DNA from: Kineococcus rhizosphaerae
Lineage (GTDB): Bacteria > Actinomycetota > Actinomycetes > Actinomycetales > Kineococcaceae
Assembly (NCBI RefSeq): GCF_003002055.1
Contig: NZ_PVZF01000014.1
Location: 1-64,000, forward strand
Length of the DNA stretch: 64,000 nucleotides
Reading direction: 5' to 3'
Shown here: positions 1 to 64,000 of the stretch, piece by piece
Layout of the letters: every line of letters starts with the position of its first letter
Numbering within the stretch: position 1 is the first letter of the stretch
Notes under the pieces: model-generated
Told to the model about the DNA's origin: nothing
Databases searched by the model: none
The model's input: the letters and a program-made list of their open reading frames with translations, nothing else
Program-made: the position numbers and the translations under genes

Positions 1-1
1 G

Positions 2-85
2 GCGGTCGCCATGGTTGAGATTGCCTACACGCGGATGATGCTGCGCCGGTTGACCAGGCCGGCGCAGCCCTCACCGCACATCTAA
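2..85 (+). CDS. C-terminal tail of a gene cut by the window start, possibly an IS5-like transposase
   Basis: An open frame enters from the left edge and stops at TAA 83-85. The last residues include AMVEIAYTRMMLRRLTRP. An aromatic and arginine-rich C-terminus of this kind is common at the end of IS5-family transposases, but 27 residues are too few to be sure. No terminal inverted repeat or target-site duplication could be identified downstream. It could equally be the end of an unrelated gene. Confidence 0.3.
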   Translation, partial: AVAMVEIAYTRMMLRRLTRPAQPSPHI

Positions 86-180
86 AACAGTCACTCAGCA
101 GGCATGAGGTCCTCGCTCACGTGGGGAGTGAGGGCGAGCGTAGTTGACACGGGAGCCGACCGTGACGTTGACTGGCCGGA

Positions 181-263
181 CCATCCAGAGCGGCCGAGAG
201 ACTTGGCTCGACGACGCCGCAGCAACCCCCCTCGAGGGTCGGTGCTTCCGCCAAGGACGATGG
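181..263 (+). promoter_or_regulatory. SAM-I (S-box) riboswitch 1
   Basis: The element has P1 strands CCATC (181-185) and GATGG (259-263). Between them is the S-box core: CAGAGCGGC, GAGAGACTTGGC, GCAGCAACC and the 3' GGTGCTTCCGCC block. The fold and core match the SAM-I class rather than SAM-IV. The Shine-Dalgarno GGAGG (262-266) overlaps the 3' strand of P1, so SAM binding would hide the ribosome site of the TTG start at 272. I see no terminator hairpin before the gene, so translational control is the likely mode. A TTGACA at 144-149 may be the -35 box. Confidence 0.9.
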
Positions 264-271
264 AGGACGCG

Positions 272-1648
272 TTGCCCGGCCCCAAGCCGTTGTTGCTCAA
301 CCTGTTCGAGATGAACTGCGTGAGCCACATCACTCACGGGCTGTGGCGGTTGCCCGGCAACCACCGCCACGAGTTCAACGACATCGGCTACTGGACGACG
401 CTGGCCCGGCTCGCCGAGGAGGCGCAGTTCGACGCCGTGTTCCTCGCCGACGTCCTCGGGGCGTACGACGTGTACCGCGACGGCCCGCAGACGGCGCTGC
501 GCGAGGGTCTGCAGATCCCCAGCAACGACCCGATGCTCGTGGTGCCCGCGATGGCCGCGGTGACCGAGCACCTCGGGTTCGGGGTGACCTCCTCCACCAG
601 CTACGAACCACCGTTCCCCTTCGCGCGCCGGATGAGCACGCTGGACCACCTCACGAAGGGGCGCGTCGGCTGGAACGTGGTGACGAGCTACCTGCCGAAC
701 GCGGCGCGCAACTTCGGTCTGTCCGGGCAGATCGAGCACGCCGAGCGGTACCGGATCGCGGACGAGTTCATGGAGGTCGTCTACAAGCTCTGGGAGGGTT
801 CCTGGGACGCCGACGCCGTGGTCGCCGACCGCGAGCGGGGCGTCGTCGTCGAACCGGACCGGGTGCGGCCGATCGACCACGAGGGCACCTGCTACCGGGT
901 CGCCGGCCCGCACCTGTCCTCCCCCTCCCGGCAGCGCACGCCGCTGGTCATCCAGGCGACGGCCTCGGCCGACGGGATCGAGTTCGCCGGCCGGCACGCC
1001 GAACTGGTCTTCACCGGCGGCCCGGACCACGCCACCGTCAAGCGCACGATCGCCGCGGTCCGCGCCGCGGCCGAACGCAACGGCCGTGACCCGCTGAGCG
1101 TGAAGTTCGTCGTGCAGGCCACGGTCGTCACGGGCCACACCGAGTCCGACGTCGTCGCCAAGCTCGCCGCGCACGCGCGGTACGACAGCCTCGAGGGCAG
1201 GCTCGCGCACGCCTCGCTGCCCTTCGACCCGCTGGCTCACCCCGCCGACCGCACGGTGGGCGACGCGCTGGCGCTCGAGGGCCGGCTGGACCACCCCGGC
1301 GCGGCGCACCTGCCGTGGCAGCGCAGCGTGGGTGACTTCACCGCCGCCCTCGCCCGCCGGGAACGCACGTTCGCGGCCGTCGGCACCCCCGACGCCGTCG
1401 TCGCCCAGATCGAGCACTGGCTCGACGACGTCGGCATCGACGGCATCAACCTCACCCAGCAGCACAGCTACGGGACCCTGCAGGACTTCGCCGAACTCGT
1501 CGGCCCGAGGTTGCGCGAGCGCGGCCGCCGGCCCGACGGGTACGTCCCGGGCCAGACGCTGCGCGAACGCCTCGGCGGCAGCGGCCCGCTGCTGCCCGAC
1601 GACCACACCGGCGCCCGGTTCCGCCGTGCCGCCGTCCCCACCCCCTGA
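272..1648 (+). CDS. FMNH2-dependent LLM monooxygenase, NtaA/SnaA/DszA family (organosulfur type)
   Basis: Predicted 458 aa flavin-dependent monooxygenase of the bacterial luciferase superfamily, NtaA/SnaA/DszA branch. These enzymes use reduced FMN and O2 to cleave C-N or C-S bonds; relatives act on sulfones and sulfonates. Family signatures are NDIGYW (36-41), FDAVFLADV (53-61), the TSSTSYEPPFPFAR stretch (106-119) and GWNVVTSY (133-140). TTG at 272 is chosen because GGAGG lies 5 nt upstream. The in-frame ATG at 260 lies inside riboswitch P1 and has no ribosome site. Control by a SAM riboswitch implies a role in releasing sulfur from an organic source, which is inference. No flavin reductase gene is seen nearby. 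Confidence 0.85.
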   Translation: MPGPKPLLLNLFEMNCVSHITHGLWRLPGNHRHEFNDIGYWTTLARLAEEAQFDAVFLADVLGAYDVYRDGPQTALREGLQIPSNDPMLVVPAMAAVTEHLGFGVTSSTSYEPPFPFARRMSTLDHLTKGRVGWNVVTSYLPNAARNFGLSGQIEHAERYRIADEFMEVVYKLWEGSWDADAVVADRERGVVVEPDRVRPIDHEGTCYRVAGPHLSSPSRQRTPLVIQATASADGIEFAGRHAELVFTGGPDHATVKRTIAAVRAAAERNGRDPLSVKFVVQATVVTGHTESDVVAKLAAHARYDSLEGRLAHASLPFDPLAHPADRTVGDALALEGRLDHPGAAHLPWQRSVGDFTAALARRERTFAAVGTPDAVVAQIEHWLDDVGIDGINLTQQHSYGTLQDFAELVGPRLRERGRRPDGYVPGQTLRERLGGSGPLLPDDHTGARFRRAAVPTP

Positions 1649-1664
1649 CGCCAGGAGCCCCGAC

Positions 1665-2708
1665 ATGCCCACCCCGTTCCACGTGTTCCTGGAGGTCGAC
1701 GGCGGAGGCTGGCACCCCGCCGCCTGGCGCCGTTCCCGCACCACCCCGGACCAGGTGTTCTCCCCGGCCCGCCTGAAGGAGTTCGCCGTCACCGCGCAGG
1801 CGCAGGGCCTGACCGGGCTGACGTTCGAGGACTCCACGGAGCCGAACCCGCGCAACCCCGTCGGTCACCTCGACGCGGTGCAGCGCGCGGCCTTCCTGGC
1901 CGGGACGACCGACGCGATCGGGCTGCTCCCCGTCGCCGCGACGACGTACTCCGAGCCGTTCCACGTGGCCGCGCAGATCGCCTCCCTGGACCACTCCAGC
2001 CGGGGCCGGGCGGGGTGGATCGCGACGACCTCGCCCGCCGCGGCCGCGCGCAGCGTGAACCTGCCCGTCGAGGCCGACCCCGCCGGCGAGCTGGCCGACG
2101 TGGTCCGCACCGTCCGCGCGCTGTGGGATTCCTGGGAGGACGACGCGGTGATCCGCGACGTCGCCACGGGCCGCTACGTCGACCGCGACCGGTTGCACTA
2201 CGTGGACGTCGAGACCGACTCCTTCTCCGTGAAGGGCCCGCTGACCGTCCCGCGGTCCCCGCAGGGCCAGTCCGTCGTCGCCGTCCACGCACGGGACCTG
2301 ACCCCGGGCACCGCGGCCGACGTCGTGTTCAGCGGGGACGAGCGGGCCCGCCGCACCGCGGGTGGGCCGCTCGTCGTGCTCGACGTCGAGGTCGCCCTCG
2401 ACACCGAGGCCCACCCGGCGGCGGACCGCCTCACGGCCCTGGACGCCGACGCGACGGCCCCGGACCGGGGCCGGATCCGCTGGTCGGGGTCGGGTGAAGG
2501 TTTCGCCCGGTACTTGAGCGACCTGGCCGGTTCCGTCGACGGCGTCCGGGTGCACGCCGCGGTCCTCGACGAGGACCTGCGCACGCTGCTGCGCACGACG
2601 TTCCCCGCCCTGCGCGTCGCCCGTCTGCTGCAGCCGCCGACCGCCGGGGCGACCCTGCGGTCCACGTTGGGCCTGGCCCGACCCGCCAACCAGTTCGCGA
2701 CGGCCTGA
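1665..2708 (+). CDS. LLM-class flavin-dependent oxidoreductase, short divergent member
   Basis: Predicted 347 aa, about 100 residues shorter than its two neighbours. It keeps the LLM opening and the ATTYSEPFHVAAQIASLDH and SRGRAGW segments that align with strand 4-5 of the monooxygenase barrel. The usual WNVVT block is degraded to GWIATT and the C-terminal insertion is reduced. The ATG at 1665 follows CCAGGAG. It lies 16 nt after the first monooxygenase and 12 nt before the third, so the three form one riboswitch-controlled operon. It may be a second substrate-specific monooxygenase or a partner subunit. The sequence alone does not say whether it still binds FMN. Confidence 0.75.
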   Translation: MPTPFHVFLEVDGGGWHPAAWRRSRTTPDQVFSPARLKEFAVTAQAQGLTGLTFEDSTEPNPRNPVGHLDAVQRAAFLAGTTDAIGLLPVAATTYSEPFHVAAQIASLDHSSRGRAGWIATTSPAAAARSVNLPVEADPAGELADVVRTVRALWDSWEDDAVIRDVATGRYVDRDRLHYVDVETDSFSVKGPLTVPRSPQGQSVVAVHARDLTPGTAADVVFSGDERARRTAGGPLVVLDVEVALDTEAHPAADRLTALDADATAPDRGRIRWSGSGEGFARYLSDLAGSVDGVRVHAAVLDEDLRTLLRTTFPALRVARLLQPPTAGATLRSTLGLARPANQFATA

Positions 2709-2720
2709 GGACCTTCCCCC

Positions 2721-4049
2721 ATGACTGACGACACGACCGAACTCCGCTACCCCGACGCCGTCGTCCGCTTCGGCGTGTTCTTCCAGGGCGTCAACCACAG
2801 CACCATCTGGTCGGACCCCCGCAGCGGTTCCCAACTGCACCACTCGACGTTCACGCAGCTGGCCCAGACCGCCGAACGCGGGTTGTTCGACGCGTTCTTC
2901 CTCGGCGAGGGCCTGCGGCTGCGCGAGCAGCGCGGCAAGATCCACGACCTCGACGTCGTGGGCCGTCCCGACGCCCTGACCGAGCTGGCGACGCTCGCGG
3001 GGCTCACCTCGAAGATCGGTCTGGTCGCCACCCAGAACACGACGTACAACGACCCGGCCGACCTCGCCCGCCGTCTCGCCTCGCTGGACGTGCTGTCCGG
3101 CGGCCGCGCCGCGTGGAACGTCGTGACGACCGACAACGCGTGGACGGGCGCGAACTTCCGCCGCGGTGGGTACCTCGACCACGCGGACCGGTACGAACGC
3201 GCCGAACGCTTCGTGAACCTGGCCAAGCGCGTGTGGGACAGCTGGAACGGCGACGGTTTCGACGCGGTCGCCTCCGACGACCGGTTCTTCGACGTCGAGT
3301 TCACCCCGACCGTGCCGCGCAGCGCGCAGCAGCACCCCGTCCTGTTCCAGGCCGGAGACTCCCCCGCGGGCCGCGACTTCGCCACCCGCACCGCGGACGT
3401 GATCTTCTCCCGGCACGGCACCGACCACGCCGACGCGCTCGCCTTCGCCGACGACATCCGGCGCCGGACCGTCGCGGCCGGCCGCCCCGAGGGGGACGTG
3501 CTCATCCTGCCGGGGACGCAGATCGTCGTGGCCGACACCGAGGCCGAGGTCGAGGAGAAGGCCCGCTGGGTCCTCGAGCAGCAGGTCACCCCCGCCACCG
3601 CGCTGTCCCTCGTGGGCCAGGTGTGGGGCGAGGACCTGTCCGGCTACGACCCCGACGGTCCGCTGCCGGCGCACGACCCGGTCATCGAGGACATCGACGG
3701 GACGCGCGGGGCCCACCGCGCGGGCGCGAACGCGCGGAGCCTGGCGCAGCAGTGGCGGGCGGTCGCCGAGGAGAACAAGTTCTCGCTGCGCGAACTGGTC
3801 CTGCACCACTCCTCCGAGCGCGGTTTCGCGGGGACCGCCTCGCAGCTGGCCGACGAACTCACCTTCTGGGTGCGTTCGGGCGCCAGCAACGGTTTCAACA
3901 TCACGCCGTACCTGGTCCCGAGCGGGCTGGACGACATCGTCGACCAGCTCGTCCCGGCGCTGCAAGACCGCGGCGCCTACCCGATCGAGTACGTCGGGGA
4001 CACCCTGCGCGAGCACCTCGGCCTGCGGGCGCCCCTCACCCGCCGCTGA
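2721..4049 (+). CDS. FMNH2-dependent LLM monooxygenase, NtaA/SnaA/DszA family
   Basis: Predicted 442 aa full-length member of the same family as the first gene of the operon. Visible signatures are FDAFFLGEGL (56-65), LVATQNTTYNDPADLARRLA (101-120) and AAWNVVTTDN (130-139). It is the last gene of the three-gene unit and is followed by a perfect hairpin. Two full-length paralogs plus one short copy behind one SAM riboswitch suggest several organosulfur substrates or successive oxidation steps. The exact substrate (sulfone, sulfonate or sulfide) cannot be read from the sequence. Confidence 0.85.
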   Translation: MTDDTTELRYPDAVVRFGVFFQGVNHSTIWSDPRSGSQLHHSTFTQLAQTAERGLFDAFFLGEGLRLREQRGKIHDLDVVGRPDALTELATLAGLTSKIGLVATQNTTYNDPADLARRLASLDVLSGGRAAWNVVTTDNAWTGANFRRGGYLDHADRYERAERFVNLAKRVWDSWNGDGFDAVASDDRFFDVEFTPTVPRSAQQHPVLFQAGDSPAGRDFATRTADVIFSRHGTDHADALAFADDIRRRTVAAGRPEGDVLILPGTQIVVADTEAEVEEKARWVLEQQVTPATALSLVGQVWGEDLSGYDPDGPLPAHDPVIEDIDGTRGAHRAGANARSLAQQWRAVAEENKFSLRELVLHHSSERGFAGTASQLADELTFWVRSGASNGFNITPYLVPSGLDDIVDQLVPALQDRGAYPIEYVGDTLREHLGLRAPLTRR

Positions 4050-4072
4050 CCGCGTTACCGGCTGCTCCCCCG

Positions 4073-4135
4073 CGCCGAAGGCACACCTCGCGCCCTGATC
4101 ACCAGCAGTTCAGGGCGCGAGGTGTGCCTTCGGCG
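4073..4135. terminator. perfect 26-bp hairpin between convergent genes
   Basis: Arms 4073-4098 and 4110-4135 are exactly complementary over 26 bp around an 11-nt loop (4099-4109). It separates the convergent monooxygenase operon and ATP-grasp gene, so a bidirectional terminator role is reasonable, though no U-tract follows. The length, and the shared GATCACC at the apex of another hairpin at 23426-23480, could instead mean a dispersed repeat. Confidence 0.7.
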
Positions 4136-4155
4136 GGATTCGGGGGCGGTGGGCG

Positions 4156-5166
4156 TCAGGGGCGGTGCGAGGTCTCGGTGCGCAGGAGCGCGCCGAGGTA
4201 CGCCGCGATCTCCCCGGGACCCGACCGCGGCGCGACGGCCTCGACGGCGGGGTTGTAGTTCGTGTTCGTGTTGACGTCGTACGTCACCGTGCGCCCGTCG
4301 GCGGTCTCCAGGAACTCGATCCCGGCGATCTCGATGCCGGCCCCGCGCAGCAGGTCCTCGTACCGCTTCACGAGCGGGGTGTCCGCGGTGATCTCCTCGC
4401 GCAGCGAGAACAACCCTTGCGGCGAGTCGACGACGCACGCCTCGAGCGTCTGCCCGGAGGTCGGGACCTCGCAGGCGTCGGCGGGGCACAGTTCGAAGCT
4501 CCCCGCGGAGGTGTCGACGCGCACCGCGTAGACGAAGCGGCCCCCGACGAACTCGGCGCGCGTGATGAACGGCTGGGCCGAGCGCAGGTACTCCTGCAGC
4601 AGGGTGATCCCGTCGGCCGGTTCCTCGAAGTCCGGCGAGGCGACGTACGCGTCGAACTCGTCGTGCGTGTCGAAGCGCCGGACGCCCAGGCCCTTGCCAC
4701 CCTGGTTGTGCTTGGTGATGAACGGCGCCTCGAGCTCACGGGCACGCGTCGACAGGTCGTCGCGGCCGAACACGGCGAGCGTGCGGGGGACGTCGAACCC
4801 GTTGCGGCGCAGCAGGGCGTGCTGCGCAACCTTGCTCACTTCGAGCTCCACCACACGGGACCCACCCACGACACGCCGCCCCCACCCCTCCAGCCAGGCG
4901 ACCACGGCGCGCGTGTACTCCTTGGTGCGGGCGTTGCCCCGGGTGTGCGCGGACGCGCTCAGGCGCGACCAGTAGACGCCCGGGGCCGGTTCAGCGTCCA
5001 GGTCGAGGGAACCGTCGGTGAGCAGCACCTCCTGGAACGGGACGCCGGCGGCGCGCAGGGCCGCCTCGAAGGGCGGGAACCACTCCGGGTTCTCGTGGAC
5101 GACGTGCACGCGGGGTTCGGCGTCGGCGGCGAAGCTCCACCGACGGGTGTCCTCGACGACGGTCAT
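4156..5166 (-). CDS. ATP-grasp domain protein (RimK-like)
   Basis: Predicted 336 aa. The middle and C-terminal parts look like an ATP-grasp fold: ITKHNQGGKGLGVRRF (about residues 150-165) is the phosphate-binding lysine/glycine loop, and AGIEFLETADGR followed by DVNTNTNYNP near the C-terminus supplies the metal-binding Glu and Asn. Such enzymes ligate a carboxylate to an amine or thiol with ATP. The ATG at 5166 has GGAGG upstream. The gene is transcribed away from riboswitch 2 and is not under an S-box. No close neighbour suggests its substrate. Confidence 0.7.
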   Translation of the reverse strand: MTVVEDTRRWSFAADAEPRVHVVHENPEWFPPFEAALRAAGVPFQEVLLTDGSLDLDAEPAPGVYWSRLSASAHTRGNARTKEYTRAVVAWLEGWGRRVVGGSRVVELEVSKVAQHALLRRNGFDVPRTLAVFGRDDLSTRARELEAPFITKHNQGGKGLGVRRFDTHDEFDAYVASPDFEEPADGITLLQEYLRSAQPFITRAEFVGGRFVYAVRVDTSAGSFELCPADACEVPTSGQTLEACVVDSPQGLFSLREEITADTPLVKRYEDLLRGAGIEIAGIEFLETADGRTVTYDVNTNTNYNPAVEAVAPRSGPGEIAAYLGALLRTETSHRP

Positions 5167-5305
5167 GCGGTTCCTCCGGGGGTTCGGGAGCTCTCGGTCC
5201 AGGGTGCCACCCCGGCCAGGGAACCACCTCCCGCGGTGGGTCCGCCCGACAGCCGGCATGGAAGCGCTTCACCACCCGGGACGGTCCGTGCGGGCGGTCC
5301 GGCGC

Positions 5306-5335
5306 TTGGAGAAACCCGCTCCGGTGGGATAGTTT
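5306..5335 (+). promoter_or_regulatory. promoter of the riboswitch-2 operon
   Basis: TTGGAG (5306-5311) and TAGTTT (5330-5335) are spaced by 18 nt and lie just before the riboswitch P1 at 5344. This is the clearest sigma-70-like promoter of the five S-box units. Confidence 0.55.
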
Positions 5336-5343
5336 CGAACCGT

Positions 5344-5432
5344 CCATCCAGAGCGACCGAGAGACCTGGCTCGTCGACGTCGCAGCAACCCCCCGACCCG
5401 TCGGGCGAGGGTGCTTCCGCCAGGACCGATGG
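5344..5432 (+). promoter_or_regulatory. SAM-I (S-box) riboswitch 2
   Basis: P1 is CCATC (5344-5348) with GATGG (5428-5432). The core CAGAGCGACC, GAGAGACCTGGCTCG, GCAGCAACC and GGTGCTTCCGCCAGGACC is intact. P3/P4 carry a variable CCCGACCCGTCGGG hairpin. A leader-peptide ATG follows 10 nt after P1. It controls the FAD/NAD(P)-binding protein and amino-acid transporter operon. Confidence 0.92.
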
Positions 5433-5442
5433 GAGTCGCGAG

Positions 5443-5535
5443 ATGAGTGCCCGCACCGCACCCGGGAGCCTGCTGGTCCGCCGGCGCCACGTCGACCTGG
5501 GTCGTCTGAGCTCGGCGGTCTGTGCGGGGGTCTGA
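5443..5535 (+). CDS. RRHVDL-type leader peptide, 30 aa
   Basis: A 30-codon frame starts at ATG 5443 and ends at TGA 5533. It contains VRRRHVDLGRLSSAVC near its C-terminus. This matches the putative leader peptide family found upstream of sulfur genes in actinobacteria. The single Cys codon is near the end. The structural gene begins 72 nt downstream across a GC-rich stretch that can form hairpins near its ribosome site. A role in cysteine- or translation-dependent control is inferred from the known mycobacterial Cys-codon attenuators, not shown here. Confidence 0.75.
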   Translation: MSARTAPGSLLVRRRHVDLGRLSSAVCAGV

Positions 5536-5607
5536 CCCCCGTCCGTCGCGGCCCCGCCCGCGGACGTCCCCTGCGCCGGTGTCGGCGCGGACCTCCGGAG
5601 CACCCCC

Positions 5608-7590
5608 TTGTCACGCACTCCCCCGTCCCCATCACCGTCCCGTTCCCTCGGCGTCGTCGGTGCCGGTCCGCGGACCCTCGTCCTCCTGCAGCGTCTCGGC
5701 GCCCAGCACGCCGCGGCCGACGACGGGTCCGTCCTCGACGTCCACGTGGTGGACCCGTACGACTCCGGCGCCGGCCGGGTGTGGCGCCAGGCCCAGGACC
5801 CGTTGCTGTGGATGAACTCGCGGGCCGCGGACATCAGCGTCCTGCCCGACGAGTCCGTCACCGGCCTGGCCGAACCCGTGCTGCGCGGCCCGTCGCTGGC
5901 CGGGTGGGTCCACGAGAACCGCGCCGACCTCGTGCACGACGCGGCCGCCGCCGGTGACGACCTGCTGCGCGAGGAGGTGCTGCGCCACGAACCCGGGTCC
6001 TTCACCTCGCGCCGCCTCGCCAGCGGGTACTTCGCCGACGCGTGGGCCCGCACGCTGGCCGGGCTGCCCGCGGGGGTGCGGGTCCACCGGCACGCCCGGA
6101 CCGTCCTGGACCTGACCGACGACCCCCGCGACGGCCGTCAGGTGCTGCACCTGGCCGGGCAGGAGGAGACCCTGACGGTCGACGCGGTGCTGCTCGTCCA
6201 GGGGCACCTCGACGTCCGGCCCGGTCCCCGCGAACGGCGCATCGCGACGTTCGCCCGCACCCACGGCCTGGCCTACGTGCGCCCGGGCTACACCGGCGAC
6301 CAGGACCTCGACGTCCTGCGCCCGGGCTCGGACGTCGTCGTGGTCGGCATGGGCCTGGCCTTCGTCGACCTCGTGGTGCGCCTGACCGAGGGCCGCGGCG
6401 GGCGGTTCACGGAACGCCCGGACGGCTCCCTGGACTACCACCCCAGCGGCCGGGAACCGCGGCTGCACGTCGGCTCGCGACGCGGCGTCCCGTACCGCTC
6501 GAAGATCGGTTACGAGACCCCGAAGGACCTCGGGCTGCCGCGCCACTACTCGGCGCAGACCGTCGCGGACCTGCACGGGGACGCCCCGCTGGACCTGCGG
6601 GCGGACCTGTGGCCGCTGATCGTCAAGGAACTGGCCGGGGCCCACTACCGCGAGCTGTTCCGCAGCCACCCCGGACGCACCGCGCTGGCCGCGGCCGAGT
6701 TCGACGCCCGGTTCTCCCGCGCGGCCTGGGGCTCGGCCGAGGTCGACGACCTCGTCGAACGCTCCGTCCCCGACCCCGCCGACCGCTTCGACGCCGCCGA
6801 GCTGGACCGGCCGCTGGACGGGTGGTGGGGGACGTCCGGGGACGAGGTCCACGAGCGCGTCCTGCAGCACCTCGAGGACGACCGGACCCGGCGGGCCGAT
6901 GCGCGCCACTCCCCCGACGCCGCGGTCGTCGCGGCCCTGCTGTCCGCCTACGTCGTGACCGCCGGTCTGCACGCCGCCGGGCGGCTCAACGCCCGGTCCT
7001 CGGCCCTGGACGTCGACGGCTGGTGGCACGGGTTCTTCAGCTACGTCGCCAGCGGGCCGCCGCCGCAGCGGTTGCGGCAGCTGTCCGCCCTGGCCCGCGC
7101 CGGACTGCTGCGGTTCCTCGGGGCCGGGCTGAACGTCGTCGCCGACCCCGGGGCGGGCTCGTTCACCGCCAGCTCGGACAGCGGGCCCCACGAGGTGCGG
7201 GCGCAGGGCCTCGTCGAGGCGCGGTTGCCCGTCCCGGACCTGGAGCGCACCTCTGACGTGCTGCTGACGCGGCTGCGCGAACGCGGCGACGTGCGGGCCC
7301 ACCAGGTCCTCGACGGTGAGACCCGGCTGTCGAACGGCCGGCTCGTCGTGGACGGCCGGGGCCGGCTGGTCCGCGACGACGGGTCCCCGCACCCGCGCCG
7401 CTTCGCCACGGGGGCCTGGGTCTCGGGCGAGGGCGCCGCCGCGGCGTTCGCCCGGCCGGGCACGAACGCCGAGCTCTTCCGGCGGGCCGACCGGCTCGCC
7501 GCGGACCTGCTGCGGGCCGGGACCTCTGCGCCCCCCACGCCCCGCTCCGTGCCCACCGCCCTGTCCGAACTCCCAGGAGACCGTCGATGA
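5608..7590 (+). CDS. FAD/NAD(P)-binding protein (NAD_binding_9 type)
   Basis: Predicted 660 aa flavoprotein. The N-terminus has the dinucleotide-binding loop VVGAGPRTLVLLQRL (about residues 12-26). The family-typical DPYDSGAGRVWR and LLWMNSRAADISVLPDES follow. A second Rossmann motif, DVVVVGMGLAFVDLVVRL, lies near residue 250. TTG 5608 is chosen because CCGGAG sits 8 nt upstream. It overlaps the permease start by 4 nt, so it is co-translated with a polar amino-acid ABC transporter. An oxidase or N-/S-oxygenase acting on an imported sulfur amino acid is plausible, but its reaction is not known from the sequence. Confidence 0.75.
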   Translation: MSRTPPSPSPSRSLGVVGAGPRTLVLLQRLGAQHAAADDGSVLDVHVVDPYDSGAGRVWRQAQDPLLWMNSRAADISVLPDESVTGLAEPVLRGPSLAGWVHENRADLVHDAAAAGDDLLREEVLRHEPGSFTSRRLASGYFADAWARTLAGLPAGVRVHRHARTVLDLTDDPRDGRQVLHLAGQEETLTVDAVLLVQGHLDVRPGPRERRIATFARTHGLAYVRPGYTGDQDLDVLRPGSDVVVVGMGLAFVDLVVRLTEGRGGRFTERPDGSLDYHPSGREPRLHVGSRRGVPYRSKIGYETPKDLGLPRHYSAQTVADLHGDAPLDLRADLWPLIVKELAGAHYRELFRSHPGRTALAAAEFDARFSRAAWGSAEVDDLVERSVPDPADRFDAAELDRPLDGWWGTSGDEVHERVLQHLEDDRTRRADARHSPDAAVVAALLSAYVVTAGLHAAGRLNARSSALDVDGWWHGFFSYVASGPPPQRLRQLSALARAGLLRFLGAGLNVVADPGAGSFTASSDSGPHEVRAQGLVEARLPVPDLERTSDVLLTRLRERGDVRAHQVLDGETRLSNGRLVVDGRGRLVRDDGSPHPRRFATGAWVSGEGAAAAFARPGTNAELFRRADRLAADLLRAGTSAPPTPRSVPTALSELPGDRR

Positions 7591-8548
7591 GCGAGACGAC
7601 TCGCACCGGCACCGCCCCCAGCCGCTCGCTGGCGACCGAGGAACCCGCGGGGGCTGTCAAGGTCCTGCCCGCACGCCACCCGTGGCGGTGGGTCGCGACG
7701 GCGGTCGTCGCGGTGGTCGCGGCGATGGCCGTCAACGCCCTCGTGACGAACCCCGCGTGGGAGTGGCCCACGGTCGGTGAGTTCCTGTTCTCCGCCACGA
7801 TCCTGGAATCGATGTGGCTGACCGTGAAGCTGACCATCGTCGGCACGGCCATCGGTCTCGTGCTGGGCACGGTGCTGGCGCTCATGCGGATGTCGAAGAA
7901 CCCCCTGCTGCAGGGTGTCAGCTTCGCCTACATCAGCGTCTTCCGCTCGGTCCCGCTGATCCTGCAGCTCCTGTTCTGGTTCAACCTGGCGATCCTCTAC
8001 AAGAACATCGGGTTCGGGGTCCCCTTCGGGCCGCAGTTCTGGACCTTCTCGACCCAGAACCTCATCGCTCCGCTCACCGCCGCGTTCCTCGGCCTGGGCC
8101 TGCACCAGGCCGCCTACTTCGCGGAGATCGTCCGTTCCGGGTTCCTGGCGATCGACCCGGGTCAGCGCGAGGCGGCGGCCGCGCTGGGGATCCCCCAGTT
8201 CCGGCAGTTCTGGCGCATCCAGCTCCCGCAGGCCCTGCGGATCATCGTCCCCACCACCGGCAACGAGATCATCGGTCTGCTCAAGGGCACGTCGGTCGTC
8301 TACATCATGGCGCTGCCCGAGCTCTTCTACCAGGTGCAGGTCGTGTACAACCGCACCGGCCGGGTCATCCCGTTGCTCCTCGTGGCCGCGATCTGGTACT
8401 TCGTCCTCACCACCGTGCTGTCCATCGCGCAGTGGTTCGTCGAGCGCTACTACGGCCGCGGCAGCGACCGGAACCAGACCGAGCTCCCGCTGCTGAAGCT
8501 CGTCCGCACCGTGCGGGCCGCCCGCACCCGTCGCCCGGGGGTCTCCCG

Positions 8549-8552
<4 letters not shown>
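7587..8552 (+). CDS. polar amino-acid ABC transporter permease (HisM/GlnP type)
   Basis: Predicted 321 aa inner-membrane protein with about five to six transmembrane segments. The region from [20 protein letters not shown] through the EAA loop around [17 protein letters not shown] is typical of the HisMQ permease family. An N-terminal extension of about 30 residues precedes the first membrane helix. ATGA overlaps on both sides couple it to the flavoprotein and the ATPase. Only one permease is present, so it should act as a homodimer. Position behind an S-box suggests cystine, cysteine or methionine as cargo. Confidence 0.88.
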
Positions 8553-9340
<788 letters not shown>

Positions 9341-9429
9341 ACCACCCAGCCCCACCCCGGTCCGGCGCGAACGCCGGACCGCCCTGTCGGCCTGCCACGA
9401 GGCAGGTCCGCAAACCCGAGGAGAACCCC

Positions 9430-10404
9430 TTGATCAGCCGTCGAACCTGGCTCCTGTCGCTGGCCGCGACCCCGCTCGTCCTGGCCGCCTGCGGCGACGG
9501 GACCGACCCGGCGACCGCTCCCGCGTCCACCTCCAGCGCCTCCGGCGGCACCGCGGTCGACACCAGCCCGGCCCAGAAGGGCCGCATCACCGTCGAGGCC
9601 GTGCCGGAGATCGCCGCCAAGGTCCCCCAGGCGATCAAGGACCGCGGGACGCTCGTCATCGGCACCACCGGCAACGGCGCCCCGCCGCTGAGCTTCAAGG
9701 CCGACGACGACAAGACCGTCATCGGGATCGAACCCGACATCGCCCTCCTCGTGGCCGGTGTCCTGGGCCTCGAGCCCGACATCCAGGCCACCAGCTGGGA
9801 GAACCTGTTCCTGTCGATGGACTCCGGCCAGTACGACGTCGGGTTCTCGAACATCACCGTCACCGAGGAGCGCAAGGAGAAGTACGACTTCGCGTCCTAC
9901 CGCGTCGACACCCTCGCCTGGGAGGTCGCGAAGGACTCCACGATCACCTCGATCGAGGAGCCCAAGGACATCGCGGGGCTGACCGTCTCGGTCGGTTCGG
10001 GCACCAACCAGGAGAAGGTCCTGCTGAACTGGAACGAGCAGCTCAAGGCCGCCGGCGAGAAGGAGGCCACGATCCAGTACTACCAGCAGGCCTCCGACAC
10101 CTACCTGGCGCTGAAGTCGGGCCGCATCGTCGCGAACTTCGGGCCGAACCCGACCGCCGCCTACCACGCGCTGGTCTCCGGTGACACGAAGATCGTCGGA
10201 ACCGTCCCCGGCGGCGGCACCATCGTCGCCGACATCGCGGCGACGACGAAGAAGGACAACGGGCTCGTCCAGGCCCTCGCCGACGCGCTGAACCACCTCA
10301 TCTCCAGCGGCGCCTACGGCAAGACCCTCGAACGCTGGAACCTCGCCGACGAGGCCGTGAAGACGTCCGAGATCAACCCGCCCGGGTTGCCCAAGACCGA
10401 CTGA
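9430..10404 (+). CDS. amino-acid ABC transporter substrate-binding lipoprotein (SBP_bac_3)
   Basis: Predicted 324 aa. A twin-arginine-free signal with lipobox VLAAC puts the lipidated Cys at residue 21, so the protein is membrane-anchored outside the cell. The family-3 binding fold is visible in GTLVIGTTGNGAPPLSFKAD, IGIEPDIA and QYDVGFSNITVTEERKEKYD. TTG 9430 follows GAGGAG. An 89-nt gap separates it from the ATPase, allowing separate or attenuated expression of the abundant binding protein. Substrate is probably a sulfur-containing amino acid because of the S-box, but this is inference. Confidence 0.87.
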   Translation: MISRRTWLLSLAATPLVLAACGDGTDPATAPASTSSASGGTAVDTSPAQKGRITVEAVPEIAAKVPQAIKDRGTLVIGTTGNGAPPLSFKADDDKTVIGIEPDIALLVAGVLGLEPDIQATSWENLFLSMDSGQYDVGFSNITVTEERKEKYDFASYRVDTLAWEVAKDSTITSIEEPKDIAGLTVSVGSGTNQEKVLLNWNEQLKAAGEKEATIQYYQQASDTYLALKSGRIVANFGPNPTAAYHALVSGDTKIVGTVPGGGTIVADIAATTKKDNGLVQALADALNHLISSGAYGKTLERWNLADEAVKTSEINPPGLPKTD

Positions 10405-10411
10405 GCGGCCC

Positions 10412-10457
10412 GTGCGCGACGGCCCGTCCACCCTGCGGTGGGCGGGCCGTCGCGCGT
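10412..10457. terminator. terminator-like hairpin after the amino-acid transporter operon
   Basis: GCGCGACGGCCCG (10414-10426) pairs with 10443-10455, and the inner CCACC/GGTGG extends the stem to nearly 19 bp around a short loop. It begins about 10 nt after the binding-protein stop codon. Confidence 0.7.
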
Positions 10458-10504
10458 GCGCTCCCGTCGAGGCCCCCTACGGTAAGCCCCACGGGGACGA
10501 CGAA

Positions 10505-10538
10505 GGGCCGGGGGATCGTCGTGACGATCCCCCGGCCC
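10505..10538. terminator. second hairpin between convergent operons
   Basis: A near-perfect palindrome pairs 10505-10519 with 10524-10538, giving a 15-bp stem and 4-nt loop. It lies 26 nt before the stop codon of the convergent methyltransferase gene and would serve as its terminator. Confidence 0.7.
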
Positions 10539-10564
10539 CGTGCCCGGACGGTTTCCGGGCGGGT

Positions 10565-11161
10565 TCAGTCCCCGCGCCGGCGCGCCACCAGGTGCCAGTG
10601 CGACACCCCGGTCACCTCGTCCACGACGTCGCCACCGACGTCCAGCAGGTCGCACCCGCTGGCCAGCAGCGCCCCCCGCACGAGGTCGCGGTCGAGCCGC
10701 AACAGCCCCGGGGCGGCGGGCGCACCGACGGGTGCGAGCAGGGAGATCGCTCCCCCGGCGTGCACGGACGACGTCAGCGCCGCGACGTCCGCCACGACCT
10801 GCGCGAGGGTCCCCCGCGCGGGCAGGACGTCGTGGCACAGGACGAGGTCGAACGACCCCGACCCGCCGGCCCGGTGGTGGGTGATGGCGGCCAGCGCGGC
10901 GACGTCGTCGAGGTCGGCGTCGACGGTGCGGACCAGGTGCGCCACCCCGGCTTCGGCGGCCCGCTCCTGGGCCGCGGCCAGCGCCCGCCCCGAGGAGTCC
11001 AGCACGGTGACGTCGTGTCCGAGGCGGGCCAGCTCGACGGCGTCCCGGCCGTCGCCGCCGCCGGCGTCCAGCACGCGCAGCGGCGCCTGCCCCGGGGCCG
11101 CGAGCGCACCACCCAGCGTGTCGGCCACCAGGGCGCGACGGGACCGGGTGCCCGTCCTCAC
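10565..11161 (-). CDS. class I SAM-dependent methyltransferase (SmtA-like)
   Basis: Predicted 198 aa. Motif I is VLDAGGGDGRDAVELA (about residues 26-41), the acidic end of strand 2 is VTVLDSS, and motif II/III lies around FDLVLCHDVL. This is the Rossmann-like SAM-binding fold. GTG at 11161 overlaps the upstream cysteine synthase stop by 4 nt, so it is translationally coupled to it and under riboswitch 3. A SAM-consuming enzyme in a SAM-repressed operon is notable. The methyl acceptor is unknown; a sulfur-linked small molecule is plausible. Confidence 0.8.
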   Translation of the reverse strand: MRTGTRSRRALVADTLGGALAAPGQAPLRVLDAGGGDGRDAVELARLGHDVTVLDSSGRALAAAQERAAEAGVAHLVRTVDADLDDVAALAAITHHRAGGSGSFDLVLCHDVLPARGTLAQVVADVAALTSSVHAGGAISLLAPVGAPAAPGLLRLDRDLVRGALLASGCDLLDVGGDVVDEVTGVSHWHLVARRRGD

Positions 11162-12645
11162 GCAGGGACCTCGGGGGTGCGGAACTGCTCGAGGCGGGCA
11201 CGACGGACCCAGCCGGCGACCCGGCCGTCCACCAGGACCCACGCCGCGGGGGCCGCGCCCAGCGCCTGCCACGCCTCGTCGACGTCCTGGCCGACGCCGA
11301 CCTGCGGCAACGGCGGGTCGGCCACCTCGCGCAGCGCGACCCCGGCGACCTCGGGGTGGTCGCGGACCAGGCCGCGCAGCCCGGCGAGGGTGGTGGCGCC
11401 CAGGACGTCGCCGAGCGCGTGGGGACGGCTGGCTCCCTGGCGGGGCAGCACGACGGCCAGCGGGGTGCGGCCGAGCGCCCCCTCGGCGAGGGCCTGCTCG
11501 ATCGCCTCGCGCACGGTGAGGTCGGCGCGCAGGGCGATCGGTCCCGGAGCGTCCAGCGCCCCGTCGGGGAGCAGGGCCCGGACCGGGTGCTCCACCCCTT
11601 CCTCCAGGAAACCGCTGCCACGCAGCCAGTCGTCGTCGAAGTTCTTGGACAGGTACGAACGACCGGAGTCGGGCAGCAGGACCACGACCACGTCCTGCGG
11701 TCCGAGACCCTCGGCCTCGCGCAGGGCCACCGAGACGGCGGCCGCGGCCGACCCGCCGACGAGCAGCCCCTCCTCCCGGGCCAGCCGACGGCCGGTCAGC
11801 AGGGCGTCGCGGTCGGAGAACGTCACGATCTCGTCCAGCACCTCGGGGTGGTACGACTCCGGCCACACGTCCTCGACGGTGTCGGGGTGCAGGTAGTGCC
11901 CGATGGACTCCACGGCCCACGGGCTGCCGTCGCCGCCGGAGTAGGTGGAACTCTGCGGGTCGACGCCCACGACCCGGACCCGCCCACCGCTGACGGCCTT
12001 GAGGTGCTCGCCCGTGCCCGAGACCGTGCCGCCGGTGCCGATCCCCGCGACGAAGGTCGTGATCCGCCCACCCGTCTGGGCCCAGATCTCCGGCCCCGTC
12101 GTCTCGCGGTGCGCGGCGGGGTTCGCCGGGTTGTCGTACTGGTTCGCGAGCCACCCCCCGGGGATCTCCTCGGCGAGCCGGACGGCCGTCGCGTGCACGT
12201 GGCGGGGGTCGTGGCGCGGGACCCCGCCGGGGACCACGACGACCTCGGCGCCGTAGGCGCGCAGGACCGCGATCTTCTCCCGGCTGGTCTTGTCGGGGAC
12301 GACCACCACGACGGAGTAGCCGAGCTGGGCACCGACGACGGCCAGCCCCACGCCGGTGTTGCCGGACGTCCCCTCGACGATGGTCCCGCCGGGGCGCAAC
12401 GACCCGTCGGCTTCGGCACGACGGACCATCCACAGCGCGGCGCGGTCCTTCACGCTGCCGCCGGGGTTGTTCTGCTCGAGCTTGACGTAGACGGCGGCGC
12501 TCAGGTGGGCCGCGGTGCGCCGCAGCCGGACCAGCGGGCTGGAGCCGACGGCGTCGAGGACGGATTCGTGGACGGGGCCGCCGGGGGTCTCCAGGCGCAG
12601 GTCGTCGGCGGTCCCGGGGATCGGCAGCCGTTCCAGGGTGCTCAC
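11158..12645 (-). CDS. cbs: cystathionine beta-synthase / cysteine synthase with C-terminal CBS domains
   Basis: Predicted 495 aa PLP enzyme of the beta-family. The PLP lysine is K66 in SVKDRA, the substrate loop is TSGNTG (93-98) and the PLP phosphate loop is GIGTGGT (201-207). Residues from about 350 to 490 form a CBS-domain pair, as in actinobacterial Cbs, a possible SAM or nucleotide sensor. It condenses serine or an activated serine with homocysteine or sulfide in the cytoplasm. The GTG start at 12645 fits the start of homology. An upstream in-frame extension is possible but would overlap the leader peptide. It is first in an operon behind riboswitch 3, with the methyltransferase overlapping its end. 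Cysteine synthase activity cannot be excluded. Confidence 0.88.
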   Translation of the reverse strand: MSTLERLPIPGTADDLRLETPGGPVHESVLDAVGSSPLVRLRRTAAHLSAAVYVKLEQNNPGGSVKDRAALWMVRRAEADGSLRPGGTIVEGTSGNTGVGLAVVGAQLGYSVVVVVPDKTSREKIAVLRAYGAEVVVVPGGVPRHDPRHVHATAVRLAEEIPGGWLANQYDNPANPAAHRETTGPEIWAQTGGRITTFVAGIGTGGTVSGTGEHLKAVSGGRVRVVGVDPQSSTYSGGDGSPWAVESIGHYLHPDTVEDVWPESYHPEVLDEIVTFSDRDALLTGRRLAREEGLLVGGSAAAAVSVALREAEGLGPQDVVVVLLPDSGRSYLSKNFDDDWLRGSGFLEEGVEHPVRALLPDGALDAPGPIALRADLTVREAIEQALAEGALGRTPLAVVLPRQGASRPHALGDVLGATTLAGLRGLVRDHPEVAGVALREVADPPLPQVGVGQDVDEAWQALGAAPAAWVLVDGRVAGWVRRARLEQFRTPEVPA

Positions 12646-12718
12646 GGTGCGGGCCTTTCGGTGGTGGAACGAGTTCGGGGAGGTCGGGTGGGTCACCCGG
12701 TGACGTGCGGGCAGCCGG

Positions 12719-12874
12719 TCAGCGCCGGTGTGGGCGTCGACGACGACACTGCGAGGCGGCCGTGCGGCACAGGTCGACGACCCGACGACGGCGCAGGGGC
12801 TCGGGCCGCGGCGGTCGGGGTGCGGGGCCAGGACCGCCGGCACGGGGCGGAACGGCGGGAGAACGGGTGCTCAC
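12719..12874 (-). CDS. Cys-containing RRVVDL leader peptide, 51 aa
   Basis: A 51-codon frame runs from GTG 12874 to the stop at 12719. Its C-terminal part is RRRRVVDLCRTAASQCRRRR, with two Cys codons placed seven residues apart. A GGAGG ribosome site 8 nt upstream directly adjoins riboswitch P1. It is longer than the other leaders because of a proline-rich N-terminus. The cbs start is 73 nt downstream, with a GTCACCGGGTGAC palindrome between. Leader-peptide identity rests on the conserved RR-x-VDL core and position. Confidence 0.75.
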   Translation of the reverse strand: MSTRSPAVPPRAGGPGPAPRPPRPEPLRRRRVVDLCRTAASQCRRRRPHRR

Positions 12875-12885
12875 CTGGACGACCT

Positions 12886-12975
12886 CCATCGGTCCTGGCG
12901 GGAGCACCCGCGCCCGAGGTCGTCGGGGGGTTGCTGCGGCGTCGTCGAGCCAGGTCTCTCAGCCGCTCTGGATGG
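12886..12975 (-). promoter_or_regulatory. SAM-I (S-box) riboswitch 3
   Basis: On the minus strand the element reads CCATC (12975-12971) to GATGG (12890-12886). The core includes GCGGCTGAGAGACCTGGC, GACGACGCCGCAGCAACC and GGTGCTCCCGCCAGGACC, nearly identical to riboswitch 5. It lies upstream of the leader peptide and cbs. Ribosome-site masking of the leader peptide is the likely primary output. Confidence 0.92.
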
Positions 12976-13009
12976 TTTCCTCACCCACGGTGCCCTTCGG
13001 CACGGGGTT

Positions 13010-13015
13010 TGTCAA
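13010..13015 (-). promoter_or_regulatory. -35 box of the cbs operon promoter
   Basis: A consensus TTGACA on the minus strand lies 34 nt before riboswitch P1. The same hexamer at the same distance precedes riboswitches 4 and 5. No convincing -10 box is seen. Confidence 0.45.
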
Positions 13016-13060
13016 TTGCCGAACCCGGTTCCACCACAACGGTTGCCGGGAACCCTGGTG

Positions 13061-13552
13061 CTACAGGTCGCGCCCGTAGCAACGGCTGTGGACGACCGCG
13101 TCGTACGGCGGGTACACGGGGACGGGTTCCCAGCCCGCACGCTCGTACAACGCCACGGCCTCGGGCTGGAGGTTCCCCGTCTGCAGCACGAGCCGGCTCA
13201 CCCCGAGGTCGCGGGCGGACTGCTCGACGCGGCGCAACGCCTCGGCCGCCAGCCCCCGCCGCCGGTGGGCGGGGTCGACGAAGACGCGTTTGACCTCCCA
13301 GCGCACCGGCTCCCCGTCGACGGCGAGCCGGCGCAGGCTCGCCGTCGCCGCGGGTTCGTCCCCGCCCAGCGCCAGCCACGTGACGGCGACCTCCGACGCG
13401 GACGGACCGGGCGGGTGGTACCGCGGACCACCGTCGGGACGGGCGTAGCGCGGTCCGACCTCGGCGTCCATGAGATGGCGCAGCCGGACGACCCGGGGGT
13501 CGTCCCAGCCCGTGGCCACCCAGGTGACCACGGGCAGCGGCTGGACGGTCAC
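13061..13552 (-). CDS. GNAT-family N-acetyltransferase
   Basis: Predicted 163 aa. The acetyl-CoA pyrophosphate loop is VDPAHRRRGLAAEAL (about residues 88-102), and LVLQTGNLQPEAVALYERAG is the classic GNAT C-terminal block. GTG 13552 overlaps the aminotransferase stop by 4 nt, so it is the third gene of the riboswitch-4 operon. Acetylation of cysteine, a cysteine derivative or another amino compound would fit, but the acceptor is not identifiable. Confidence 0.85.
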   Translation of the reverse strand: MTVQPLPVVTWVATGWDDPRVVRLRHLMDAEVGPRYARPDGGPRYHPPGPSASEVAVTWLALGGDEPAATASLRRLAVDGEPVRWEVKRVFVDPAHRRRGLAAEALRRVEQSARDLGVSRLVLQTGNLQPEAVALYERAGWEPVPVYPPYDAVVHSRCYGRDL

Positions 13553-14769
13553 CGGCGCGCGAGCGGGGACGCGAAGGCGACCGCCACGCGGTGGACGGCC
13601 TCGCGCAACTGCTCCGGCGTGAGGTCGGAGAAGCCCCACCGGAAGCGGTCGCCGAACTCGTGCGGTCCGACGGGGCTGAAGTACCGGCCGAGCGGGAAGT
13701 CGACCGCGTTCTGCCGGGCGGCCTCGAGCGCCTTCTCCAGGTCGATCGCCGGGTCCAGGACCCGACCCCAGACGAAGATGCCACCGTCGGCGGCGGGGAC
13801 CTCGAGGACTCCGCCCAGTTCCTCACCCACCGCGGCGATGAGCGCGTCGTGCCGTTCGCGCAGCACCGAGCGGCTGTGCCGCAACGCGTCACTGAGGGCA
13901 CCGGGAGCGGCGAGGAACCGGTGGACGCCGCGCTGCACGACGAGCGAGGTGTGCTGATCGGAGTCGCGCCGGGCGTCGAGGACGGCCCCGATCAGCCACT
14001 CCGGCCCGGCGATCCACCCGAGCCGCAGCCCTGGCCCCAGGGTCTTGGAGAACGTGTTGACGTGCAGCACCTGCCCGGAGGCGAGGTCCAGGTCCTCGGC
14101 GGGGTCCCCGTCGAACCGCAGCTTGCGGTACGGGTCGTCGGACAGGACGAGGAACCCGTACTGCTCGGCGAGCTCGACCAGCCGGCGCCGCGACGCCGTC
14201 GGGGAACTGGTCCCGGTCGGGTTCTGGAAGTCCGGGATCGTGTACAGCAGCTTCGGGCGCAGCCCCGCCCGGAGCTGGGTCTCGAGGTCGTCGAGGTCGA
14301 TGCCGTCGGGCCCCGTGGCCACGGGCCGGGTGTCGACGCGCCGTTGCCGCAGGAGGGTGAGGACGAGGGGGTACGTGGGGTTCTCGACCAGCACGACGTC
14401 CTGGGGGTCCAGCAGCGCGTCGAAGACGAGCGCGAGCCCGTGCAGGGCGCCGTTGGTGACCGCGACGCGGTGCGGGACGGTCCCCTCGTCGGTCGCGATC
14501 CACTCCCGCAGCTCCGGCAGGCCCAGCGGGACGGAGTAGCGCAACGAGGGCGCGGCCGGGTCGGCCAGTTCGTCCGCGAACGCCCGCGACAGGCCCGCCA
14601 GCGGCAGGGTGTGCGCGCCGGGGGTGCCGCCGTGCAGGCCGATGGTCCCCTCGACGGTGCTCGTCGGGCGGGGGCCGAACCCCACGGCGGGCAGGACGTC
14701 CTTCGCACGGCGGGACAGCAGGTGCGGACCGGCGTCGAGGGAGGCGATGTCGTCGCGCAGGATCGTCAC
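13549..14769 (-). CDS. PLP-dependent aminotransferase, class I/II, MocR-like without HTH
   Basis: Predicted 406 aa fold-type I enzyme. PLP-anchoring Lys is K242 in [26 protein letters not shown] (176-186) and SDDPYR (210-215) hold the usual Asn, Asp and Tyr contacts. It starts directly with the catalytic domain and lacks the GntR DNA-binding part of MocR regulators. GTG 14769 overlaps the sulfurtransferase stop by 4 nt. Behind an S-box and beside a sulfurtransferase, transamination of cysteine to 3-mercaptopyruvate, or of methionine to its keto acid, is a testable idea. Family members also act on 2-aminoadipate and aromatic amino acids. Confidence 0.85.
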
Positions 14770-15692
14770 CGGGTCACCCGGCCCGGCTCGGTCCCGAGGG
14801 CGATCGGCACGCGGACGGCGTTGCCCCACTCGGTCCAGCTGCCGTCGTAGTTGCGCACCTCCGGCAGACCCAGCAGGTGGGTCAGGACGAACCACGTGTG
14901 GCTGGAGCGTTCGCCGATGCGGCAGTAGGCGATCGTGGGCCGGGTCGGGTCGAGCTGCGCGCCACCGGTCGTGTAGAGGGCCTCCAGCGCGGCGCGGTCC
15001 TTGAACCGGCCGTCCTCGGCCGCGGCCTGGGCCCACGGGACGTTCGCCGCCCCGGGGACGTGCCCACCGCGGACGGTCCCCTCCTGCGGGTAGTCGGGGA
15101 TGTTCGTCAGCTGGCCGCTGTACTCCCCCGGCGACCGGACGTCGATGAGCTGACCGCCGAGGTGCTCGCGCACGTCCGGCAGGAAGGCCCGGATCGAGGC
15201 GTCGTCGCGCTCGACGACGGGGTACTGCGTCGGGGTGCGCTCGACGACGTCGGTCGTGACCTCGCGCCCCTCGGCCACCCAGGCCGCTCGGCCACCGTCG
15301 AGCAGCCGGACGTCGGCGTGCCCGAACAGGCTGAAGACCCACAGCGCGTAGGCGGCCCACCAGTTGTTCTTGTCGCCGTACACGACGATCGTGTCGTCGC
15401 GACCGATCCCCTTGCGCGACAGCAGCTCGGCGAAACGCACACCGTCGACGTAGTCGCGGGTCACCTGGTCGTTGAGCTCGGTGTGCCAGTCGACCTTCAC
15501 GGCGCCAGGGATGTGACCGGTGTCGTACAGCAGGACGTCCTCGTCGCTCTCGACGACGACGAGACCCTCCCGCCCGAGGTTCTCGGCCAGCCAGGAGGTG
15601 CTGACGACGCGGTCGGGGTGGGCGTAGGCGGCGAACTTGGGATCGCTCGTGTCGGGCTGGACGCCGGCGGTGGCGGAGGTGGTCGTGGACAT
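14766..15692 (-). CDS. thiosulfate/mercaptopyruvate sulfurtransferase (tandem rhodanese)
   Basis: Predicted 308 aa with two rhodanese domains. The first (about residues 25-145) is inactive and the second (about 165-300) carries catalytic C257 in [13 protein letters not shown], the loop found in mycobacterial CysA/SseA-type enzymes. This moves sulfane sulfur from thiosulfate or mercaptopyruvate to a thiol acceptor. The RI loop with following ERSS resembles thiosulfate-type more than the CGSGVTA mercaptopyruvate type. It is the first enzyme gene after riboswitch 4 and its leader peptide, and starts an overlapping three-gene operon. Confidence 0.9.
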
Positions 15693-15737
15693 GCGGGAAC
15701 TCCGGGAGGGGTCGGTACGGGAGGGGCAGCGGGACGG

Positions 15738-15836
15738 TCAGCTACAGGCGCTGCTGCACCGACGGCACAGGTCGACGACCCGCCGGTTGGAGGCGTGGAA
15801 GTGCCGCGCGGGGACGCACGGCGTGCGGTGCTGCAT
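15738..15836 (-). CDS. Cys-rich RRVVDL leader peptide, 32 aa
   Basis: A 32-codon frame starts at ATG 15836 and stops at 15738. Its second half is NRRVVDLCRRCSSACS, with three Cys codons in the last nine positions and a fourth near the N-terminus. It begins 8 nt after riboswitch P1 (GGAGGAT ribosome site) and ends 45 nt before the sulfurtransferase start. The Cys-dense end closely resembles Cys-responsive leader frames described in mycobacteria. Confidence 0.8.
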   Translation of the reverse strand: MQHRTPCVPARHFHASNRRVVDLCRRCSSACS

Positions 15837-15843
15837 CGATCCT

Positions 15844-15932
15844 CCATCGTTCCTGGCGGAAGCACCCGCACCCGTTCGCACGGGGGGTTGCTGCGGCGTC
15901 GCGGAGCCAGGTCTCTCAGCCGCTCTTGATGG
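15844..15932 (-). promoter_or_regulatory. SAM-I (S-box) riboswitch 4
   Basis: On the minus strand P1 is CCATC (15932-15928) with GATCG-type closure CGATGG (15849-15844). The core GCGGCTGAGAGACCTGGC, GACGCCGCAGCAACC and GGTGCTTCCGCCAGGAAC is present. The P2b loop reads GCTCCGCGACGCC instead of GCTCGACGACGCC, a small deviation in an otherwise normal S-box. It controls the sulfurtransferase operon. Confidence 0.9.
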
Positions 15933-15966
15933 TTGCCCGGACACTGTCGCCCGACCGCGATCGGGT

Positions 15967-15972
15967 TGTCAA
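15967..15972 (-). promoter_or_regulatory. -35 box of the sulfurtransferase operon promoter
   Basis: TTGACA on the minus strand lies 34 nt upstream of riboswitch P1. A GACAGT starting 18 nt later is a possible weak -10. A CCCCGG/CCGGGG hairpin just upstream could end transcription of the preceding flavoprotein gene. Confidence 0.45.
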
Positions 15973-16005
15973 TCCCCCGGTGAACCCCGGGGACCCCTCA
16001 CCGCC

Positions 16006-17385
16006 TCACAGGGCCTTGCCGGGGTTCAGCAGCCCCAGGGGGTCGAACACGGCCTTGATGCCCGCCTGCAGCGCCCGCACCTGCGGGGTGAGCTCGTCGG
16101 CCAGCCAGCGCTGCTTCGCGGTGCCGATCCCGTGCTCGCCGCTGATCGTCCCGCCCAGGCGCAGGGCCGTCGCCACGACCTCGTCGGCCGCCGCCTCCAG
16201 GCGTTCGGCGCCCCCGGCCACGTCGTCGGCGAACAGCAGCGGGTGGAAGTTCCCGTCCCCCGCGTGGGCCACGGCACGCACCGAGACCCCGTGCACGGCA
16301 CCGATCCTGGTGATCTCGCGGTGGAACTCCCCGATGCGCGACAGCGGGACGGCGACGTCCTCGCCCACGGCGAGCTTGTCCTCCAGCGGACCGCGTCCGC
16401 TGCGCCGCAGCTCCCAGTGGAACTCGGCGTCCTCGCCGTGCAGCCGGCGCGGGCGGCCACCGGCCCCGCGCAGTGCCGCCTCGACCTCGTCGGCCTCCGC
16501 CCGCGCACCGTGACCGTCGGTCTGCACGAGCAGCAGCGCCCCACCCCCCTGCGCCAGCGACGTCCCCGAGTGGGCGTCGATGTCCGCCAGGGTGGGGCCG
16601 TCCAGGAGCTCGATGACAGCCGGTCGCGCGGCTCCCGCGGTCAGGGCCAGCAGCCCCTCGGCCGCGGCGTCGACGGAGTCGAACCAGGTGGCGACGGTCT
16701 GCTCGTCCACCGGCCGCGGCCGCAGCCGGACGGTGATGCCCACGACGACACCCAGCGTGCCCTCGGACCCGGTGAACAGCCCCACGAGGTCGAGTCCGGT
16801 GACCCCCTTGATGGACCGGTGACCGGTCGAGATGAGCGACCCGTCGGCCAGGACCACGTCGAGGGCCAGCACCGACTCCCGCGTCACGCCGTACTTGGCG
16901 CAGCGCAGTCCCCCCGCGTTCGTCGCGACGTTCCCGCCGATGCTGGAGGTCCGCCAGCTGGCCGGGTCCGGGGCGTAGCGCAGACCCAACGGCGCCAGGG
17001 CGGCGTCGAGGTCGGCGCCCAGGACACCCGGTTCGACGCGTGCGACCTGGTCGGCCGGGGCGATCTCCAGGACGCGGTCCAGCCGCTCGGTCGACAGCAC
17101 GATCCCGCCGGCCACCCCGATCGCACCACCGGACAACCCGGTCCCCGCTCCGCGCGGCACGACGGGGACGCGGTGCCGGCTCGCCCAGCGCAGGACGGTC
17201 TGGACCCCGGCGACGTCGGCCGGGCGCACGACGGCGAGGACCCCCTGCGGGGCGTCGACCCGGGAGCGGTCGGTGACCTCGTGGGCGGCGAAACCCGGGT
17301 CCACCGCGCCGGGGAGCTCACCGGCCAGCTCGGCCAGCGGACCGGTGAGGTCGGTGGGGACGGCGGGCAGCAGTTCGGTGGTCAT
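16006..17385 (-). CDS. FAD-linked oxidase, GlcD/D-lactate dehydrogenase type
   Basis: Predicted 459 aa. The PCMH-type FAD domain shows PRGAGTGLSGGA (78-89) and SIGGNVATNAGGLRCAKYG. The C-terminal domain ends with AHAGDGNFHPLLF, SGEHGIGTAK and the terminal FDPLGLLNPGKAL, all hallmarks of GlcD. It would oxidise a 2-hydroxy acid such as glycolate or D-lactate to the keto acid. ATG 17385 has GGAG upstream. It is a single gene between two riboswitch units and has no S-box of its own. A link to sulfur metabolism is only positional. Confidence 0.85.
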   Translation of the reverse strand: MTTELLPAVPTDLTGPLAELAGELPGAVDPGFAAHEVTDRSRVDAPQGVLAVVRPADVAGVQTVLRWASRHRVPVVPRGAGTGLSGGAIGVAGGIVLSTERLDRVLEIAPADQVARVEPGVLGADLDAALAPLGLRYAPDPASWRTSSIGGNVATNAGGLRCAKYGVTRESVLALDVVLADGSLISTGHRSIKGVTGLDLVGLFTGSEGTLGVVVGITVRLRPRPVDEQTVATWFDSVDAAAEGLLALTAGAARPAVIELLDGPTLADIDAHSGTSLAQGGGALLLVQTDGHGARAEADEVEAALRGAGGRPRRLHGEDAEFHWELRRSGRGPLEDKLAVGEDVAVPLSRIGEFHREITRIGAVHGVSVRAVAHAGDGNFHPLLFADDVAGGAERLEAAADEVVATALRLGGTISGEHGIGTAKQRWLADELTPQVRALQAGIKAVFDPLGLLNPGKAL

Positions 17386-17505
17386 GTCGGGGTCTCCGTT
17401 CGCAGTGCGCGGTTCGCGGGGTCCAGCGGGTGAACCCGGGATCGTCACGGGTGGGGCGGACGGCGCCACCATCGCACAGTCGCGCGCGGCCCACGAGGGA
17501 CGGCG

Positions 17506-17534
17506 TTGACGGGCGTGCCGAACTCTGCCACTCT
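17506..17534 (+). promoter_or_regulatory. promoter of the riboswitch-5 operon
   Basis: TTGACG (17506-17511) is followed after 17 nt by CACTCT (17529-17534), just ahead of P1 at 17542. The -10 match is weak. Confidence 0.4.
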
Positions 17535-17541
17535 CGTCCCA

Positions 17542-17622
17542 CCATCCAGAGCGGCTGAGAGACCTGGCTCGACGACGCCGCAGCAACCTCCTTCGGGAAG
17601 GTGCTACCGCCAGGACCGATGG
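17542..17622 (+). promoter_or_regulatory. SAM-I (S-box) riboswitch 5
   Basis: P1 is CCATC (17542-17546) with GATGG (17618-17622). The core has GCGGCTGAGAGACCTGGC, GACGACGCCGCAGCAACC and GGTGCTACCGCCAGGACC; the P3 loop is the short CCTTCGGGAAGG type. GGAGG for the leader peptide directly overlaps the P1 3' strand. It controls the peptide-type ABC transporter and riboflavin kinase. Confidence 0.93.
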
Positions 17623-17632
17623 AGGAATCCCG

Positions 17633-17713
17633 GTGCGACCCACGCTGCTCCTCACGGCTCGTCGGCACGTCGACCTGTCCCGGCAGTCCAGCGCGCTCTC
17701 AACCCCACGCTGA
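17633..17713 (+). CDS. RRHVDL leader peptide without Cys codons, 26 aa
   Basis: A 26-codon frame starts at GTG 17633 and stops at TGA 17711. Its centre reads LTARRHVDLSRQSSAL, a textbook RRHVDL core. Unlike the leaders before cbs and the sulfurtransferase it has no Cys codon; Ser replaces the usual Cys after VDL. A hairpin pairing CCGCACCGGG with CCCGTGCGG (about 17776-17801) lies between it and the transporter start 119 nt downstream. Confidence 0.75.
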   Translation: MRPTLLLTARRHVDLSRQSSALSTPR

Positions 17714-17832
17714 GCGAACGCTCCACGGCCGCACCCCGGCCGTCGGGCCGCGCTCCCCAGGAACTCCCCCGAACCGCACCGGGCACTCCTCCCGTGCGGC
17801 CCCTCCCCGCCTGAGCCAGGAGCCACACCCCC

Positions 17833-19524
17833 ATGACCAGCAGCACCCCTGACCCCCTCCCGTCGGGTTCGACGCCCGGGGCGTTCCGACCCACCCGTCG
17901 CACGGTCTCCGCCGTCCTCGGCGCCGGCGCGGTGGGCACGATCCTCTCCGCCTGCGGGGGTGGCGCGTCGGGTTCGTCGGGCTCGACCCCGGCCGGGGCG
18001 AAGCAGGGCGGCGACATCGTCTTCCTCATCGACTCCCTCGGCGACACCTGGATCCCGAACAACAGCGCGATCTCAAGCTTCCAGGGGAACGTCTGGGGTC
18101 ACGTCACCGACAAGCTCGTCTACGTCGACGGCGAGGGGAAGGTGACGCCGTGGCTGGCCGAGAAGTGGGAGCAGAACGCGAACGCCACCGAGTTCACGCT
18201 GCACCTCAAGAGCGGGGTGACGTTCTCCGACGGCACGGCCCTGGACGCCGCCGCCGTCGTGGCGAACCTCGACTACTGGGCCAAGGGGCAGGCCGACAAG
18301 GGTGTGAACCCGATCGGCCTGTTCCCCAAGACGTACCTGCAGGCCTCCGCCGCGGACGCCTCCACCGTCGTCGTCGAGTTCAGCGCGCCGACGCTGGGGT
18401 TCATCCCCACCCTCGGGTACCACGGCTCCATCCTGATCTCCCCCAAGACGATCGCCCTGCCCGCCGAGGGCCAGGCGGACCTGTCGCAGGTCAGCGGGTC
18501 CGGGCCGTTCACGGTGAAGAGCTGGAAGGAGGGCGACGAGGTCGTCCTCGTCAAGCGCGCCGACTACGCGTGGGGCCCGCAGGCCCTCGGCAAGTCCGAC
18601 GCGGCGGCGCTCGACTCGATCACCTACAAGATCGTCAAGGAGAGCTCGCTGCGAACCGCGAGCCTGCAGTCGAACCAGGCCGACGCCGTCTTCAACGCCA
18701 CCCCGCAGGAGCTCGACGGGCTGAAGGAGGCCGGGTTCGAGGTCGCGACGCCCCGCTACCTCGGGTTCACCCACGGGTACCGCCTGAACACCTCGGTCGC
18801 GCCGTTCGACGACGTCGCGGTCCGGCAGGCGTTCCAGCACGCGATCGACCGCGACGAGATCCTGTCGACCGTCTACACCAGCGACTGGAAGAAGGCGCAG
18901 TCCTTCATCCAGTCCAACGTCCCCGAGGCCACCGACCACTCGGCGGAGTTCACCTACGACGCGGCGACGGCGAACTCGCTGCTCGAGCAGGCCGGGTGGG
19001 TGAAGGGCGCCGACGGCAAGCGCAGCAAGGGCGGCCGGCCGCTGTCGGTCACCCTGTTCCCGAACCCGTACCTCGTCACCTCGCAGGCCATCGACGAGCT
19101 CGTGGCCCAGCAGCTCGGCAAGGTCGGGTTCACCGTGGACCTGCAGACCTTCGACGTCGTCACCTACGGTCAGCGGGTCAGCGGGAACAAGACGCTGTCG
19201 AACTACGAGGTCACCCGCAGCTTCATCGACGTCGGCACCGTCGCGAGCATCCTGACCAGCGCCAACAAGGGCGAGGACTGGTTCGGGCTCGGCGAGAGCG
19301 ACCAGACGCTGAACCACCTGCGCGACGCCGTCGCCGGCGCCGTCGACGAGGACACCCGCCGGACGTCGGTCGACCAGTTGCAGCAGTACGTCCTCGAGCA
19401 GGGGCTGTTCATCCCCCTGGAGCAGATCGTGCAGCGCATCTACGCCAACCGCTCCGACCTCAAGGGCGTGACCTACAACGGCGTCGCCTACGCGAACTAC
19501 TACGCCGCCCACCTCGAGGCCTGA
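17833..19524 (+). CDS. peptide/nickel-type ABC transporter substrate-binding lipoprotein (SBP_bac_5)
   Basis: Predicted 563 aa. After a 40-residue signal with lipobox ILSAC the lipidated Cys is residue 41. The family-5 fold is seen in WLAEKWEQNANATEFTLHLK, GVTFSDGTALDAAAV, DVAVRQAFQHAIDRDEIL and TASLQSNQADAVF. These proteins bind di- or oligopeptides, nickel complexes, glutathione or opines. S-box control suggests a sulfur-bearing cargo. It heads an operon of two permeases, a double ATPase and a riboflavin kinase. Confidence 0.9.
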   Translation: MTSSTPDPLPSGSTPGAFRPTRRTVSAVLGAGAVGTILSACGGGASGSSGSTPAGAKQGGDIVFLIDSLGDTWIPNNSAISSFQGNVWGHVTDKLVYVDGEGKVTPWLAEKWEQNANATEFTLHLKSGVTFSDGTALDAAAVVANLDYWAKGQADKGVNPIGLFPKTYLQASAADASTVVVEFSAPTLGFIPTLGYHGSILISPKTIALPAEGQADLSQVSGSGPFTVKSWKEGDEVVLVKRADYAWGPQALGKSDAAALDSITYKIVKESSLRTASLQSNQADAVFNATPQELDGLKEAGFEVATPRYLGFTHGYRLNTSVAPFDDVAVRQAFQHAIDRDEILSTVYTSDWKKAQSFIQSNVPEATDHSAEFTYDAATANSLLEQAGWVKGADGKRSKGGRPLSVTLFPNPYLVTSQAIDELVAQQLGKVGFTVDLQTFDVVTYGQRVSGNKTLSNYEVTRSFIDVGTVASILTSANKGEDWFGLGESDQTLNHLRDAVAGAVDEDTRRTSVDQLQQYVLEQGLFIPLEQIVQRIYANRSDLKGVTYNGVAYANYYAAHLEA

Positions 19525-19535
19525 GGAGGGCACGC

Positions 19536-20513
19536 ATGAGGGGTTACGCGGGTTTCGCGGCACGACGCGTCGGCCAGGCCGTCGTCGTCGTCCTGCTGGC
19601 GTACGTCGCGACGTTCGTCGTCATCAGCGTGCTGCCCGGGGACCCGGTCACGAACACGCTGCGCAACCCCGAGAACGGGTTCACCGAGGACGAGATCGCG
19701 CGCATCGTCTCCTACTACGGGCTCGACCAGCCCGTGGTCGTCCAGCTGTGGGAGGCGCTGTCGCGGTTCGTCGTCGGCGACCTCGGCGTGTCGCTGCGCA
19801 GCAACCGGCCGGTCTCGCAGTCGATCGCCGAGGTCCTGCCCTCGACGCTGACGCTGGCCGGCGGCGCCCTCGCGGTCGCGATCGTGCTCGCCGCCGTCGT
19901 CGCGGCGGCCACCCAGTTCCTCCCCCGGGGCGCGGGGCAGGGGGTGGCCCGCTCGCTGCCGTCGCTGTTCCTGTCGGTCCCGAACTTCGTCATCGGTCTC
20001 GTCCTCATCCACGTGTTCGCGCTGAAGCTCGGGCTGTTCCGCGTCATCGACCCCGACTCGGCCTGGGCGACGGCCTTCGCCGCCCTCGCCCTGGGGATCC
20101 CGGTGTCGGCGCAGCTGGCGGAGGTGCTCGTCGCCGGGCTCGACCACGAGTCGCGCCAGGAGTACGCCTCGGTGGCGCGCTCGCGCGGGCTGGGCCGGAC
20201 CCGGCTGCTGCTGCGCCACCTCCTGCGCCCCAGCTCGCTGCCGGTCGTCACGGTCCTGGCCCTGACCGTCGGTGAGCTGCTCGGCGGTGCCCTCATCACC
20301 GAGACGATCTTCGGCCGCGCCGGCATCGGCAGCCTCGTGGAGTCGTCGGTGACGACGCAGGACCTGCCCGTCCTGCAGGCCGTGGTCTCCCTCGCCGCCG
20401 TGGTGTTCGTGGTGGTCAACCTCCTGGCCGACCTCGTGTACCCGCTGCTGGACCCGCGCGTGCGCACGCCCCGGACGACCACCGCCCGACCGGTGGAGGT
20501 GAGCGTCGCGTGA
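19536..20513 (+). CDS. peptide-type ABC transporter permease (DppB type)
   Basis: Predicted 325 aa membrane protein with about six helices. The N-terminus AARRVGQAVVVVLLAYVATF and the ISVLPGDP motif are typical of DppB/OppB. The EAA loop is around EYASVARSRGLGRTRLLLRH. ATG 19536 has GAGGAG upstream and begins 11 nt after the binding-protein stop. It pairs with the next permease to form the channel. Confidence 0.9.
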   Translation: MRGYAGFAARRVGQAVVVVLLAYVATFVVISVLPGDPVTNTLRNPENGFTEDEIARIVSYYGLDQPVVVQLWEALSRFVVGDLGVSLRSNRPVSQSIAEVLPSTLTLAGGALAVAIVLAAVVAAATQFLPRGAGQGVARSLPSLFLSVPNFVIGLVLIHVFALKLGLFRVIDPDSAWATAFAALALGIPVSAQLAEVLVAGLDHESRQEYASVARSRGLGRTRLLLRHLLRPSSLPVVTVLALTVGELLGGALITETIFGRAGIGSLVESSVTTQDLPVLQAVVSLAAVVFVVVNLLADLVYPLLDPRVRTPRTTTARPVEVSVA

Positions 20514-21358
20514 GCGGGACCATCACGGCCTCGCGCGCCCAGGCGCCGGTCACCACCGTCCGCTCGGCGTTCCGGGTCCCCCCGACCGTCGTGCTGTCGT
20601 TCGTCGTCCTGGCGGTCGTCGTCGCCTGGTCGCTGGCCCCGGGGTTCTTCACCCACCAGGACCCGGTGAACGGGGTGACGTCGCAGAAGCTGCTCGGCCC
20701 CAGCGCCGCGCACTGGTTCGGCACCGACCACCTGGGCCGCGACGAGTTCTCCCGCGTCGTGCACGGGACGGCGAGCTCGGTCACGAGCGCGCTCGTGGCG
20801 GTCGGCATCGGGGTCGTCGTCGGTGGCCTCGTGGGTCTGCTGGCGGGTTTCCTCGGCGGTCTGGTGGACGTCGTGCTGGCCCGCGTCGTCGACGTCCTGC
20901 TGGCCATCCCCAGCTTCCTGCTGGCCGTCATCGTCGTGAGCTCGCTGGGTTTCCAGACGATCAACGCGGCCGTCGCGACGGGGATCTCGGCCGTCGCGGT
21001 GTTCGCCCGCGTCATGCGCTCGGAGGTGCTCAAGACCCGCCGGTCGGTGTTCGTCGAGGCGTCGTTCCTGCAGGGCGGGTCGCGCGGGCACGTCCTGCTG
21101 CGGCACGTGCTGCCGAACGCCTCTCGCACCGTGCTGGCCCTGGCGGTCCTGCAGTTCGGGTTGTCCATCCTGGTCATCGCCGGGCTGGCGTTCCTCGGCT
21201 ACGGCGACCCGCCGCCGGCCTCCGACTGGGGCCTGCTCGTGTCCGCGGGCAAGGACTACCCGACGGCCCCGTGGCTCGTGTACGCGCCCGCGGCCGTGAC
21301 CATCGCCACCGTCCTGTCCGTGAACCGCATCAGCCGCTGGCTGCGCGGGACCGACTGA
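20510..21358 (+). CDS. peptide-type ABC transporter permease (DppC type)
   Basis: Predicted 282 aa with about six helices. HWFGTDHLGRDEFSRVVHG is the DppC/OppC signature after the first helix, and the EAA loop is SVFVEASFLQGGSRGHVLLRH. The GTG start overlaps the DppB-type stop by 4 nt. It completes the membrane part of the S-box-controlled importer. Confidence 0.9.
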   Translation: MSGTITASRAQAPVTTVRSAFRVPPTVVLSFVVLAVVVAWSLAPGFFTHQDPVNGVTSQKLLGPSAAHWFGTDHLGRDEFSRVVHGTASSVTSALVAVGIGVVVGGLVGLLAGFLGGLVDVVLARVVDVLLAIPSFLLAVIVVSSLGFQTINAAVATGISAVAVFARVMRSEVLKTRRSVFVEASFLQGGSRGHVLLRHVLPNASRTVLALAVLQFGLSILVIAGLAFLGYGDPPPASDWGLLVSAGKDYPTAPWLVYAPAAVTIATVLSVNRISRWLRGTD

Positions 21359-21368
21359 GGAGCCCGTC

Positions 21369-22973
21369 GTGAACGAACCCCTGTTGCGGGTGCAGGACCT
21401 GTCGGTCGCCTACCACCGCACCCCGGTGGTCTCGGGCGTCTCCTTCGAGATCCCGCCCGGCGGCAGCCTGGCCCTCATCGGGGAGTCGGGGTCGGGCAAG
21501 TCCACCATCGCCCGCTCGGTCCTGCGGCTGCTCCCCCGGCACACCGCCCGGGCGACGGGCACGGTCCAGGTGCAGGGCACCGACGTGCTGCGGATCCCCG
21601 AACGCCGGTTCCGGCCGCTGCGCGGGCGGACGCTGGGCTTCGTCCCGCAGGACCCCGCGACCGCGCTCAACGCCGTGCGCCGCATCGGGTCCCAGGCCCA
21701 GGAGGCCGCCGCGCTGACCGGCGAGCGCGACCGCCGCGCGCGTCGTCACGCCGTCCTCGACGTCTTCGAGCGCGTGGGCCTGCCCGATCCCGAGCGCGTC
21801 TACGACGCCTACCCCCACGAGCTGTCCGGCGGGATGCTGCAACGCGTCCTCATCGGGCTCACCGTGCTGCCCCGGCCCGCTCTCCTCGTCGCCGACGAAC
21901 CCACCAGCGCCCTCGACGTGACCATCCAGCGGCGCGTGCTGGACCTGCTGACGGACCTGCGCACCGACCTCGGCATCGGGCTGCTGCTCATCACGCACGA
22001 CCTCGCGATCGCCGCCGAGCGCGCCGAGCGGATCGTCGTGCTGCGCGACGGCCGCGTCGAGGAGGCCGGGTCGACGACCGAGGTGTTCACGGCCCCCCGG
22101 TCGCAGTACGCCCGGGACCTGCAGGCCGACGTCCCCGCGCTGAACCCCGACCGGTACCGGCGGGGGACCACCGTGCGCCAGGCGCCCACCCAGCTCGAAC
22201 TGCGCGGCGTCACCAAGACGTTCGCCACCGGGACCCGGGCCCTCGACGACGTGTCGTTCGCCGTGACCGCCGGGACCACCCACGCGCTCGTGGGGGAATC
22301 GGGGTCCGGCAAGACGACGGCGGTCCGCGTCCTGCTGGGCCTGGAAGAGCCCGAGGCCGGGCAGGTCCTCGTCGCCGGCGAGGTCGTGGCGGGCCGCTCG
22401 CACGCCGAGCTGCGCGCCACCCGGCGGCACCTGCAGCTCGTCTACCAGAACCCGTTCACGTCGCTGGACCCGACCTGGCGGCTGGACGCGATCGTGCGCG
22501 AACCCCTCGACCGGTACGGGATCGGCGACCGCGCCGAACGCGACCGCCGCGTGGCCGAGGCCCTGGGGGCCGTCGGTCTCGACGAGCACCTGTGGCGCCG
22601 CCGGCCCACGGCCCTGTCCGGTGGCCAGCGCCAGCGGGTGGCCATCGCCCGGTCACTGGTGCTGCGCCCCGACGTCGTCGTCCTGGACGAACCCACGTCG
22701 GCGCTCGACGTCAGCGTCCAGGCGGACATCGTCGAGGTGCTCGTGAGGCTGCAGCGCGAGCTCGGGCTGACGTACCTGTTCGTCTCCCACGACCTCGCCC
22801 TCGTCCGGCAGTTCGCCGACACCGTCACCGTGCTGCGCCACGGACGGGTGGTCGAGGAGGGGACCGTCGAGCAGGTGCTGACCGCACCGCGCGAGGAGTA
22901 CAGCAGGACGCTCGTGGCAGCGATCCCCCGCCCCGCTCTTCCCACCGAGCCCGTTCTCGAACCCCGGAGGTAG
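21369..22973 (+). CDS. fused double ATPase of peptide-type ABC transporter (DppD-DppF fusion)
   Basis: Predicted 534 aa with two complete nucleotide-binding domains. Walker A motifs are GESGSGKST (38-46) and GESGSGKTT (about 308-316); signatures are LSGGMLQR and LSGGQRQR; Walker B motifs are LLVADEP and VVVLDEP. The two halves correspond to DppD and DppF fused in one chain, common in actinobacteria. GTG 21369 follows GAGGAG. It energises the two adjacent permeases, and the riboflavin kinase starts 6 nt after its stop. Confidence 0.92.
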   Translation: MNEPLLRVQDLSVAYHRTPVVSGVSFEIPPGGSLALIGESGSGKSTIARSVLRLLPRHTARATGTVQVQGTDVLRIPERRFRPLRGRTLGFVPQDPATALNAVRRIGSQAQEAAALTGERDRRARRHAVLDVFERVGLPDPERVYDAYPHELSGGMLQRVLIGLTVLPRPALLVADEPTSALDVTIQRRVLDLLTDLRTDLGIGLLLITHDLAIAAERAERIVVLRDGRVEEAGSTTEVFTAPRSQYARDLQADVPALNPDRYRRGTTVRQAPTQLELRGVTKTFATGTRALDDVSFAVTAGTTHALVGESGSGKTTAVRVLLGLEEPEAGQVLVAGEVVAGRSHAELRATRRHLQLVYQNPFTSLDPTWRLDAIVREPLDRYGIGDRAERDRRVAEALGAVGLDEHLWRRRPTALSGGQRQRVAIARSLVLRPDVVVLDEPTSALDVSVQADIVEVLVRLQRELGLTYLFVSHDLALVRQFADTVTVLRHGRVVEEGTVEQVLTAPREEYSRTLVAAIPRPALPTEPVLEPRR

Positions 22974-22979
22974 CAGCCC

Positions 22980-23411
22980 GTGACCCTGCGCGTTCCCGGT
23001 CCGCGGCCCCGAACCGACCTGCCCACCGTGCTCGTGCGCGGTGTCGTCGAGCACGGCGACGCCCGTGGCCGCGCACTGGGTTTCCCGACGGCCAACCTCC
23101 CGATCGTCGGCACGGGCCCCGCCGACGGCGTCTGGGCCGGCACCGTCCAGGTCGACCCCGACCAGGACGGCCCCGTGCACGTCGCGGCCGTCTCCGTCGG
23201 CCGCCGCCCCACCTACTACGCCGACGGGGTCCGGCTGCTCGAGGCGTTCCTGCTCGACGTCACCCTCGACCTGTACGACCACGAGGTCCTCGTGACGTTG
23301 CACCGGCACCTGCGCCCGCAGCTGGCGTTCTCCGGGTCGGACGAGCTCGTGGAGCAGATGCACCGCGACGTCGCCGCGACCCGCGAGTGGGCCGCCGCGA
23401 CGGTCCGCTGA
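22980..23411 (+). CDS. stand-alone riboflavin kinase domain protein
   Basis: Predicted 143 aa. It shows the riboflavin kinase motif VEHGDARGRALGFPTANL (23-40) and later SVGRRPTYYADG and LLDVTLDLYDHEVLV, which match the C-terminal half of bifunctional RibF. The FMN adenylyltransferase half is absent, so it would make FMN from riboflavin and ATP without converting it to FAD. GTG 22980 is 6 nt after the ABC ATPase stop, placing it in the S-box operon. That fits a need for FMN by the LLM monooxygenases at 272-4049. The housekeeping RibF should be elsewhere in the genome. Confidence 0.82.
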   Translation: MTLRVPGPRPRTDLPTVLVRGVVEHGDARGRALGFPTANLPIVGTGPADGVWAGTVQVDPDQDGPVHVAAVSVGRRPTYYADGVRLLEAFLLDVTLDLYDHEVLVTLHRHLRPQLAFSGSDELVEQMHRDVAATREWAAATVR

Positions 23412-23425
23412 CGCGCCTCGCGGGG

Positions 23426-23480
23426 CCGGCACGTTGCCTCCCCGGTCCCGATCACCGGGACCGGGGAGGCAACGTGCCGG
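23426..23480. terminator. perfect 24-bp hairpin after the sulfur transporter operon
   Basis: Arms 23426-23449 and 23457-23480 are exactly complementary over 24 bp around a 7-nt GATCACC loop. It lies 14 nt after the riboflavin kinase stop and would end the operon. No U-tract follows. The GATCACC apex is shared with the hairpin at 4073-4135. Confidence 0.7.
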
Positions 23481-23539
23481 TTCCCGGACGGCGCCCGCCC
23501 GCGGGGAAGGCCGCCACGGCCGCGCGCGTTGACCGCTGC

Positions 23540-23830
23540 ATGAGCACCGTCGACGACCTGGTCGTGACCCACGACGAGCAGGCCCACCGCTGGGAAGGCC
23601 GCCTCGACGGGAAGGTCGTCGCCCTGGCCGACTACGTCCCGCAGGGCACGACGATCGCGATGGTGCACACCGAGGTCGACCCCGCGCACGAGAACCAGGG
23701 GCTGGCGACGAAGGTCGTGGACGCCGCTCTGGCCGACGTGCGCGCCCGGGGGCTGAGAGTGCTGCCGGCGTGCTCGTTCGTGCGCCTGCACCTGCGCCGG
23801 CACCGCGAGGAGTACGCCGACATCCTCTGA
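23540..23830 (+). CDS. short GNAT-like acetyltransferase (YjdJ type)
   Basis: Predicted 96 aa. It matches the minimal GNAT fold of the YjdJ/Gtn1-like group: VHTEVDPAHENQGLATKVVDAAL (about residues 38-60) carries the acetyl-CoA loop, and LPACSFVRLHLRRHREEY is the conserved C-terminal block. ATG 23540 was chosen for length agreement with the family; its ribosome site is weak. It is a single gene between a terminator hairpin and the LacI-type regulator. Substrate unknown. Confidence 0.8.
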   Translation: MSTVDDLVVTHDEQAHRWEGRLDGKVVALADYVPQGTTIAMVHTEVDPAHENQGLATKVVDAALADVRARGLRVLPACSFVRLHLRRHREEYADIL

Positions 23831-23892
23831 CCTCGCCCGCGGGCCGCGCAGGGTTCCCGCGGACGCGGTGCGGGACAGGGCACCATGTCCTC

Positions 23893-24972
23893 GTGGTCAC
23901 CCAGCAACCGCGTCGACGCGCCCGCCGGTCCCGCCCCGACGGGCCGGTGACGCTCGACGACGTCGCCCGGGAGGCGGGGGTCTCCCTCGCCACGGCGTCG
24001 CGGGTGCTCAACGGCAGCACCCGGGTCGTGGGCGAGGCGCTGCGCGAACGCGTGCACGACGCGGCGGCCCGCCTGGACTACAGCGCCAACGCGCAGGCGC
24101 AGGCGATGGCGCGCGGACGCTCCGACGTGGTCGGCCTGGTCGTGCACGACATCGCCGACCCCTACTTCTCCTCGCTGGCCGCGGGCGTGATGGGCGCGGC
24201 CGAGGGCTCGGGGGCCGTCGTCACGGTGTCGGTCAGCGGCGGTGACGCCGACCGGGAGGTGGCGCACGTGACGGCGCTGCGCCGCCAGCGGGTGCGCGCG
24301 GTCATCCTGGCCGGGTCCCGGTGGGCGGACCCCGCGCGCACCGACGCGCTGCGCGCCGAGCTCGACGCGTTCCGCGCCGCCGGTGGTCTGGTCGCGGCCT
24401 CGACCCAGGACGTGCTGGGCGTGGACAGCGTGCTGGTCGACAACAGCGGCGGCGCGCGGCGTCTCGCCGAGCAGGTCGCCGGCCTGGGGTACCGGGAGTT
24501 CTGGCTCCTCGAAGGACCCCCGAACCTGCTGACGGCCCGGGAACGCACGGCCGGTTTCCTGGCCGGGCTCGCCGCCCACGGCCTCGAACCCGCCCACCGC
24601 CTCACCGGGCCGTTCACGCGCGACGGGGCCTACGACAGCGTCGCGCAGTTCCTGGCCCGCACCGGTCCCCGCCCCGCGGACCGGCCCCGTCCGGTGCTGC
24701 TGGCCGTGAACGACGTCATGGCGGTGGGCGCGATCGCGGCCGCCCGCGACGCCGGGCTCGACGTCCCCGGCGACCTCGCCGTCGCCGGGTTCGACGACAT
24801 CCCGACGCTGCGCGACATCCACCCCGCGCTCACGACTGTCCGGTTGCCGCTGGCCGACATCGGCCGCCGGTTGTTCGAGCTCGTCGACTCCGCCGACGGG
24901 GGCGACGCGCGCCACGAGCACGTCGAGGGTGAGGTGCTGCTGCGGGCCAGCACCCCGGGGCCGACGGGCTGA
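23893..24972 (+). CDS. LacI-family transcriptional regulator
   Basis: Predicted 359 aa. The N-terminal helix-turn-helix and hinge are TLDDVAREAGVSLATASRVL (20-39). A periplasmic-binding-like effector domain follows, with VVGLVVHDIADPYFSSLAAG and DLAVAGFDDIPTLRDIHPALTT. GTG 23893 is used; a later GTG at 23947 is possible. No sugar gene is adjacent, so its target is not obvious. It ends 9 nt before the convergent kinase gene. Confidence 0.88.
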   Translation: MVTQQPRRRARRSRPDGPVTLDDVAREAGVSLATASRVLNGSTRVVGEALRERVHDAAARLDYSANAQAQAMARGRSDVVGLVVHDIADPYFSSLAAGVMGAAEGSGAVVTVSVSGGDADREVAHVTALRRQRVRAVILAGSRWADPARTDALRAELDAFRAAGGLVAASTQDVLGVDSVLVDNSGGARRLAEQVAGLGYREFWLLEGPPNLLTARERTAGFLAGLAAHGLEPAHRLTGPFTRDGAYDSVAQFLARTGPRPADRPRPVLLAVNDVMAVGAIAAARDAGLDVPGDLAVAGFDDIPTLRDIHPALTTVRLPLADIGRRLFELVDSADGGDARHEHVEGEVLLRASTPGPTG

Positions 24973-24981
24973 GGGCCCGGC

Positions 24982-26907
24982 TCAGTGCAGCCAGTCGAAC
25001 GGTGACGACGCCAGCGGCCGCCAGTCCGGCGCGGTCCCCCCGAGCACCATGAGCGCCGAGGCGGAGGCGACGAGCAGCAGCACGCCGATGGCGATGCCGG
25101 TCTCCCGCTCACCCCGCAGGGCGCTGCGGATCGCCGTCCGCGCCCCGCGCTGCAGCGAGCGCCCGCCCGGGCCGTGCCAGGCGACGAGCGTGCCGGCCAG
25201 GCCGCTGAGGGCGAGGGTCGTCGAGCTCCCGTAGCCGCCGAGGGCGCCCTGGCCGAAGGTGCCGAGGATGAAGGCGACGCTGATCCCCACGAGCACGGGG
25301 ACGATCGCGGCGAACACCGTCGACACCGCGGCGCGGAAGGCGTGCCACGGCGTCGCCGCGCCGACCGCGAGGGCGTCGGTGGACCGGGGGCCGGCCTCCC
25401 AGCGGCGCCGGAAGAGCCCGGCGGCGACCCGGTCGACGGTGCGCGCCACGGTCCCGCCCACCAGGGCGATGAGGACACCGGCGGCCGGGGCGACCGCGAA
25501 CACGCCGACGAGGGCGAGCAGCGCGGCGAGGATCGTCCAGGACCGTTGCGGGCGAGCCGGTTCACCGTTGGTGCCCGTCCGCGGCGGGGCCTGGGCGGCG
25601 GACTGGGCGGCGGGGTGCGCGGCGGTCGGGTGGGCGTTCGGCGGCCAGCCCTGCGGCGCGTCCCGGGGCGGCTGCTCCAGCGGCCCGGGGCCGGGGACGC
25701 GCGGGATCCAGCCGGGCGGGGCCTGCTGGGCGGACGGCCGGGGCGCCGAGGCCGGCCCGGCCTGCGCGAACGGCGTCGTCGGTGGCGCGGGCCGGACGGG
25801 GGGCAGCACGCTCGTCGCCTCGGCGGGGCGCTCGGCGGCCGGCTGGGCGGTCCGCGGCAGGTCGGTCGTCTCGTCGGCCATGAGCGACTCGAACCGGGAC
25901 CGCGGCGGCGTCGCCCGCGGCGGGACGGGGGCCGGGACGGCGGTGGTGCGCGCCACGGGGTCGACGTGGGCCTGCGGCGCGGTCGTCGCCCCGTCGAGGG
26001 CGCGCAGCAGGGCCTCGGGGTGCGGGCGGTGCGCGGGGTTGACCGCGAGCGCGGCCAGGATCGGGCCGCGCAGGTCGGCGGGGACCTCGGACAGGTCGAC
26101 GTCGGCGCGGCGGACGCGGTCGAGGACGACCTCCATGGGGCCGCTGCCGAAGGGCGGGCGGCCGCTGGCGGCGTAGGCGACGGTCGCGGCCCAGCCCCAC
26201 CAGTCGGTGGCCGGGGAGACGAGCCCGCCGGCGACGACCTCCGGCGAGAGGTAGCCGGGGGTGCCCATGACGAGGCCGGTGGAGGTGAGGCGGACGTCGT
26301 CGGCGACGTGGGCGATGCCGAAGTCGATGACGACGGGCAGCCCGTCGAGGACGAGGACGTTGCTGGGCTTGAGGTCGCGGTGCACGACACCGGCGGCGTG
26401 GATGGCGTGCAGGGCCTCGGCCAGTCCGTGCCCGAGATCGCGCAACCTGCTGCCGCGCAACGGGCCGCGGGTCTGGACGACGTGCTCCAGGGGCGGGCCG
26501 GGGACGTAGCGGGTGACGAGGTGCGGCCACTGGCCGTCGACGTCGGCGGCGAGGACCTCGGCCACGCGCGGGGACCGGACGCGTTCGAGGGTCGACACCT
26601 CGCGGGCCAGGCGCTGGCGGGCCTGCGGGTCGGCGGCGATGTGGGGTTTGAGGACCTTGATGGCGACGGCGCGGTGCTCGTCGTCCAGGCCCAGGTAGAC
26701 GATCCCCATGCCGCCCTGGCCGATCTCGCGGTCGAGGCGGTAGCGGCCGAGCCTGTCGCCGGGGGCGGGGACGTGCAGGTGGGGGCGCCAGTCCTGGGCG
26801 GGGGTGCGTCCGGCGTGCGGGTCGGGGCGCGGGTCGGGCTCACCGGCACCCGTGCCGACCGCGCGGGTGCGCGCGTCGCCGCCGGGGTGCGGGTAGGGGG
26901 TGACCAC
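24982..26907 (-). CDS. membrane-anchored serine/threonine protein kinase (PknB-like)
   Basis: Predicted 641 aa. The kinase domain (about 55-310) has GQGGMG (63-68), catalytic Lys K84 in AIKVLK, HRDLKPSN (176-183) and DFG (195-197), so it should be active. Residues about 320-460 are proline- and alanine-rich and probably disordered. The C-terminal 180 residues hold several hydrophobic helices rather than one PASTA-bearing segment, so the sensor is a membrane domain. GTG 26907 fits the frame. It is divergent from otsA across about 160 bp. Confidence 0.88.
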   Translation of the reverse strand: MVTPYPHPGGDARTRAVGTGAGEPDPRPDPHAGRTPAQDWRPHLHVPAPGDRLGRYRLDREIGQGGMGIVYLGLDDEHRAVAIKVLKPHIAADPQARQRLAREVSTLERVRSPRVAEVLAADVDGQWPHLVTRYVPGPPLEHVVQTRGPLRGSRLRDLGHGLAEALHAIHAAGVVHRDLKPSNVLVLDGLPVVIDFGIAHVADDVRLTSTGLVMGTPGYLSPEVVAGGLVSPATDWWGWAATVAYAASGRPPFGSGPMEVVLDRVRRADVDLSEVPADLRGPILAALAVNPAHRPHPEALLRALDGATTAPQAHVDPVARTTAVPAPVPPRATPPRSRFESLMADETTDLPRTAQPAAERPAEATSVLPPVRPAPPTTPFAQAGPASAPRPSAQQAPPGWIPRVPGPGPLEQPPRDAPQGWPPNAHPTAAHPAAQSAAQAPPRTGTNGEPARPQRSWTILAALLALVGVFAVAPAAGVLIALVGGTVARTVDRVAAGLFRRRWEAGPRSTDALAVGAATPWHAFRAAVSTVFAAIVPVLVGISVAFILGTFGQGALGGYGSSTTLALSGLAGTLVAWHGPGGRSLQRGARTAIRSALRGERETGIAIGVLLLVASASALMVLGGTAPDWRPLASSPFDWLH

Positions 26908-27067
26908 GGCCCCACGGTACGGGACGCGGGGGTGCCGGCCCGGGTGCGCACGGGCTCTTCACAAGTCCGGGCGGCGACGTCCGGGCGCCGCCCGCGGATC
27001 ACGACGGGTGCGGGCGGCGGGGCACCGCTAGGGTCTGAGCACGCGCTACCCCTAGGAGGATCCCCCC

Positions 27068-28492
27068 ATGGCCGGCGACTACGACCTGGTGGTGGTGGCC
27101 AACCGGCTCCCCGTCGACCGTGTGGAGGAGCCCGACGGCTCGACGTCCTGGCGGCGCAGCCCGGGCGGTCTGGTGACGGCGCTGGAGCCGGTCATGCAGC
27201 GCGAGGACGGGGCGTGGGTCGGGTGGGCCGGTTCGCCCGGTGAGCCCCCGGAGCCGTTCGACGCCGAGGGCGTGCGGTGCGTGCCGATCGGGTTGTCGGC
27301 CGAGGAGGTCGAGGACTACTACGAGGGGTTCTCCAACGGCACGCTGTGGCCGCTCTACCACGACGTGATCGTCGCGCCGGGCTACCACCGCAGCTGGTGG
27401 GAGGCGTACGTGCGCGTCAACGAGCGGTTCGCGGTGGCGGCGGCCCAGCAGGCCGCCGAGGGCGCGACGGTGTGGGTCCAGGACTACCAGCTGCAGCTGG
27501 TGCCGCGGATGCTGCGCGAGCGGCGGCCGGACCTGCAGATCGGCTTCTTCAACCACATCCCGTTCCCGCCCTTCGAGATCTTCGCGCAGCTGCCGTGGCG
27601 CAAGGCGGTCATCGACGGCCTGCTGGGGGCGGACCTGGTGGGGTTCCAGCGGGCGGCGGACGCGAGCAACTTCGCGCGGGCCTGCCGGCGGGCCTCGAAC
27701 CTGCCGGCGCGCTCGGGGCGGATCCGGCTGGACGCCGAGGGCGGCCGGGAGGTCCGCGTGGCGTCGTTCCCGATCTCGATCGACTACCAGACGCTGGACG
27801 AGCTGGCCCAGCGCGAGGACGTGAAGGCGCGCGCGGCGGAGATCCGGCGCGACCTCGGCAACCCGGAGCACGTGCTGCTGGGGGTGGACCGCCTGGACTA
27901 CACCAAGGGGATCCTGCACCGGCTGAAGGCGTTCGAGGAGCTGCTCGACGACGGCGACGTCGGTGTCGAGGAGGCCGCGCTGATCCAGGTGGCGACGCCG
28001 TCGCGCGAGCGCGTGGAGCAGTACATCCAGCTGCGGCAGGACGTCGAGGTGACGGTCGGGCGGATCAACGGCACGCACGGGACCATCAAGAACACCGCGG
28101 TGCACTACCTGCACCACTCCTACGGGCGCGAGGAGATGGCGGCGCTGTTCCTGGCCGCGGACGTGATGCTGGTGACGGCGTTGCGCGACGGCATGAACCT
28201 CGTCGCCAAGGAGTACGTCGCCTCGCGCCACGACGAGCGCGGGGTGCTGGTGCTGAGCGAGTTCACGGGCGCCGCGGACGAGCTGGGGCAGGCGCTGATG
28301 GTGAACCCGCACGACATCGACGGGCTGAAGGAGCAGATGGTCCGGGCTCTGCGGATGCCCCCGCGCGAGGCGGGGCGGCGGATGCGCTCGCTGCGCCGGC
28401 GCGTCGCCGAGCACGACGTCCAGCGCTGGGCGGCCTCCTTCCTGCAGGCCCTCGCCGACCACGAGCCGCGCACGGGGGCGGGGCAGGCGTGA
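27068..28492 (+). CDS. otsA: alpha,alpha-trehalose-phosphate synthase (UDP-forming)
   Basis: Predicted 474 aa glycosyltransferase family 20. Hallmarks are [10 protein letters not shown] (8-17), [43 protein letters not shown] and [14 protein letters not shown]. It makes trehalose 6-phosphate from glucose 6-phosphate and a nucleotide glucose in the cytoplasm. ATG 27068 has AGGAGG 8 nt upstream. Its stop overlaps otsB by 4 nt. Confidence 0.95.
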
Positions 28493-29292
28493 GCCGCGAG
28501 GTGGCTCCCGGAGCGGGCCTGGACGCGGCGCTCGACGCGGCCCTGGCGGCGTTCGCGGCGCGCGGACGGGTCCTGGTGACCCTGGACTTCGACGGCGTGC
28601 TGTCCCCGCTGGTGGACGAGCCGTCGGCGGCGCGTCCGCTGCCGGAGGCGTCGGCCGCGCTGGAGCGGCTGGTGGCGACGACGGACGTGGCGCTCGTCTC
28701 GGGCCGCGACCTGGACGACCTGCGCGCGTGCGCGGCTCCCCCGGCGGGTGTCGTCCTCGTGGGCGGGCACGGCACCCAGAGCTCCCTGGAGGGCGCGGCG
28801 GGCGGTCAGGCGCTGACCGGTGAGCAGCAGGACCTGCTGCAGCGGCTGGGTTCGGCGCTGGACGGGATCGCGCAGGGGCGCGAGGGCGTGCACGTCGAGC
28901 GCAAACCCATGTCGGCGGTGCTGCACACCCGCCGGGCCTCGCGCCCGGACGCGGCGGCGGCGACGGAGGCGGTGCTGGCGGGGCCGGCCACGTGGGAGGG
29001 CGTGCACGCGCTGCGGGGCAAGGAGGTCGTCGAGCTCGGCGCCGTGGCCCTCGGCAAGGGCGCCGGGATCCGGCGGCTGCGCGAGCGGTTGTCGGCCGCG
29101 GGCCCGGCGGTGGAGGCGGTGCTCTTCGCCGGCGACGACGTCACGGACGAGGACGGTTTCAAGGCCCTCGACCCGGACGCCGGGGACGTGACGGTGAAGG
29201 TGGGCGAGGGGCCGACGGCGGCGTCGCTGCGGGTGGGCTCACCGGTGGAGGTGGCCGAGCTGCTGCACGCCCTGGCCGACCGGCGGGCCTGA
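28489..29292 (+). CDS. otsB: trehalose-phosphatase
   Basis: Predicted 267 aa HAD-superfamily phosphatase. The nucleophile motif is [10 protein letters not shown] (31-40), [12 protein letters not shown] is motif II, and [12 protein letters not shown] near the C-terminus carries the metal-binding acidic residues. It removes the phosphate from trehalose 6-phosphate. GTG 28489 overlaps otsA by 4 nt, giving a two-gene osmoprotectant operon. The stop codon lies inside a shared terminator hairpin. Confidence 0.93.
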
Positions 29293-29313
29293 GCGCCGAA
29301 CGCTCAGGCCCGC
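29283..29313. terminator. bidirectional terminator overlapping both stop codons
   Basis: A perfect 13-bp stem (29283-29295 with 29301-29313) around a 5-nt CCGAA loop contains both the TGA of otsB (29290-29292) and the reverse TGA of the GntR gene (29304-29306). Confidence 0.75.
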
Positions 29314-29993
29314 AGCGTCGTGCGCAGCCACGCCTCGACGTTGGCCACGTGCAGCAGGGCGGCGGCGTGGGCGCGCTCGCGGTCGCCGTCGCGCACGGCG
29401 GCGTGGATGGCGGCGTGCTCGGCGATCGTGCGCTCGCGGGAGTCGGCGACGGTCAGGGCCCGCCACACCCGGGCGCGGACGGTGGCCCCGGAGATCCCGC
29501 GCAGGATCGCGGCGAGGGCCGCGTTGCCGCTGGCGGCGGCGACGGCGCCGTGGAACTGCTCGTCGTGGGCGACGAGACCCTCCTCGTCGTCGGCCTGCTC
29601 CATGCACCGCAGGTGGTGGGTGACGAGGTCGAGGGCCTCGGCGTCGGCGCGGGTGGCGGCCAGGGCGGTGGCCTGCGGCTCGATGAGCCGGCGGCACTCC
29701 ATGACGGCGAGCAGGTGCTCGTCGGCCATGAGGTCGACGGCTTCGCCGATGCCGGTGAACAGCAGTTCCGGGGTGAGGCTGGTGACGTAGGTCCCGTCGC
29801 CGCGGCGCACCTCCAGGACCCCGGCGGTGGCCAGGGCGCGCACGGCCTCGCGCAGGCCGGAGCGGGAGACGCCCAGCTGCTCGGACAGGGCGGCCTCGGC
29901 CGGCAGCCGCTGGCCGGGGCGCAGGTCCCCGCGCCGGACCAGTTCCCGGATGCGCTCGATGGCGGCCTCCGTCAGCGGTGCGGCCACACCCAC
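29304..29993 (-). CDS. GntR/FadR-family regulator, likely of the L-fucose locus
   Basis: Predicted 229 aa. The winged helix spans about residues 8-72 with LPAEAALSEQLGVSRSGLRE (30-49). The C-terminal FCD domain carries the His/Asp metal-site pattern, e.g. MECRRLIEPQA and HDEQFHGAV. It is divergent from the L-fuconate dehydratase operon, with an operator-like palindrome between. A role as a repressor responding to a fucose-pathway acid is inferred from position. GTG 29993 is used; GTG 29987 is an alternative. Confidence 0.87.
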   Translation of the reverse strand: MGVAAPLTEAAIERIRELVRRGDLRPGQRLPAEAALSEQLGVSRSGLREAVRALATAGVLEVRRGDGTYVTSLTPELLFTGIGEAVDLMADEHLLAVMECRRLIEPQATALAATRADAEALDLVTHHLRCMEQADDEEGLVAHDEQFHGAVAAASGNAALAAILRGISGATVRARVWRALTVADSRERTIAEHAAIHAAVRDGDRERAHAAALLHVANVEAWLRTTLRA

Positions 29994-30063
29994 CCCCTGC
30001 CCCGTCGCCGAGGCACGGCGTCCCGGCGGTCCCGCTCATTCTGCCCTCCACCGCGGTCGATCT

Positions 30064-30078
30064 AGACATCTGATGTCT
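30064..30078. promoter_or_regulatory. palindromic operator candidate for the GntR/FadR-type regulator
   Basis: AGACATC-T-GATGTCT is a perfect 7-bp inverted repeat between the divergent regulator and the fuconate dehydratase operon. A related CATCAGATG is at about 30152-30160, just before the dehydratase ribosome site. Variants recur before the transporter operon at 39474-39485 and 39615-39628. Confidence 0.6.
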
Positions 30079-30172
30079 GGGGTGGTTAGGTTCGTCGCCA
30101 GCAGTTCATCTCCGACATCGCCCCACGGTGGGCTTCCACGACGAGGTGATTCATCAGATGCCTGGAGGAACC

Positions 30173-31525
30173 TTGTCCACCCGCCCCGCCGTGTTCACCA
30201 GCCTGGACGTCCACGACGTCCGGTTCCCCACCTCCGAGCACCTCGACGGCTCGGACGCGATGAACCCCGAACCGGACTACTCCGCCGCGTACGCCGTCCT
30301 GCGCACCGACGCCGGCGACGGGCACGAGGGCCACGCGCTGGCCTTCACCACCGGCCGCGGCAACGACCTGCAGACCGCGGCGATCCACGCCCTGGCCCCC
30401 TTCGTCGTCGGCCGACGCGTCGACGACGTCCTCGGTGACCTCGGCGCGTTCTCGAAGGAGATGGTGCACGAACCGCAGCTGCGCTGGCTGGGCCCCGAGA
30501 AGGGCGTCGTGCAGATGGCCGTCGGCGCCGTCCTCAACGCCGCCTGGGACCTGCGCGCCAAGCGCGCCGGACAGCCGCTGTGGCGGCTGCTCGCGCACCT
30601 GGACCCCGAGGAGGTCGTCTCCCTCGTCGACTTCCGCTGGCTCACCGACGCCATGACGCAGCGCGAGGCCCTGACCCTGCTGCAGCGCGCCGTGCCCGGC
30701 CGGGCCGAGCGCGAGGACGAGCTGCTGCGCCGCGGGTACCCCGCCTACACCACCACCCCCGGCTGGCTGGGCTACTCCGACGAGAAGCTGGAACGGCTGG
30801 CCAAGCAGGCCGTCGCCGACGGGTTCACCCAGATCAAGCTCAAGGTCGGCGCCGACCTGCTCGACGACGTGCGCCGCATGGAGGTCGCCCGCGCCGCCGT
30901 CGGCGACGGCGTCCGCATCGCCGTGGACGCCAACCAGCGCTGGGACGTCGGCGACGCCATCACCTGGATGCGCGCGCTGGCCCCCTACGACCCCTACTGG
31001 ATCGAGGAACCCACCAGTCCCGACGACGTCCTGGGGCACGCGACCGTCCGCCGGGCGCTGCACCCCATCAAGGTCGCCACCGGCGAGCACGTCGCCAACC
31101 GCGTCGTGTTCAAGCAGCTGTTGCAGGCCGGGGCGGTGGACGTGGTCCAGATCGACGCCGCCCGCGTCGCCGGCGTCAACGAGAACCTCGCGATCCTGCT
31201 GCTGGCCGCCCACCACGGCGTCCCGGTGTGCCCGCACGCCGGCGGGGTCGGGCTGTGCGAGATGGTGCAGCACCTGTCGATGGCCGACTACGTCAGCGTC
31301 TCCGGGACCTGGACCGACCGCGTCGTCGAGCACGTCGACCACCTGCACGAGCACTTCGTCACCCCCGTGCAGCTGGAGAACGGCCGCTACCGGGCACCGC
31401 TGGCCCTCGGCGGGGGCGGGGAGATGCTGGCGGCCTCCATCGCCGCGCACACCTTCCCCGACGGGCCCGTGTGGGCCGCCCGCCGCGCCCCGCAGGCCGT
31501 CGCCGCCGAGGGGATCCTGGCGTGA
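30173..31525 (+). CDS. L-fuconate dehydratase (enolase superfamily)
   Basis: Predicted 450 aa. It removes water from L-fuconate to give 2-keto-3-deoxy-L-fuconate. Diagnostic blocks are [27 protein letters not shown] with the KxK base, [19 protein letters not shown] and [17 protein letters not shown]; the three acidic metal ligands of the enolase fold sit in the middle blocks. TTG 30173 is selected because GGAGG is 4 nt upstream; an ATG at 30158 lies before that site. It overlaps the dehydrogenase start by 4 nt. Closest family match by eye is FucD of the fucose pathway. Confidence 0.9.
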
Positions 31526-32568
31526 GCACCACCACGCACCTCGCCGCCCGGTACCACCGCGCCGGGGACGTGCGCGCCGACCGCGTCGAACGCCGCTCCC
31601 CCGGCCCCGGCGAGGTGGAGGTCGCCCCGCTGTTCACCGGCATCTGCGGCACCGACCTGCACATCGCGGCCGGCCACATGGACGCCCGGGTGAGCACCCC
31701 GGCCGTCATCGGGCACGAGACCGTGGGCACCGTCAGCGCCCTCGGGCCCGGCGTGACGGGGTGGGCGGTGGGCGACCTCGTCACCGTCGTCCCGCTGCGC
31801 CCCGACGGCACGTGCGCCACCTGCCGCAACGGGTTCTCCCACGTGTGCGACCACCTCGACTTCCTCGGCATCGACTCCCCCGGCGCCCTCGCCGAGCACT
31901 GGGTCGTCCCCGAGCACACCCTCGTGCGCGTCCCCGACGGGACCGACCCGCGCGACGCGGCGCTGCTCGAACCCACCTCCGTCGCCGTCCACGACGTCCG
32001 CCGCTCCCGCCTGGCCCCGGGCGAGTTCGCCGCCGTCGTCGGCGGCGGCCCCGTCGGCCTGCTCATCGCCCTCGTCGCCCGGCGGGCCGGCGCCGAGGTC
32101 GTCCTGTCCGAACCCGACGCCACCCGCCGGGAGCTGGCCGCGACGCTCGGCCTGGAGGTCGTCGACCCGCTGGCCCAGGACCTCGCCGCCCTCACCCGCG
32201 AGCGCACCGGCGGGGCCGGGGCCGCCGTCGCCTTCGAGGTCTCCGGCTCCGCGCCCGGCCTGGGCGCCGCGATCGGCGCGCTCGCCGTGCGCGGGCGGCT
32301 GTGCCTGGTCGGCATCCACGCCGCCCCCCGCGAGGTCGACCTGCACCCCTTCTTCTGGCGCGAGCTCGAACTGCTCGGGGCGCGGCTGTACGAGCGCCGC
32401 GACGTGGAGGAGGCCGTGCGGCTCGTCGCCGGCGGGGAGCTGCCCGTCGCCGCGCTCGTCTCGCGCGTCCTGCCGCTGGCCCGCGTCCAGGAGGCCTTCG
32501 CGGCGCTCGCCGACGGCGGTGCGGTCAAGGTGCTCGTGGACTGCCGCCCGGCGCAGGGCGACGCGTGA
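31522..32568 (+). CDS. zinc-dependent medium-chain dehydrogenase
   Basis: Predicted 348 aa. Catalytic zinc ligands are C42 in TGICGTDLH and H65-E66 in GHE. The NAD(P) loop is [10 protein letters not shown]. The structural zinc lobe has C98, C101 and C109, but the usual third Cys is replaced by Gly near residue 104, so that site may be altered. In this operon it could oxidise L-fucose or the keto-deoxy acid; both roles exist for related enzymes. Start GTG 31522 and stop are both in 4-nt overlaps. Confidence 0.85.
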
Positions 32569-33317
32569 ACGGCCCCTTCGACCTGACGGGGCGCCTGGCC
32601 GTCGTCACCGGCGCCAGCCGCGGCATCGGACGCGCCTGCGCCGTGGCCCTGGCCGCCGCCGGGGCCGACGTGATCGGCGTCGCCACCCGGCCCCCGCAGG
32701 ACGAGGTCGCCGACGAGGTGCGCGCCACGGGCCGGCGCTACGAGGCGCTGGGCTGCGACTTCGCCGACCCGGCGGCCGTCGCCGCCCTCGGCGACGCCCT
32801 CGCGCAGCGGGAGGTGGACGTGCTGGTCAACAACGCCGGCACGATCCGCCGGGCCCCGGCCGCCGAGCACCCCCAGGCCGACTTCGACCACGTCGTCCAG
32901 GTCAACCTCACGAGCCAGTTCGCGCTGACCCGGCGCGTCGGAGCGACGATGCTGACCCGCGGCCGGGGCAAGGTCGTCTTCACCGCGTCGCTGCTGAGCT
33001 TCCAGGGCGGGATCAACGTGCCGGGGTACACCGCCTCCAAGCACGCCGTCGCGGGCCTGACCCGCGCCCTGGCCAACGAGTGGGCCCCGCGCGGGGTCAA
33101 CGTCAACGCCGTCGCCCCCGGCTACGTCGTCACCGACAACACCGCCGCGCTGCGCGCCGACCCCGAGCGGTCCCGCGCCCTGCTGGAGCGCATCCCCGCC
33201 GGGCGGTGGGCCACCCCCGAGGACGTCGCCGGTCCCGTCGTGTTCCTCGCCAGCCCCGCGGCCGACTACGTGCACGGGGTCGTGCTGGCCGCCGACGGGG
33301 GCTGGCTCGCCCGCTGA
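32565..33317 (+). CDS. SDR oxidoreductase, KduD-like
   Basis: Predicted 250 aa classical short-chain dehydrogenase. Cofactor loop TGASRGIG (15-22), NNAG (89-92) and the Tyr155-Lys159 pair in YTASK are present. The C-terminal half, with VNAVAPGYVVTDNTAALR, IPAGRWATPEDVAGPVVFLA and ADGGWLAR, closely follows KduD. In a fucose context it may oxidise 2-keto-3-deoxy-L-fuconate to the 2,4-diketo acid. GTG start overlaps the preceding stop. Confidence 0.87.
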   Translation: MNGPFDLTGRLAVVTGASRGIGRACAVALAAAGADVIGVATRPPQDEVADEVRATGRRYEALGCDFADPAAVAALGDALAQREVDVLVNNAGTIRRAPAAEHPQADFDHVVQVNLTSQFALTRRVGATMLTRGRGKVVFTASLLSFQGGINVPGYTASKHAVAGLTRALANEWAPRGVNVNAVAPGYVVTDNTAALRADPERSRALLERIPAGRWATPEDVAGPVVFLASPAADYVHGVVLAADGGWLAR

Positions 33318-33346
33318 GGCGGCCGGGCCGGCGGGCGCCGCCGGAC

Positions 33347-35728
33347 CTACCGGGTGGGCTCCACGAGGTACTCCGCGCCGGCGCGCGCCGTCCACGCGAG
33401 GTCCTCGTCCGCCCCCTTCGCGACGGGTTCGCCGTCGGCCGTGGTGACGGTGACGGGGACGCCGTGCACGCGGACGGCCAGCTCGCCGTCGCGGCCGGCG
33501 ACGACGCGCGCCCGGGTCAGCGCGGAGCCCGCCCACGTCAGGTCCACCACGTGCCCACCGCGGGCGCGCAGCCCGCGCACCGACCCGTCCACCCACGCCG
33601 GCGGCAGGGCCGGCAGCAGGTCCAGCGCCCCGTCGTGGCCCTGCAGCAGGGTCTCGGCGATGCCGGCGACGGCGCCGAAGTTGCCGTCGATCTGGAAGAT
33701 GGCCCCGCCCGGCCAGTCCGGGTGCGGGTGCAGGTCCAGCAGGGACTCCGACATGAGGTCGGCGACGAGGACGCGCAGGTGCTCCTCGGCGGCGGCGCCG
33801 TCGCCGAACCGAGCCGCCAGGCACACCACCCACGACCGGCTCCACCCGGTGTGACCGCCGCCGTGGCCGAGCCGGTCCTGCAGCGCCCGGCGGGCGGCGT
33901 CGAGCCGTTCGGGGGTGCGGCGACGGGTGGTGCTCGTCCCGGGGAAGACGCCGTACAGGTGCGAGACGTGCCGGTGCCCGGGTTCGGCCGAGACCAGGCC
34001 CGGACCCCACTCCTGCAGGACGCCGTCGACGACGGCCGGTCCGGCCAGCCGGGCCAGCGCGGAGCGCACCTCGGCGGCCAACGCCTCGTCCCCGTCCTCG
34101 CCCCCGGTGCCGGCGGACCCGTCCCGCTCCAGCAGCTGCAGGTAGTGGGTGAACACCTCGCGGGTCAGCTCGCGGTCCATCGTCGAACCGGCCGTCACGG
34201 CGGCCTGCGACCCGTCGGGCAGCAGGAACGTGTTCTCCGGCGACGTCGACGGGCTGGGCAGCAGCGCCCCGGTGGCGGGGTCCTCGACGAGCAGGTCCAG
34301 GGCGGCGGCCACGGCCGCGCGGTGCACCGGCAGGGCCACCTGCGTCAGGACGTCGTCGGCGGCGGCCCCGAAGTCGAGGTGGTCGAAGGCGTGGGCCGCC
34401 AGCCAGGGCAGCGCCGAGGGCCAGTTCGACCACAGGGGGCGCCCGTTCACCGCCCGCGTGAAGCGCCACACGTCGGTGTTGTGGTGCACGACCGCCCCGC
34501 GCGCGCCGTAGTCCAGCCGGGCGGTCTCGCGCCCCGCCTCGGCGAGGTCGCGGGCCAGGTCCAGCAGCGGGCGGTGCAGCTCGGCCACGCCGGTCGTCTC
34601 CGCCGCCCAGTAGTTCATGGTGGCGTTGATGTTCGTCGTGTAGTTGCTGCTCCAGCCCGGGCGGACGTCGACGTTCCAGATGCCCTGCAGGTTCGCGGCC
34701 TGCGTCCCGGGCCGGGAGGAGGCCACGAGCAGGTAGCGGCCGAGGTCGAAGACCTGCTGGGCGACGGCGACGTCCTCCTCGCGCCCCGGCGCGGCCGTCA
34801 GGTCCAGGTCCACCCGGTCGAAGAACCGGCGGTGCTCGGCCTCGGTGCGCTCGCGCAGCTGCGCCGCCGGGACGGCCGCGGCGGCCAGGACCTGCTCGCG
34901 CGCCCGCTGCGCCAGCAGCTCGACGTCGGCGAGCGGGCGTTCGCGCCAGCCGCGGAACCCGGTGACGACGGTGGCCGTCAACCGGGCCGTCGTGCCGTCA
35001 CCGTCCGCGTGCACGAGCGCGGCGACGGCGAAACCCCCGCCGCGCGCGACCGTGCCGTCCGCGGCCGGGTCGTCGTCGGCGTACCGGACCGGGTCCTCGG
35101 AGGGGACGTAGTTCGGGACGACGCCGGCCGGGACCCGGCCGGCGGCCAGCAGCAGGGTGCCCCCGGCGACCTCCTCGACCCGGTGCAGCAGCAGCGGGTG
35201 CGGGCTGGTGAACTCCACCGCGGGCAGGTCCTCGCCCGCGGTGGGCGCGAGCGCGACGAGGGCGCTGGCGCCGGGGGCGACGAACGCCTCGACGACGCGC
35301 TCGGCCCCGTCGCGGGAGTACCGGGTGCCGGCCACGGCCCGGGACAGGTCGAGGTCGCGGACGTACCCCTGCACCTCCTCGGTCCCCGCCCCGGGGTCGT
35401 GGTGCCAGGCCAGCCGGCCGACGGGCTGGTAGGACTGCGTCCAGCCGGGGCCGTGCAGCTGCACCGCGAGTTCGTCGGCCCGGTGGTGGTCCCCAGCGGC
35501 GACGGCCTCGCGCAGCGCGGGCAGGACGTGCGCGGCGCCGGCGTCGTCGCGGGGCCCGATCGGCCCGCCGGACCACAGCGTGTCGGCGTTGAGGTCAAAG
35601 GTCTCCGTCCCCACGCCCCCGGCGACGGTCGCCCCCAACCGCCCGTCGCCGAGCAGGAACGCGTCGGCGAACCGGGTGGCGGGGCGGTCGCAGGCGATGA
35701 CGTACCGGGGGCTGGGCAGGCGGGTCAT
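33347..35728 (-). CDS. glycoside hydrolase family 95, alpha-L-fucosidase type
   Basis: Predicted 793 aa. GH95 hallmarks are the N-terminal [33 protein letters not shown], the NINATMNYW active-site Asn block (about residues 362-372), [13 protein letters not shown] and the late [17 protein letters not shown]. No signal peptide is seen, so it likely acts inside the cell on imported fucosylated sugars. ATG 35728 follows GGAGAA. It is convergent with the catabolic operon and stands 5' adjacent to the transporter genes on the same strand. Galactosidase activity also occurs in GH95. Confidence 0.88.
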
Positions 35729-35759
35729 GGTTCTCCGGGGTCGGGGCGGGGGCGGTGGA

Positions 35760-37403
35760 TCACTTGGTGGCGTCGTACGCCTTCTGCTCGATCTGCAGGT
35801 ACCGGGACAGGCCGGTGCTGTCGAGCTCGTCGACGTAGGACGTCCACGCCGCGTCGTCGTTCACGTCCCGGGTCCCGGTGACGAACTCGGCGCTGGCCTG
35901 GCTGACGAGGTTCTGGATGTTGGTGGTGAGCTCGGCGACCTCGGCCGACTCCTCCTGCGGCACCCAGACCGACCAGTACGGGAACACCTGGTCCTGCGGC
36001 ACGTACGGCTCGTACAGCTTGCTGGCCTCGAACAGCTTGCGCTCGTACCCGTCGGCGGGCTGCACCTGGCCGTTGCGGAAGTCGGCGTTGGAGTTGTACT
36101 GCGCGAGCGGGCCCCAGCCGTCGTTGGCGGGTTTGACGTTCGGGTCGGCCTCGGGGACGCGGGCGAACGGGGTGAGCTCGTCGTCCAGGGCCTTCTCCCC
36201 CGGCTCGGGCTTGAACCAGTCCTTGCCCTCGATGCCGAACTCGGCGCGGGCGTGCTGGTCCTGGGGGAACATGTAGTCGATCATCTTGATGGCCGCGACC
36301 TGCTCGTCCTCGCTGGCCTTGTTCGTCAGTGCGAACGTGGCGCCCGGCATGCTGGGCAGGTTGTAGGAGGCGAACTGCACGCCGTCCGGGCCCTTCAGGG
36401 GCGGCAGCGCCTGGTAGGCCTTGTCGCGCCCGTCGTCCTGCCCGGTGGTGACGAAGATGTTGGGGTGCAACGCCGTCGCGGCCCCCACGAGGGGCGCCTC
36501 GGCGTTGTCGCCCTTGGCGACGAGGGCGTCGCGGTTCTGGGTGAAGGCGGCGGGGTCGATGAGGCCCGCGGCGTACATCTTGGCCATGAAGGCCAGGGCC
36601 TTCCGGTAGGCGTCCTGGCGGGCCTGCAGGGTCACCTTCCCGTCCTCCAGCGCCAGCGTGGAGGGGTAGGTCCCGCTGCCCTGGGGGTCGTAGAGGAAGG
36701 CGTTGACGAAGTACGGCAGCAGCAGGTCGTCGACGCTGGAGGTCAGCGGGATCTCGTCGGCCTGCCCGTTGCCGTTGGGGTCCTTCGTCTTGAAGGCCAC
36801 CATGACGTCGTAGAACTCGTCGGTGGTGGTGGGCATCTTCAGGCCCAGCTTGTCCAGCCAGTCCGTGTTGATCCACAACTTGGCCTGGTAGGAGCAGTGG
36901 TAGCAGTCGTTCCACTGCGGCAGGCCCCAGATCTTGCCGTCGGGGGCGGTGGCGAGCTTCGCATAGTCGGGGTTCTCGGCGAACGTCGCCTTGATGTTCG
37001 GGGCGTTCTTCTCGATGAGGTCGTTCAGCGGTTGCAGGACGCCCTGCTGGCCGTAGCGCAGCAGGTCCTGCTGGGAGAACTGGTCGACCCACGGCACCAT
37101 GAGGAACACCTCGGGGTAGTCCCCGCCGGCGAGCTGGATCCGCCGCGCCTCGGCGGCCGTGGTGCCGTCCCAGGTCGTCGTCTGCCAGTCGAACGTGGTG
37201 CCGGTGAGCTTCTCCATCTCCTTGCTGAAGGAGTTCGAGGCCAGGTCGGTGTCCGGCCCCTGGGCGGCGAAGATCGTCAGCTTCTGGGCGTCCTCGCCGG
37301 CGTCCTCCCCGGAGGAGCAGGACGTGGCGAAGAGGGTGAGCGCGGCCAGGGCCAGGGCCAGGGCGCGGGGACGTCGTCGTGCGGACACGGGTCGTGCGGA
37401 CAT
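35760..37403 (-). CDS. carbohydrate ABC transporter substrate-binding lipoprotein (LplA-like)
   Basis: Predicted 547 aa. An Arg-rich n-region and hydrophobic core lead to lipobox FATSC, with Cys29 as lipid site. The mature protein has the family-1 layout, with a calcium-loop-like [14 protein letters not shown] that is typical of the LplA group. It probably binds an oligosaccharide for uptake ahead of GH95 hydrolysis. It lies downstream of both permeases on the minus strand, 75 nt after the second permease stop. Confidence 0.88.
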
Positions 37404-37478
37404 GGGGATCCCTTCGGTGGGCGGCGACGACCGTGTCGCCGGACGGTGGTGGGACGAGCGGGGGGGCCGGGCGCCGGG

Positions 37479-38450
37479 TCAGCCCTTGACCGCGCCGACG
37501 AGGATGCCCTTCGTGAAGTAGCGGGCCACGAACGGGTAGACGAGCAGCAGCGGGACGGTCGCGATGACGATGAGGGAGTACTTCAGCAGGTTGGCCAGCT
37601 GCTGGCGCTCCATCATCGCGGCGGCGTCGGTGCTGCCCCCGGAGGTGTTGAGGATGAGGATGTTGCGCAGCACGATCTGCAGCGGGGCCAGGTCGGGGTC
37701 GCGCAGGTACAGCAGGGCGTCGAAGTAGGAGTTCCACTGCGCGATGCCGTACATCAGGGCGATGACGGCGATGAGCGGCTTGGCCAGCGGCAGGACGACG
37801 GTGAACAGGATGCGCAGGTCGCTGGCGCCGTCGAGCTGCGCGGCCTCGTGCAGCTCGTCGGGGATGGAGGAGCGCAGGAAGGCCACGGCGATGATGACCT
37901 GCCAGACGCCGATGGCCTGCGGCAGCAGCAGCGCGCCGCGGGTGTCGAGCAGCCCCAGGGCCTGCACGACGAGGTAGGTGGGGATGATGCCGCCGGCGAA
38001 GAGCATGGTGAACACGACGAACTTGGTGATCGCCTTGCGGCCCCACAGGTCGGGGATGGACAGCGGGTAGGCGATCATGATCGTCAGGACGACGCTGATG
38101 AGCGCGCCGACGACGGTGTAGACGAGCGAGTTGAGGAAGCCGGTGACGATCGCCGAGTTGCTCAGGGCCACCTCGTAGCCGCGCACCGTGAAGTCCACCG
38201 GCCACAGGAACACCCGCCCGGCCGAGACCGCCGCCGGGGAGCTGAAGGAGCTGGCGAGGATGTACAGCAGCGGGACGAGGACCACCACGAGCGCGGTGAC
38301 CAGCAGGACGTAGACCCCGACCATGAACACGCGGTCGACCGTGGGGTCCTTCACCTGCCGCGACCGGTGCACCTGGCCCGCCGGCCGCCGGGGCCGCCTC
38401 GCGGGTCGCTCCTGCGCCGAGGACGTCGAGGACTGCGTCGTGCCGCTCAC
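37479..38450 (-). CDS. carbohydrate ABC transporter permease (YtcP/LplC type)
   Basis: Predicted 323 aa with six membrane helices. The EAA loop is ELHEAAQLDGASDLRILFTV (about residues 210-229) and the C-terminus YFTKGILVGAVKG is typical of the LplC/YtcP permeases. Start GTG 38450 overlaps the first permease stop by 4 nt; the adjacent GTG at 38453 is less likely. The operon includes no ATPase. Confidence 0.9.
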   Translation of the reverse strand: MSGTTQSSTSSAQERPARRPRRPAGQVHRSRQVKDPTVDRVFMVGVYVLLVTALVVVLVPLLYILASSFSSPAAVSAGRVFLWPVDFTVRGYEVALSNSAIVTGFLNSLVYTVVGALISVVLTIMIAYPLSIPDLWGRKAITKFVVFTMLFAGGIIPTYLVVQALGLLDTRGALLLPQAIGVWQVIIAVAFLRSSIPDELHEAAQLDGASDLRILFTVVLPLAKPLIAVIALMYGIAQWNSYFDALLYLRDPDLAPLQIVLRNILILNTSGGSTDAAAMMERQQLANLLKYSLIVIATVPLLLVYPFVARYFTKGILVGAVKG

Positions 38451-39415
38451 CACAGACCACTCCCGGTGACTCGTTTGGCGACCCGGTTGACCGTCACCAG
38501 CAGCACGAGGTTGATGGCGGAGTTGAACAGGCCGATGGCGCTGGCGAGGCTGAAGTCGGCGTTGATGAGACCGACCTTGTAGGTGTAGGTCGCGATGACC
38601 TCCGACTGCGACAGGTTCAGCGGGTTCTGCAGCAGGAAGGCCTTCTCGAAGCCGAGCGACATGACGTTGCCGACGCCGAGGATGAGGATGATCACGGCGG
38701 TGGGCGCGATGCCGGGCAGGTCGACGGCGATGATCTTCTGCAGGCGGTTGGCCCCGTCGACCCGGGCCGCCTCGTACAGCGTGGGGTCGATGCCGGCCAG
38801 GGCCGCGAGGTAGATGACGGCCGAGTACCCGGCCGTCTGCCACACGTCCGTCCAGACGTAGACGTGCCGGAAGGCGTCCGGGTCACCCAGCACGTTGGGC
38901 TGGTCGGCCCCGAAGAAGCCGAAGACGTCCGAGAGCAGCCCGATGCGCGGGGACAGCACCAGGATCGTCATCGACACGATGATCACCGTGGAGATGAAGA
39001 ACGGGGCGTAGGTGACGAGCTGGACCGTGCGGGCGAAGAAGCGCAGCCGCACCTCGTTGATCGCCAGCGCCAGGACGATCGGCACCGGGAAACCGGCCAG
39101 CACGGCGTACACGGACAGGATGAACGTGTTGGAGACGATGCGGCCGAAGACCGGGTTGTCGAAGAAGCGCTGGAAGTTGGCCAGGCCCACCCAGTCGCTG
39201 CCCCAGATGCCGTCGACCACGTTGTACTGCTTGAAGGCGATGACGGCGTTGACCATCGGCACGTACTTGAAGACGACGAACCACAGCAGCGGGACGGCCA
39301 GCATCAGGTACAGCTGCCAGTGCCGGCGCAGGCTGCGCCGGGCCGCGGAGCGACCACGGGTGCCCGTGTCCGCGGCACGCGCGACCGTCGTGGGCCGCAG
39401 CGGGGTCAGGGCCAC
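38447..39415 (-). CDS. carbohydrate ABC transporter permease (LplB type)
   Basis: Predicted 322 aa. HWQLYLMLAVPLLWFVVFKY (31-50) starts the first helix, and YEAARVDGANRLQKIIAVDL is the EAA loop that docks an ATPase. GTG 39415 is the start. It is the first gene of the transporter operon, and two fucose-operator-like sites lie upstream. Confidence 0.9.
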   Translation of the reverse strand: MALTPLRPTTVARAADTGTRGRSAARRSLRRHWQLYLMLAVPLLWFVVFKYVPMVNAVIAFKQYNVVDGIWGSDWVGLANFQRFFDNPVFGRIVSNTFILSVYAVLAGFPVPIVLALAINEVRLRFFARTVQLVTYAPFFISTVIIVSMTILVLSPRIGLLSDVFGFFGADQPNVLGDPDAFRHVYVWTDVWQTAGYSAVIYLAALAGIDPTLYEAARVDGANRLQKIIAVDLPGIAPTAVIILILGVGNVMSLGFEKAFLLQNPLNLSQSEVIATYTYKVGLINADFSLASAIGLFNSAINLVLLVTVNRVAKRVTGSGLW

Positions 39416-39748
39416 GGGTGCTCCCCGCGGCTGGTCCCCGCCGGTCCCCCGGTGGACCTCGAGCCGTCCTCAGTCATCTGATCAATACAGCGAGATCGGG
39501 AGCACCGGTCGCACGATCGCTGGGTACTCGCATCTTTCCGGCACACCAGGAGCGCGAACATGGTGCCTCCTCGTTGAGCGCATCAAAGCTGTGTGTGTCC
39601 GTTGACGCTAATGGTCTGATGTTTGGAGTGTCAACCCACTCCTCGGCCGCCGGTCCACGGCACGGCGGACGGCCCCGCGAGGAACACCTCGGACGGGTCA
39701 CGGTGCAGCCGGGTGCACGGGCGGGCGGCGACGGGCGCCCCGCGGGCC
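39416..39748. promoter_or_regulatory. intergenic promoter region of the sugar transporter with two operator-like sites
   Basis: This 333-bp stretch has no credible gene. It holds TCATCTGATCAA at 39474-39485 and TCTGATGTTTGGAG at 39615-39628. The latter matches 12 of 14 bases of the region at 30070-30083 that includes half of the GntR palindrome. The A/T-richer part at 39474-39620 is unusual for this genome and should contain the promoter. Confidence 0.5.
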
Positions 39749-40930
39749 TCAGCGGGCCGTGACGGCCTTCTCCCGCTGCCGGCGGACGTACGCGCGCGCC
39801 CACGGGTCGGCGAAGCGCGCCAGCACCGGGCCCAGGACCGCCATCACGAGGACGTAGGCGGCCGCGAGCGCCGCGAGCCGGGGGTCGACGCCGGCGGCGG
39901 TGGCCAGGCCGGCGATGACGATGGAGAACTCCCCGCGCGGGATGAGCGCGGCCCCGGCGCGGACGCGGCCGGGCACGGCGATGCCGGCGCGCTTGGCGGC
40001 GACCCAGCCGGTGACGAGCTTGGTGCCCACCCCGACCACGACGAGACCGAGCGCGGGCAGCAGCACCGGCGGCAGCGAGCTGGGGTCGGTCGAGAGGCCG
40101 AAGGAGACGAAGAACACGGCGGCGAACAGGTCCCGCAGGGGTTCGAGGCGGTGGTGGGCCTCCTCCTCCAGGTCGTTGGACAGGCTGATGCCGAGCAGGA
40201 ACGCGCCGACGGCGGCGGAGACGTGCAGCTGCTCGGCGACCCCGGCGACCAGGAGCGCCAGGCCCAGGACGCGCAGCAGCGTGACCTCGCTGGAGCCCGC
40301 GGAGACGAACTTCGAGATGACGTGGCCCCAGCGCAGGGCGACGACGAGAGCGACGGCCAGGCACGCCAGGGCGATGAGGACCGAGCCGGTCGCCTCCCAG
40401 ACCCCGGAGGCGGCCAGGACGGCGGTCAGCACGGGCAGGTAGACGGCCATCCCGAGGTCCTCCAGGACGAGGATCCCGAGGACGGCGGGGGTCTCGCGGT
40501 TGCCGAGGCGGCCGAGGTCGGCCAGGACCTTGGCGACGATGCCGGAGGAGCTGACGGCGGTGATGCCGAACATGGCCAGGGCGCCGATGGGCCCGAAGCC
40601 GAGCAGCAGCCCGAACGCCGCCCCGGGCAGGCCGTTGAGGAGCAGGTCGAGGACCCCGACGGGGGCCTGGCGGCGCAGGTTGCCCAGCAGGTCGCCGGCG
40701 GAGTACTCCAGCCCCAGCAGGAGCAGGAGCATGACGACGCCGATCTCCGACGCCGCGTCGAGGAAGCCCTCGGGGGCGTTGAGCGGGAAGACCCCGCCGG
40801 CCCCGAAGGCGAGGCCGGCGAGCAGGTAGAGCGGCACCGGGGAGATGCCGAGGCGTCCGGCGAGGCGACCGACGAGACCGAGCCCGAAGATGACCGCACC
40901 GAGCTCGATGAGCAGAGCAGCGGTGTGCAC
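39749..40930 (-). CDS. cation:proton antiporter membrane subunit (CPA2, KhtU-like)
   Basis: Predicted 393 aa with about 12 hydrophobic helices. CPA2 features are EIGVVMLLLLLGLEYSAGDL, FGITAVSSSGIVAKVL and GILVLEDLGMAVYLPVL, with the conserved Asp in LVLEDLG. It exchanges K+ or Na+ for H+ in the membrane. GTG 40930 starts 45 nt after the regulatory subunit, giving the khtT-khtU order known in other bacteria. It lacks the C-terminal TrkA domain of KefB/C, supplied here by the partner. Confidence 0.88.
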   Translation of the reverse strand: MHTAALLIELGAVIFGLGLVGRLAGRLGISPVPLYLLAGLAFGAGGVFPLNAPEGFLDAASEIGVVMLLLLLGLEYSAGDLLGNLRRQAPVGVLDLLLNGLPGAAFGLLLGFGPIGALAMFGITAVSSSGIVAKVLADLGRLGNRETPAVLGILVLEDLGMAVYLPVLTAVLAASGVWEATGSVLIALACLAVALVVALRWGHVISKFVSAGSSEVTLLRVLGLALLVAGVAEQLHVSAAVGAFLLGISLSNDLEEEAHHRLEPLRDLFAAVFFVSFGLSTDPSSLPPVLLPALGLVVVGVGTKLVTGWVAAKRAGIAVPGRVRAGAALIPRGEFSIVIAGLATAAGVDPRLAALAAAYVLVMAVLGPVLARFADPWARAYVRRQREKAVTAR

Positions 40931-40975
40931 CTGTCGAGGTCCGTCCTTCCGGTGGTGGGGCGTCAGCCCGCGTGA

Positions 40976-41458
40976 TCAGCCGTTGTGCAGCAGTTCCGCG
41001 GTCGCGCGGACGCCTTCCTGGGTGCCGACGACCACGATCTTGTCACCCGAGCGGAACTGCTGGGACGGCACGGGCGAGGGGACGACCTCGCCGTTGCGCA
41101 CGAGCGCCACGACGGAGGCGCCGGTGCGGCTGCGGATCGCGGCGTCGCCCAGGGTCCTGCCGACGTACGGCGAGCCGTCCTCGAGGTAGATGCCCTCGGT
41201 GGCCAGCCCCTCGATCTGCTCGCGCAGCCGGGCGAGGCGCTCGATGACGCGCGGCTGACCGAGCAGCTCGGCGAGCACCTCGGCCTCGTCGCCGTCGAGG
41301 TCGATCACGGCGTGGCACGCGTCGGGGTCGTCCTGGGAGTAGACGAGCAGCTCGCGCTCGCCGCCGCGGGTCGAGATCACCCCGATGCGCCGCCCGCGGG
41401 CGGTGGTGAAGTCGTGCCGCAGCCCCACGCCGGGCAGCTTGGTCTCTTCCAGGTCCAC
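40976..41458 (-). CDS. regulatory subunit of K+/H+ antiporter (TrkA-C domain, KhtT-like)
   Basis: Predicted 160 aa. Its N-terminal half has GLRHDFTTARGRRIGVI and a small KhtT-type domain. The C-terminal half is a TrkA_C domain with IRSRTGASVVALVRNGE and FRSGDKIVVVGTQEG (about residues 130-150). Such subunits sense nucleotides or pH and gate the adjacent antiporter. GTG 41458 is chosen for fit to family length; a GTG six codons upstream is possible. Confidence 0.85.
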   Translation of the reverse strand: MDLEETKLPGVGLRHDFTTARGRRIGVISTRGGERELLVYSQDDPDACHAVIDLDGDEAEVLAELLGQPRVIERLARLREQIEGLATEGIYLEDGSPYVGRTLGDAAIRSRTGASVVALVRNGEVVPSPVPSQQFRSGDKIVVVGTQEGVRATAELLHNG

Positions 41459-41750
41459 GTCCCCAGTGTCCTCCACGCTCGAGGGAGCCGACGACCAGGG
41501 CGCCAGCTGTCCCCCGGACGCCGTACTCACGTGGCGTCCACGGGTGTCAACAACGCGTCGGCCCGGGACCATCCCGGCGGACGTGGCGAAAAGCGCACGG
41601 CCGCGACCCTTGCCCCGGCCCGGTTCGTCGTGCATGATCCGGGGACCGCAGCGACGCGACCGTTCACGGTGGCCGAGCCCGGGACAACTGAAGACCCCAT
41701 TCCACGACGGATCGTCCGGCACGTACCTGCCGGTGGAAGGACACACGACG

Positions 41751-42827
<1,077 letters not shown>

Positions 42828-42835
42828 CGTCCGCG

Positions 42836-42878
42836 GCGAAGGGCCGTCGGCTCCCCCCGGGAGTTGGCGGCCCTTCGC
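42836..42878 (+). terminator. terminator hairpin after the sugar ATPase gene
   Basis: GCGAAGGGCCG (42836-42846) pairs perfectly with 42868-42878 over 11 bp. The loop holds a smaller CCCCCGGG structure. It starts 9 nt after the stop. Confidence 0.7.
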
Positions 42879-42904
42879 GCGTCCGAGCCTGAGAGGATGA
42901 CGCG

Positions 42905-44170
42905 GTGAGCACCGAGACGGCGGCGTCGCTGCAGATCACCGCAGCCCGGCCCTACCCCCAGCTCCTGGACCTGCCGTGGGACGTCCCGCTGGAGGAGTGG
43001 CCGCAGGAGCACCTGGCCGCGCTGCCGCGAGGCATCTCCCGGCACGTCGTGCGGTTCGTGAAGCTCGGCAACCGGGTGCTGGCGGTCAAGGAGACGAACG
43101 CGCCGATCGCGCACCGCGAGTACCGGATGCTGCGGCTGCTGAACCGCCTCGAGGTGCCGTCCGTGGCACCGGTGGCGGTCATCACCGGCCGCGTCGACCG
43201 CGACGGCGAGCCCTTGAACGCGGTGCTGGTGACGCGCCACCTGCAGTACTCGCTGCCCTACCGCGCGTTGTACAGCCAGATGCTGCGCCCCGACACCGCC
43301 AAGCGCGCCGTCGACGCGCTCGCGGTGCTGCTGGTGAAGCTGCACCTGACGGGTTTCTACTGGGGCGACGTGTCGCTGTCGAACGCCCTGTTCCGGCGCG
43401 ACGCGGGGGCCTTCGCGGCCTACCTCGTGGACGCCGAGACCGGTGAGCTGTACGACGAGCTGTCCACGGGGCAGCGCGCCTACGACCTCGACCTGGCCCG
43501 CACGAACATCGCGGGCGAGCTCATGGACGTCGTGGCCTCCGAGGCGCTGGACGCCGACATGGACGAGGTGCTGGCGATCGCGGACCGCATCGTGTCCCGG
43601 TACGAGGCGCTGTGGGTGGAGCTGACGGAGCCGGAGTCCTTCGAGAAGGGCGAGCGCTGGCGCGTCGAGGCCCGCATCCGGCGCCTGAACGACCTGGGGT
43701 TCGACGTCGGCGAGCTGGCCATCACCACCGACATCGACGGCACCACCGTCCGCATCGAGCCGAAGGTCGTCGACGCCGGTCACCACTCGCGCCGGCTGCT
43801 GCGCCTGACGGGGCTGGACGCGGAGGAGAACCAGGCGCGCCGGCTGCTCAACGACCTCGACTCCTACACCGCGGCGAACGACCGCCAGGGCGAGGACGAG
43901 GAGATCGTGGCGCACGACTGGGTGGCCGACGTCTTCGAACCCGTGCAGCGCGCGGTCCCCCGCGAGTTGCGGGGTCGCATGGAGGCCGCTGAACTGTTCC
44001 ACGAGGTGCTGGAACACCGCTGGTACCTGTCCGAGAAGGCCAGCCGCGACGTCGGCCTCGAAGAGGCCGTCCACTCCTACGTGACGGCTGTGCTGCCGAA
44101 CAAACCCGACGAACGAGCCGTGCTCGGCGTCGACACCCAGGCGATCCGCGTGGTCGCCGACGACGACTGA
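42905..44170 (+). CDS. DUF4032 domain protein with kinase-like fold
   Basis: Predicted 421 aa. It belongs to a family widespread in actinobacteria and annotated only as DUF4032. The N-terminal 190 residues resemble a lipopolysaccharide-kinase fold: VLAVKETNAPIAHREYRML has a Lys/Glu pair, HLTGFYWGDVSLSNALF looks like a catalytic loop with Asp and Asn, and YLVDAETGE resembles the metal-binding loop. The C-terminal half is family-specific. GTG 42905 is used. The epimerase gene follows 17 nt later. Function not established. Confidence 0.75.
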   Translation: MSTETAASLQITAARPYPQLLDLPWDVPLEEWPQEHLAALPRGISRHVVRFVKLGNRVLAVKETNAPIAHREYRMLRLLNRLEVPSVAPVAVITGRVDRDGEPLNAVLVTRHLQYSLPYRALYSQMLRPDTAKRAVDALAVLLVKLHLTGFYWGDVSLSNALFRRDAGAFAAYLVDAETGELYDELSTGQRAYDLDLARTNIAGELMDVVASEALDADMDEVLAIADRIVSRYEALWVELTEPESFEKGERWRVEARIRRLNDLGFDVGELAITTDIDGTTVRIEPKVVDAGHHSRRLLRLTGLDAEENQARRLLNDLDSYTAANDRQGEDEEIVAHDWVADVFEPVQRAVPRELRGRMEAAELFHEVLEHRWYLSEKASRDVGLEEAVHSYVTAVLPNKPDERAVLGVDTQAIRVVADDD

Positions 44171-44187
44171 ACCGCTGGAGGACGCTG

Positions 44188-45069
44188 GTGTCTGCAGGAA
44201 CCCGGATCGCCCTGACGGGAGCGGCCGGAAAGCTGGGCCGCGTCGTGCTGCGCGACCTGCTCGACCACGGGTACTCGGTGCTCGCGCTGGACCAGACCCC
44301 GCCCCCGGGGCTGGTGGCCGGCGACGACGTGCAGTTCGTGCGGATCGACCTGAGCGACCACGGGCAGGTGACCGAGGCGCTGACGGGCCGCATCGAGGAA
44401 CGCGGTGGGCCCTTCGAGGCGGTCGTGCACCTCGCAGCCATCCCCGCCCCGGGGCTGGCACCGAACGCGACGACGTTCCGCAACAACTCGGCGGCCACCT
44501 GGAACGTGTTCGACGCCGCGCGCGCCGCGGGGGTGAAGAACGTGGTGTGGGCCTCCAGCGAGACGGTGCTGGGGTTGCCGTTCGAGGCCGCTCCCCCGCC
44601 GTACGCGCCGCTGGACGAGGAGTACCCGGTGCGGCCGGAGTCGACGTACTCGCTCGTGAAGTCCCTCGAGGAGGAGATGGCGCGGCACTTCTGCCGCTGG
44701 GTCCCGGACCTGACGATGACGGGCCTGCGGTTCTCCAACGTCATGCACGTGGAGGACTACGCGAAGTTCCCCTCGTTCGACCACGACCCGACGCTGCGCA
44801 AGTGGAACCTGTGGGGCTACATCGACGCCCGCGACGGCGCCCAGGCGGTGCGGTTGGCCCTGCAGCGCAAGGGGCCCGGGGTCGAGGTGTGCATCGTCGC
44901 CAACGCCGACACCGTCATGACGCGCTCGTCGGCGTCGCTGCTGGCCGAGGTGTACCCGGGCGTCGAGGTCCGCAAGGAGCTCGCCGAGCACGAGACCCTG
45001 CTGTCCATCGACAAGGCCCGCCGGGTGCTGGGGTACGAGCCCCAGCACTCCTGGCGCGACCACGTGTAG
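44188..45069 (+). CDS. NAD-dependent epimerase/dehydratase (extended SDR)
   Basis: Predicted 293 aa. The cofactor loop is LTGAAGKLGRVVL (9-21) and the active-site region has ASSETVLG with catalytic Ser/Thr and a YSLVK Tyr-Lys pair near residue 154. Several relatives act on sugar nucleotides or uronates. GTG 44188 has GGAGG upstream, and the gene is probably cotranscribed with the DUF4032 gene. Substrate is unclear. Confidence 0.85.
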   Translation: MSAGTRIALTGAAGKLGRVVLRDLLDHGYSVLALDQTPPPGLVAGDDVQFVRIDLSDHGQVTEALTGRIEERGGPFEAVVHLAAIPAPGLAPNATTFRNNSAATWNVFDAARAAGVKNVVWASSETVLGLPFEAAPPPYAPLDEEYPVRPESTYSLVKSLEEEMARHFCRWVPDLTMTGLRFSNVMHVEDYAKFPSFDHDPTLRKWNLWGYIDARDGAQAVRLALQRKGPGVEVCIVANADTVMTRSSASLLAEVYPGVEVRKELAEHETLLSIDKARRVLGYEPQHSWRDHV

Positions 45070-45074
45070 GCGGC

Positions 45075-45578
45075 TCAGCAGACCTCGCGGGCCAGGGCGG
45101 TCGCGGCGAACCGGGCGTCCGGGTCGAGCACGTCGAGCAGCTTGACCATGACGGCGTCCAGGTCGCCGAGGTCGCCCTCGGCCAGCGGGTCGAAGACGAG
45201 TTCCCGGACCCGCTCGACGTGCCCGGGCGCCGAGGCGACGACCTTGTCGTAGCCGGCGTCGGTGAGGATCGCGACCTGCCCGCGCCCGTCGCAGGGGCTC
45301 TTCTCGCGGCGCACCCAGCCGTCCTTCTCCAGGCGGGAGACGACGTGGGAGATGCGCGAGGGGCTGGCGTTGGAACGAGCACCGAGCTCGCTCATCCGCA
45401 GGCTGCGGGTGGGTTCCTCGGACAGCATCGCCAGGGTCAGGTACGCCGTCTTCGTCAGGTCGGCGTCGCGCTGCAGCTGCGCGTCGAGCGCGGCGGGCAG
45501 CAGTTCCATGAGCGCGCTGAGGCGCAGCCACACGCGGCGTTCGTCAGGGTTGAGCCAGCGGGGCGTCTGCTCAGTCAT
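45075..45578 (-). CDS. MarR-family transcriptional regulator
   Basis: Predicted 167 aa winged-helix repressor. The recognition helix is in LRMSELGARSNASPSRISHV, and the wing is around REKSPCDGRGQVAILTDAG. ATG 45578 lies 11 nt from a perfect inverted repeat, so autorepression is likely. It is convergent with the epimerase gene. Confidence 0.88.
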   Translation of the reverse strand: MTEQTPRWLNPDERRVWLRLSALMELLPAALDAQLQRDADLTKTAYLTLAMLSEEPTRSLRMSELGARSNASPSRISHVVSRLEKDGWVRREKSPCDGRGQVAILTDAGYDKVVASAPGHVERVRELVFDPLAEGDLGDLDAVMVKLLDVLDPDARFAATALAREVC

Positions 45579-45589
45579 CCGGACAGGGT

Positions 45590-45619
45590 AGCAGGTATTT
45601 GTCTTTTCAAATACCTGCT
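45590..45619. promoter_or_regulatory. MarR operator: perfect 12-bp inverted repeat
   Basis: AGCAGGTATTTG (45590-45601) and CAAATACCTGCT (45608-45619) are perfect inverted copies spaced by 6 nt. The AT-rich sequence is directly upstream of the MarR start, overlapping its probable promoter. Size and symmetry fit a MarR dimer site. Confidence 0.8.
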
Positions 45620-45646
45620 GGTTCAACAGACTGCCCGTTCACGATG

Positions 45647-46315
45647 CTAACCGGCGACCTCCCCGACGTGCAGGACCACCTGCCCGCCCCGCTCGACCGC
45701 CGCCTGCACCGTGCGCAGCTGCAACAGCGCCGGGTTGTCCTGCAGCGCACGGGTCCCGTTGGCCAGAGCGCGCAGGGCAGCCGTCTCGCCCCGGGCCCGC
45801 TCCAGGCGGGCTGCCGACTCGTGCCGGGCGACGGCGAGTTCGAGCAGACCCCGGCGGACCTCACCGGGGACGGTCACGTCCCGCAACGCCACCTCCAGGA
45901 CCTCGACGCCGAACCGCGCGACGCCGGCTGCGACGCCGGCCGTCAGGTCCGCCGTCGCACCGGCCCGTTCCGTCAGGACGTCCTGGAGGGTCCGCGCAGC
46001 GATCCAGTCGCGGGCCGCGACCTGCGCGGACAGCCGGACGTCGTCGAGCGGGCTCTGCGAGACCGTGCCGAACGCGACGGGGTCGACGGTGCGCAGCCGC
46101 ACCGCGATCGCGAACCGGACCCCCGGGACGTCGAGCGCCGCGGCCTCCTGGCTGGTGATCAGCAGGAGGTTCTCGCGGACGTCGACAACCTCGACCGCGC
46201 GCCGGGACCGCCGGCCGGGCAGGCGGTGGCGCCCCGGGTCGAGGACGGCGACGACGAGCCCGTCGACAGTGACGACGGCGCGGGTTCCGGTGCGGACGGT
46301 GACGTGGCGGGCCAC
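45647..46315 (-). CDS. SPFH/band-7 domain protein lacking a membrane anchor
   Basis: Predicted 222 aa. The sequence VVDVRENLLLITSQEAAALD and the later DVLTERAGATADLTAGVAAGVARFGVEVLEVALRDV fit the prohibitin/slipin core. No N-terminal hydrophobic helix is seen, unlike typical stomatins. GTG 46315 is the start. It lies upstream of and on the same strand as the MarR gene, with the MarR palindrome in the 28-nt gap between its stop and the operator's far side. Confidence 0.75.
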   Translation of the reverse strand: MARHVTVRTGTRAVVTVDGLVVAVLDPGRHRLPGRRSRRAVEVVDVRENLLLITSQEAAALDVPGVRFAIAVRLRTVDPVAFGTVSQSPLDDVRLSAQVAARDWIAARTLQDVLTERAGATADLTAGVAAGVARFGVEVLEVALRDVTVPGEVRRGLLELAVARHESAARLERARGETAALRALANGTRALQDNPALLQLRTVQAAVERGGQVVLHVGEVAG

Positions 46316-46641
46316 GGCGGTGCTCTCCCTGGATCGGTACCGGGCGCCGAGGCGTGGACATCACCTCCTGCGAACGGTCGCGACGGGGACCGCCACACGC
46401 ACGTGGCGGCCCGCTGGTCGTGGCCGGCAGCCCCGGCCGGTGGGCCGGGCAGGAAGTGACGCCACTGCGGAGGAGTCGAACCTCGACAGGGACCTGTCAC
46501 CACAGCGCGTCACCGCCGACGTCCGGAAACCCCACCGGCGACGCCGGGGGCCCGGTGACGGGGACGCGGACCAGTGTGCCGTGTCCGCGGCCCCGGCTCC
46601 CGGGGTTTTCCCCCGTCTGCCGCAGGCGCGGGGAGGGCGCC
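46316..46641. other. 326-bp intergenic stretch with no recognised gene
   Basis: Frames here lack actinobacterial codon bias. The only notable features are inverted-repeat fragments, such as CCGGCAGCCCCGGCCGG and CACGCACGTG, and an accidental tRNA T-arm-like string that does not fold as a tRNA. A promoter for the SPFH gene should lie near 46320-46400. Confidence 0.5.
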
Positions 46642-47034
46642 TCAGCCGGCGAGGAAGGCGCTGAACTCCTCGACCGACGTGACGACCACGGCACCGGCCC
46701 GCAGCTCGGCGGGCAGGTGGGCCAGCAGGTCGGCGTCGGTGACCGCGACCGGCCCGTCCTCCAGGGCGAGGGCGGCCCGCGTGCGCCGGGCCAGTTCGAG
46801 CACCAGGGGGCGCACGTCCTCGCCGTCGATCTCGATCATCAACTGCTCCAGCGGCGCGTCCGAACCGTCCCAGCCGTAGACGTCCAGGGACTCGTCCTCG
46901 GTGCCGACGCGCAGGAAGGAGTGCTGCCGGTCGCGCTCGGCGGCCACCGGTTCCAGGACGGCCCGGACCGCCGCGGGGTCGAGGCCGGCCTCGGCCCCGT
47001 CGGCGTACCGGGTGACGAAGACGTCGAGGCTCAC
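46642..47034 (-). CDS. conserved hypothetical protein, 130 aa
   Basis: The frame encodes an acidic protein starting [13 protein letters not shown] (from a GTG at 47034) and includes [16 protein letters not shown] and [21 protein letters not shown] recognise no domain. GTG 47034 overlaps the rlmB stop by 4 nt, so it is the last gene of the cysS-rlmB operon. The alternating hydrophobic pattern suggests a small alpha/beta fold. Confidence 0.65.
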
Positions 47035-47996
47035 CGGTGCCGCGCGACCTCGTACAGCGCGATGCCCGCGGCCACCCCGGCGTTGAGGGACTCCACGGCA
47101 CCGGCCATGGGGATGCTCACGACCTGGTCGCACTTCTCGCGCGTCAACCGGGACAGGCCCGCGCCCTCGGCGCCGACCACGACGACGATCGGGCCGTCGG
47201 CGAGCCGCAGCTCCGGCAGGTCCACGTCGCCCTCGGCGTCCAGGCCGACGACGAACAGCCCGGCCTTCTGGTACTCCTCCAGGGCCCGGTTGAGGTTCGT
47301 CGCGCGCGCGACGGGGACCCGTGCGGCCGCACCGGCCGACGTCTTCCACGCCGAGGCCGTCATGCCCGCGGCCCGGCGTTCGGGCACGACCACGCCGTGA
47401 CCGCCGAACGCGGCGACCGAGCGGACGACCGCGCCCAGGTTGCGCGGGTCCGTGACCCCGTCGAGGGCCACGATGAGCGCCGGACGGCCGGAGTCGACCG
47501 CAGCCTCCAGCAGGTCCATAGGGTGCTGGTAGTCGTACGGCGGCACGCTGGCCGCGACACCCTGGTGGACGGCGCCGTCGGTGAACCGGTCGAGGTCCTG
47601 GCGCGAGGCCTCCAGCAGCGGGATGCCGCGGTCGCCGGCGGCCTTGAGGATCTCGCGCACGCGGTCGTCGCTCTCGATGCGCGAGGCGACGTAGATGCCC
47701 GTGATGGGCAGTTCCGCGCGCAGCGCCTCGACGATCGAGTTCCGGCCGGCGATCCACTCGGTCTCACCGGTGCTCTTGCGCCGCACCGGGGGACGCCCGC
47801 CCGGGCGCGCGTTGGTGGTCGCCGAGCGGTGCGCGCCCTTGGCGGCCGCCTTCGCGGCGGGGTGGTACGGGCGGTCGACGGCCTTGGGCGTCGGCCCCTT
47901 GCCCTCGAGGCTGCGCCGGTTCTTGCCGCCGCTGCCCCCCGTCGGACCCTTCTTGCCCTTGCTCGTCGCGCCGCGGCGCTGGGAGTTGCCTGCCAC
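47031..47996 (-). CDS. rlmB: 23S rRNA (guanosine(2251)-2'-O)-methyltransferase
   Basis: Predicted 321 aa SpoU/TrmH-family enzyme. The first 75 residues are a basic Gly/Lys/Arg-rich tail typical of actinobacterial RlmB. A substrate-binding domain starts at [13 protein letters not shown]. The trefoil-knot motifs are [26 protein letters not shown] and [20 protein letters not shown]. It methylates the peptidyl-transferase loop of 23S rRNA using SAM. GTG 47996 overlaps the cysS stop by one base. Confidence 0.92.
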
Positions 47997-49414
47997 TACT
48001 GCTCACCTTCCAGAACCCACCGTGCCCCGGTGGGGGTGTCCTCGATCACGATGCCCGCGGCCTTCAGGGAGTCGCGCACGGCGTCGGCGGTGGCGAAGTC
48101 CTTCGCCGCGCGGGCGGCGGCGCGGTCCTCGAGCCGGGCGCGCACGAGCACGTCCAGCGCGTCCCGGGAGCCGTCGGCGCCCCGGGCCTGCGACGCCCAG
48201 GGGTGGGCGAACGGGTCCAGCCCCAGCACGTCGAGCCCGGCGCGGACCTCGTCCAGCGCCGCGCGCAGCCCCGCCTCGTCCCCGGACGCGAGCGCCGAGT
48301 TCCCGGCGCGGACGGTGTCGTGCAGGACCGCGAGCGCCGCGGGGGTGGCCAGGTCGTCGTCCATCGCGGCCGCGAAGGCCGCCGGCACCTGCGCGGGCTC
48401 GCCGTGAGTGCCCAGGCGCTCGGCGGCCCGGCGCACGAACCCCTCGAGCCGGGAGTAGGCGGCCTCGGCCTCGACGAGGGAGTTCTCCGACCACTCCAGG
48501 TGCGAGCGGTAGTGCCCGGCGACGAGGTAGTAGCGCAGGGCGACGGCGCGGTGGCTCTCCAGCAGGTGCGGGATGCCGAGGACGTTGCCGAGCGACTTGC
48601 TCATCTTCTCGCCCGACATGGTGACGAAGTAGTTGTGCAGCCAGAAGTTGGCGAACCCGTCCCCAGCGGCGCGGGACTGGGCCTGCTCGTTCTCGTGGTG
48701 CGGGAAACGCAGGTCCAGGCCGCCGCCGTGGATGTCGAACGCCGGCCCGAGGTAGCGCCCGATCATGGCCGAGCACTCCAGGTGCCAACCGGGACGTCCA
48801 CGACCCCAGGGGGTGTCCCAGGAGGCGCTGGCGGGTTCGGTCGCCTTGGCGCCCTTCCACAGCGCGAAGTCCCGCGGGTCGCGCTTGCCGCGCGGGTCGG
48901 CGTCGGCGGCCGGTTCCATGTCGTCGAGCTCCTGGTGGGTCAGCTCGCCGTAGGCGGGCCAGGAGCGCACGTCGAAGTAGACGTCGCCGGAGCCGTCGGC
49001 GGCGGCGTAGGCGTGGCCGCGCTCGACGAGGCGGGCGATGAGCTCGACCATCTCCGGGACGTGGCCCGTCGCGCGCGGCTCGACGGTGGCGGGCAGGACG
49101 CCGAGGGCGTCGTAGGCCGCGGAGAACTCCCGCTCGTGGCGGTAGGCGTGCGCCCACCACTCGACCCCGGCCTCGGCGGCCTTGGCGAGGATCTTGTCGT
49201 CGATGTCGGTGACGTTGCGGACCATCGTCACGGCCAGCCCGGACCGCTCCAGCCAGCGGCGCAGCACGTCGAAGGCGACCTGGCTGCGGACGTGACCGAG
49301 GTGCGGTGACCCCTGCGGCGTGGGGCCGCAGACGTAGATGCCGACCTGCCCGGGGACGAGCGGCGCGAACTCGCGCACCGCGCCGCTGGCGCTGTCGTGC
49401 AGGTGGAGGGTCAC
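47996..49414 (-). CDS. cysS: cysteinyl-tRNA synthetase
   Basis: Predicted 472 aa class I synthetase. The HIGH-type motif is SPHLGH (36-41), the first zinc Cys lies in VCGPT (29-33), and the KMSKS loop is [10 protein letters not shown] (about residues 270-279). [18 protein letters not shown] is the conserved zinc-binding block. It charges tRNA-Cys. GTG 49414 is the start. The neighbouring rlmB is the usual partner in many actinobacteria. Confidence 0.95.
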
Positions 49415-49470
49415 GGGCTCCAGGCTACCGGGGCGCTGCGGGTGTCCGGGCGCGTCGTTAGGGTCCCCCC

Positions 49471-50565
49471 ATGGCCTGGACCGTTCCCGCAGTCATCTCC
49501 CGCAGCAAGGGCGCGCCCGTCGAGACCGTCGACATCGTGGTGCCCGACCCGGTCGCCGGGGAGGTGGTCGTCGACGTGAAGGCGTGCGGCGTCTGCCACA
49601 CCGACCTGCACTACCGCGAGGGCGGCATCACCGACGACTACCCGTTCCTGCTGGGCCACGAGGCCGCCGGGGTCGTCTCGGCGGTCGGCGAGGGCGTCAC
49701 GAACGTCGCCGTCGGCGACACCGTGGTCCTGAACTGGCGCGCGGTGTGCGGGCAGTGCCGCGCCTGCAAGCGCGGCCGGCCGCAGTACTGCTTCGCCACC
49801 CACAACGCCACGCAGAAGATGACCCTGACCGACGGCACCCCCCTGACCGCGGCCCTGGGCATCGGCGCGTTCGCGGCCAAGACGCTGGTGGCGGCCGGTC
49901 AGGCGACGAAGGTGGCCCCCTCCGTGGACCCGGCCGTCGCCGGGCTGCTGGGCTGCGGCGTCATGGCCGGGATCGGGGCCGCGGTCAACACCGCCCCCGT
50001 GCAGCGCGGGGACACCGTCGCGGTCATCGGCTGCGGGGGCGTCGGGTGCGCGGCCGTCGCCGGGGCCGTGCTGGCCGGGGCCCGCCGGGTCATCGCGGTC
50101 GACCTGGACGACAAGAAGCTGGCGTGGGCGAAGCAGCTCGGCGCCACGCACACCGTGAACTCGCGGGGGCTGTCCGAGGACGAGGTCGTGAAGGCCGTGC
50201 AGGACCTCACCGACTCCTTCGGCGCCGACGTCGTCATCGACGCGGTGGGCCGCCCCGAGACGTGGCGGCAGGCGTTCTACGCGCGCGACCTCGCGGGCAC
50301 GGTCGTCCTGGTGGGGGTGCCGACGCCGCAGATGCAGCTGCAGGTTCCGCTGCTGGACGTGTTCGGCCGCGGCGGGGCGCTGAAGTCGTCCTGGTACGGC
50401 GACTGCCTGCCCGAGCGCGACTTCGGCCAGCTGCTGGAGCTGCACGCGGACGGCCGGCTGCCGCTGGACGCGTTCGTGTCCGAGCGCATCGGGCTCGGCG
50501 ACGTCGAGCGAGCCTTCGCCACCATGCAGGCCGGCGACGTGCTGCGCTCGGTGGTGATCTTCTGA
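49471..50565 (+). CDS. mscR: S-(hydroxymethyl)mycothiol dehydrogenase-type zinc enzyme
   Basis: Predicted 364 aa. Catalytic zinc ligands are C42 in CGVCHTDLH and H63-E64 in LLGHE. The structural zinc set C93, C96, C99 and C107 is complete. The NAD loop is [13 protein letters not shown]. The [21 protein letters not shown] region is characteristic of mycothiol-dependent formaldehyde dehydrogenase. It oxidises the formaldehyde-mycothiol adduct and can reduce S-nitrosomycothiol. The MBL hydrolase follows with overlapping ends. Confidence 0.9.
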
Positions 50566-51203
50566 GCGCCCGGGTCGAGCACCTCGTGACGTCGGGCACG
50601 TTCTCCCTGGACGGGCAGACGTTCGACGTCGACAACAACGTGTGGATCGTCGGCGACGACGAGCAGGTCGTCGTGATCGACGCCCCCCACGACGTCGAGG
50701 CGATCGCGGCCGCGGTCGGGGACCGCCGGCTGCTGGCCGTGGTGTGCACGCACGCCCACGACGACCACGTCCGGCAGGCCCCGGCCCTGGCGGCGAGGTT
50801 CTCCACCGACGCCCACCCGGTGCCGGTCCTGCTGCACCCGGCCGACCGCGAGGTCTGGGAGCTGACCCACGAGGGCGTGCCGACGACGGACCTGGCGAAC
50901 GGGGAGGTCGTCACGGTCGCCGGGACCGACCTGCACGTCCTGCACACCCCCGGCCACACGCCGGGGGCGGTGAGCCTGTACGCCCCGGAGCTGGCGACGG
51001 TCTTCACCGGCGACACGCTGTTCGCCGGGGGCCCGGGGGCCACGGGCCGCTCGTTCTCCAGCTTCGCCACGATCGTCGACTCGATCCGCGACGTCCTGTT
51101 CGAGCTGCCTCCCGAGACCCGCGTGCACACCGGCCACGGGGACGACACGACGATCGGCGACGAGAGCCCGCACCTGCAGGAGTGGGTCGACCGGGGGCAC
51201 TGA
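50562..51203 (+). CDS. MBL-fold hydrolase linked to mycothiol-dependent formaldehyde oxidation
   Basis: Predicted 213 aa metallo-beta-lactamase fold. Metal ligands are in THAHDDH (63-69), HTPGHTPG and FTGDTLF. The conserved N-terminus [18 protein letters not shown] starts immediately after the mscR stop. The only start that retains it is CTG 50562, which overlaps that stop as CTGA, so a rare CTG start with translational coupling is proposed. The next in-frame GTG (50586) would cut off eight conserved residues. It likely hydrolyses S-formylmycothiol or a related thioester. Confidence 0.8.
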
Positions 51204-51261
51204 GGGGCACCGACCCGCGCGGCGGGGTGCCGACCTGTTGATCACCTGAGAGCATCCGGCA

Positions 51262-52479
51262 GTGACTGACCAACCGGCCACCCCGCCCACCCCCACACCC
51301 CCCGGTCCGCACCGGCGCCCGCTGCAGGTGGTCGAGCGGGGGGTCACCGAGGCCTCGCGCTGGACGCTGCGCCTGCTGGTGCTCGGCGTCGGCCTGGCCG
51401 GCCTGATCTGGCTGCTGGGCAAGGGCTGGTCGTTGCTGCTGCCCCTGCTCCTGGCGATCCTGCTCAGCGCGATCCTGTGGCCGCTGGCCCAGGTGCTGCG
51501 GGCGGTGCTGCCGCGCTCGATCGCGGCGCTGGTCTCGATCGTCCTGCTGATCGCCGTCGTGGTCGGCATCTTCGCCGCGCTCATCCCCAACGTGGCCGAC
51601 CAAGCCGGTGAGGTGGCCGACTCCGCCGTCGCGGGCCTGGACAAGGTCCAGCTGTGGGTCACCGGCCCGCCCCTGAACCTGGGGGACGACCAGATCGGCA
51701 ACCTCGTCGACCAGGGCATCACCGAGCTGCAGACCAACGCCCAGTCGATCGCCCTGAGCGTGGTGGGCGGGGTCGGGACGGTGGGCGCCAGCGTCGGCTC
51801 CGGCATCGTCACGTTCCTGCTGGTGCTGGTCCTGTCGTTCTTCTGCCTCTCCGACGGCGACCGGCTGCTGCCGTGGTCGCGCCGCTGGCTGAGCCCGGAG
51901 GCGCACCGCCACGCGACCGCCCTGGGCGGTCGCATCTGGACCGCGATCCGCGGCTACATCCTGTCCCAGGCCGCCGTCGCCCTGGTCGACGCCGTGTTCA
52001 TCGGCGTGGGCATGGCCATCGTGGGCGTGCCGTTCGCCCTGCCGCTGGCGGTGGCCATCTTCTTCGCCGCCTTCATCCCCATCGTCGGGGCCGTGGTGAC
52101 GGGTGTCCTGGCCGTCCTGGTGGCCCTGGTGACCCTCGGGTGGGTCCAGGCGCTGATCGTGCTGGGCATCGTGCTGCTGGTCCAGCAGCTCGAGGGCAAC
52201 GTCCTGCAGCCGCTGCTGGTCGGCAAGTCGCTGGCCCTGCACCCCGCCGTCGTCATCGGCTCGGTGACGATCGGCGGCACCCTGTTCGGCATCACCGGCG
52301 CGTTCCTGGCCGTGCCCGTCACCGCGATCGTCACGGTGGTCCTGCGGTACGTGCACCACGAGCTCGTGCCAGACGAACCGGAGAACCCGAAGGCCGCCGG
52401 GGCGAACTCCCGGCGTCGCCGGGTGCGCCACCCCGAGGAGGCGCCGGAGGAGCAGGCTCCCCCGGCGCCCGCGGCGTGA
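51262..52479 (+). CDS. AI-2E family transporter (PF01594 type membrane protein)
   Basis: Predicted 405 aa with about eight membrane helices. The N-terminal helix pair (about 35-95) and the C-terminal block, with PFALPLAVAIFFAAFIPIVGAVVTGVLAV-like hydrophobic repeats and the PLLVGKSLALHPAVVIGSV region, match the AI-2E family. Members export quorum signals or act as Na+(Li+)/H+ antiporters. Cytosolic tails at both ends are proline- and arginine-rich. GTG 51262 fits. Confidence 0.88.
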   Translation: MTDQPATPPTPTPPGPHRRPLQVVERGVTEASRWTLRLLVLGVGLAGLIWLLGKGWSLLLPLLLAILLSAILWPLAQVLRAVLPRSIAALVSIVLLIAVVVGIFAALIPNVADQAGEVADSAVAGLDKVQLWVTGPPLNLGDDQIGNLVDQGITELQTNAQSIALSVVGGVGTVGASVGSGIVTFLLVLVLSFFCLSDGDRLLPWSRRWLSPEAHRHATALGGRIWTAIRGYILSQAAVALVDAVFIGVGMAIVGVPFALPLAVAIFFAAFIPIVGAVVTGVLAVLVALVTLGWVQALIVLGIVLLVQQLEGNVLQPLLVGKSLALHPAVVIGSVTIGGTLFGITGAFLAVPVTAIVTVVLRYVHHELVPDEPENPKAAGANSRRRRVRHPEEAPEEQAPPAPAA

Positions 52480-52497
52480 CGGGCCGGGCCGGCTGAC

Positions 52498-52524
52498 CCG
52501 GCCGACCCCGCGGGGTCAGGCCGG
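52498..52524. terminator. hairpin between convergent transporter and amidase genes
   Basis: CCGGCCGACCCC (52498-52509) pairs with GGGGTCAGGCCGG (52512-52524) with a small bulge, and it contains the amidase stop codon at 52516. It probably stops transcription from both sides. Confidence 0.55.
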
Positions 52525-54069
52525 GCCGAGCACCCGCAGCAGGTCCAGCAGGTCGGCGTCGGCCCCCCGCGGCGCGAGCACGCACAGGCCGACCGGCAGG
52601 GTGCCGACCCGGGCCCAGGGCAGGTTCAGGGCCGGGACCCCGGTCTGGGAGGCGAGGGTCGTCAGCTGCAGCGTCCCGCCGCGCGCCAGCTCGAACTTCT
52701 CGCCGGTCGAGTCGACGCGGGGAGCCGGGGTGGACGTGCTGGGCAGGCACAGCCAGCCCTGCTGCAGGACCTGCGCCAGCCACGCCGAGACGCGGGCGCT
52801 CTCCTGGCGGGCCGCGCCCACCTGCTCGTCGGTGACGGCTGCGCCCGCCCGGAACCGGGCGGCCACCGACGGCGAGACGGCGTCGGGGTTCGCGCTGAGG
52901 AACGCCCCGTGGGCCGCCCAGGCCTGGGCGGCCTGCACGGTGCGGAAGGCCGTGGTCCAGGCCGCGGGGGCGGCGGGGTCGACCTCCACGTCGCGGACCG
53001 GGATCCCGGTCGCCACCGACAGCGCGGCGAGCGCCGCCTCGACGGCCAGCGCCGTCTCGGGCGTGGCCAGCGCCATCAGGGTCCGGCTGCGCAGCAACGC
53101 CTGCGGGGCCCGGCCCGTGGGCTGCTGCCGCAGGAGCTCCAGGCCGGCGCGGCGCAGGGTGGCGCCGTCGCGGGTGAGCAGCCCGACGGTGTCGAAGGCG
53201 GGGGCCAGCGGCAGCACCCCGTCGACGGGGACGACGCCGTGCGTGGGGCGCCACGCGTGCAGACCGCAGTAGGACCCCGGCACGCGCAGCGAGCCCGCGG
53301 TGTCGGTGCCCAGCCCGAGGTCGGCCGTTCCCGCGGCGACGGCCGCCGCCGGCCCGGACGTCGACCCACCCGGCACCCGGCCGGGGGCGTTGACGTTGAC
53401 GGGGGTGCCCGAGTGCTCGTTGACGCCCATCAGCGAGAAGGCGAGCTCGTCGGTCTGCGCGATGCCGGCGACGTGCGCCCCGGCGTCGAGCAGGCGCTGC
53501 AGGGCGGGCGCGTTCGCGGGTTCAGGCCGGGCCTGCTCCCGCCACGCGGGGACGCCGCCGCCGATCGCGTGCCCGGCGACGGCGATGAGGTCCTTCACCG
53601 CGACCCCCAGCCCGGCCAGGGGGCCGGCGGCCGCGGGTTCCGGTGCGAACCGGACCCGCCAGGTGGCGGGGTCCTCCTGCTCGTCGGGACCGGCCCCGGG
53701 ACGCGCCGGCGACGGCCCGCCGGAGACGTGCGCGGCGTGGACGGTCCACACCCCGGCCTGCCGTCGCCACCACTGGGTCTGCAGGCCGTGCCCGTCCACC
53801 CGGTCCGCCTCGGCGACCACGAGGGCGTCGTCGGGCGAGATCCACCGGACGTGGACCCGCCGCAGCCAGCGGGCCGGGGCGCCGCCGCGACGGGCGCGGA
53901 ACCGCGCGATGTGGTCGTGCCCCACCAGGGCAGCGGTCCCGTCGGCCCGCAGCGTCGCGTCCCCGCCGGCGAACAGGGCGTCGAGCTCGGCGACGTCGTT
54001 CGCCGTGAGGGCGCGCTCGTAGCGGGTGACGGCCGCCAGGAGCCCCTGCTCGTCGGGTTCCGCGCTCAC
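52516..54069 (-). CDS. AtzH-like domain fused to an amidase-signature enzyme
   Basis: Predicted 517 aa two-domain protein. Residues 1-120 look like an AtzH-like (SnoaL/NTF2-fold) module, with ALTANDVAELDALFAGGD and RVHVRWISPDDALVVAEADR. Residues about 150-517 are an amidase with Lys159 in VKDLIAVAG, the Ser cluster GGSTSG (234-239) and nucleophile Ser260 in TDTAGSLR. AtzH and AtzE act as separate proteins on carboxylated urea compounds in cyanuric acid breakdown. The fusion suggests linked steps on one substrate. It is last in the left arm of the locus. GTG 54069 is the start. Confidence 0.8.
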   Translation of the reverse strand: MSAEPDEQGLLAAVTRYERALTANDVAELDALFAGGDATLRADGTAALVGHDHIARFRARRGGAPARWLRRVHVRWISPDDALVVAEADRVDGHGLQTQWWRRQAGVWTVHAAHVSGGPSPARPGAGPDEQEDPATWRVRFAPEPAAAGPLAGLGVAVKDLIAVAGHAIGGGVPAWREQARPEPANAPALQRLLDAGAHVAGIAQTDELAFSLMGVNEHSGTPVNVNAPGRVPGGSTSGPAAAVAAGTADLGLGTDTAGSLRVPGSYCGLHAWRPTHGVVPVDGVLPLAPAFDTVGLLTRDGATLRRAGLELLRQQPTGRAPQALLRSRTLMALATPETALAVEAALAALSVATGIPVRDVEVDPAAPAAWTTAFRTVQAAQAWAAHGAFLSANPDAVSPSVAARFRAGAAVTDEQVGAARQESARVSAWLAQVLQQGWLCLPSTSTPAPRVDSTGEKFELARGGTLQLTTLASQTGVPALNLPWARVGTLPVGLCVLAPRGADADLLDLLRVLGPA

Positions 54070-54073
54070 CGGC

Positions 54074-54505
54074 TCAGACCAGGACGCCGGAGAGGACAGC
54101 GAGGTCGGCGGCGTCGAACTCCGCGACCGGGCCGGTCGTGATGAGGTCGGAGAACCCGCCGTCGTTGGCCATCACGGTGATCGTGTAGAGCCGCTCGGTG
54201 GCGGAGGTGTTGACGATGTGGTGCACGGACCCCTCGGGCAGCACGATGACCTGGCCGGGGACGAGTTCGGCGGTGTGCTCGTCGGAGTACGCGGTCGCGG
54301 TGCCCTGCAGGACGATGAACGTCTCGGTCGACTCCTCGTGGGAGTTGTCCGGCTGCGAGCCGCCCGGTTCCCAGATCTCGAAGACGACGGTCGTGCCGGA
54401 CCCGTCGGCGGGGCCGGCGAGGACGGCGAGCTTGACGGTGCGGTTCTCGCCGATGAAGTGCGGGGTGATGTCGGCGACGTTCTTCACGATCGGGGCGACG
54501 GACAC
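54074..54505 (-). CDS. cupin-domain protein
   Basis: Predicted 143 aa. A single double-stranded beta-helix is seen: HEESTETFIVLQGTATAYSD (about residues 59-78) holds metal ligands His and Glu, and GQVIVLPEGSVHHIVN (about 84-99) has the second His pair. It may be an isomerase, lyase or dioxygenase, or bind the pathway substrate. GTG 54505 has AAGGAG upstream. Neighbours on both sides are hydrolases of the same operon. Confidence 0.85.
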   Translation of the reverse strand: MSVAPIVKNVADITPHFIGENRTVKLAVLAGPADGSGTTVVFEIWEPGGSQPDNSHEESTETFIVLQGTATAYSDEHTAELVPGQVIVLPEGSVHHIVNTSATERLYTITVMANDGGFSDLITTGPVAEFDAADLAVLSGVLV

Positions 54506-54531
54506 GGGGTTCTCCTTCGTCGGGGTGGGGA

Positions 54532-55272
54532 TCAGGCGGTGAGGGCAGCGCGCAGCTGCGCGGAGGTGGTGGTGAAACCGAACACCTGACGGACGTTGTA
54601 GAGCGTCGCGTCGGTGCAGAACCGCGGGGACGTCGTGGCGCACAGGTCCTCGACGAGGACCACGTCGTAGCCCAGGCACGCGGCGTCGGACAACGTCGCG
54701 AGCACGCACTGGTCGGTGTTGACGCCGGCGAACAGGAGCGTGTCGACGCGCATCCGGCGCAGGACGGAGTCGAGCTCGGTGTCGAAGAACCCGCTCATGC
54801 GGAACTTCGCGACGGCCACGTCCTGCGGCTCCGGCACGAGACCGTCGACGAGCGCGGCCGACCAGCTGCCCTCGGTCAGGACGCGCGAACCGTTCGCGAG
54901 CTCGTCGCCGATCCCCGTCGAGGACCCGTCGGGGTCGTAGACGTGCCGGACCCCCGGCGGCAGGTTCGCCCGGTCGGGCCGGTTGCCCCAGTTCAGCCAG
55001 ACGACCTGCGCCCCGGCCGCCCGCAGCGGCGGCAGCGTCGCGCGCAGGGGTTCCACCGGGGCGGTGGCGCCCGAGACGTCCACCCCGATCGAGGCGAGCC
55101 AGCCGTCGGGGTGGCAGAAGTCGTTCTGCAGGTCCACCACGACGACCGCGGTCCGCGCCAGGTCGAGCGTGAGCCGTTGCGGGGCGGCGTCCAGCGTCAC
55201 GACGCGGGGTTCGACGCCGGGACGGCGCAGGTCGACGTGGTCGCGCTCCAGGGTCCAGGTGTCGCGGTTCAC
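54532..55272 (-). CDS. isochorismatase-like cysteine amidohydrolase (RutB/biuret hydrolase type)
   Basis: Predicted 246 aa. The catalytic triad is Asp47 in VVDLQNDFC, Lys156 in VAKFRMSGFF and Cys189 in GVNTDQCVLAT, with the usual cis-peptide before the Cys. The family hydrolyses ureidoacrylate, biuret, carbamoyl or N-formyl amides with release of CO2/NH3. GTG 55272 overlaps the GntR stop by 4 nt. With two amidases and a creatininase-type enzyme here, a ureide or amide intermediate is likely. Confidence 0.88.
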   Translation of the reverse strand: MNRDTWTLERDHVDLRRPGVEPRVVTLDAAPQRLTLDLARTAVVVVDLQNDFCHPDGWLASIGVDVSGATAPVEPLRATLPPLRAAGAQVVWLNWGNRPDRANLPPGVRHVYDPDGSSTGIGDELANGSRVLTEGSWSAALVDGLVPEPQDVAVAKFRMSGFFDTELDSVLRRMRVDTLLFAGVNTDQCVLATLSDAACLGYDVVLVEDLCATTSPRFCTDATLYNVRQVFGFTTTSAQLRAALTA

Positions 55273-55937
55273 GCCTCCTCCTCCGGGCCCGGTTCGTCGC
55301 TGAGCTCGGCCGCCGTGAGCCACTGGTCGATGTGCTCCTCGACCAGGCGCCGGGCCCGCACCGGGTCCCCCTCGCAGATGGCGGCGACGATCTGGACGTG
55401 CTCGCGCCACGTCTCGTTCCGGTCCCCGTGCAGCAGGGAGCGGTTGCTCCAGCTCGTGCGCGCCAGCAGCGGCTGGTGGACGGCGAACAGCGTGGCGCTG
55501 CCGCTGGCGGCGACGACCGCGGCGTGGATGGCGGCGTTCACCTCCCGCAGGGTCGCGCCGTCGTCGGCGGCCAGGGCGCGCTGCCCGCGGTGCACGAGGT
55601 CGGTCAGCGCGGCCCGCGACTCCTCGGACAGCTCGCGGGCGGCGCGTTCGGCGGCCATGCCCTCCACGAGGCGGCGCAGCGGGGCGATCTCCCCCATCTC
55701 CTCGGTCGACAGCCGCGTGACGATCCGCGCCCGGGACGCCGTGGTCATGACCAGGCCCTCGCTCTCCAGGGCCTTCAGCGCCTCCCGGACCGGGATCCGG
55801 GAGACGGCGTAGACCTGCGACAGCCGTTCCTCGACGAGGCGCTGGCCGGGGGCGTAGGTGCCGCCGATGATGTCGGCGCGCAACTGCTCGGTGACCAGGT
55901 CGGCCAGGCTGCGCCTCTTCGTGGGCGGCGGGGTCAC
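55269..55937 (-). CDS. GntR/FCD-family regulator of the amide-catabolic locus
   Basis: Predicted 222 aa. The winged helix (about 10-75) includes GQRLVEERLSQVYAVSRIPV, then REALKALESEGLV. The FCD effector domain (about 85-210) has the DDGATLREVNAAIHAAV metal-site region. It sits within the operon, with 4-nt overlaps at both ends (55269-55272 and 55934-55937), so it is made with the enzymes it probably controls. Candidate sites lie in the divergent promoter region at 57785 and 57899. Confidence 0.88.
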   Translation of the reverse strand: MTPPPTKRRSLADLVTEQLRADIIGGTYAPGQRLVEERLSQVYAVSRIPVREALKALESEGLVMTTASRARIVTRLSTEEMGEIAPLRRLVEGMAAERAARELSEESRAALTDLVHRGQRALAADDGATLREVNAAIHAAVVAASGSATLFAVHQPLLARTSWSNRSLLHGDRNETWREHVQIVAAICEGDPVRARRLVEEHIDQWLTAAELSDEPGPEEEA

Positions 55938-56725
55938 CGGCCCGCCCCGGGGAACTCGAAGCCGACGATCTCCAGCAGCGCCTCGGCCAGCCGCGTCTCG
56001 TAGGCCTCGCGGATCCGGTGGCCGAACTCCTCGGTGGCCTTGACCGGGTCCCCCACGACGCCGTTGGCGGACAGGTCGTCGGTCACCCAGGCCGAGGGGA
56101 CGACGCCCTCCAGCGTCAGGTGCCGCTTGTCGCGGTACAGGTCGACGACCGCCCGGCCCCCCTCGGCGGCGCGGTCCATCCGGACCGTGCCCGGGTCCAG
56201 GGCCAGCATGAGCGAGGTCTCGACGTGACCGCCGTGGATGGAGAACTCCGCGTCGGGCACGTCGAGGTCGTCGGGGACCCCGAGGCGTCCCGTGGTGACG
56301 GGGAACACCATGAGCCCCGTCTCGACGCGGATGTCGCGCGCCACGGTGTCCAGCGTCGACGGGTTCCCGCCGTGGCCGTTGACGAACACCAGACGGCGGA
56401 ACCCCGACGCCGCGACCGAGCGGCCGACGTCCTCGCACACCGACAGCAGGGTGCGGGTGGACAGCGAGACCGTGCCCGCGCGGCCCAGGTGCTCGCTGGA
56501 CTTGCCGTAGTGCAGGGTCGGCAGGACCCACACGGGCGCCTCGTCCGGCAGTCGGCCGACGGCACCGGCCGCGATGCGCTCGGCGACGAAGGCGTCCGTC
56601 ATGACGGGCAGGTGCGGGCCGTGCTGCTCGATCGCCCCGATGGGCTGGACGACGACCCCGTCCTGCTTGGGCAGCGCGGCGACGTCGACGGTGGACAGGC
56701 GGTGCAGCAGGCGTTCGACGCTCAC
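55934..56725 (-). CDS. creatininase-family amidohydrolase
   Basis: Predicted 263 aa. The metal-binding blocks are GAIEQHGPHLPVMTD (30-44) and FVNGHGGN (114-121), with a further Glu in HGGHVETS. Family members include creatinine amidohydrolase, the formamide hydrolase of riboflavin/F420 synthesis and mycofactocin MftE. Ring-opening or deformylation of a cyclic amide would suit this locus. GTG 56725 is preceded by CGGAGGAGA. It is the second gene of the left-arm operon. Confidence 0.87.
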   Translation of the reverse strand: MSVERLLHRLSTVDVAALPKQDGVVVQPIGAIEQHGPHLPVMTDAFVAERIAAGAVGRLPDEAPVWVLPTLHYGKSSEHLGRAGTVSLSTRTLLSVCEDVGRSVAASGFRRLVFVNGHGGNPSTLDTVARDIRVETGLMVFPVTTGRLGVPDDLDVPDAEFSIHGGHVETSLMLALDPGTVRMDRAAEGGRAVVDLYRDKRHLTLEGVVPSAWVTDDLSANGVVGDPVKATEEFGHRIREAYETRLAEALLEIVGFEFPGAGR

Positions 56726-56742
56726 GGCGGTCTCCTCCGGGC

Positions 56743-57777
56743 TCAGGGGGCGGGCGGCAGGGTGGCGGCGGGGACGACCGTGGGCAGCAGGTCGGTGGTG
56801 AACAGCTCGGCGGCTTCGACCGTACCGTCCAGGCCGCCGAGGTCGGCCATGGCGCTCGCCAGGTCGCTCCAGCGCTGCTGCGTCATGGCGCCGAGCCCGC
56901 TCGTCGCGGCGTCCCCGGCGACGAGGAACTCGCGCTGGCGGTCCCAGGCGTACCACAGGGCCTGCTCGTCCAGCTCGGTGTTCTCCTCGCGGATCGCCGC
57001 GTTCGCGCGCTGGGCCACGGCGGTGTCGGAGATGTACGAACCCCACCCCCGCAACCCCGCGTCGAGGAAGGCCCGGACCTGGTCCTCCTTGTCCTGCAGG
57101 GTCTTCTCGCTGACGAAGACGACGTCGTTGTACGGGTCGTACCCGGCGTCGGCGTAGCTGAAGAACGTCACGGGCACCCCGGCCTGCTCGGCGGTGTAGG
57201 CCTCGTTCGTGGGCCAGCCCTGCTGGACGAGGGAGGGGTCGTGCAGGAACTCGGCGATGGATCCCGAGTACACCCGGGTCGTCAGGGTGACGCCCTTCGT
57301 CTTCTGCACCCACAGGTTGCCCAGCGCGCCGGTCTGCACGACCCAGGTGCGGTCGAGGAGGTCGTCGATCGAGGTCGCGCCCTGGTCGGCGTGGACCATG
57401 ACCCCGACCGGGTTCTTCTGGTAGAGCGCCGCGACGGCGACGACGGGGATGCCCTGGGCGCGCGAGCGCACGACGTCCTCGGCGGAGGCGATGCCGATGT
57501 CGGCACGGCCGGCGGCCACCAGCTGGACGCCGGAGACCTGCGGTCCACCGGGCTGCAGCGTGACGTCGAGACCGGCCTGGGTGAACAGCCCCTCCTCACG
57601 GGCGGCGAACCAGCCGCCGCTCTCGGGCGTGGGGTACCAGCCGAGGACGGCGGTCAGCGGTTCGGCGGACCCGGCGGTCGCACCCCCGGTGCTCGTCCCG
57701 GTGCCGCCGCAGGCGGAGAGGGTGAGGCCGGTCGCGCCGAGGAGGGCGCCGGTCAGCAACTGGCGACGGGTCGTCAT
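56743..57777 (-). CDS. SsuA/THI5-like ABC substrate-binding lipoprotein 1
   Basis: Predicted 344 aa. Lipobox LSAC places lipidated Cys at 23. The family opening is WYPTPESGGWFAAREEGLFT, then AGLDVTLQPGG and ADIGIASAEDVV. Family proteins bind sulfonates, taurine, pyrimidines or riboflavin-like compounds. ATG 57777 has no clear ribosome site, so a leaderless transcript is possible; a GTG at 57810 is an alternative. It is a paralog of the protein at 59672 but leads the opposite arm. Confidence 0.86.
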   Translation of the reverse strand: MTTRRQLLTGALLGATGLTLSACGGTGTSTGGATAGSAEPLTAVLGWYPTPESGGWFAAREEGLFTQAGLDVTLQPGGPQVSGVQLVAAGRADIGIASAEDVVRSRAQGIPVVAVAALYQKNPVGVMVHADQGATSIDDLLDRTWVVQTGALGNLWVQKTKGVTLTTRVYSGSIAEFLHDPSLVQQGWPTNEAYTAEQAGVPVTFFSYADAGYDPYNDVVFVSEKTLQDKEDQVRAFLDAGLRGWGSYISDTAVAQRANAAIREENTELDEQALWYAWDRQREFLVAGDAATSGLGAMTQQRWSDLASAMADLGGLDGTVEAAELFTTDLLPTVVPAATLPPAP

Positions 57778-57784
57778 GGGGAGA

Positions 57785-57793
57785 GTTGTATGC
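57785..57793. promoter_or_regulatory. operator candidate beside binding-protein 1 promoter
   Basis: GTTGTATGC followed by AGACGGTG closely resembles GTTGTATAC followed by GGTGG at 57899-57912. The minus-strand CATACA inside it could be a -10 box, so a bound GntR/FCD regulator would block both divergent promoters. A separate GTTGC-ATC-GCAAC palindrome lies at 57854-57866. Confidence 0.45.
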
Positions 57794-57878
57794 AGACGGT
57801 GTTTCGCCACCGATTCCGGTTCGTTTCGGATACGTGAACAGATGGTATTGACCGTTGCATCGCAACAGTTCGCGAGAT

Positions 57879-57908
57879 TTCACACCGCTGAAACACTCGT
57901 TGTATACG
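57879..57908 (+). promoter_or_regulatory. promoter of the right-arm transporter operon with overlapping operator-like site
   Basis: TTCACA (57879-57884) and TATACG (57903-57908) are spaced by 18 nt. GTTGTATAC (57899-57907) overlaps the -10 box. A TTGTATAC half-site is common in FCD-type GntR operators. The start codon at 57976 leaves an untranslated leader of about 60 nt. Confidence 0.5.
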
Positions 57909-57975
57909 GTGGTTCTCGCCAGGCGCTCTGCCGGCGACCACCAGCCCCGCACGACGAGAGGCAGGTACACGTCTC

Positions 57976-58758
57976 GTGTCCGGACCCAGCACCACCACCG
58001 TGAGCGGGCAGACCCGCACCGCCGACCTCGGCGACCTCGTGACCTTCGACGGGGTCACCAAGACCTACAGCAACGGGTTCGCCGCCCTGGCTCCCGTCGA
58101 CCTCGCGATCCGCCGGGGCGAGGTGCTGAGCGTCGTGGGCCCCTCTGGCTGCGGCAAGACGACCCTGCTACGGATGGCCGCGGGGCTGTCGGGCGCCAGC
58201 ACCGGTTCGGTGCGCCGGAACGTCGAGCGCACCTCCTACGTGTTCCAGGACCCGACCCTGCTGGCCTGGCGCAGCGTGCAGGCCAACACCGAGCTCGTCG
58301 CCCGGATCCGCGGTGTCGGCCGCGCCGAACGCCGGCGCGCGGCGTCCGAGGCCCTCGAACTCGTCGGGCTCGGGCACGTCGCGCACTCGTTGCCCCGGGA
58401 ACTGTCCGGCGGCATGAAGATGCGCGTCTCGCTGGCCCGCGCCCTGGCCAGCGACCCCGAGCTCATGCTCATGGACGAACCCTTCGCAGCGCTGGACGAG
58501 TTCACCCGCGAACGCATGAGCGACGAGCTCCTGCGCCTGTGGCGCGAACGCGGTTTCGGGGTCATGTTCATCACCCACTCCATCCGCGAGGCCGTCAAGA
58601 TCGGGCACCGCGTCGTCGTCATGGCCAAGGGTCCCGGCCGCGTCGCCGACGTCGTCGACTCCCCCAGCCCCCCGACGGGCGACCCCTCGGCCCCCCGCGA
58701 CGAGGTCGCGCTCGACGCCCTCGCCCGGGAGATCGCCGCCACGCTGGCGACCGCCTGA
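57976..58758 (+). CDS. SsuB/TauB-type ABC transporter ATPase
   Basis: Predicted 260 aa. Walker A GPSGCGKTT (55-63), Q-loop YVFQDPTLLAWR, signature LSGGMKMR (143-150), Walker B LMLMDEPFAALDE and the H-loop FITHSI are intact. GTG 57976 is 13 nt after a GAGAGGCAGG ribosome-site-like run. The MKMR variation in the signature is found in the HMP/pyrimidine-like subgroup as well as the sulfonate group. It drives the permease directly downstream. Confidence 0.92.
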   Translation: MSGPSTTTVSGQTRTADLGDLVTFDGVTKTYSNGFAALAPVDLAIRRGEVLSVVGPSGCGKTTLLRMAAGLSGASTGSVRRNVERTSYVFQDPTLLAWRSVQANTELVARIRGVGRAERRRAASEALELVGLGHVAHSLPRELSGGMKMRVSLARALASDPELMLMDEPFAALDEFTRERMSDELLRLWRERGFGVMFITHSIREAVKIGHRVVVMAKGPGRVADVVDSPSPPTGDPSAPRDEVALDALAREIAATLATA

Positions 58759-58790
58759 CCCGGTCCACCCCGAACCGCAGGAGAGATCCC

Positions 58791-59639
58791 GTGAGCACGA
58801 CCGTGCAGACCCCCCAGACCTCCGCACCCGCCGTCGTGGCCGTGCGCTGCCCGCGCCGCGACCTGCGCCGGACCGTGCTGCCCCCGGTGGGCGCGTTCGT
58901 CGTGTTCGTCGCGCTGTGGCAGGCGCTGGTGAGCGGTTTCAACATGCCGACCTACCTGCTGCCCGGACCGGGCGCCGTCGTCGCCGAGGTGGGCGAGGCC
59001 GTCCCGGCCCTCGTCGAACCGACGCTCGTGACGATGGAGGAGGCCTACCTCGGGTTCGTCCTGGCCGCCGTCGTCGGGTTCCTCGTCGCGCTCGTGATGG
59101 CGCGGTGGAACGTGGCCGAGCGCGGTCTGTACCCCTACATGGTCCTGCTGCAGACCATCCCCATCGTCGCCGTGGCCCCGCTGCTCGTCGTGTGGCTGGG
59201 CGCCGGGACCGCCACCAACACGGTCGTGGCCGCGATGATCGCGGTGTTCCCCGTCGCCGCGAACACCCTCACCGGCCTGAAGTCGACCGACCGCAACCTC
59301 GTCCAGCTCTACTCGATGGCCGGGGCGGGCAAGACGTTCGAGATGTTCTCGCTGCGCGTCCCGTTCGCCCTGCCCTTCGTGTTCACCGGGCTGCGCATCG
59401 CCGCCGGGTCGTCCGTGATCGGCGCGATCGTCGGCGAGTTCGTCGCCGGCATCGGCGGCGGCCGCGGCGGGCTCGGGTACGTCATCACGACGGACGCGAC
59501 CCAGCTCCTCATGCCCCAGTTGTTCTGCGCCGTCCTCGCGGCCTCCGTCGTCTCCCTCGTCCTGTTCGGCCTCATGACGGTGGCCGAGCGGCTGCTGCTG
59601 CGCCGCTGGCACGACTCCGCCCTGCCGCACGACGAGTGA
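58791..59639 (+). CDS. SsuC/TauC-type ABC transporter permease
   Basis: Predicted 282 aa with six helices. The EAA-like loop lies around MAGAGKTFEMFSLRVPFALP. The block PIVAVAPLLVVWLGAGTATN is typical of the SsuC/ThiX permeases. GTG 58791 follows CAGGAGAG. It would operate as a homodimer with the preceding ATPase. Confidence 0.9.
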   Translation: MSTTVQTPQTSAPAVVAVRCPRRDLRRTVLPPVGAFVVFVALWQALVSGFNMPTYLLPGPGAVVAEVGEAVPALVEPTLVTMEEAYLGFVLAAVVGFLVALVMARWNVAERGLYPYMVLLQTIPIVAVAPLLVVWLGAGTATNTVVAAMIAVFPVAANTLTGLKSTDRNLVQLYSMAGAGKTFEMFSLRVPFALPFVFTGLRIAAGSSVIGAIVGEFVAGIGGGRGGLGYVITTDATQLLMPQLFCAVLAASVVSLVLFGLMTVAERLLLRRWHDSALPHDE

Positions 59640-59671
59640 CCCCCCTCCCCTCCCAGCCCAGGAGCCCCGCC

Positions 59672-60733
59672 ATGCGTCCGTTGTCCCGTCGCGCCTTCTC
59701 CCTCGCCGCCCTCGGTTCGGCGGGTCTGCTCGCCGCCTGCGGCGACGACTCCGCCGCCGGTTCCGCCTCCGGTCCGGCCTCCTCCGGTGCGGCCACCGGG
59801 AAGCTGACCGTGCAGATGTCCTGGTACCCCAACGCGCAGAGCGGCGGCTGGTACGCCGCGGCCAACCAGGGGTTGTTCTCCGACGCCGGTCTCGACGTCA
59901 CCCTGGCCCCCGGGGGCGCGAACATCTCCGGTCTGACGCTGCTCACCTCCAACCAGGTCCAGATCGCCTCCATGACCGCCGAGAGCTACCTCGACGCCCG
60001 CGACCAGGGCATCCCGCTGATGGCCGTCGGCGCCGACTGGGACGTCTCCCCGACGGGCGTGATGACCAAGAAAGCGCTGGGCGCCAAAGCCTTCGAGGAC
60101 CTCGGCGGCAAGGTCTGGGCCGTCACGCAGACCTCCATCGGCCAGGACTGGGTCAAGGAGGCCGAGAAGATCGACTTCACGACCCAGCAGTACTCGGGCT
60201 CCATCGCCCCCTTCCTGCAGTCCGAGGACCTGGTGCAGCAGGCGTTCCCGACGAACGAGGTCTACACGGCCCGCACCCAGGGCGTCGACGTCGACTTCTT
60301 CCCCTACACCGACGCCGGGTACCGCCCCTACGGGAACCTGCTGGTCGCCACCCAGAAGTACCTCGACGCCAACGGCGCCCTCGTCAAGGCGGTCCTGGAG
60401 GCCGCCGCCCAGGGCTGGGCCGACTACGTCTCGGACGTCGACGTCGCCACCGCCACGAACGCCGACCTGAAGAAGGCCAACGAGCAGCTCGCCGAGGACC
60501 AGAACTGGTTCGCGTGGGAGACCCAGCGCCAGTACGTCCTGGGCGACCGCACGACCATGTCGACGATGACCGCGGACCGCTGGACCGAGTTCGCCGGCCA
60601 GCTCAAGACCCTGGGCCGCGTCGAGAAGGACCACCAGGCCTCCGACCTGTTCACCAACGACTTCCTCCCCCAGATCCCCGTCCCCACCACCCTCCCCGCC
60701 GCCCCCCCGAACTCCTACACCGGCCAGGCCTGA
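59672..60733 (+). CDS. SsuA/THI5-like ABC substrate-binding lipoprotein 2
   Basis: Predicted 353 aa. Lipobox LAAC gives lipidated Cys at residue 23. WYPNAQSGGWYAAANQGLFS, AGLDVTLAPGG and the C-terminal DLFTNDFLP parallel binding-protein 1, which has DLFTTDLLP. The two are paralogs that share transporter parts but sit in opposite arms, suggesting two related ligands. ATG 59672 follows CAGGAG. Confidence 0.87.
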   Translation: MRPLSRRAFSLAALGSAGLLAACGDDSAAGSASGPASSGAATGKLTVQMSWYPNAQSGGWYAAANQGLFSDAGLDVTLAPGGANISGLTLLTSNQVQIASMTAESYLDARDQGIPLMAVGADWDVSPTGVMTKKALGAKAFEDLGGKVWAVTQTSIGQDWVKEAEKIDFTTQQYSGSIAPFLQSEDLVQQAFPTNEVYTARTQGVDVDFFPYTDAGYRPYGNLLVATQKYLDANGALVKAVLEAAAQGWADYVSDVDVATATNADLKKANEQLAEDQNWFAWETQRQYVLGDRTTMSTMTADRWTEFAGQLKTLGRVEKDHQASDLFTNDFLPQIPVPTTLPAAPPNSYTGQA

Positions 60734-60737
60734 CCCC

Positions 60738-60758
60738 ACCGACCGCGCAGCGGTCGGT
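60738..60758 (+). terminator. short terminator-like hairpin after binding-protein 2
   Basis: ACCGACCGC (60738-60746) pairs perfectly with GCGGTCGGT (60750-60758) around a 3-nt loop, 5 nt after the stop. It may attenuate rather than end the operon, as the monooxygenase follows on the same strand. Confidence 0.6.
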
Positions 60759-60816
60759 CGGTGCACCCCGCGCCCCGGCGAGGCCGCCGCGCAGCGCTCC
60801 CACGGTGACCCCGAAG

Positions 60817-60934
60817 GGCGGGGGCGGGTGCTCCTCCTCGGACGTCCGGAGTGAGCGCACTCCCTCCGAACCGTCCGTTCCCCGCGGGAGTCTCGCGCGA
60901 ACGGAGAGTCCGAGGAGGAGCACCCGCTCCCGCC
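60817..60934. repeat. large nested inverted repeat between binding protein 2 and the monooxygenase
   Basis: Outer arms 60817-60843 and 60908-60934 are complementary over 27 bp with one G:T wobble. Between them a 6-bp hairpin GGAGTG-AGCG-CACTCC and a TCCGTT/AACGGA stem add a branched interior. The 252-bp intergenic region has no gene. It could be an mRNA processing or stability element, a strong terminator-like barrier, or a repeat unit. Confidence 0.7.
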
Positions 60935-60985
60935 CGGCTCCGAACCCACCCCCGCGCAGCGCCCCCCACGACACGAAGGACGACA

Positions 60986-62140
60986 ATGCGCATCGACACC
61001 AACCTCCTCGGCGCCGTCGCGATGCCCGACGCCGGCATCGACGGCCCCCCCACGACGAGCCGCCGCTACGGCCGCCAGGACTACGCGAACGCCTTCGCCG
61101 ACTTCGTCGCGTACGCGAAGACCGCCGACGAGACGGGTTTCGACACCCTCTGGTACACCGAGCACCACTTCCAGCACGAGGGTTACGAGGTCATCCCGAA
61201 CCAGGTCCTGCTGGGGCTGTACTCCGCGGCCCTGACGCAGCGCGTGAACTTCGGGCAGATGTTCAACATCGTCCCGCAGTGGAACCCGTTGCGGCTGGCG
61301 GAGGACTTCGCGACCGCGGACGTCCTGACGGGCGGCCGGATGCGCTTCGGGGTGGGGCGCGGGACCGTGCCGCGCGAGATGCAGACGCTGGGCGCGCGCA
61401 TCGAGTCCGGGGACAACGGCATGGACGCCGACGCGGAGAACGCGAACCGGGAGGTGTTCGCCGAGGCGATGGAGGTCATCAAGCTCGCCTTCGAGCAGGA
61501 CCGGTTCTCTTACAGCGGCAAGCACTTCACCTACCCGCCGACGGGCATCCCGGACCGCGGCGGGGTCGTCACCGACCTGGCGCTCGTCCCGAACGTGCTG
61601 CGCCCGGTCGAGGTGTACCAGGCCTGCACGTCGCCGCGCACGGTGCAGTACGTCGCCGAGCAGGGCCACGTCGGGGTGTACACGCGGCAGTCGATCCCGT
61701 CGTTGCGGACCGCGTGGGAGCGGCACGCCGAGCACGCGGCCGCCGCGGGGCGCGACCCGCAGCGCATGCTCGTGCTGCACGCGCACGTGGGCCGCACGCG
61801 CGAGGAGGCGCTGGAGCGGGTCCGCCCGGCGCACGACGAGCTCGCCAAGCTCCTGTCCCCCTACGGCCGGTTCTCGTACTACGACGCCCCCGAGGGGACG
61901 GACTCGGTCCCGTTCGACTTCTGCCCGACGCTGGAGGAGTCCGCGCGGCAGCACATCTACGCCGTGGGGACGCCCGACGACGTCGCGGAGTCGATCGACG
62001 CCTACCGCGAGGCCCTGGGCCTGGACCTGCTGTCGCTGTCCCTGGACGGTCCGGGGTTGTCCCGCGAGGTCGTGCAGGAGCAGATGCACCTGGTCTCCTC
62101 CGAGGTCGCCCCCCGCCTCGGGATCCGGATGGTCCCGTGA
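60986..62140 (+). CDS. LLM-class (bacterial luciferase-like) flavin monooxygenase
   Basis: Predicted 384 aa. It resembles the luciferase-like branch rather than NtaA: TLWYTEHHFQHEGYEVIPNQ (about residues 52-71) has the EHH active-site pattern, followed by WNPLRLAEDFATADVLTGGR and GVGRGTVPREM. It uses reduced flavin and O2 to oxygenate a small molecule, possibly a ring-opening step. ATG 60986 has GAAGGA upstream. It overlaps the amidase start by 4 nt. Confidence 0.87.
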   Translation: MRIDTNLLGAVAMPDAGIDGPPTTSRRYGRQDYANAFADFVAYAKTADETGFDTLWYTEHHFQHEGYEVIPNQVLLGLYSAALTQRVNFGQMFNIVPQWNPLRLAEDFATADVLTGGRMRFGVGRGTVPREMQTLGARIESGDNGMDADAENANREVFAEAMEVIKLAFEQDRFSYSGKHFTYPPTGIPDRGGVVTDLALVPNVLRPVEVYQACTSPRTVQYVAEQGHVGVYTRQSIPSLRTAWERHAEHAAAAGRDPQRMLVLHAHVGRTREEALERVRPAHDELAKLLSPYGRFSYYDAPEGTDSVPFDFCPTLEESARQHIYAVGTPDDVAESIDAYREALGLDLLSLSLDGPGLSREVVQEQMHLVSSEVAPRLGIRMVP

Positions 62141-63534
62141 GCATCGACACCACGGTCCCCGGCGGCGAGCTGCTCGCGCAGCTCGCCGCCGGTGAGTTCA
62201 GCGCCACCGACCTCGTGCAGGCCCACCTGGACCGCATCGCGGGCCCGGGGGCGGTCCTCAACGCGTTCACGCTCGTCGACGCCGACGGGGCCCTGACGGC
62301 GGCGAAGGAGGTCGACCGGGCCCGCGCCGCGGGCGAACCCCTGGGACCGCTGGCGGGCCTGCCGATCAGCGTCAAGGACTCCGTCGACGTGGCCGGGCTG
62401 CGCAGCACGCACGGGCGGTTGTCCGACGCGTACGTCGCCACCGTCGACGCGCCGGCCGTCCGCCGGCTGCGGGAGGCGGGGTGCGTCGTGCTGGGCAAGA
62501 CGAACCTGCCCGTGTACCTGTCGGGTCACGAGAGCGCCAACGAGACGTTCGGCCGCACCCTGAACCCGTGGGACCTGCAGCGGTCCTCCGGGGGTTCCTC
62601 GGGCGGGGCGTCGGCCGCCGTGGCGGGGGGCCTGGCGGTCGCGGACCTGGGCAGCGACCTGGCGGGGTCGTTGCGGATGCCGGCGGCGTGGTGCGGGTTG
62701 TCGGGGCACCGGCCCTCGAACGGGGTGGTCTCCAAGCTCGGGAACCTGCCCTGGCCCCCCGGCGGTCTGCTGGAACCCCAGGTCTCGGCGATCGGGCCCA
62801 TCACCCGCACCGCGGCCGACGCGGCGGCGTTCTTCGCGGCGATGGCCGGGCCGGAAGGGCCCGAGGCCGTGGGCTGGCGCCTGGAACTCCCGCCCGCCCG
62901 GGCCACGGCCCTGGCCGGGGTGCGCGTCGGGGTCTGGCTGGACGACGAGGCGTGCCCCGTGGACGCCGAGACCCGTTCGGCCATCACGGGTCTCGCCGAC
63001 GCGCTGGAGCGCGCCGGGGCCGTCGTGGCGGAGTTCACGGACCCGCCCGTGGCCGGGCACGCCGACCTCGAGCTGTTCTGCCGGCTGCAGGCCGGTGAGG
63101 TCGTCCACGGTTTCGACGAGGAGAGGTTCGCCGAGCACGTCGCGGCGGCCGCGGCCGGCTCGGGGTTCTCCCGGGCCGTGACGGCCACGCACCGGCAGGT
63201 GCTGGCCGACTGGGAGGCGCAACGGGCGGCGATGGCCCGCTGGGCGCGCCGCTTCGAGGACGTCGACGTCGTGCTGGCCCCCGCCGTCCCCCGCACCGCG
63301 ACCCGCTACGGCGAGGACGTCGACGCGGCAGCCCTGGTGTCCTGGAACCGGCTCACGAGCATCGGCAAGCTGCCGTCCACCGTCCTGGCCCTGGGCCCGG
63401 GCGCCGAGTCCGGGCTGCCCGTCGGGGTCCAGGTCCTCGGCCCCTACCTCGAGGACCACACCCCCCTGACGTTCGCGGTCCTCGCCGAGGCCGCCGGACT
63501 CGCCGGCTGGAAGGCACCCGCCCCGTGGACGTGA
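62137..63534 (+). CDS. amidase-signature family hydrolase
   Basis: Predicted 465 aa. The Ser-cisSer-Lys triad is Lys80 in SVKDSVDVAG, the SGGSSGG cluster (151-157) and Ser178 in SDLAGSLR. It cleaves a carboxamide to acid and ammonia. It lacks the AtzH-like module present in the other amidase of the locus, so the two probably act on different steps. GTG 62137 and the stop at 63534 are both in 4-nt overlaps. Confidence 0.9.
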   Translation: MSIDTTVPGGELLAQLAAGEFSATDLVQAHLDRIAGPGAVLNAFTLVDADGALTAAKEVDRARAAGEPLGPLAGLPISVKDSVDVAGLRSTHGRLSDAYVATVDAPAVRRLREAGCVVLGKTNLPVYLSGHESANETFGRTLNPWDLQRSSGGSSGGASAAVAGGLAVADLGSDLAGSLRMPAAWCGLSGHRPSNGVVSKLGNLPWPPGGLLEPQVSAIGPITRTAADAAAFFAAMAGPEGPEAVGWRLELPPARATALAGVRVGVWLDDEACPVDAETRSAITGLADALERAGAVVAEFTDPPVAGHADLELFCRLQAGEVVHGFDEERFAEHVAAAAAGSGFSRAVTATHRQVLADWEAQRAAMARWARRFEDVDVVLAPAVPRTATRYGEDVDAAALVSWNRLTSIGKLPSTVLALGPGAESGLPVGVQVLGPYLEDHTPLTFAVLAEAAGLAGWKAPAPWT

Positions 63535-64000
63535 ACTCCCTGCGCGACGCCCTGTCCGGGCTCGCCGACGTCGTCACCGACCTCGCCGCCCGCGAGGCGG
63601 CGCTGAAGGACTCCTCGTGGGTCTCCCCCGTCATCACCCGCACCCAGCCCCGGCGGACCCCCGCGGCCGTCGTCGTCCCGCACTCGGTCGCGGGGGTGCA
63701 GGCCCTGGCGCGCTGGGCCTTCGCCCACGACGTGCCGGTGGTGCCCCGCGGCAAGGGCACCTCGAACTACGGGCAGAGCGTCTCCCTCGTGGAGGGCGTC
63801 GTGCTGGACCTGACCCGGCTGGTCGGCGAACCCGAACTCGTCGTGGAGCGCGACGGCGGTGGTGACGGGGCCGGGCACGTGGAGTTCGTCCGGGTCCCGG
63901 CGGGCACCCGGTTCGACACCCTCATCGACCACCTGGAGCCCCTGGGCCGGGAACTGGCCTCCTTCCCGACGACGCTGAACTCGACCGTGGCCGGCTGGGT
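63531..64000 (+). CDS. FAD-linked oxidase (PCMH type), 5' part, cut by window end
   Basis: A frame starts at GTG 63531, overlapping the amidase stop, and stays open to the window end (156 codons seen). VPRGKGTSNYGQS (about residues 73-85) is the pyrophosphate loop of the PCMH FAD domain, preceded by TPAAVVVPHSVAGVQALARW. The start of a second conserved block, FPTTLNSTVAGW, is visible at the end. It looks like a GlcD/vanillyl-alcohol-oxidase-fold dehydrogenase and belongs to the right-arm operon. Confidence 0.85.
   Translation, partial: MNSLRDALSGLADVVTDLAAREAALKDSSWVSPVITRTQPRRTPAAVVVPHSVAGVQALARWAFAHDVPVVPRGKGTSNYGQSVSLVEGVVLDLTRLVGEPELVVERDGGGDGAGHVEFVRVPAGTRFDTLIDHLEPLGRELASFPTTLNSTVAGW

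Follow-up and report, generated by a model that had tools for sequence, protein, structure and literature searches.

A stand-alone riboflavin kinase gene in a SAM riboswitch operon of Kineococcus rhizosphaerae and its proposed role in FMN supply for organosulfur utilization

FMN supply is commonly regarded as a housekeeping function governed by RibF and the FMN riboswitch. Bacillus subtilis also possesses RibR, which carries an extra C-terminal domain for RNA binding. RibR is a monofunctional flavokinase distinct from the bifunctional enzyme, and its gene is one of 12 in a sulfur transcription unit; RibR is co-expressed with genes for sulfur uptake and degradation, responds to the sulfur source, being induced on methionine or taurine, and also interferes with the function of FMN riboswitches (PMC7693651). 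Because of this precedent, a tie between flavin supply and sulfur is a known principle. Rhizobium etli pRetIE4771e carries an operon encoding, in this order, a solute-binding protein (SBP), two permeases, an ATPase, two luciferase-like monooxygenases (LLMs), an acyl-CoA dehydrogenase-like protein, and the FMN reductase MsuE. Here, we describe a riboflavin kinase gene found in a 64-kb stretch of Kineococcus rhizosphaerae DNA (contig NZ_PVZF01000014.1, positions 1 to 64,000; hereafter, the window). The original prediction, made from the letters of the window, had claimed that the gene encodes only the kinase half of RibF, that it is part of an S-box-controlled importer operon, and that it supplies FMN to sulfur monooxygenases.

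The kinase gene and its operon

The operon and the elements flanking it are as follows.

17539-17625, forward strand: SAM-I riboswitch aptamer (S box) of the kinase operon (RF00162, 64.1 bits, full length 1-108)
17633-17713, forward strand: short leader peptide MRPTLLLTARRHVDLSRQSSALSTPR (NCBIfam NF042934 'putative leader peptide', 27.9 bits, cut-off 27)
17833-19524, forward strand: ABC importer solute-binding lipoprotein, SBP_bac_5 (PF00496, 236.5 bits)
19536-20513, forward strand: ABC importer permease 1 (PF00528, PF19300)
20510-21358, forward strand: ABC importer permease 2 (PF00528)
21369-22973, forward strand: ABC importer ATPase with two ATP-binding domains (PF00005 in two stretches, 189.4 bits)
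22980-23411, forward strand: stand-alone riboflavin kinase, 143 aa (PF01687, alignments, and structure match)
23426-23480, forward strand: perfect 25-bp inverted repeat with a 5-nt loop, 3' of the kinase gene, present as a single copy in the window

The kinase reading frame starts with GTG behind a GGAGG Shine-Dalgarno sequence, 6 nt downstream of the ATPase stop codon, and is the last gene of the operon, whose end is probably marked by the inverted repeat. A Pfam search of the window matched the protein to the Flavokinase family (PF01687) with 104.9 bits against a cut-off of 19.6, over residues 18-137 of 143 and profile positions 6-123 of 124, so that only six residues follow the kinase domain. 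In the same search, the FAD-synthetase domain was absent from the 143-aa reading frame, so the protein is not a bifunctional RibF, just as had been predicted. Alignments showed that the GFPTAN motif and the catalytic Glu are present; the catalytic Thr37, Asn39, and Glu88 correspond to Thr208, Asn210, and Glu268 in the enzyme of Corynebacterium ammoniagenes (numbers counted from the alignment) and are unchanged across 28 relatives. An AlphaFold2 model of the kinase (pLDDT 86.9) matched the riboflavin kinase structures 5a89/5a88, 1nb0, and 1n06, with Foldseek E-values of about 1e-8 to 1e-7 for 5a89, 1n06, and 1nb0. The gene is under purifying selection, with a dN/dS of 0.18 against its orthologue in another Kineococcus genome (G001). 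An FAD synthetase and a pseudogene were both ruled out as identities, because the adenylyltransferase domain is missing, the frame is intact, and the catalytic residues are kept. The identity of the protein as a riboflavin kinase and its wiring to SAM are well supported.

The claim of an S-box-controlled importer operon also held. The aptamer at 17539-17625 exceeds the gathering threshold of 44.4 bits and has the top score among the 12 SAM-I riboswitches of the genome. The 3' strand of its P1 stem, ATGGAGG, contains a Shine-Dalgarno sequence, and the leader-peptide frame begins 7 nt past the aptamer, with a counterpart in G001 (L150). The same arrangement was found in all 17 SAM-I aptamers examined (the five of the window and those of L026-L031, L150, L155, and L157): the P1 3' strand includes a Shine-Dalgarno-like stretch (ATGGAGG/ATGGGAG or similar), and a structural gene or short peptide has its start codon 1-11 nt further on. 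The leader peptides after SAM-I elements are of HVDL/VVDLC type, mostly with Cys, which is lacking in the kinase-operon peptides (SSALSTPR, SSALPPRR). We propose no terminator model, because the secondary structure of the S-box leader was not more stable than that of shuffled sequences; minimum-energy folds of the SAM-IV leaders described below were uninformative.

The SBP of the window is related to TIGR04028 (KPN_01854), of which it is not a member (296.4 bits, under the cut-off of 468.5), and is 68.6% identical to that of the R. etli operon, with which it shares the SBP-permease-permease-ATPase order. Behind the ATPase gene, the R. etli operon continues with LLM genes and later msuE, whereas the window operon continues with the riboflavin kinase. 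By analogy, the R. etli relative supports the view that the ABC transporter of the window is an organosulfur importer.

SAM riboswitches and flavin genes in the window and genome

The window contains five SAM-I aptamers (178-266, 5341-5435, 12883-12978, 15841-15935, and 17539-17625), and the first of them precedes a trio of LLM genes.

178-266, forward strand: SAM-I riboswitch of the LLM gene trio (RF00162, 52.9 bits)
242-1648, forward strand: LLM monooxygenase of the NtaA/DmoA family, candidate FMNH2 consumer (TIGR03860, 447.9 bits, cut-off 279.7)
1665-2708, forward strand: diverged LLM-like protein (TIGR03860, 151.2 bits, under the cut-off)
2721-4049, forward strand: LLM monooxygenase of the NtaA/DmoA family, candidate FMNH2 consumer (TIGR03860, 350 bits)

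The true start of the first of these genes is probably the TTG at 272. These are the monooxygenase genes closest to the kinase; they lie 19 kb off in a separate transcription unit, and no LLM gene was found inside the kinase operon of this genome or of G001. Since SAM-I riboswitches precede both the LLM trio and the importer-kinase operon, the importer, the kinase, and the candidate FMN consumers belong to one SAM regulon. An msiK RNA (RF01747, 59.2 bits) was also detected at 41689-41748 on the forward strand of the window.

Family searches of the 5.6-Mb genome gave seven PF01687 genes, namely, six stand-alone kinases and one full-length ribF; a check for the latter had been suggested with the original prediction, and the gene is present at C1:785297, beside rpsO/pnp. 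The same searches gave 67 LLM genes, four flavin reductase genes of the PF01613 family and another truncated at the end of a contig, and 12 SAM-I, five SAM-IV, and one FMN riboswitch, the last located before the riboflavin synthesis genes. No SAM riboswitch was found near the housekeeping ribF or beside the other five stand-alone kinases of the genome.

Stand-alone kinases, SAM control, and FMN-using monooxygenases in other genomes

Stand-alone kinases occur in five of 11 Kineococcus genomes, the source genome included. The other six keep SAM riboswitches and have no stand-alone kinase, and hence the kinase is not essential. In G001, the kinase is the last gene of a SAM-I operon of the same layout. 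In G006, G003, and G010, a SAM-IV aptamer lies upstream of a stand-alone kinase (93.9, 94.2, and 74.6 bits, respectively), ending 30-41 nt before the start codon, and each of these kinases is a single gene without an importer. The probability of a SAM-IV element occurring at that spot by chance is about 3e-5 per genome. Thus, two riboswitch classes put the kinase under SAM: SAM-I in the source genome and G001, and SAM-IV in the other three. In G003, the ATPase gene of the orthologous importer operon (SBP 80% identical) is not followed by a kinase gene; the kinase is located on another contig with its own SAM-IV. In the phylogenetic tree, the window kinase groups with that of G001 (support 100/97) and the pair is joined by G010 (100/98). 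The kinases of G006 and G003, also under SAM-IV, branch at other places in the clade. Given these scattered positions, SAM control either arose on more than one occasion or underwent several losses or rewirings. We take this cross-species pattern of SAM-I and SAM-IV as the strongest evidence that the SAM link has been selected and is not a by-product of operon position. Among eight loci with stand-alone kinases outside Kineococcus, no SAM riboswitch was found beside the kinase.

Two further observations were made in these genomes. Locus L153 has two SAM-IV aptamers of equal score (938-1048, reverse strand, and 1237-1347, forward strand), which lie about 190 nt apart on opposite strands. G003 has another kinase reading frame, incomplete and of low similarity, at a contig end (89 aa; L156, 3147-3416, reverse strand); its GFPTAN part lies beyond the available sequence.

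Stand-alone kinases are also linked to the genes of FMN-using monooxygenases. In the source genome, four of the six have an LLM or flavin reductase gene no more than 500 bp away, a zone that covers 2.6% of the genome (binomial p 6e-6). Across genomes, an LLM or PF01613-like reductase gene was found within 9.9 kb at 19 of 31 stand-alone kinase loci versus 0 of 74 ribF loci, a comparison whose statistics are indicative only: there is relatedness among the loci, two of them are duplicates or incomplete, and the genomes sampled for the two groups differ in part. The test behind this comparison used 19/29. The 9.9-kb scan missed the annotated LLM and flavin reductase genes of two Phaeobacter plasmid loci. 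At one locus (L024), the GTG of the kinase overlaps the stop codon of an LLM gene, and in Agromyces the kinase gene adjoins a flavin reductase gene. The plasmid-borne kinases of Arthrobacter sp. 68b, A. dokdonellae, Phaeobacter, and Agrobacterium are all within LLM gene neighbourhoods. Two alphaproteobacterial kinases branch outside the actinobacterial stand-alone clade, on long branches whose exact placement is unsure, which suggests that the stand-alone kinases of the two groups may be convergent.

The stand-alone kinases include a second subtype (L021, 11128-11787, forward strand; L152, 9460-10131, reverse strand; L035, 9929-10621, forward strand; L036, 9917-10624, forward strand) in which about 80 aa at the C-terminus form a conserved tail. 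The tail has no Pfam match and resembles a TetR-type helix-turn-helix (VP..YLRW.YP); these proteins are possibly fusions of the kinase to a regulator. The Phaeobacter plasmid clusters with an LLM, a flavin reductase, and a stand-alone kinase (L165, 586-1278; L169, 585-1277) also carry an extra ribB for riboflavin synthesis, which hints at a dedicated flavin supply.

Proposed function and comparison with known systems

We consider it likely that the kinase is an extra source of FMN made at low SAM for the FMNH2-dependent organosulfur monooxygenases of the same SAM regulon. The operon would be expressed under these conditions because the P1 stem of its SAM-I aptamer includes the Shine-Dalgarno sequence of the leader peptide: at low SAM, that is, under methionine or sulfur limitation, the 3' strand of P1 would be freed, and importer and kinase would be made together. 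The importer would then bring a sulfur compound into the cell, and the kinase, as a monofunctional enzyme, is predicted to convert riboflavin and ATP to FMN and ADP; with no adenylyltransferase domain, it could not carry FMN on to FAD. The FMN raised in this way would be turned into FMNH2 by reductases and used by the luciferase-like NtaA/DmoA-type monooxygenases of the SAM regulon, which would release sulfur from the imported organosulfur compounds, while the housekeeping bifunctional RibF would remain in place. This reading, in essence the cofactor supply put forward in the original prediction, is favoured by the SAM-IV elements before related kinases, by the clustering of kinase genes with LLM and flavin reductase genes, and by the LLM-msuE importer operon of Rhizobium. 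Counting against it, the operon itself carries no monooxygenase gene, six Kineococcus genomes do without a stand-alone kinase, the other five such kinases of the source genome have no SAM riboswitch beside them, with one of the five (L021) having no LLM gene nearby either, and LLM genes are abundant in this genome. In a wider reading that we hold to be slightly on the probable side, more than one event would have put two SAM riboswitch classes before a riboflavin kinase gene with a dedicated role, so that sulfur sensing directly sets FMN supply. Kinase-only proteins would, in this reading, have become accessories of FMNH2-dependent LLM systems repeatedly, and in part convergently, in Actinobacteria and Alphaproteobacteria, one extra subtype bearing a conserved HTH-like C-terminal tail.

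The position of the kinase in an importer operon would also fit a transporter for riboflavin or a flavin-like compound, with the kinase trapping its substrate by phosphorylation for flavin salvage or catabolism and the sulfur control being incidental; riboflavin-catabolism clusters with a kinase and an LLM riboflavin lyase exist. Such trapping is unlikely here, as the importer has a peptide/nickel-type binding protein, the related importer operon of Rhizobium comes with LLM genes and msuE and not with a kinase, the orthologous importer operon of G003 has no kinase behind it, and SAM-IV governs kinases that have no importer at all in G006, G003, and G010. The recurrence of the SAM link with two riboswitch classes and differing gene orders also argues against a redundant paralogue carried along in a sulfur gene cluster without a special role. 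The presence of ribF and the patchy distribution of stand-alone kinases would agree with such a paralogue, but the purifying selection seen against G001 and the strong tendency of these kinases to lie near LLM and flavin reductase genes make it improbable.

The six residues past the kinase domain, which leave no room for an extra C-terminal domain, and the retained catalytic residues speak against a protein that serves mainly to boost riboflavin synthesis under sulfur limitation through the FMN riboswitch instead of producing FMN. That role would be in line with RibR, a flavokinase of a sulfur operon that acts on FMN riboswitches (PMC7693651), and with the single FMN riboswitch upstream of the riboflavin synthesis genes, but we judge it very unlikely for the window kinase. 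A RibR-type regulator was rejected on account of the missing C-terminal extension.

If the proposed FMN source is correct, FMN supply in this organism appears as a regulated, dedicated part of organosulfur scavenging under a SAM riboswitch, which may explain how FMN demand is covered in cells that encode dozens of LLM monooxygenases (67 genes in this genome). In practice, two-component desulfurization or degradation enzymes could be given a stand-alone kinase as a co-expression partner. In the literature searched, coverage of which was partial so that novelty is not proven, no paper mentioned both a SAM riboswitch and riboflavin kinase, and none joined riboflavin kinase, luciferase-like monooxygenase, and operon; the terms "riboflavin kinase", "luciferase", and "monooxygenase" are all absent from the main text of a 2013 riboswitch regulon survey.

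Compared with the kinase module of the C. ammoniagenes FAD synthetase (5a88, 5a89; 2x0k), the window kinase shares the fold and the catalytic Thr, Asn, and Glu but lacks the FAD-synthetase half, and its clade is separate from actinobacterial ribF. It falls in the same clade as the stand-alone kinases of Arthrobacter sp. 68b p2MP, A. dokdonellae pDCT5, and an Agromyces MAG, which have LLM and flavin reductase genes near the kinase; unlike the window operon, these Arthrobacter and Agromyces clusters appear catabolic and not sulfur-related, and a search of the Agromyces cluster found no SAM riboswitch. Like RibR, to which we liken it by description and not by sequence alignment, it is a monofunctional flavokinase separate from the bifunctional RibF. 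RibR acts on FMN riboswitches, whereas the window kinase has no extension past the kinase domain, is under SAM riboswitches, and belongs to another phylum. As far as the literature searched shows, the new elements are that two classes of SAM riboswitch exert the control, that the kinase has no further domain, that the phylum is a different one, and that there is a general link between stand-alone kinases and LLM systems.
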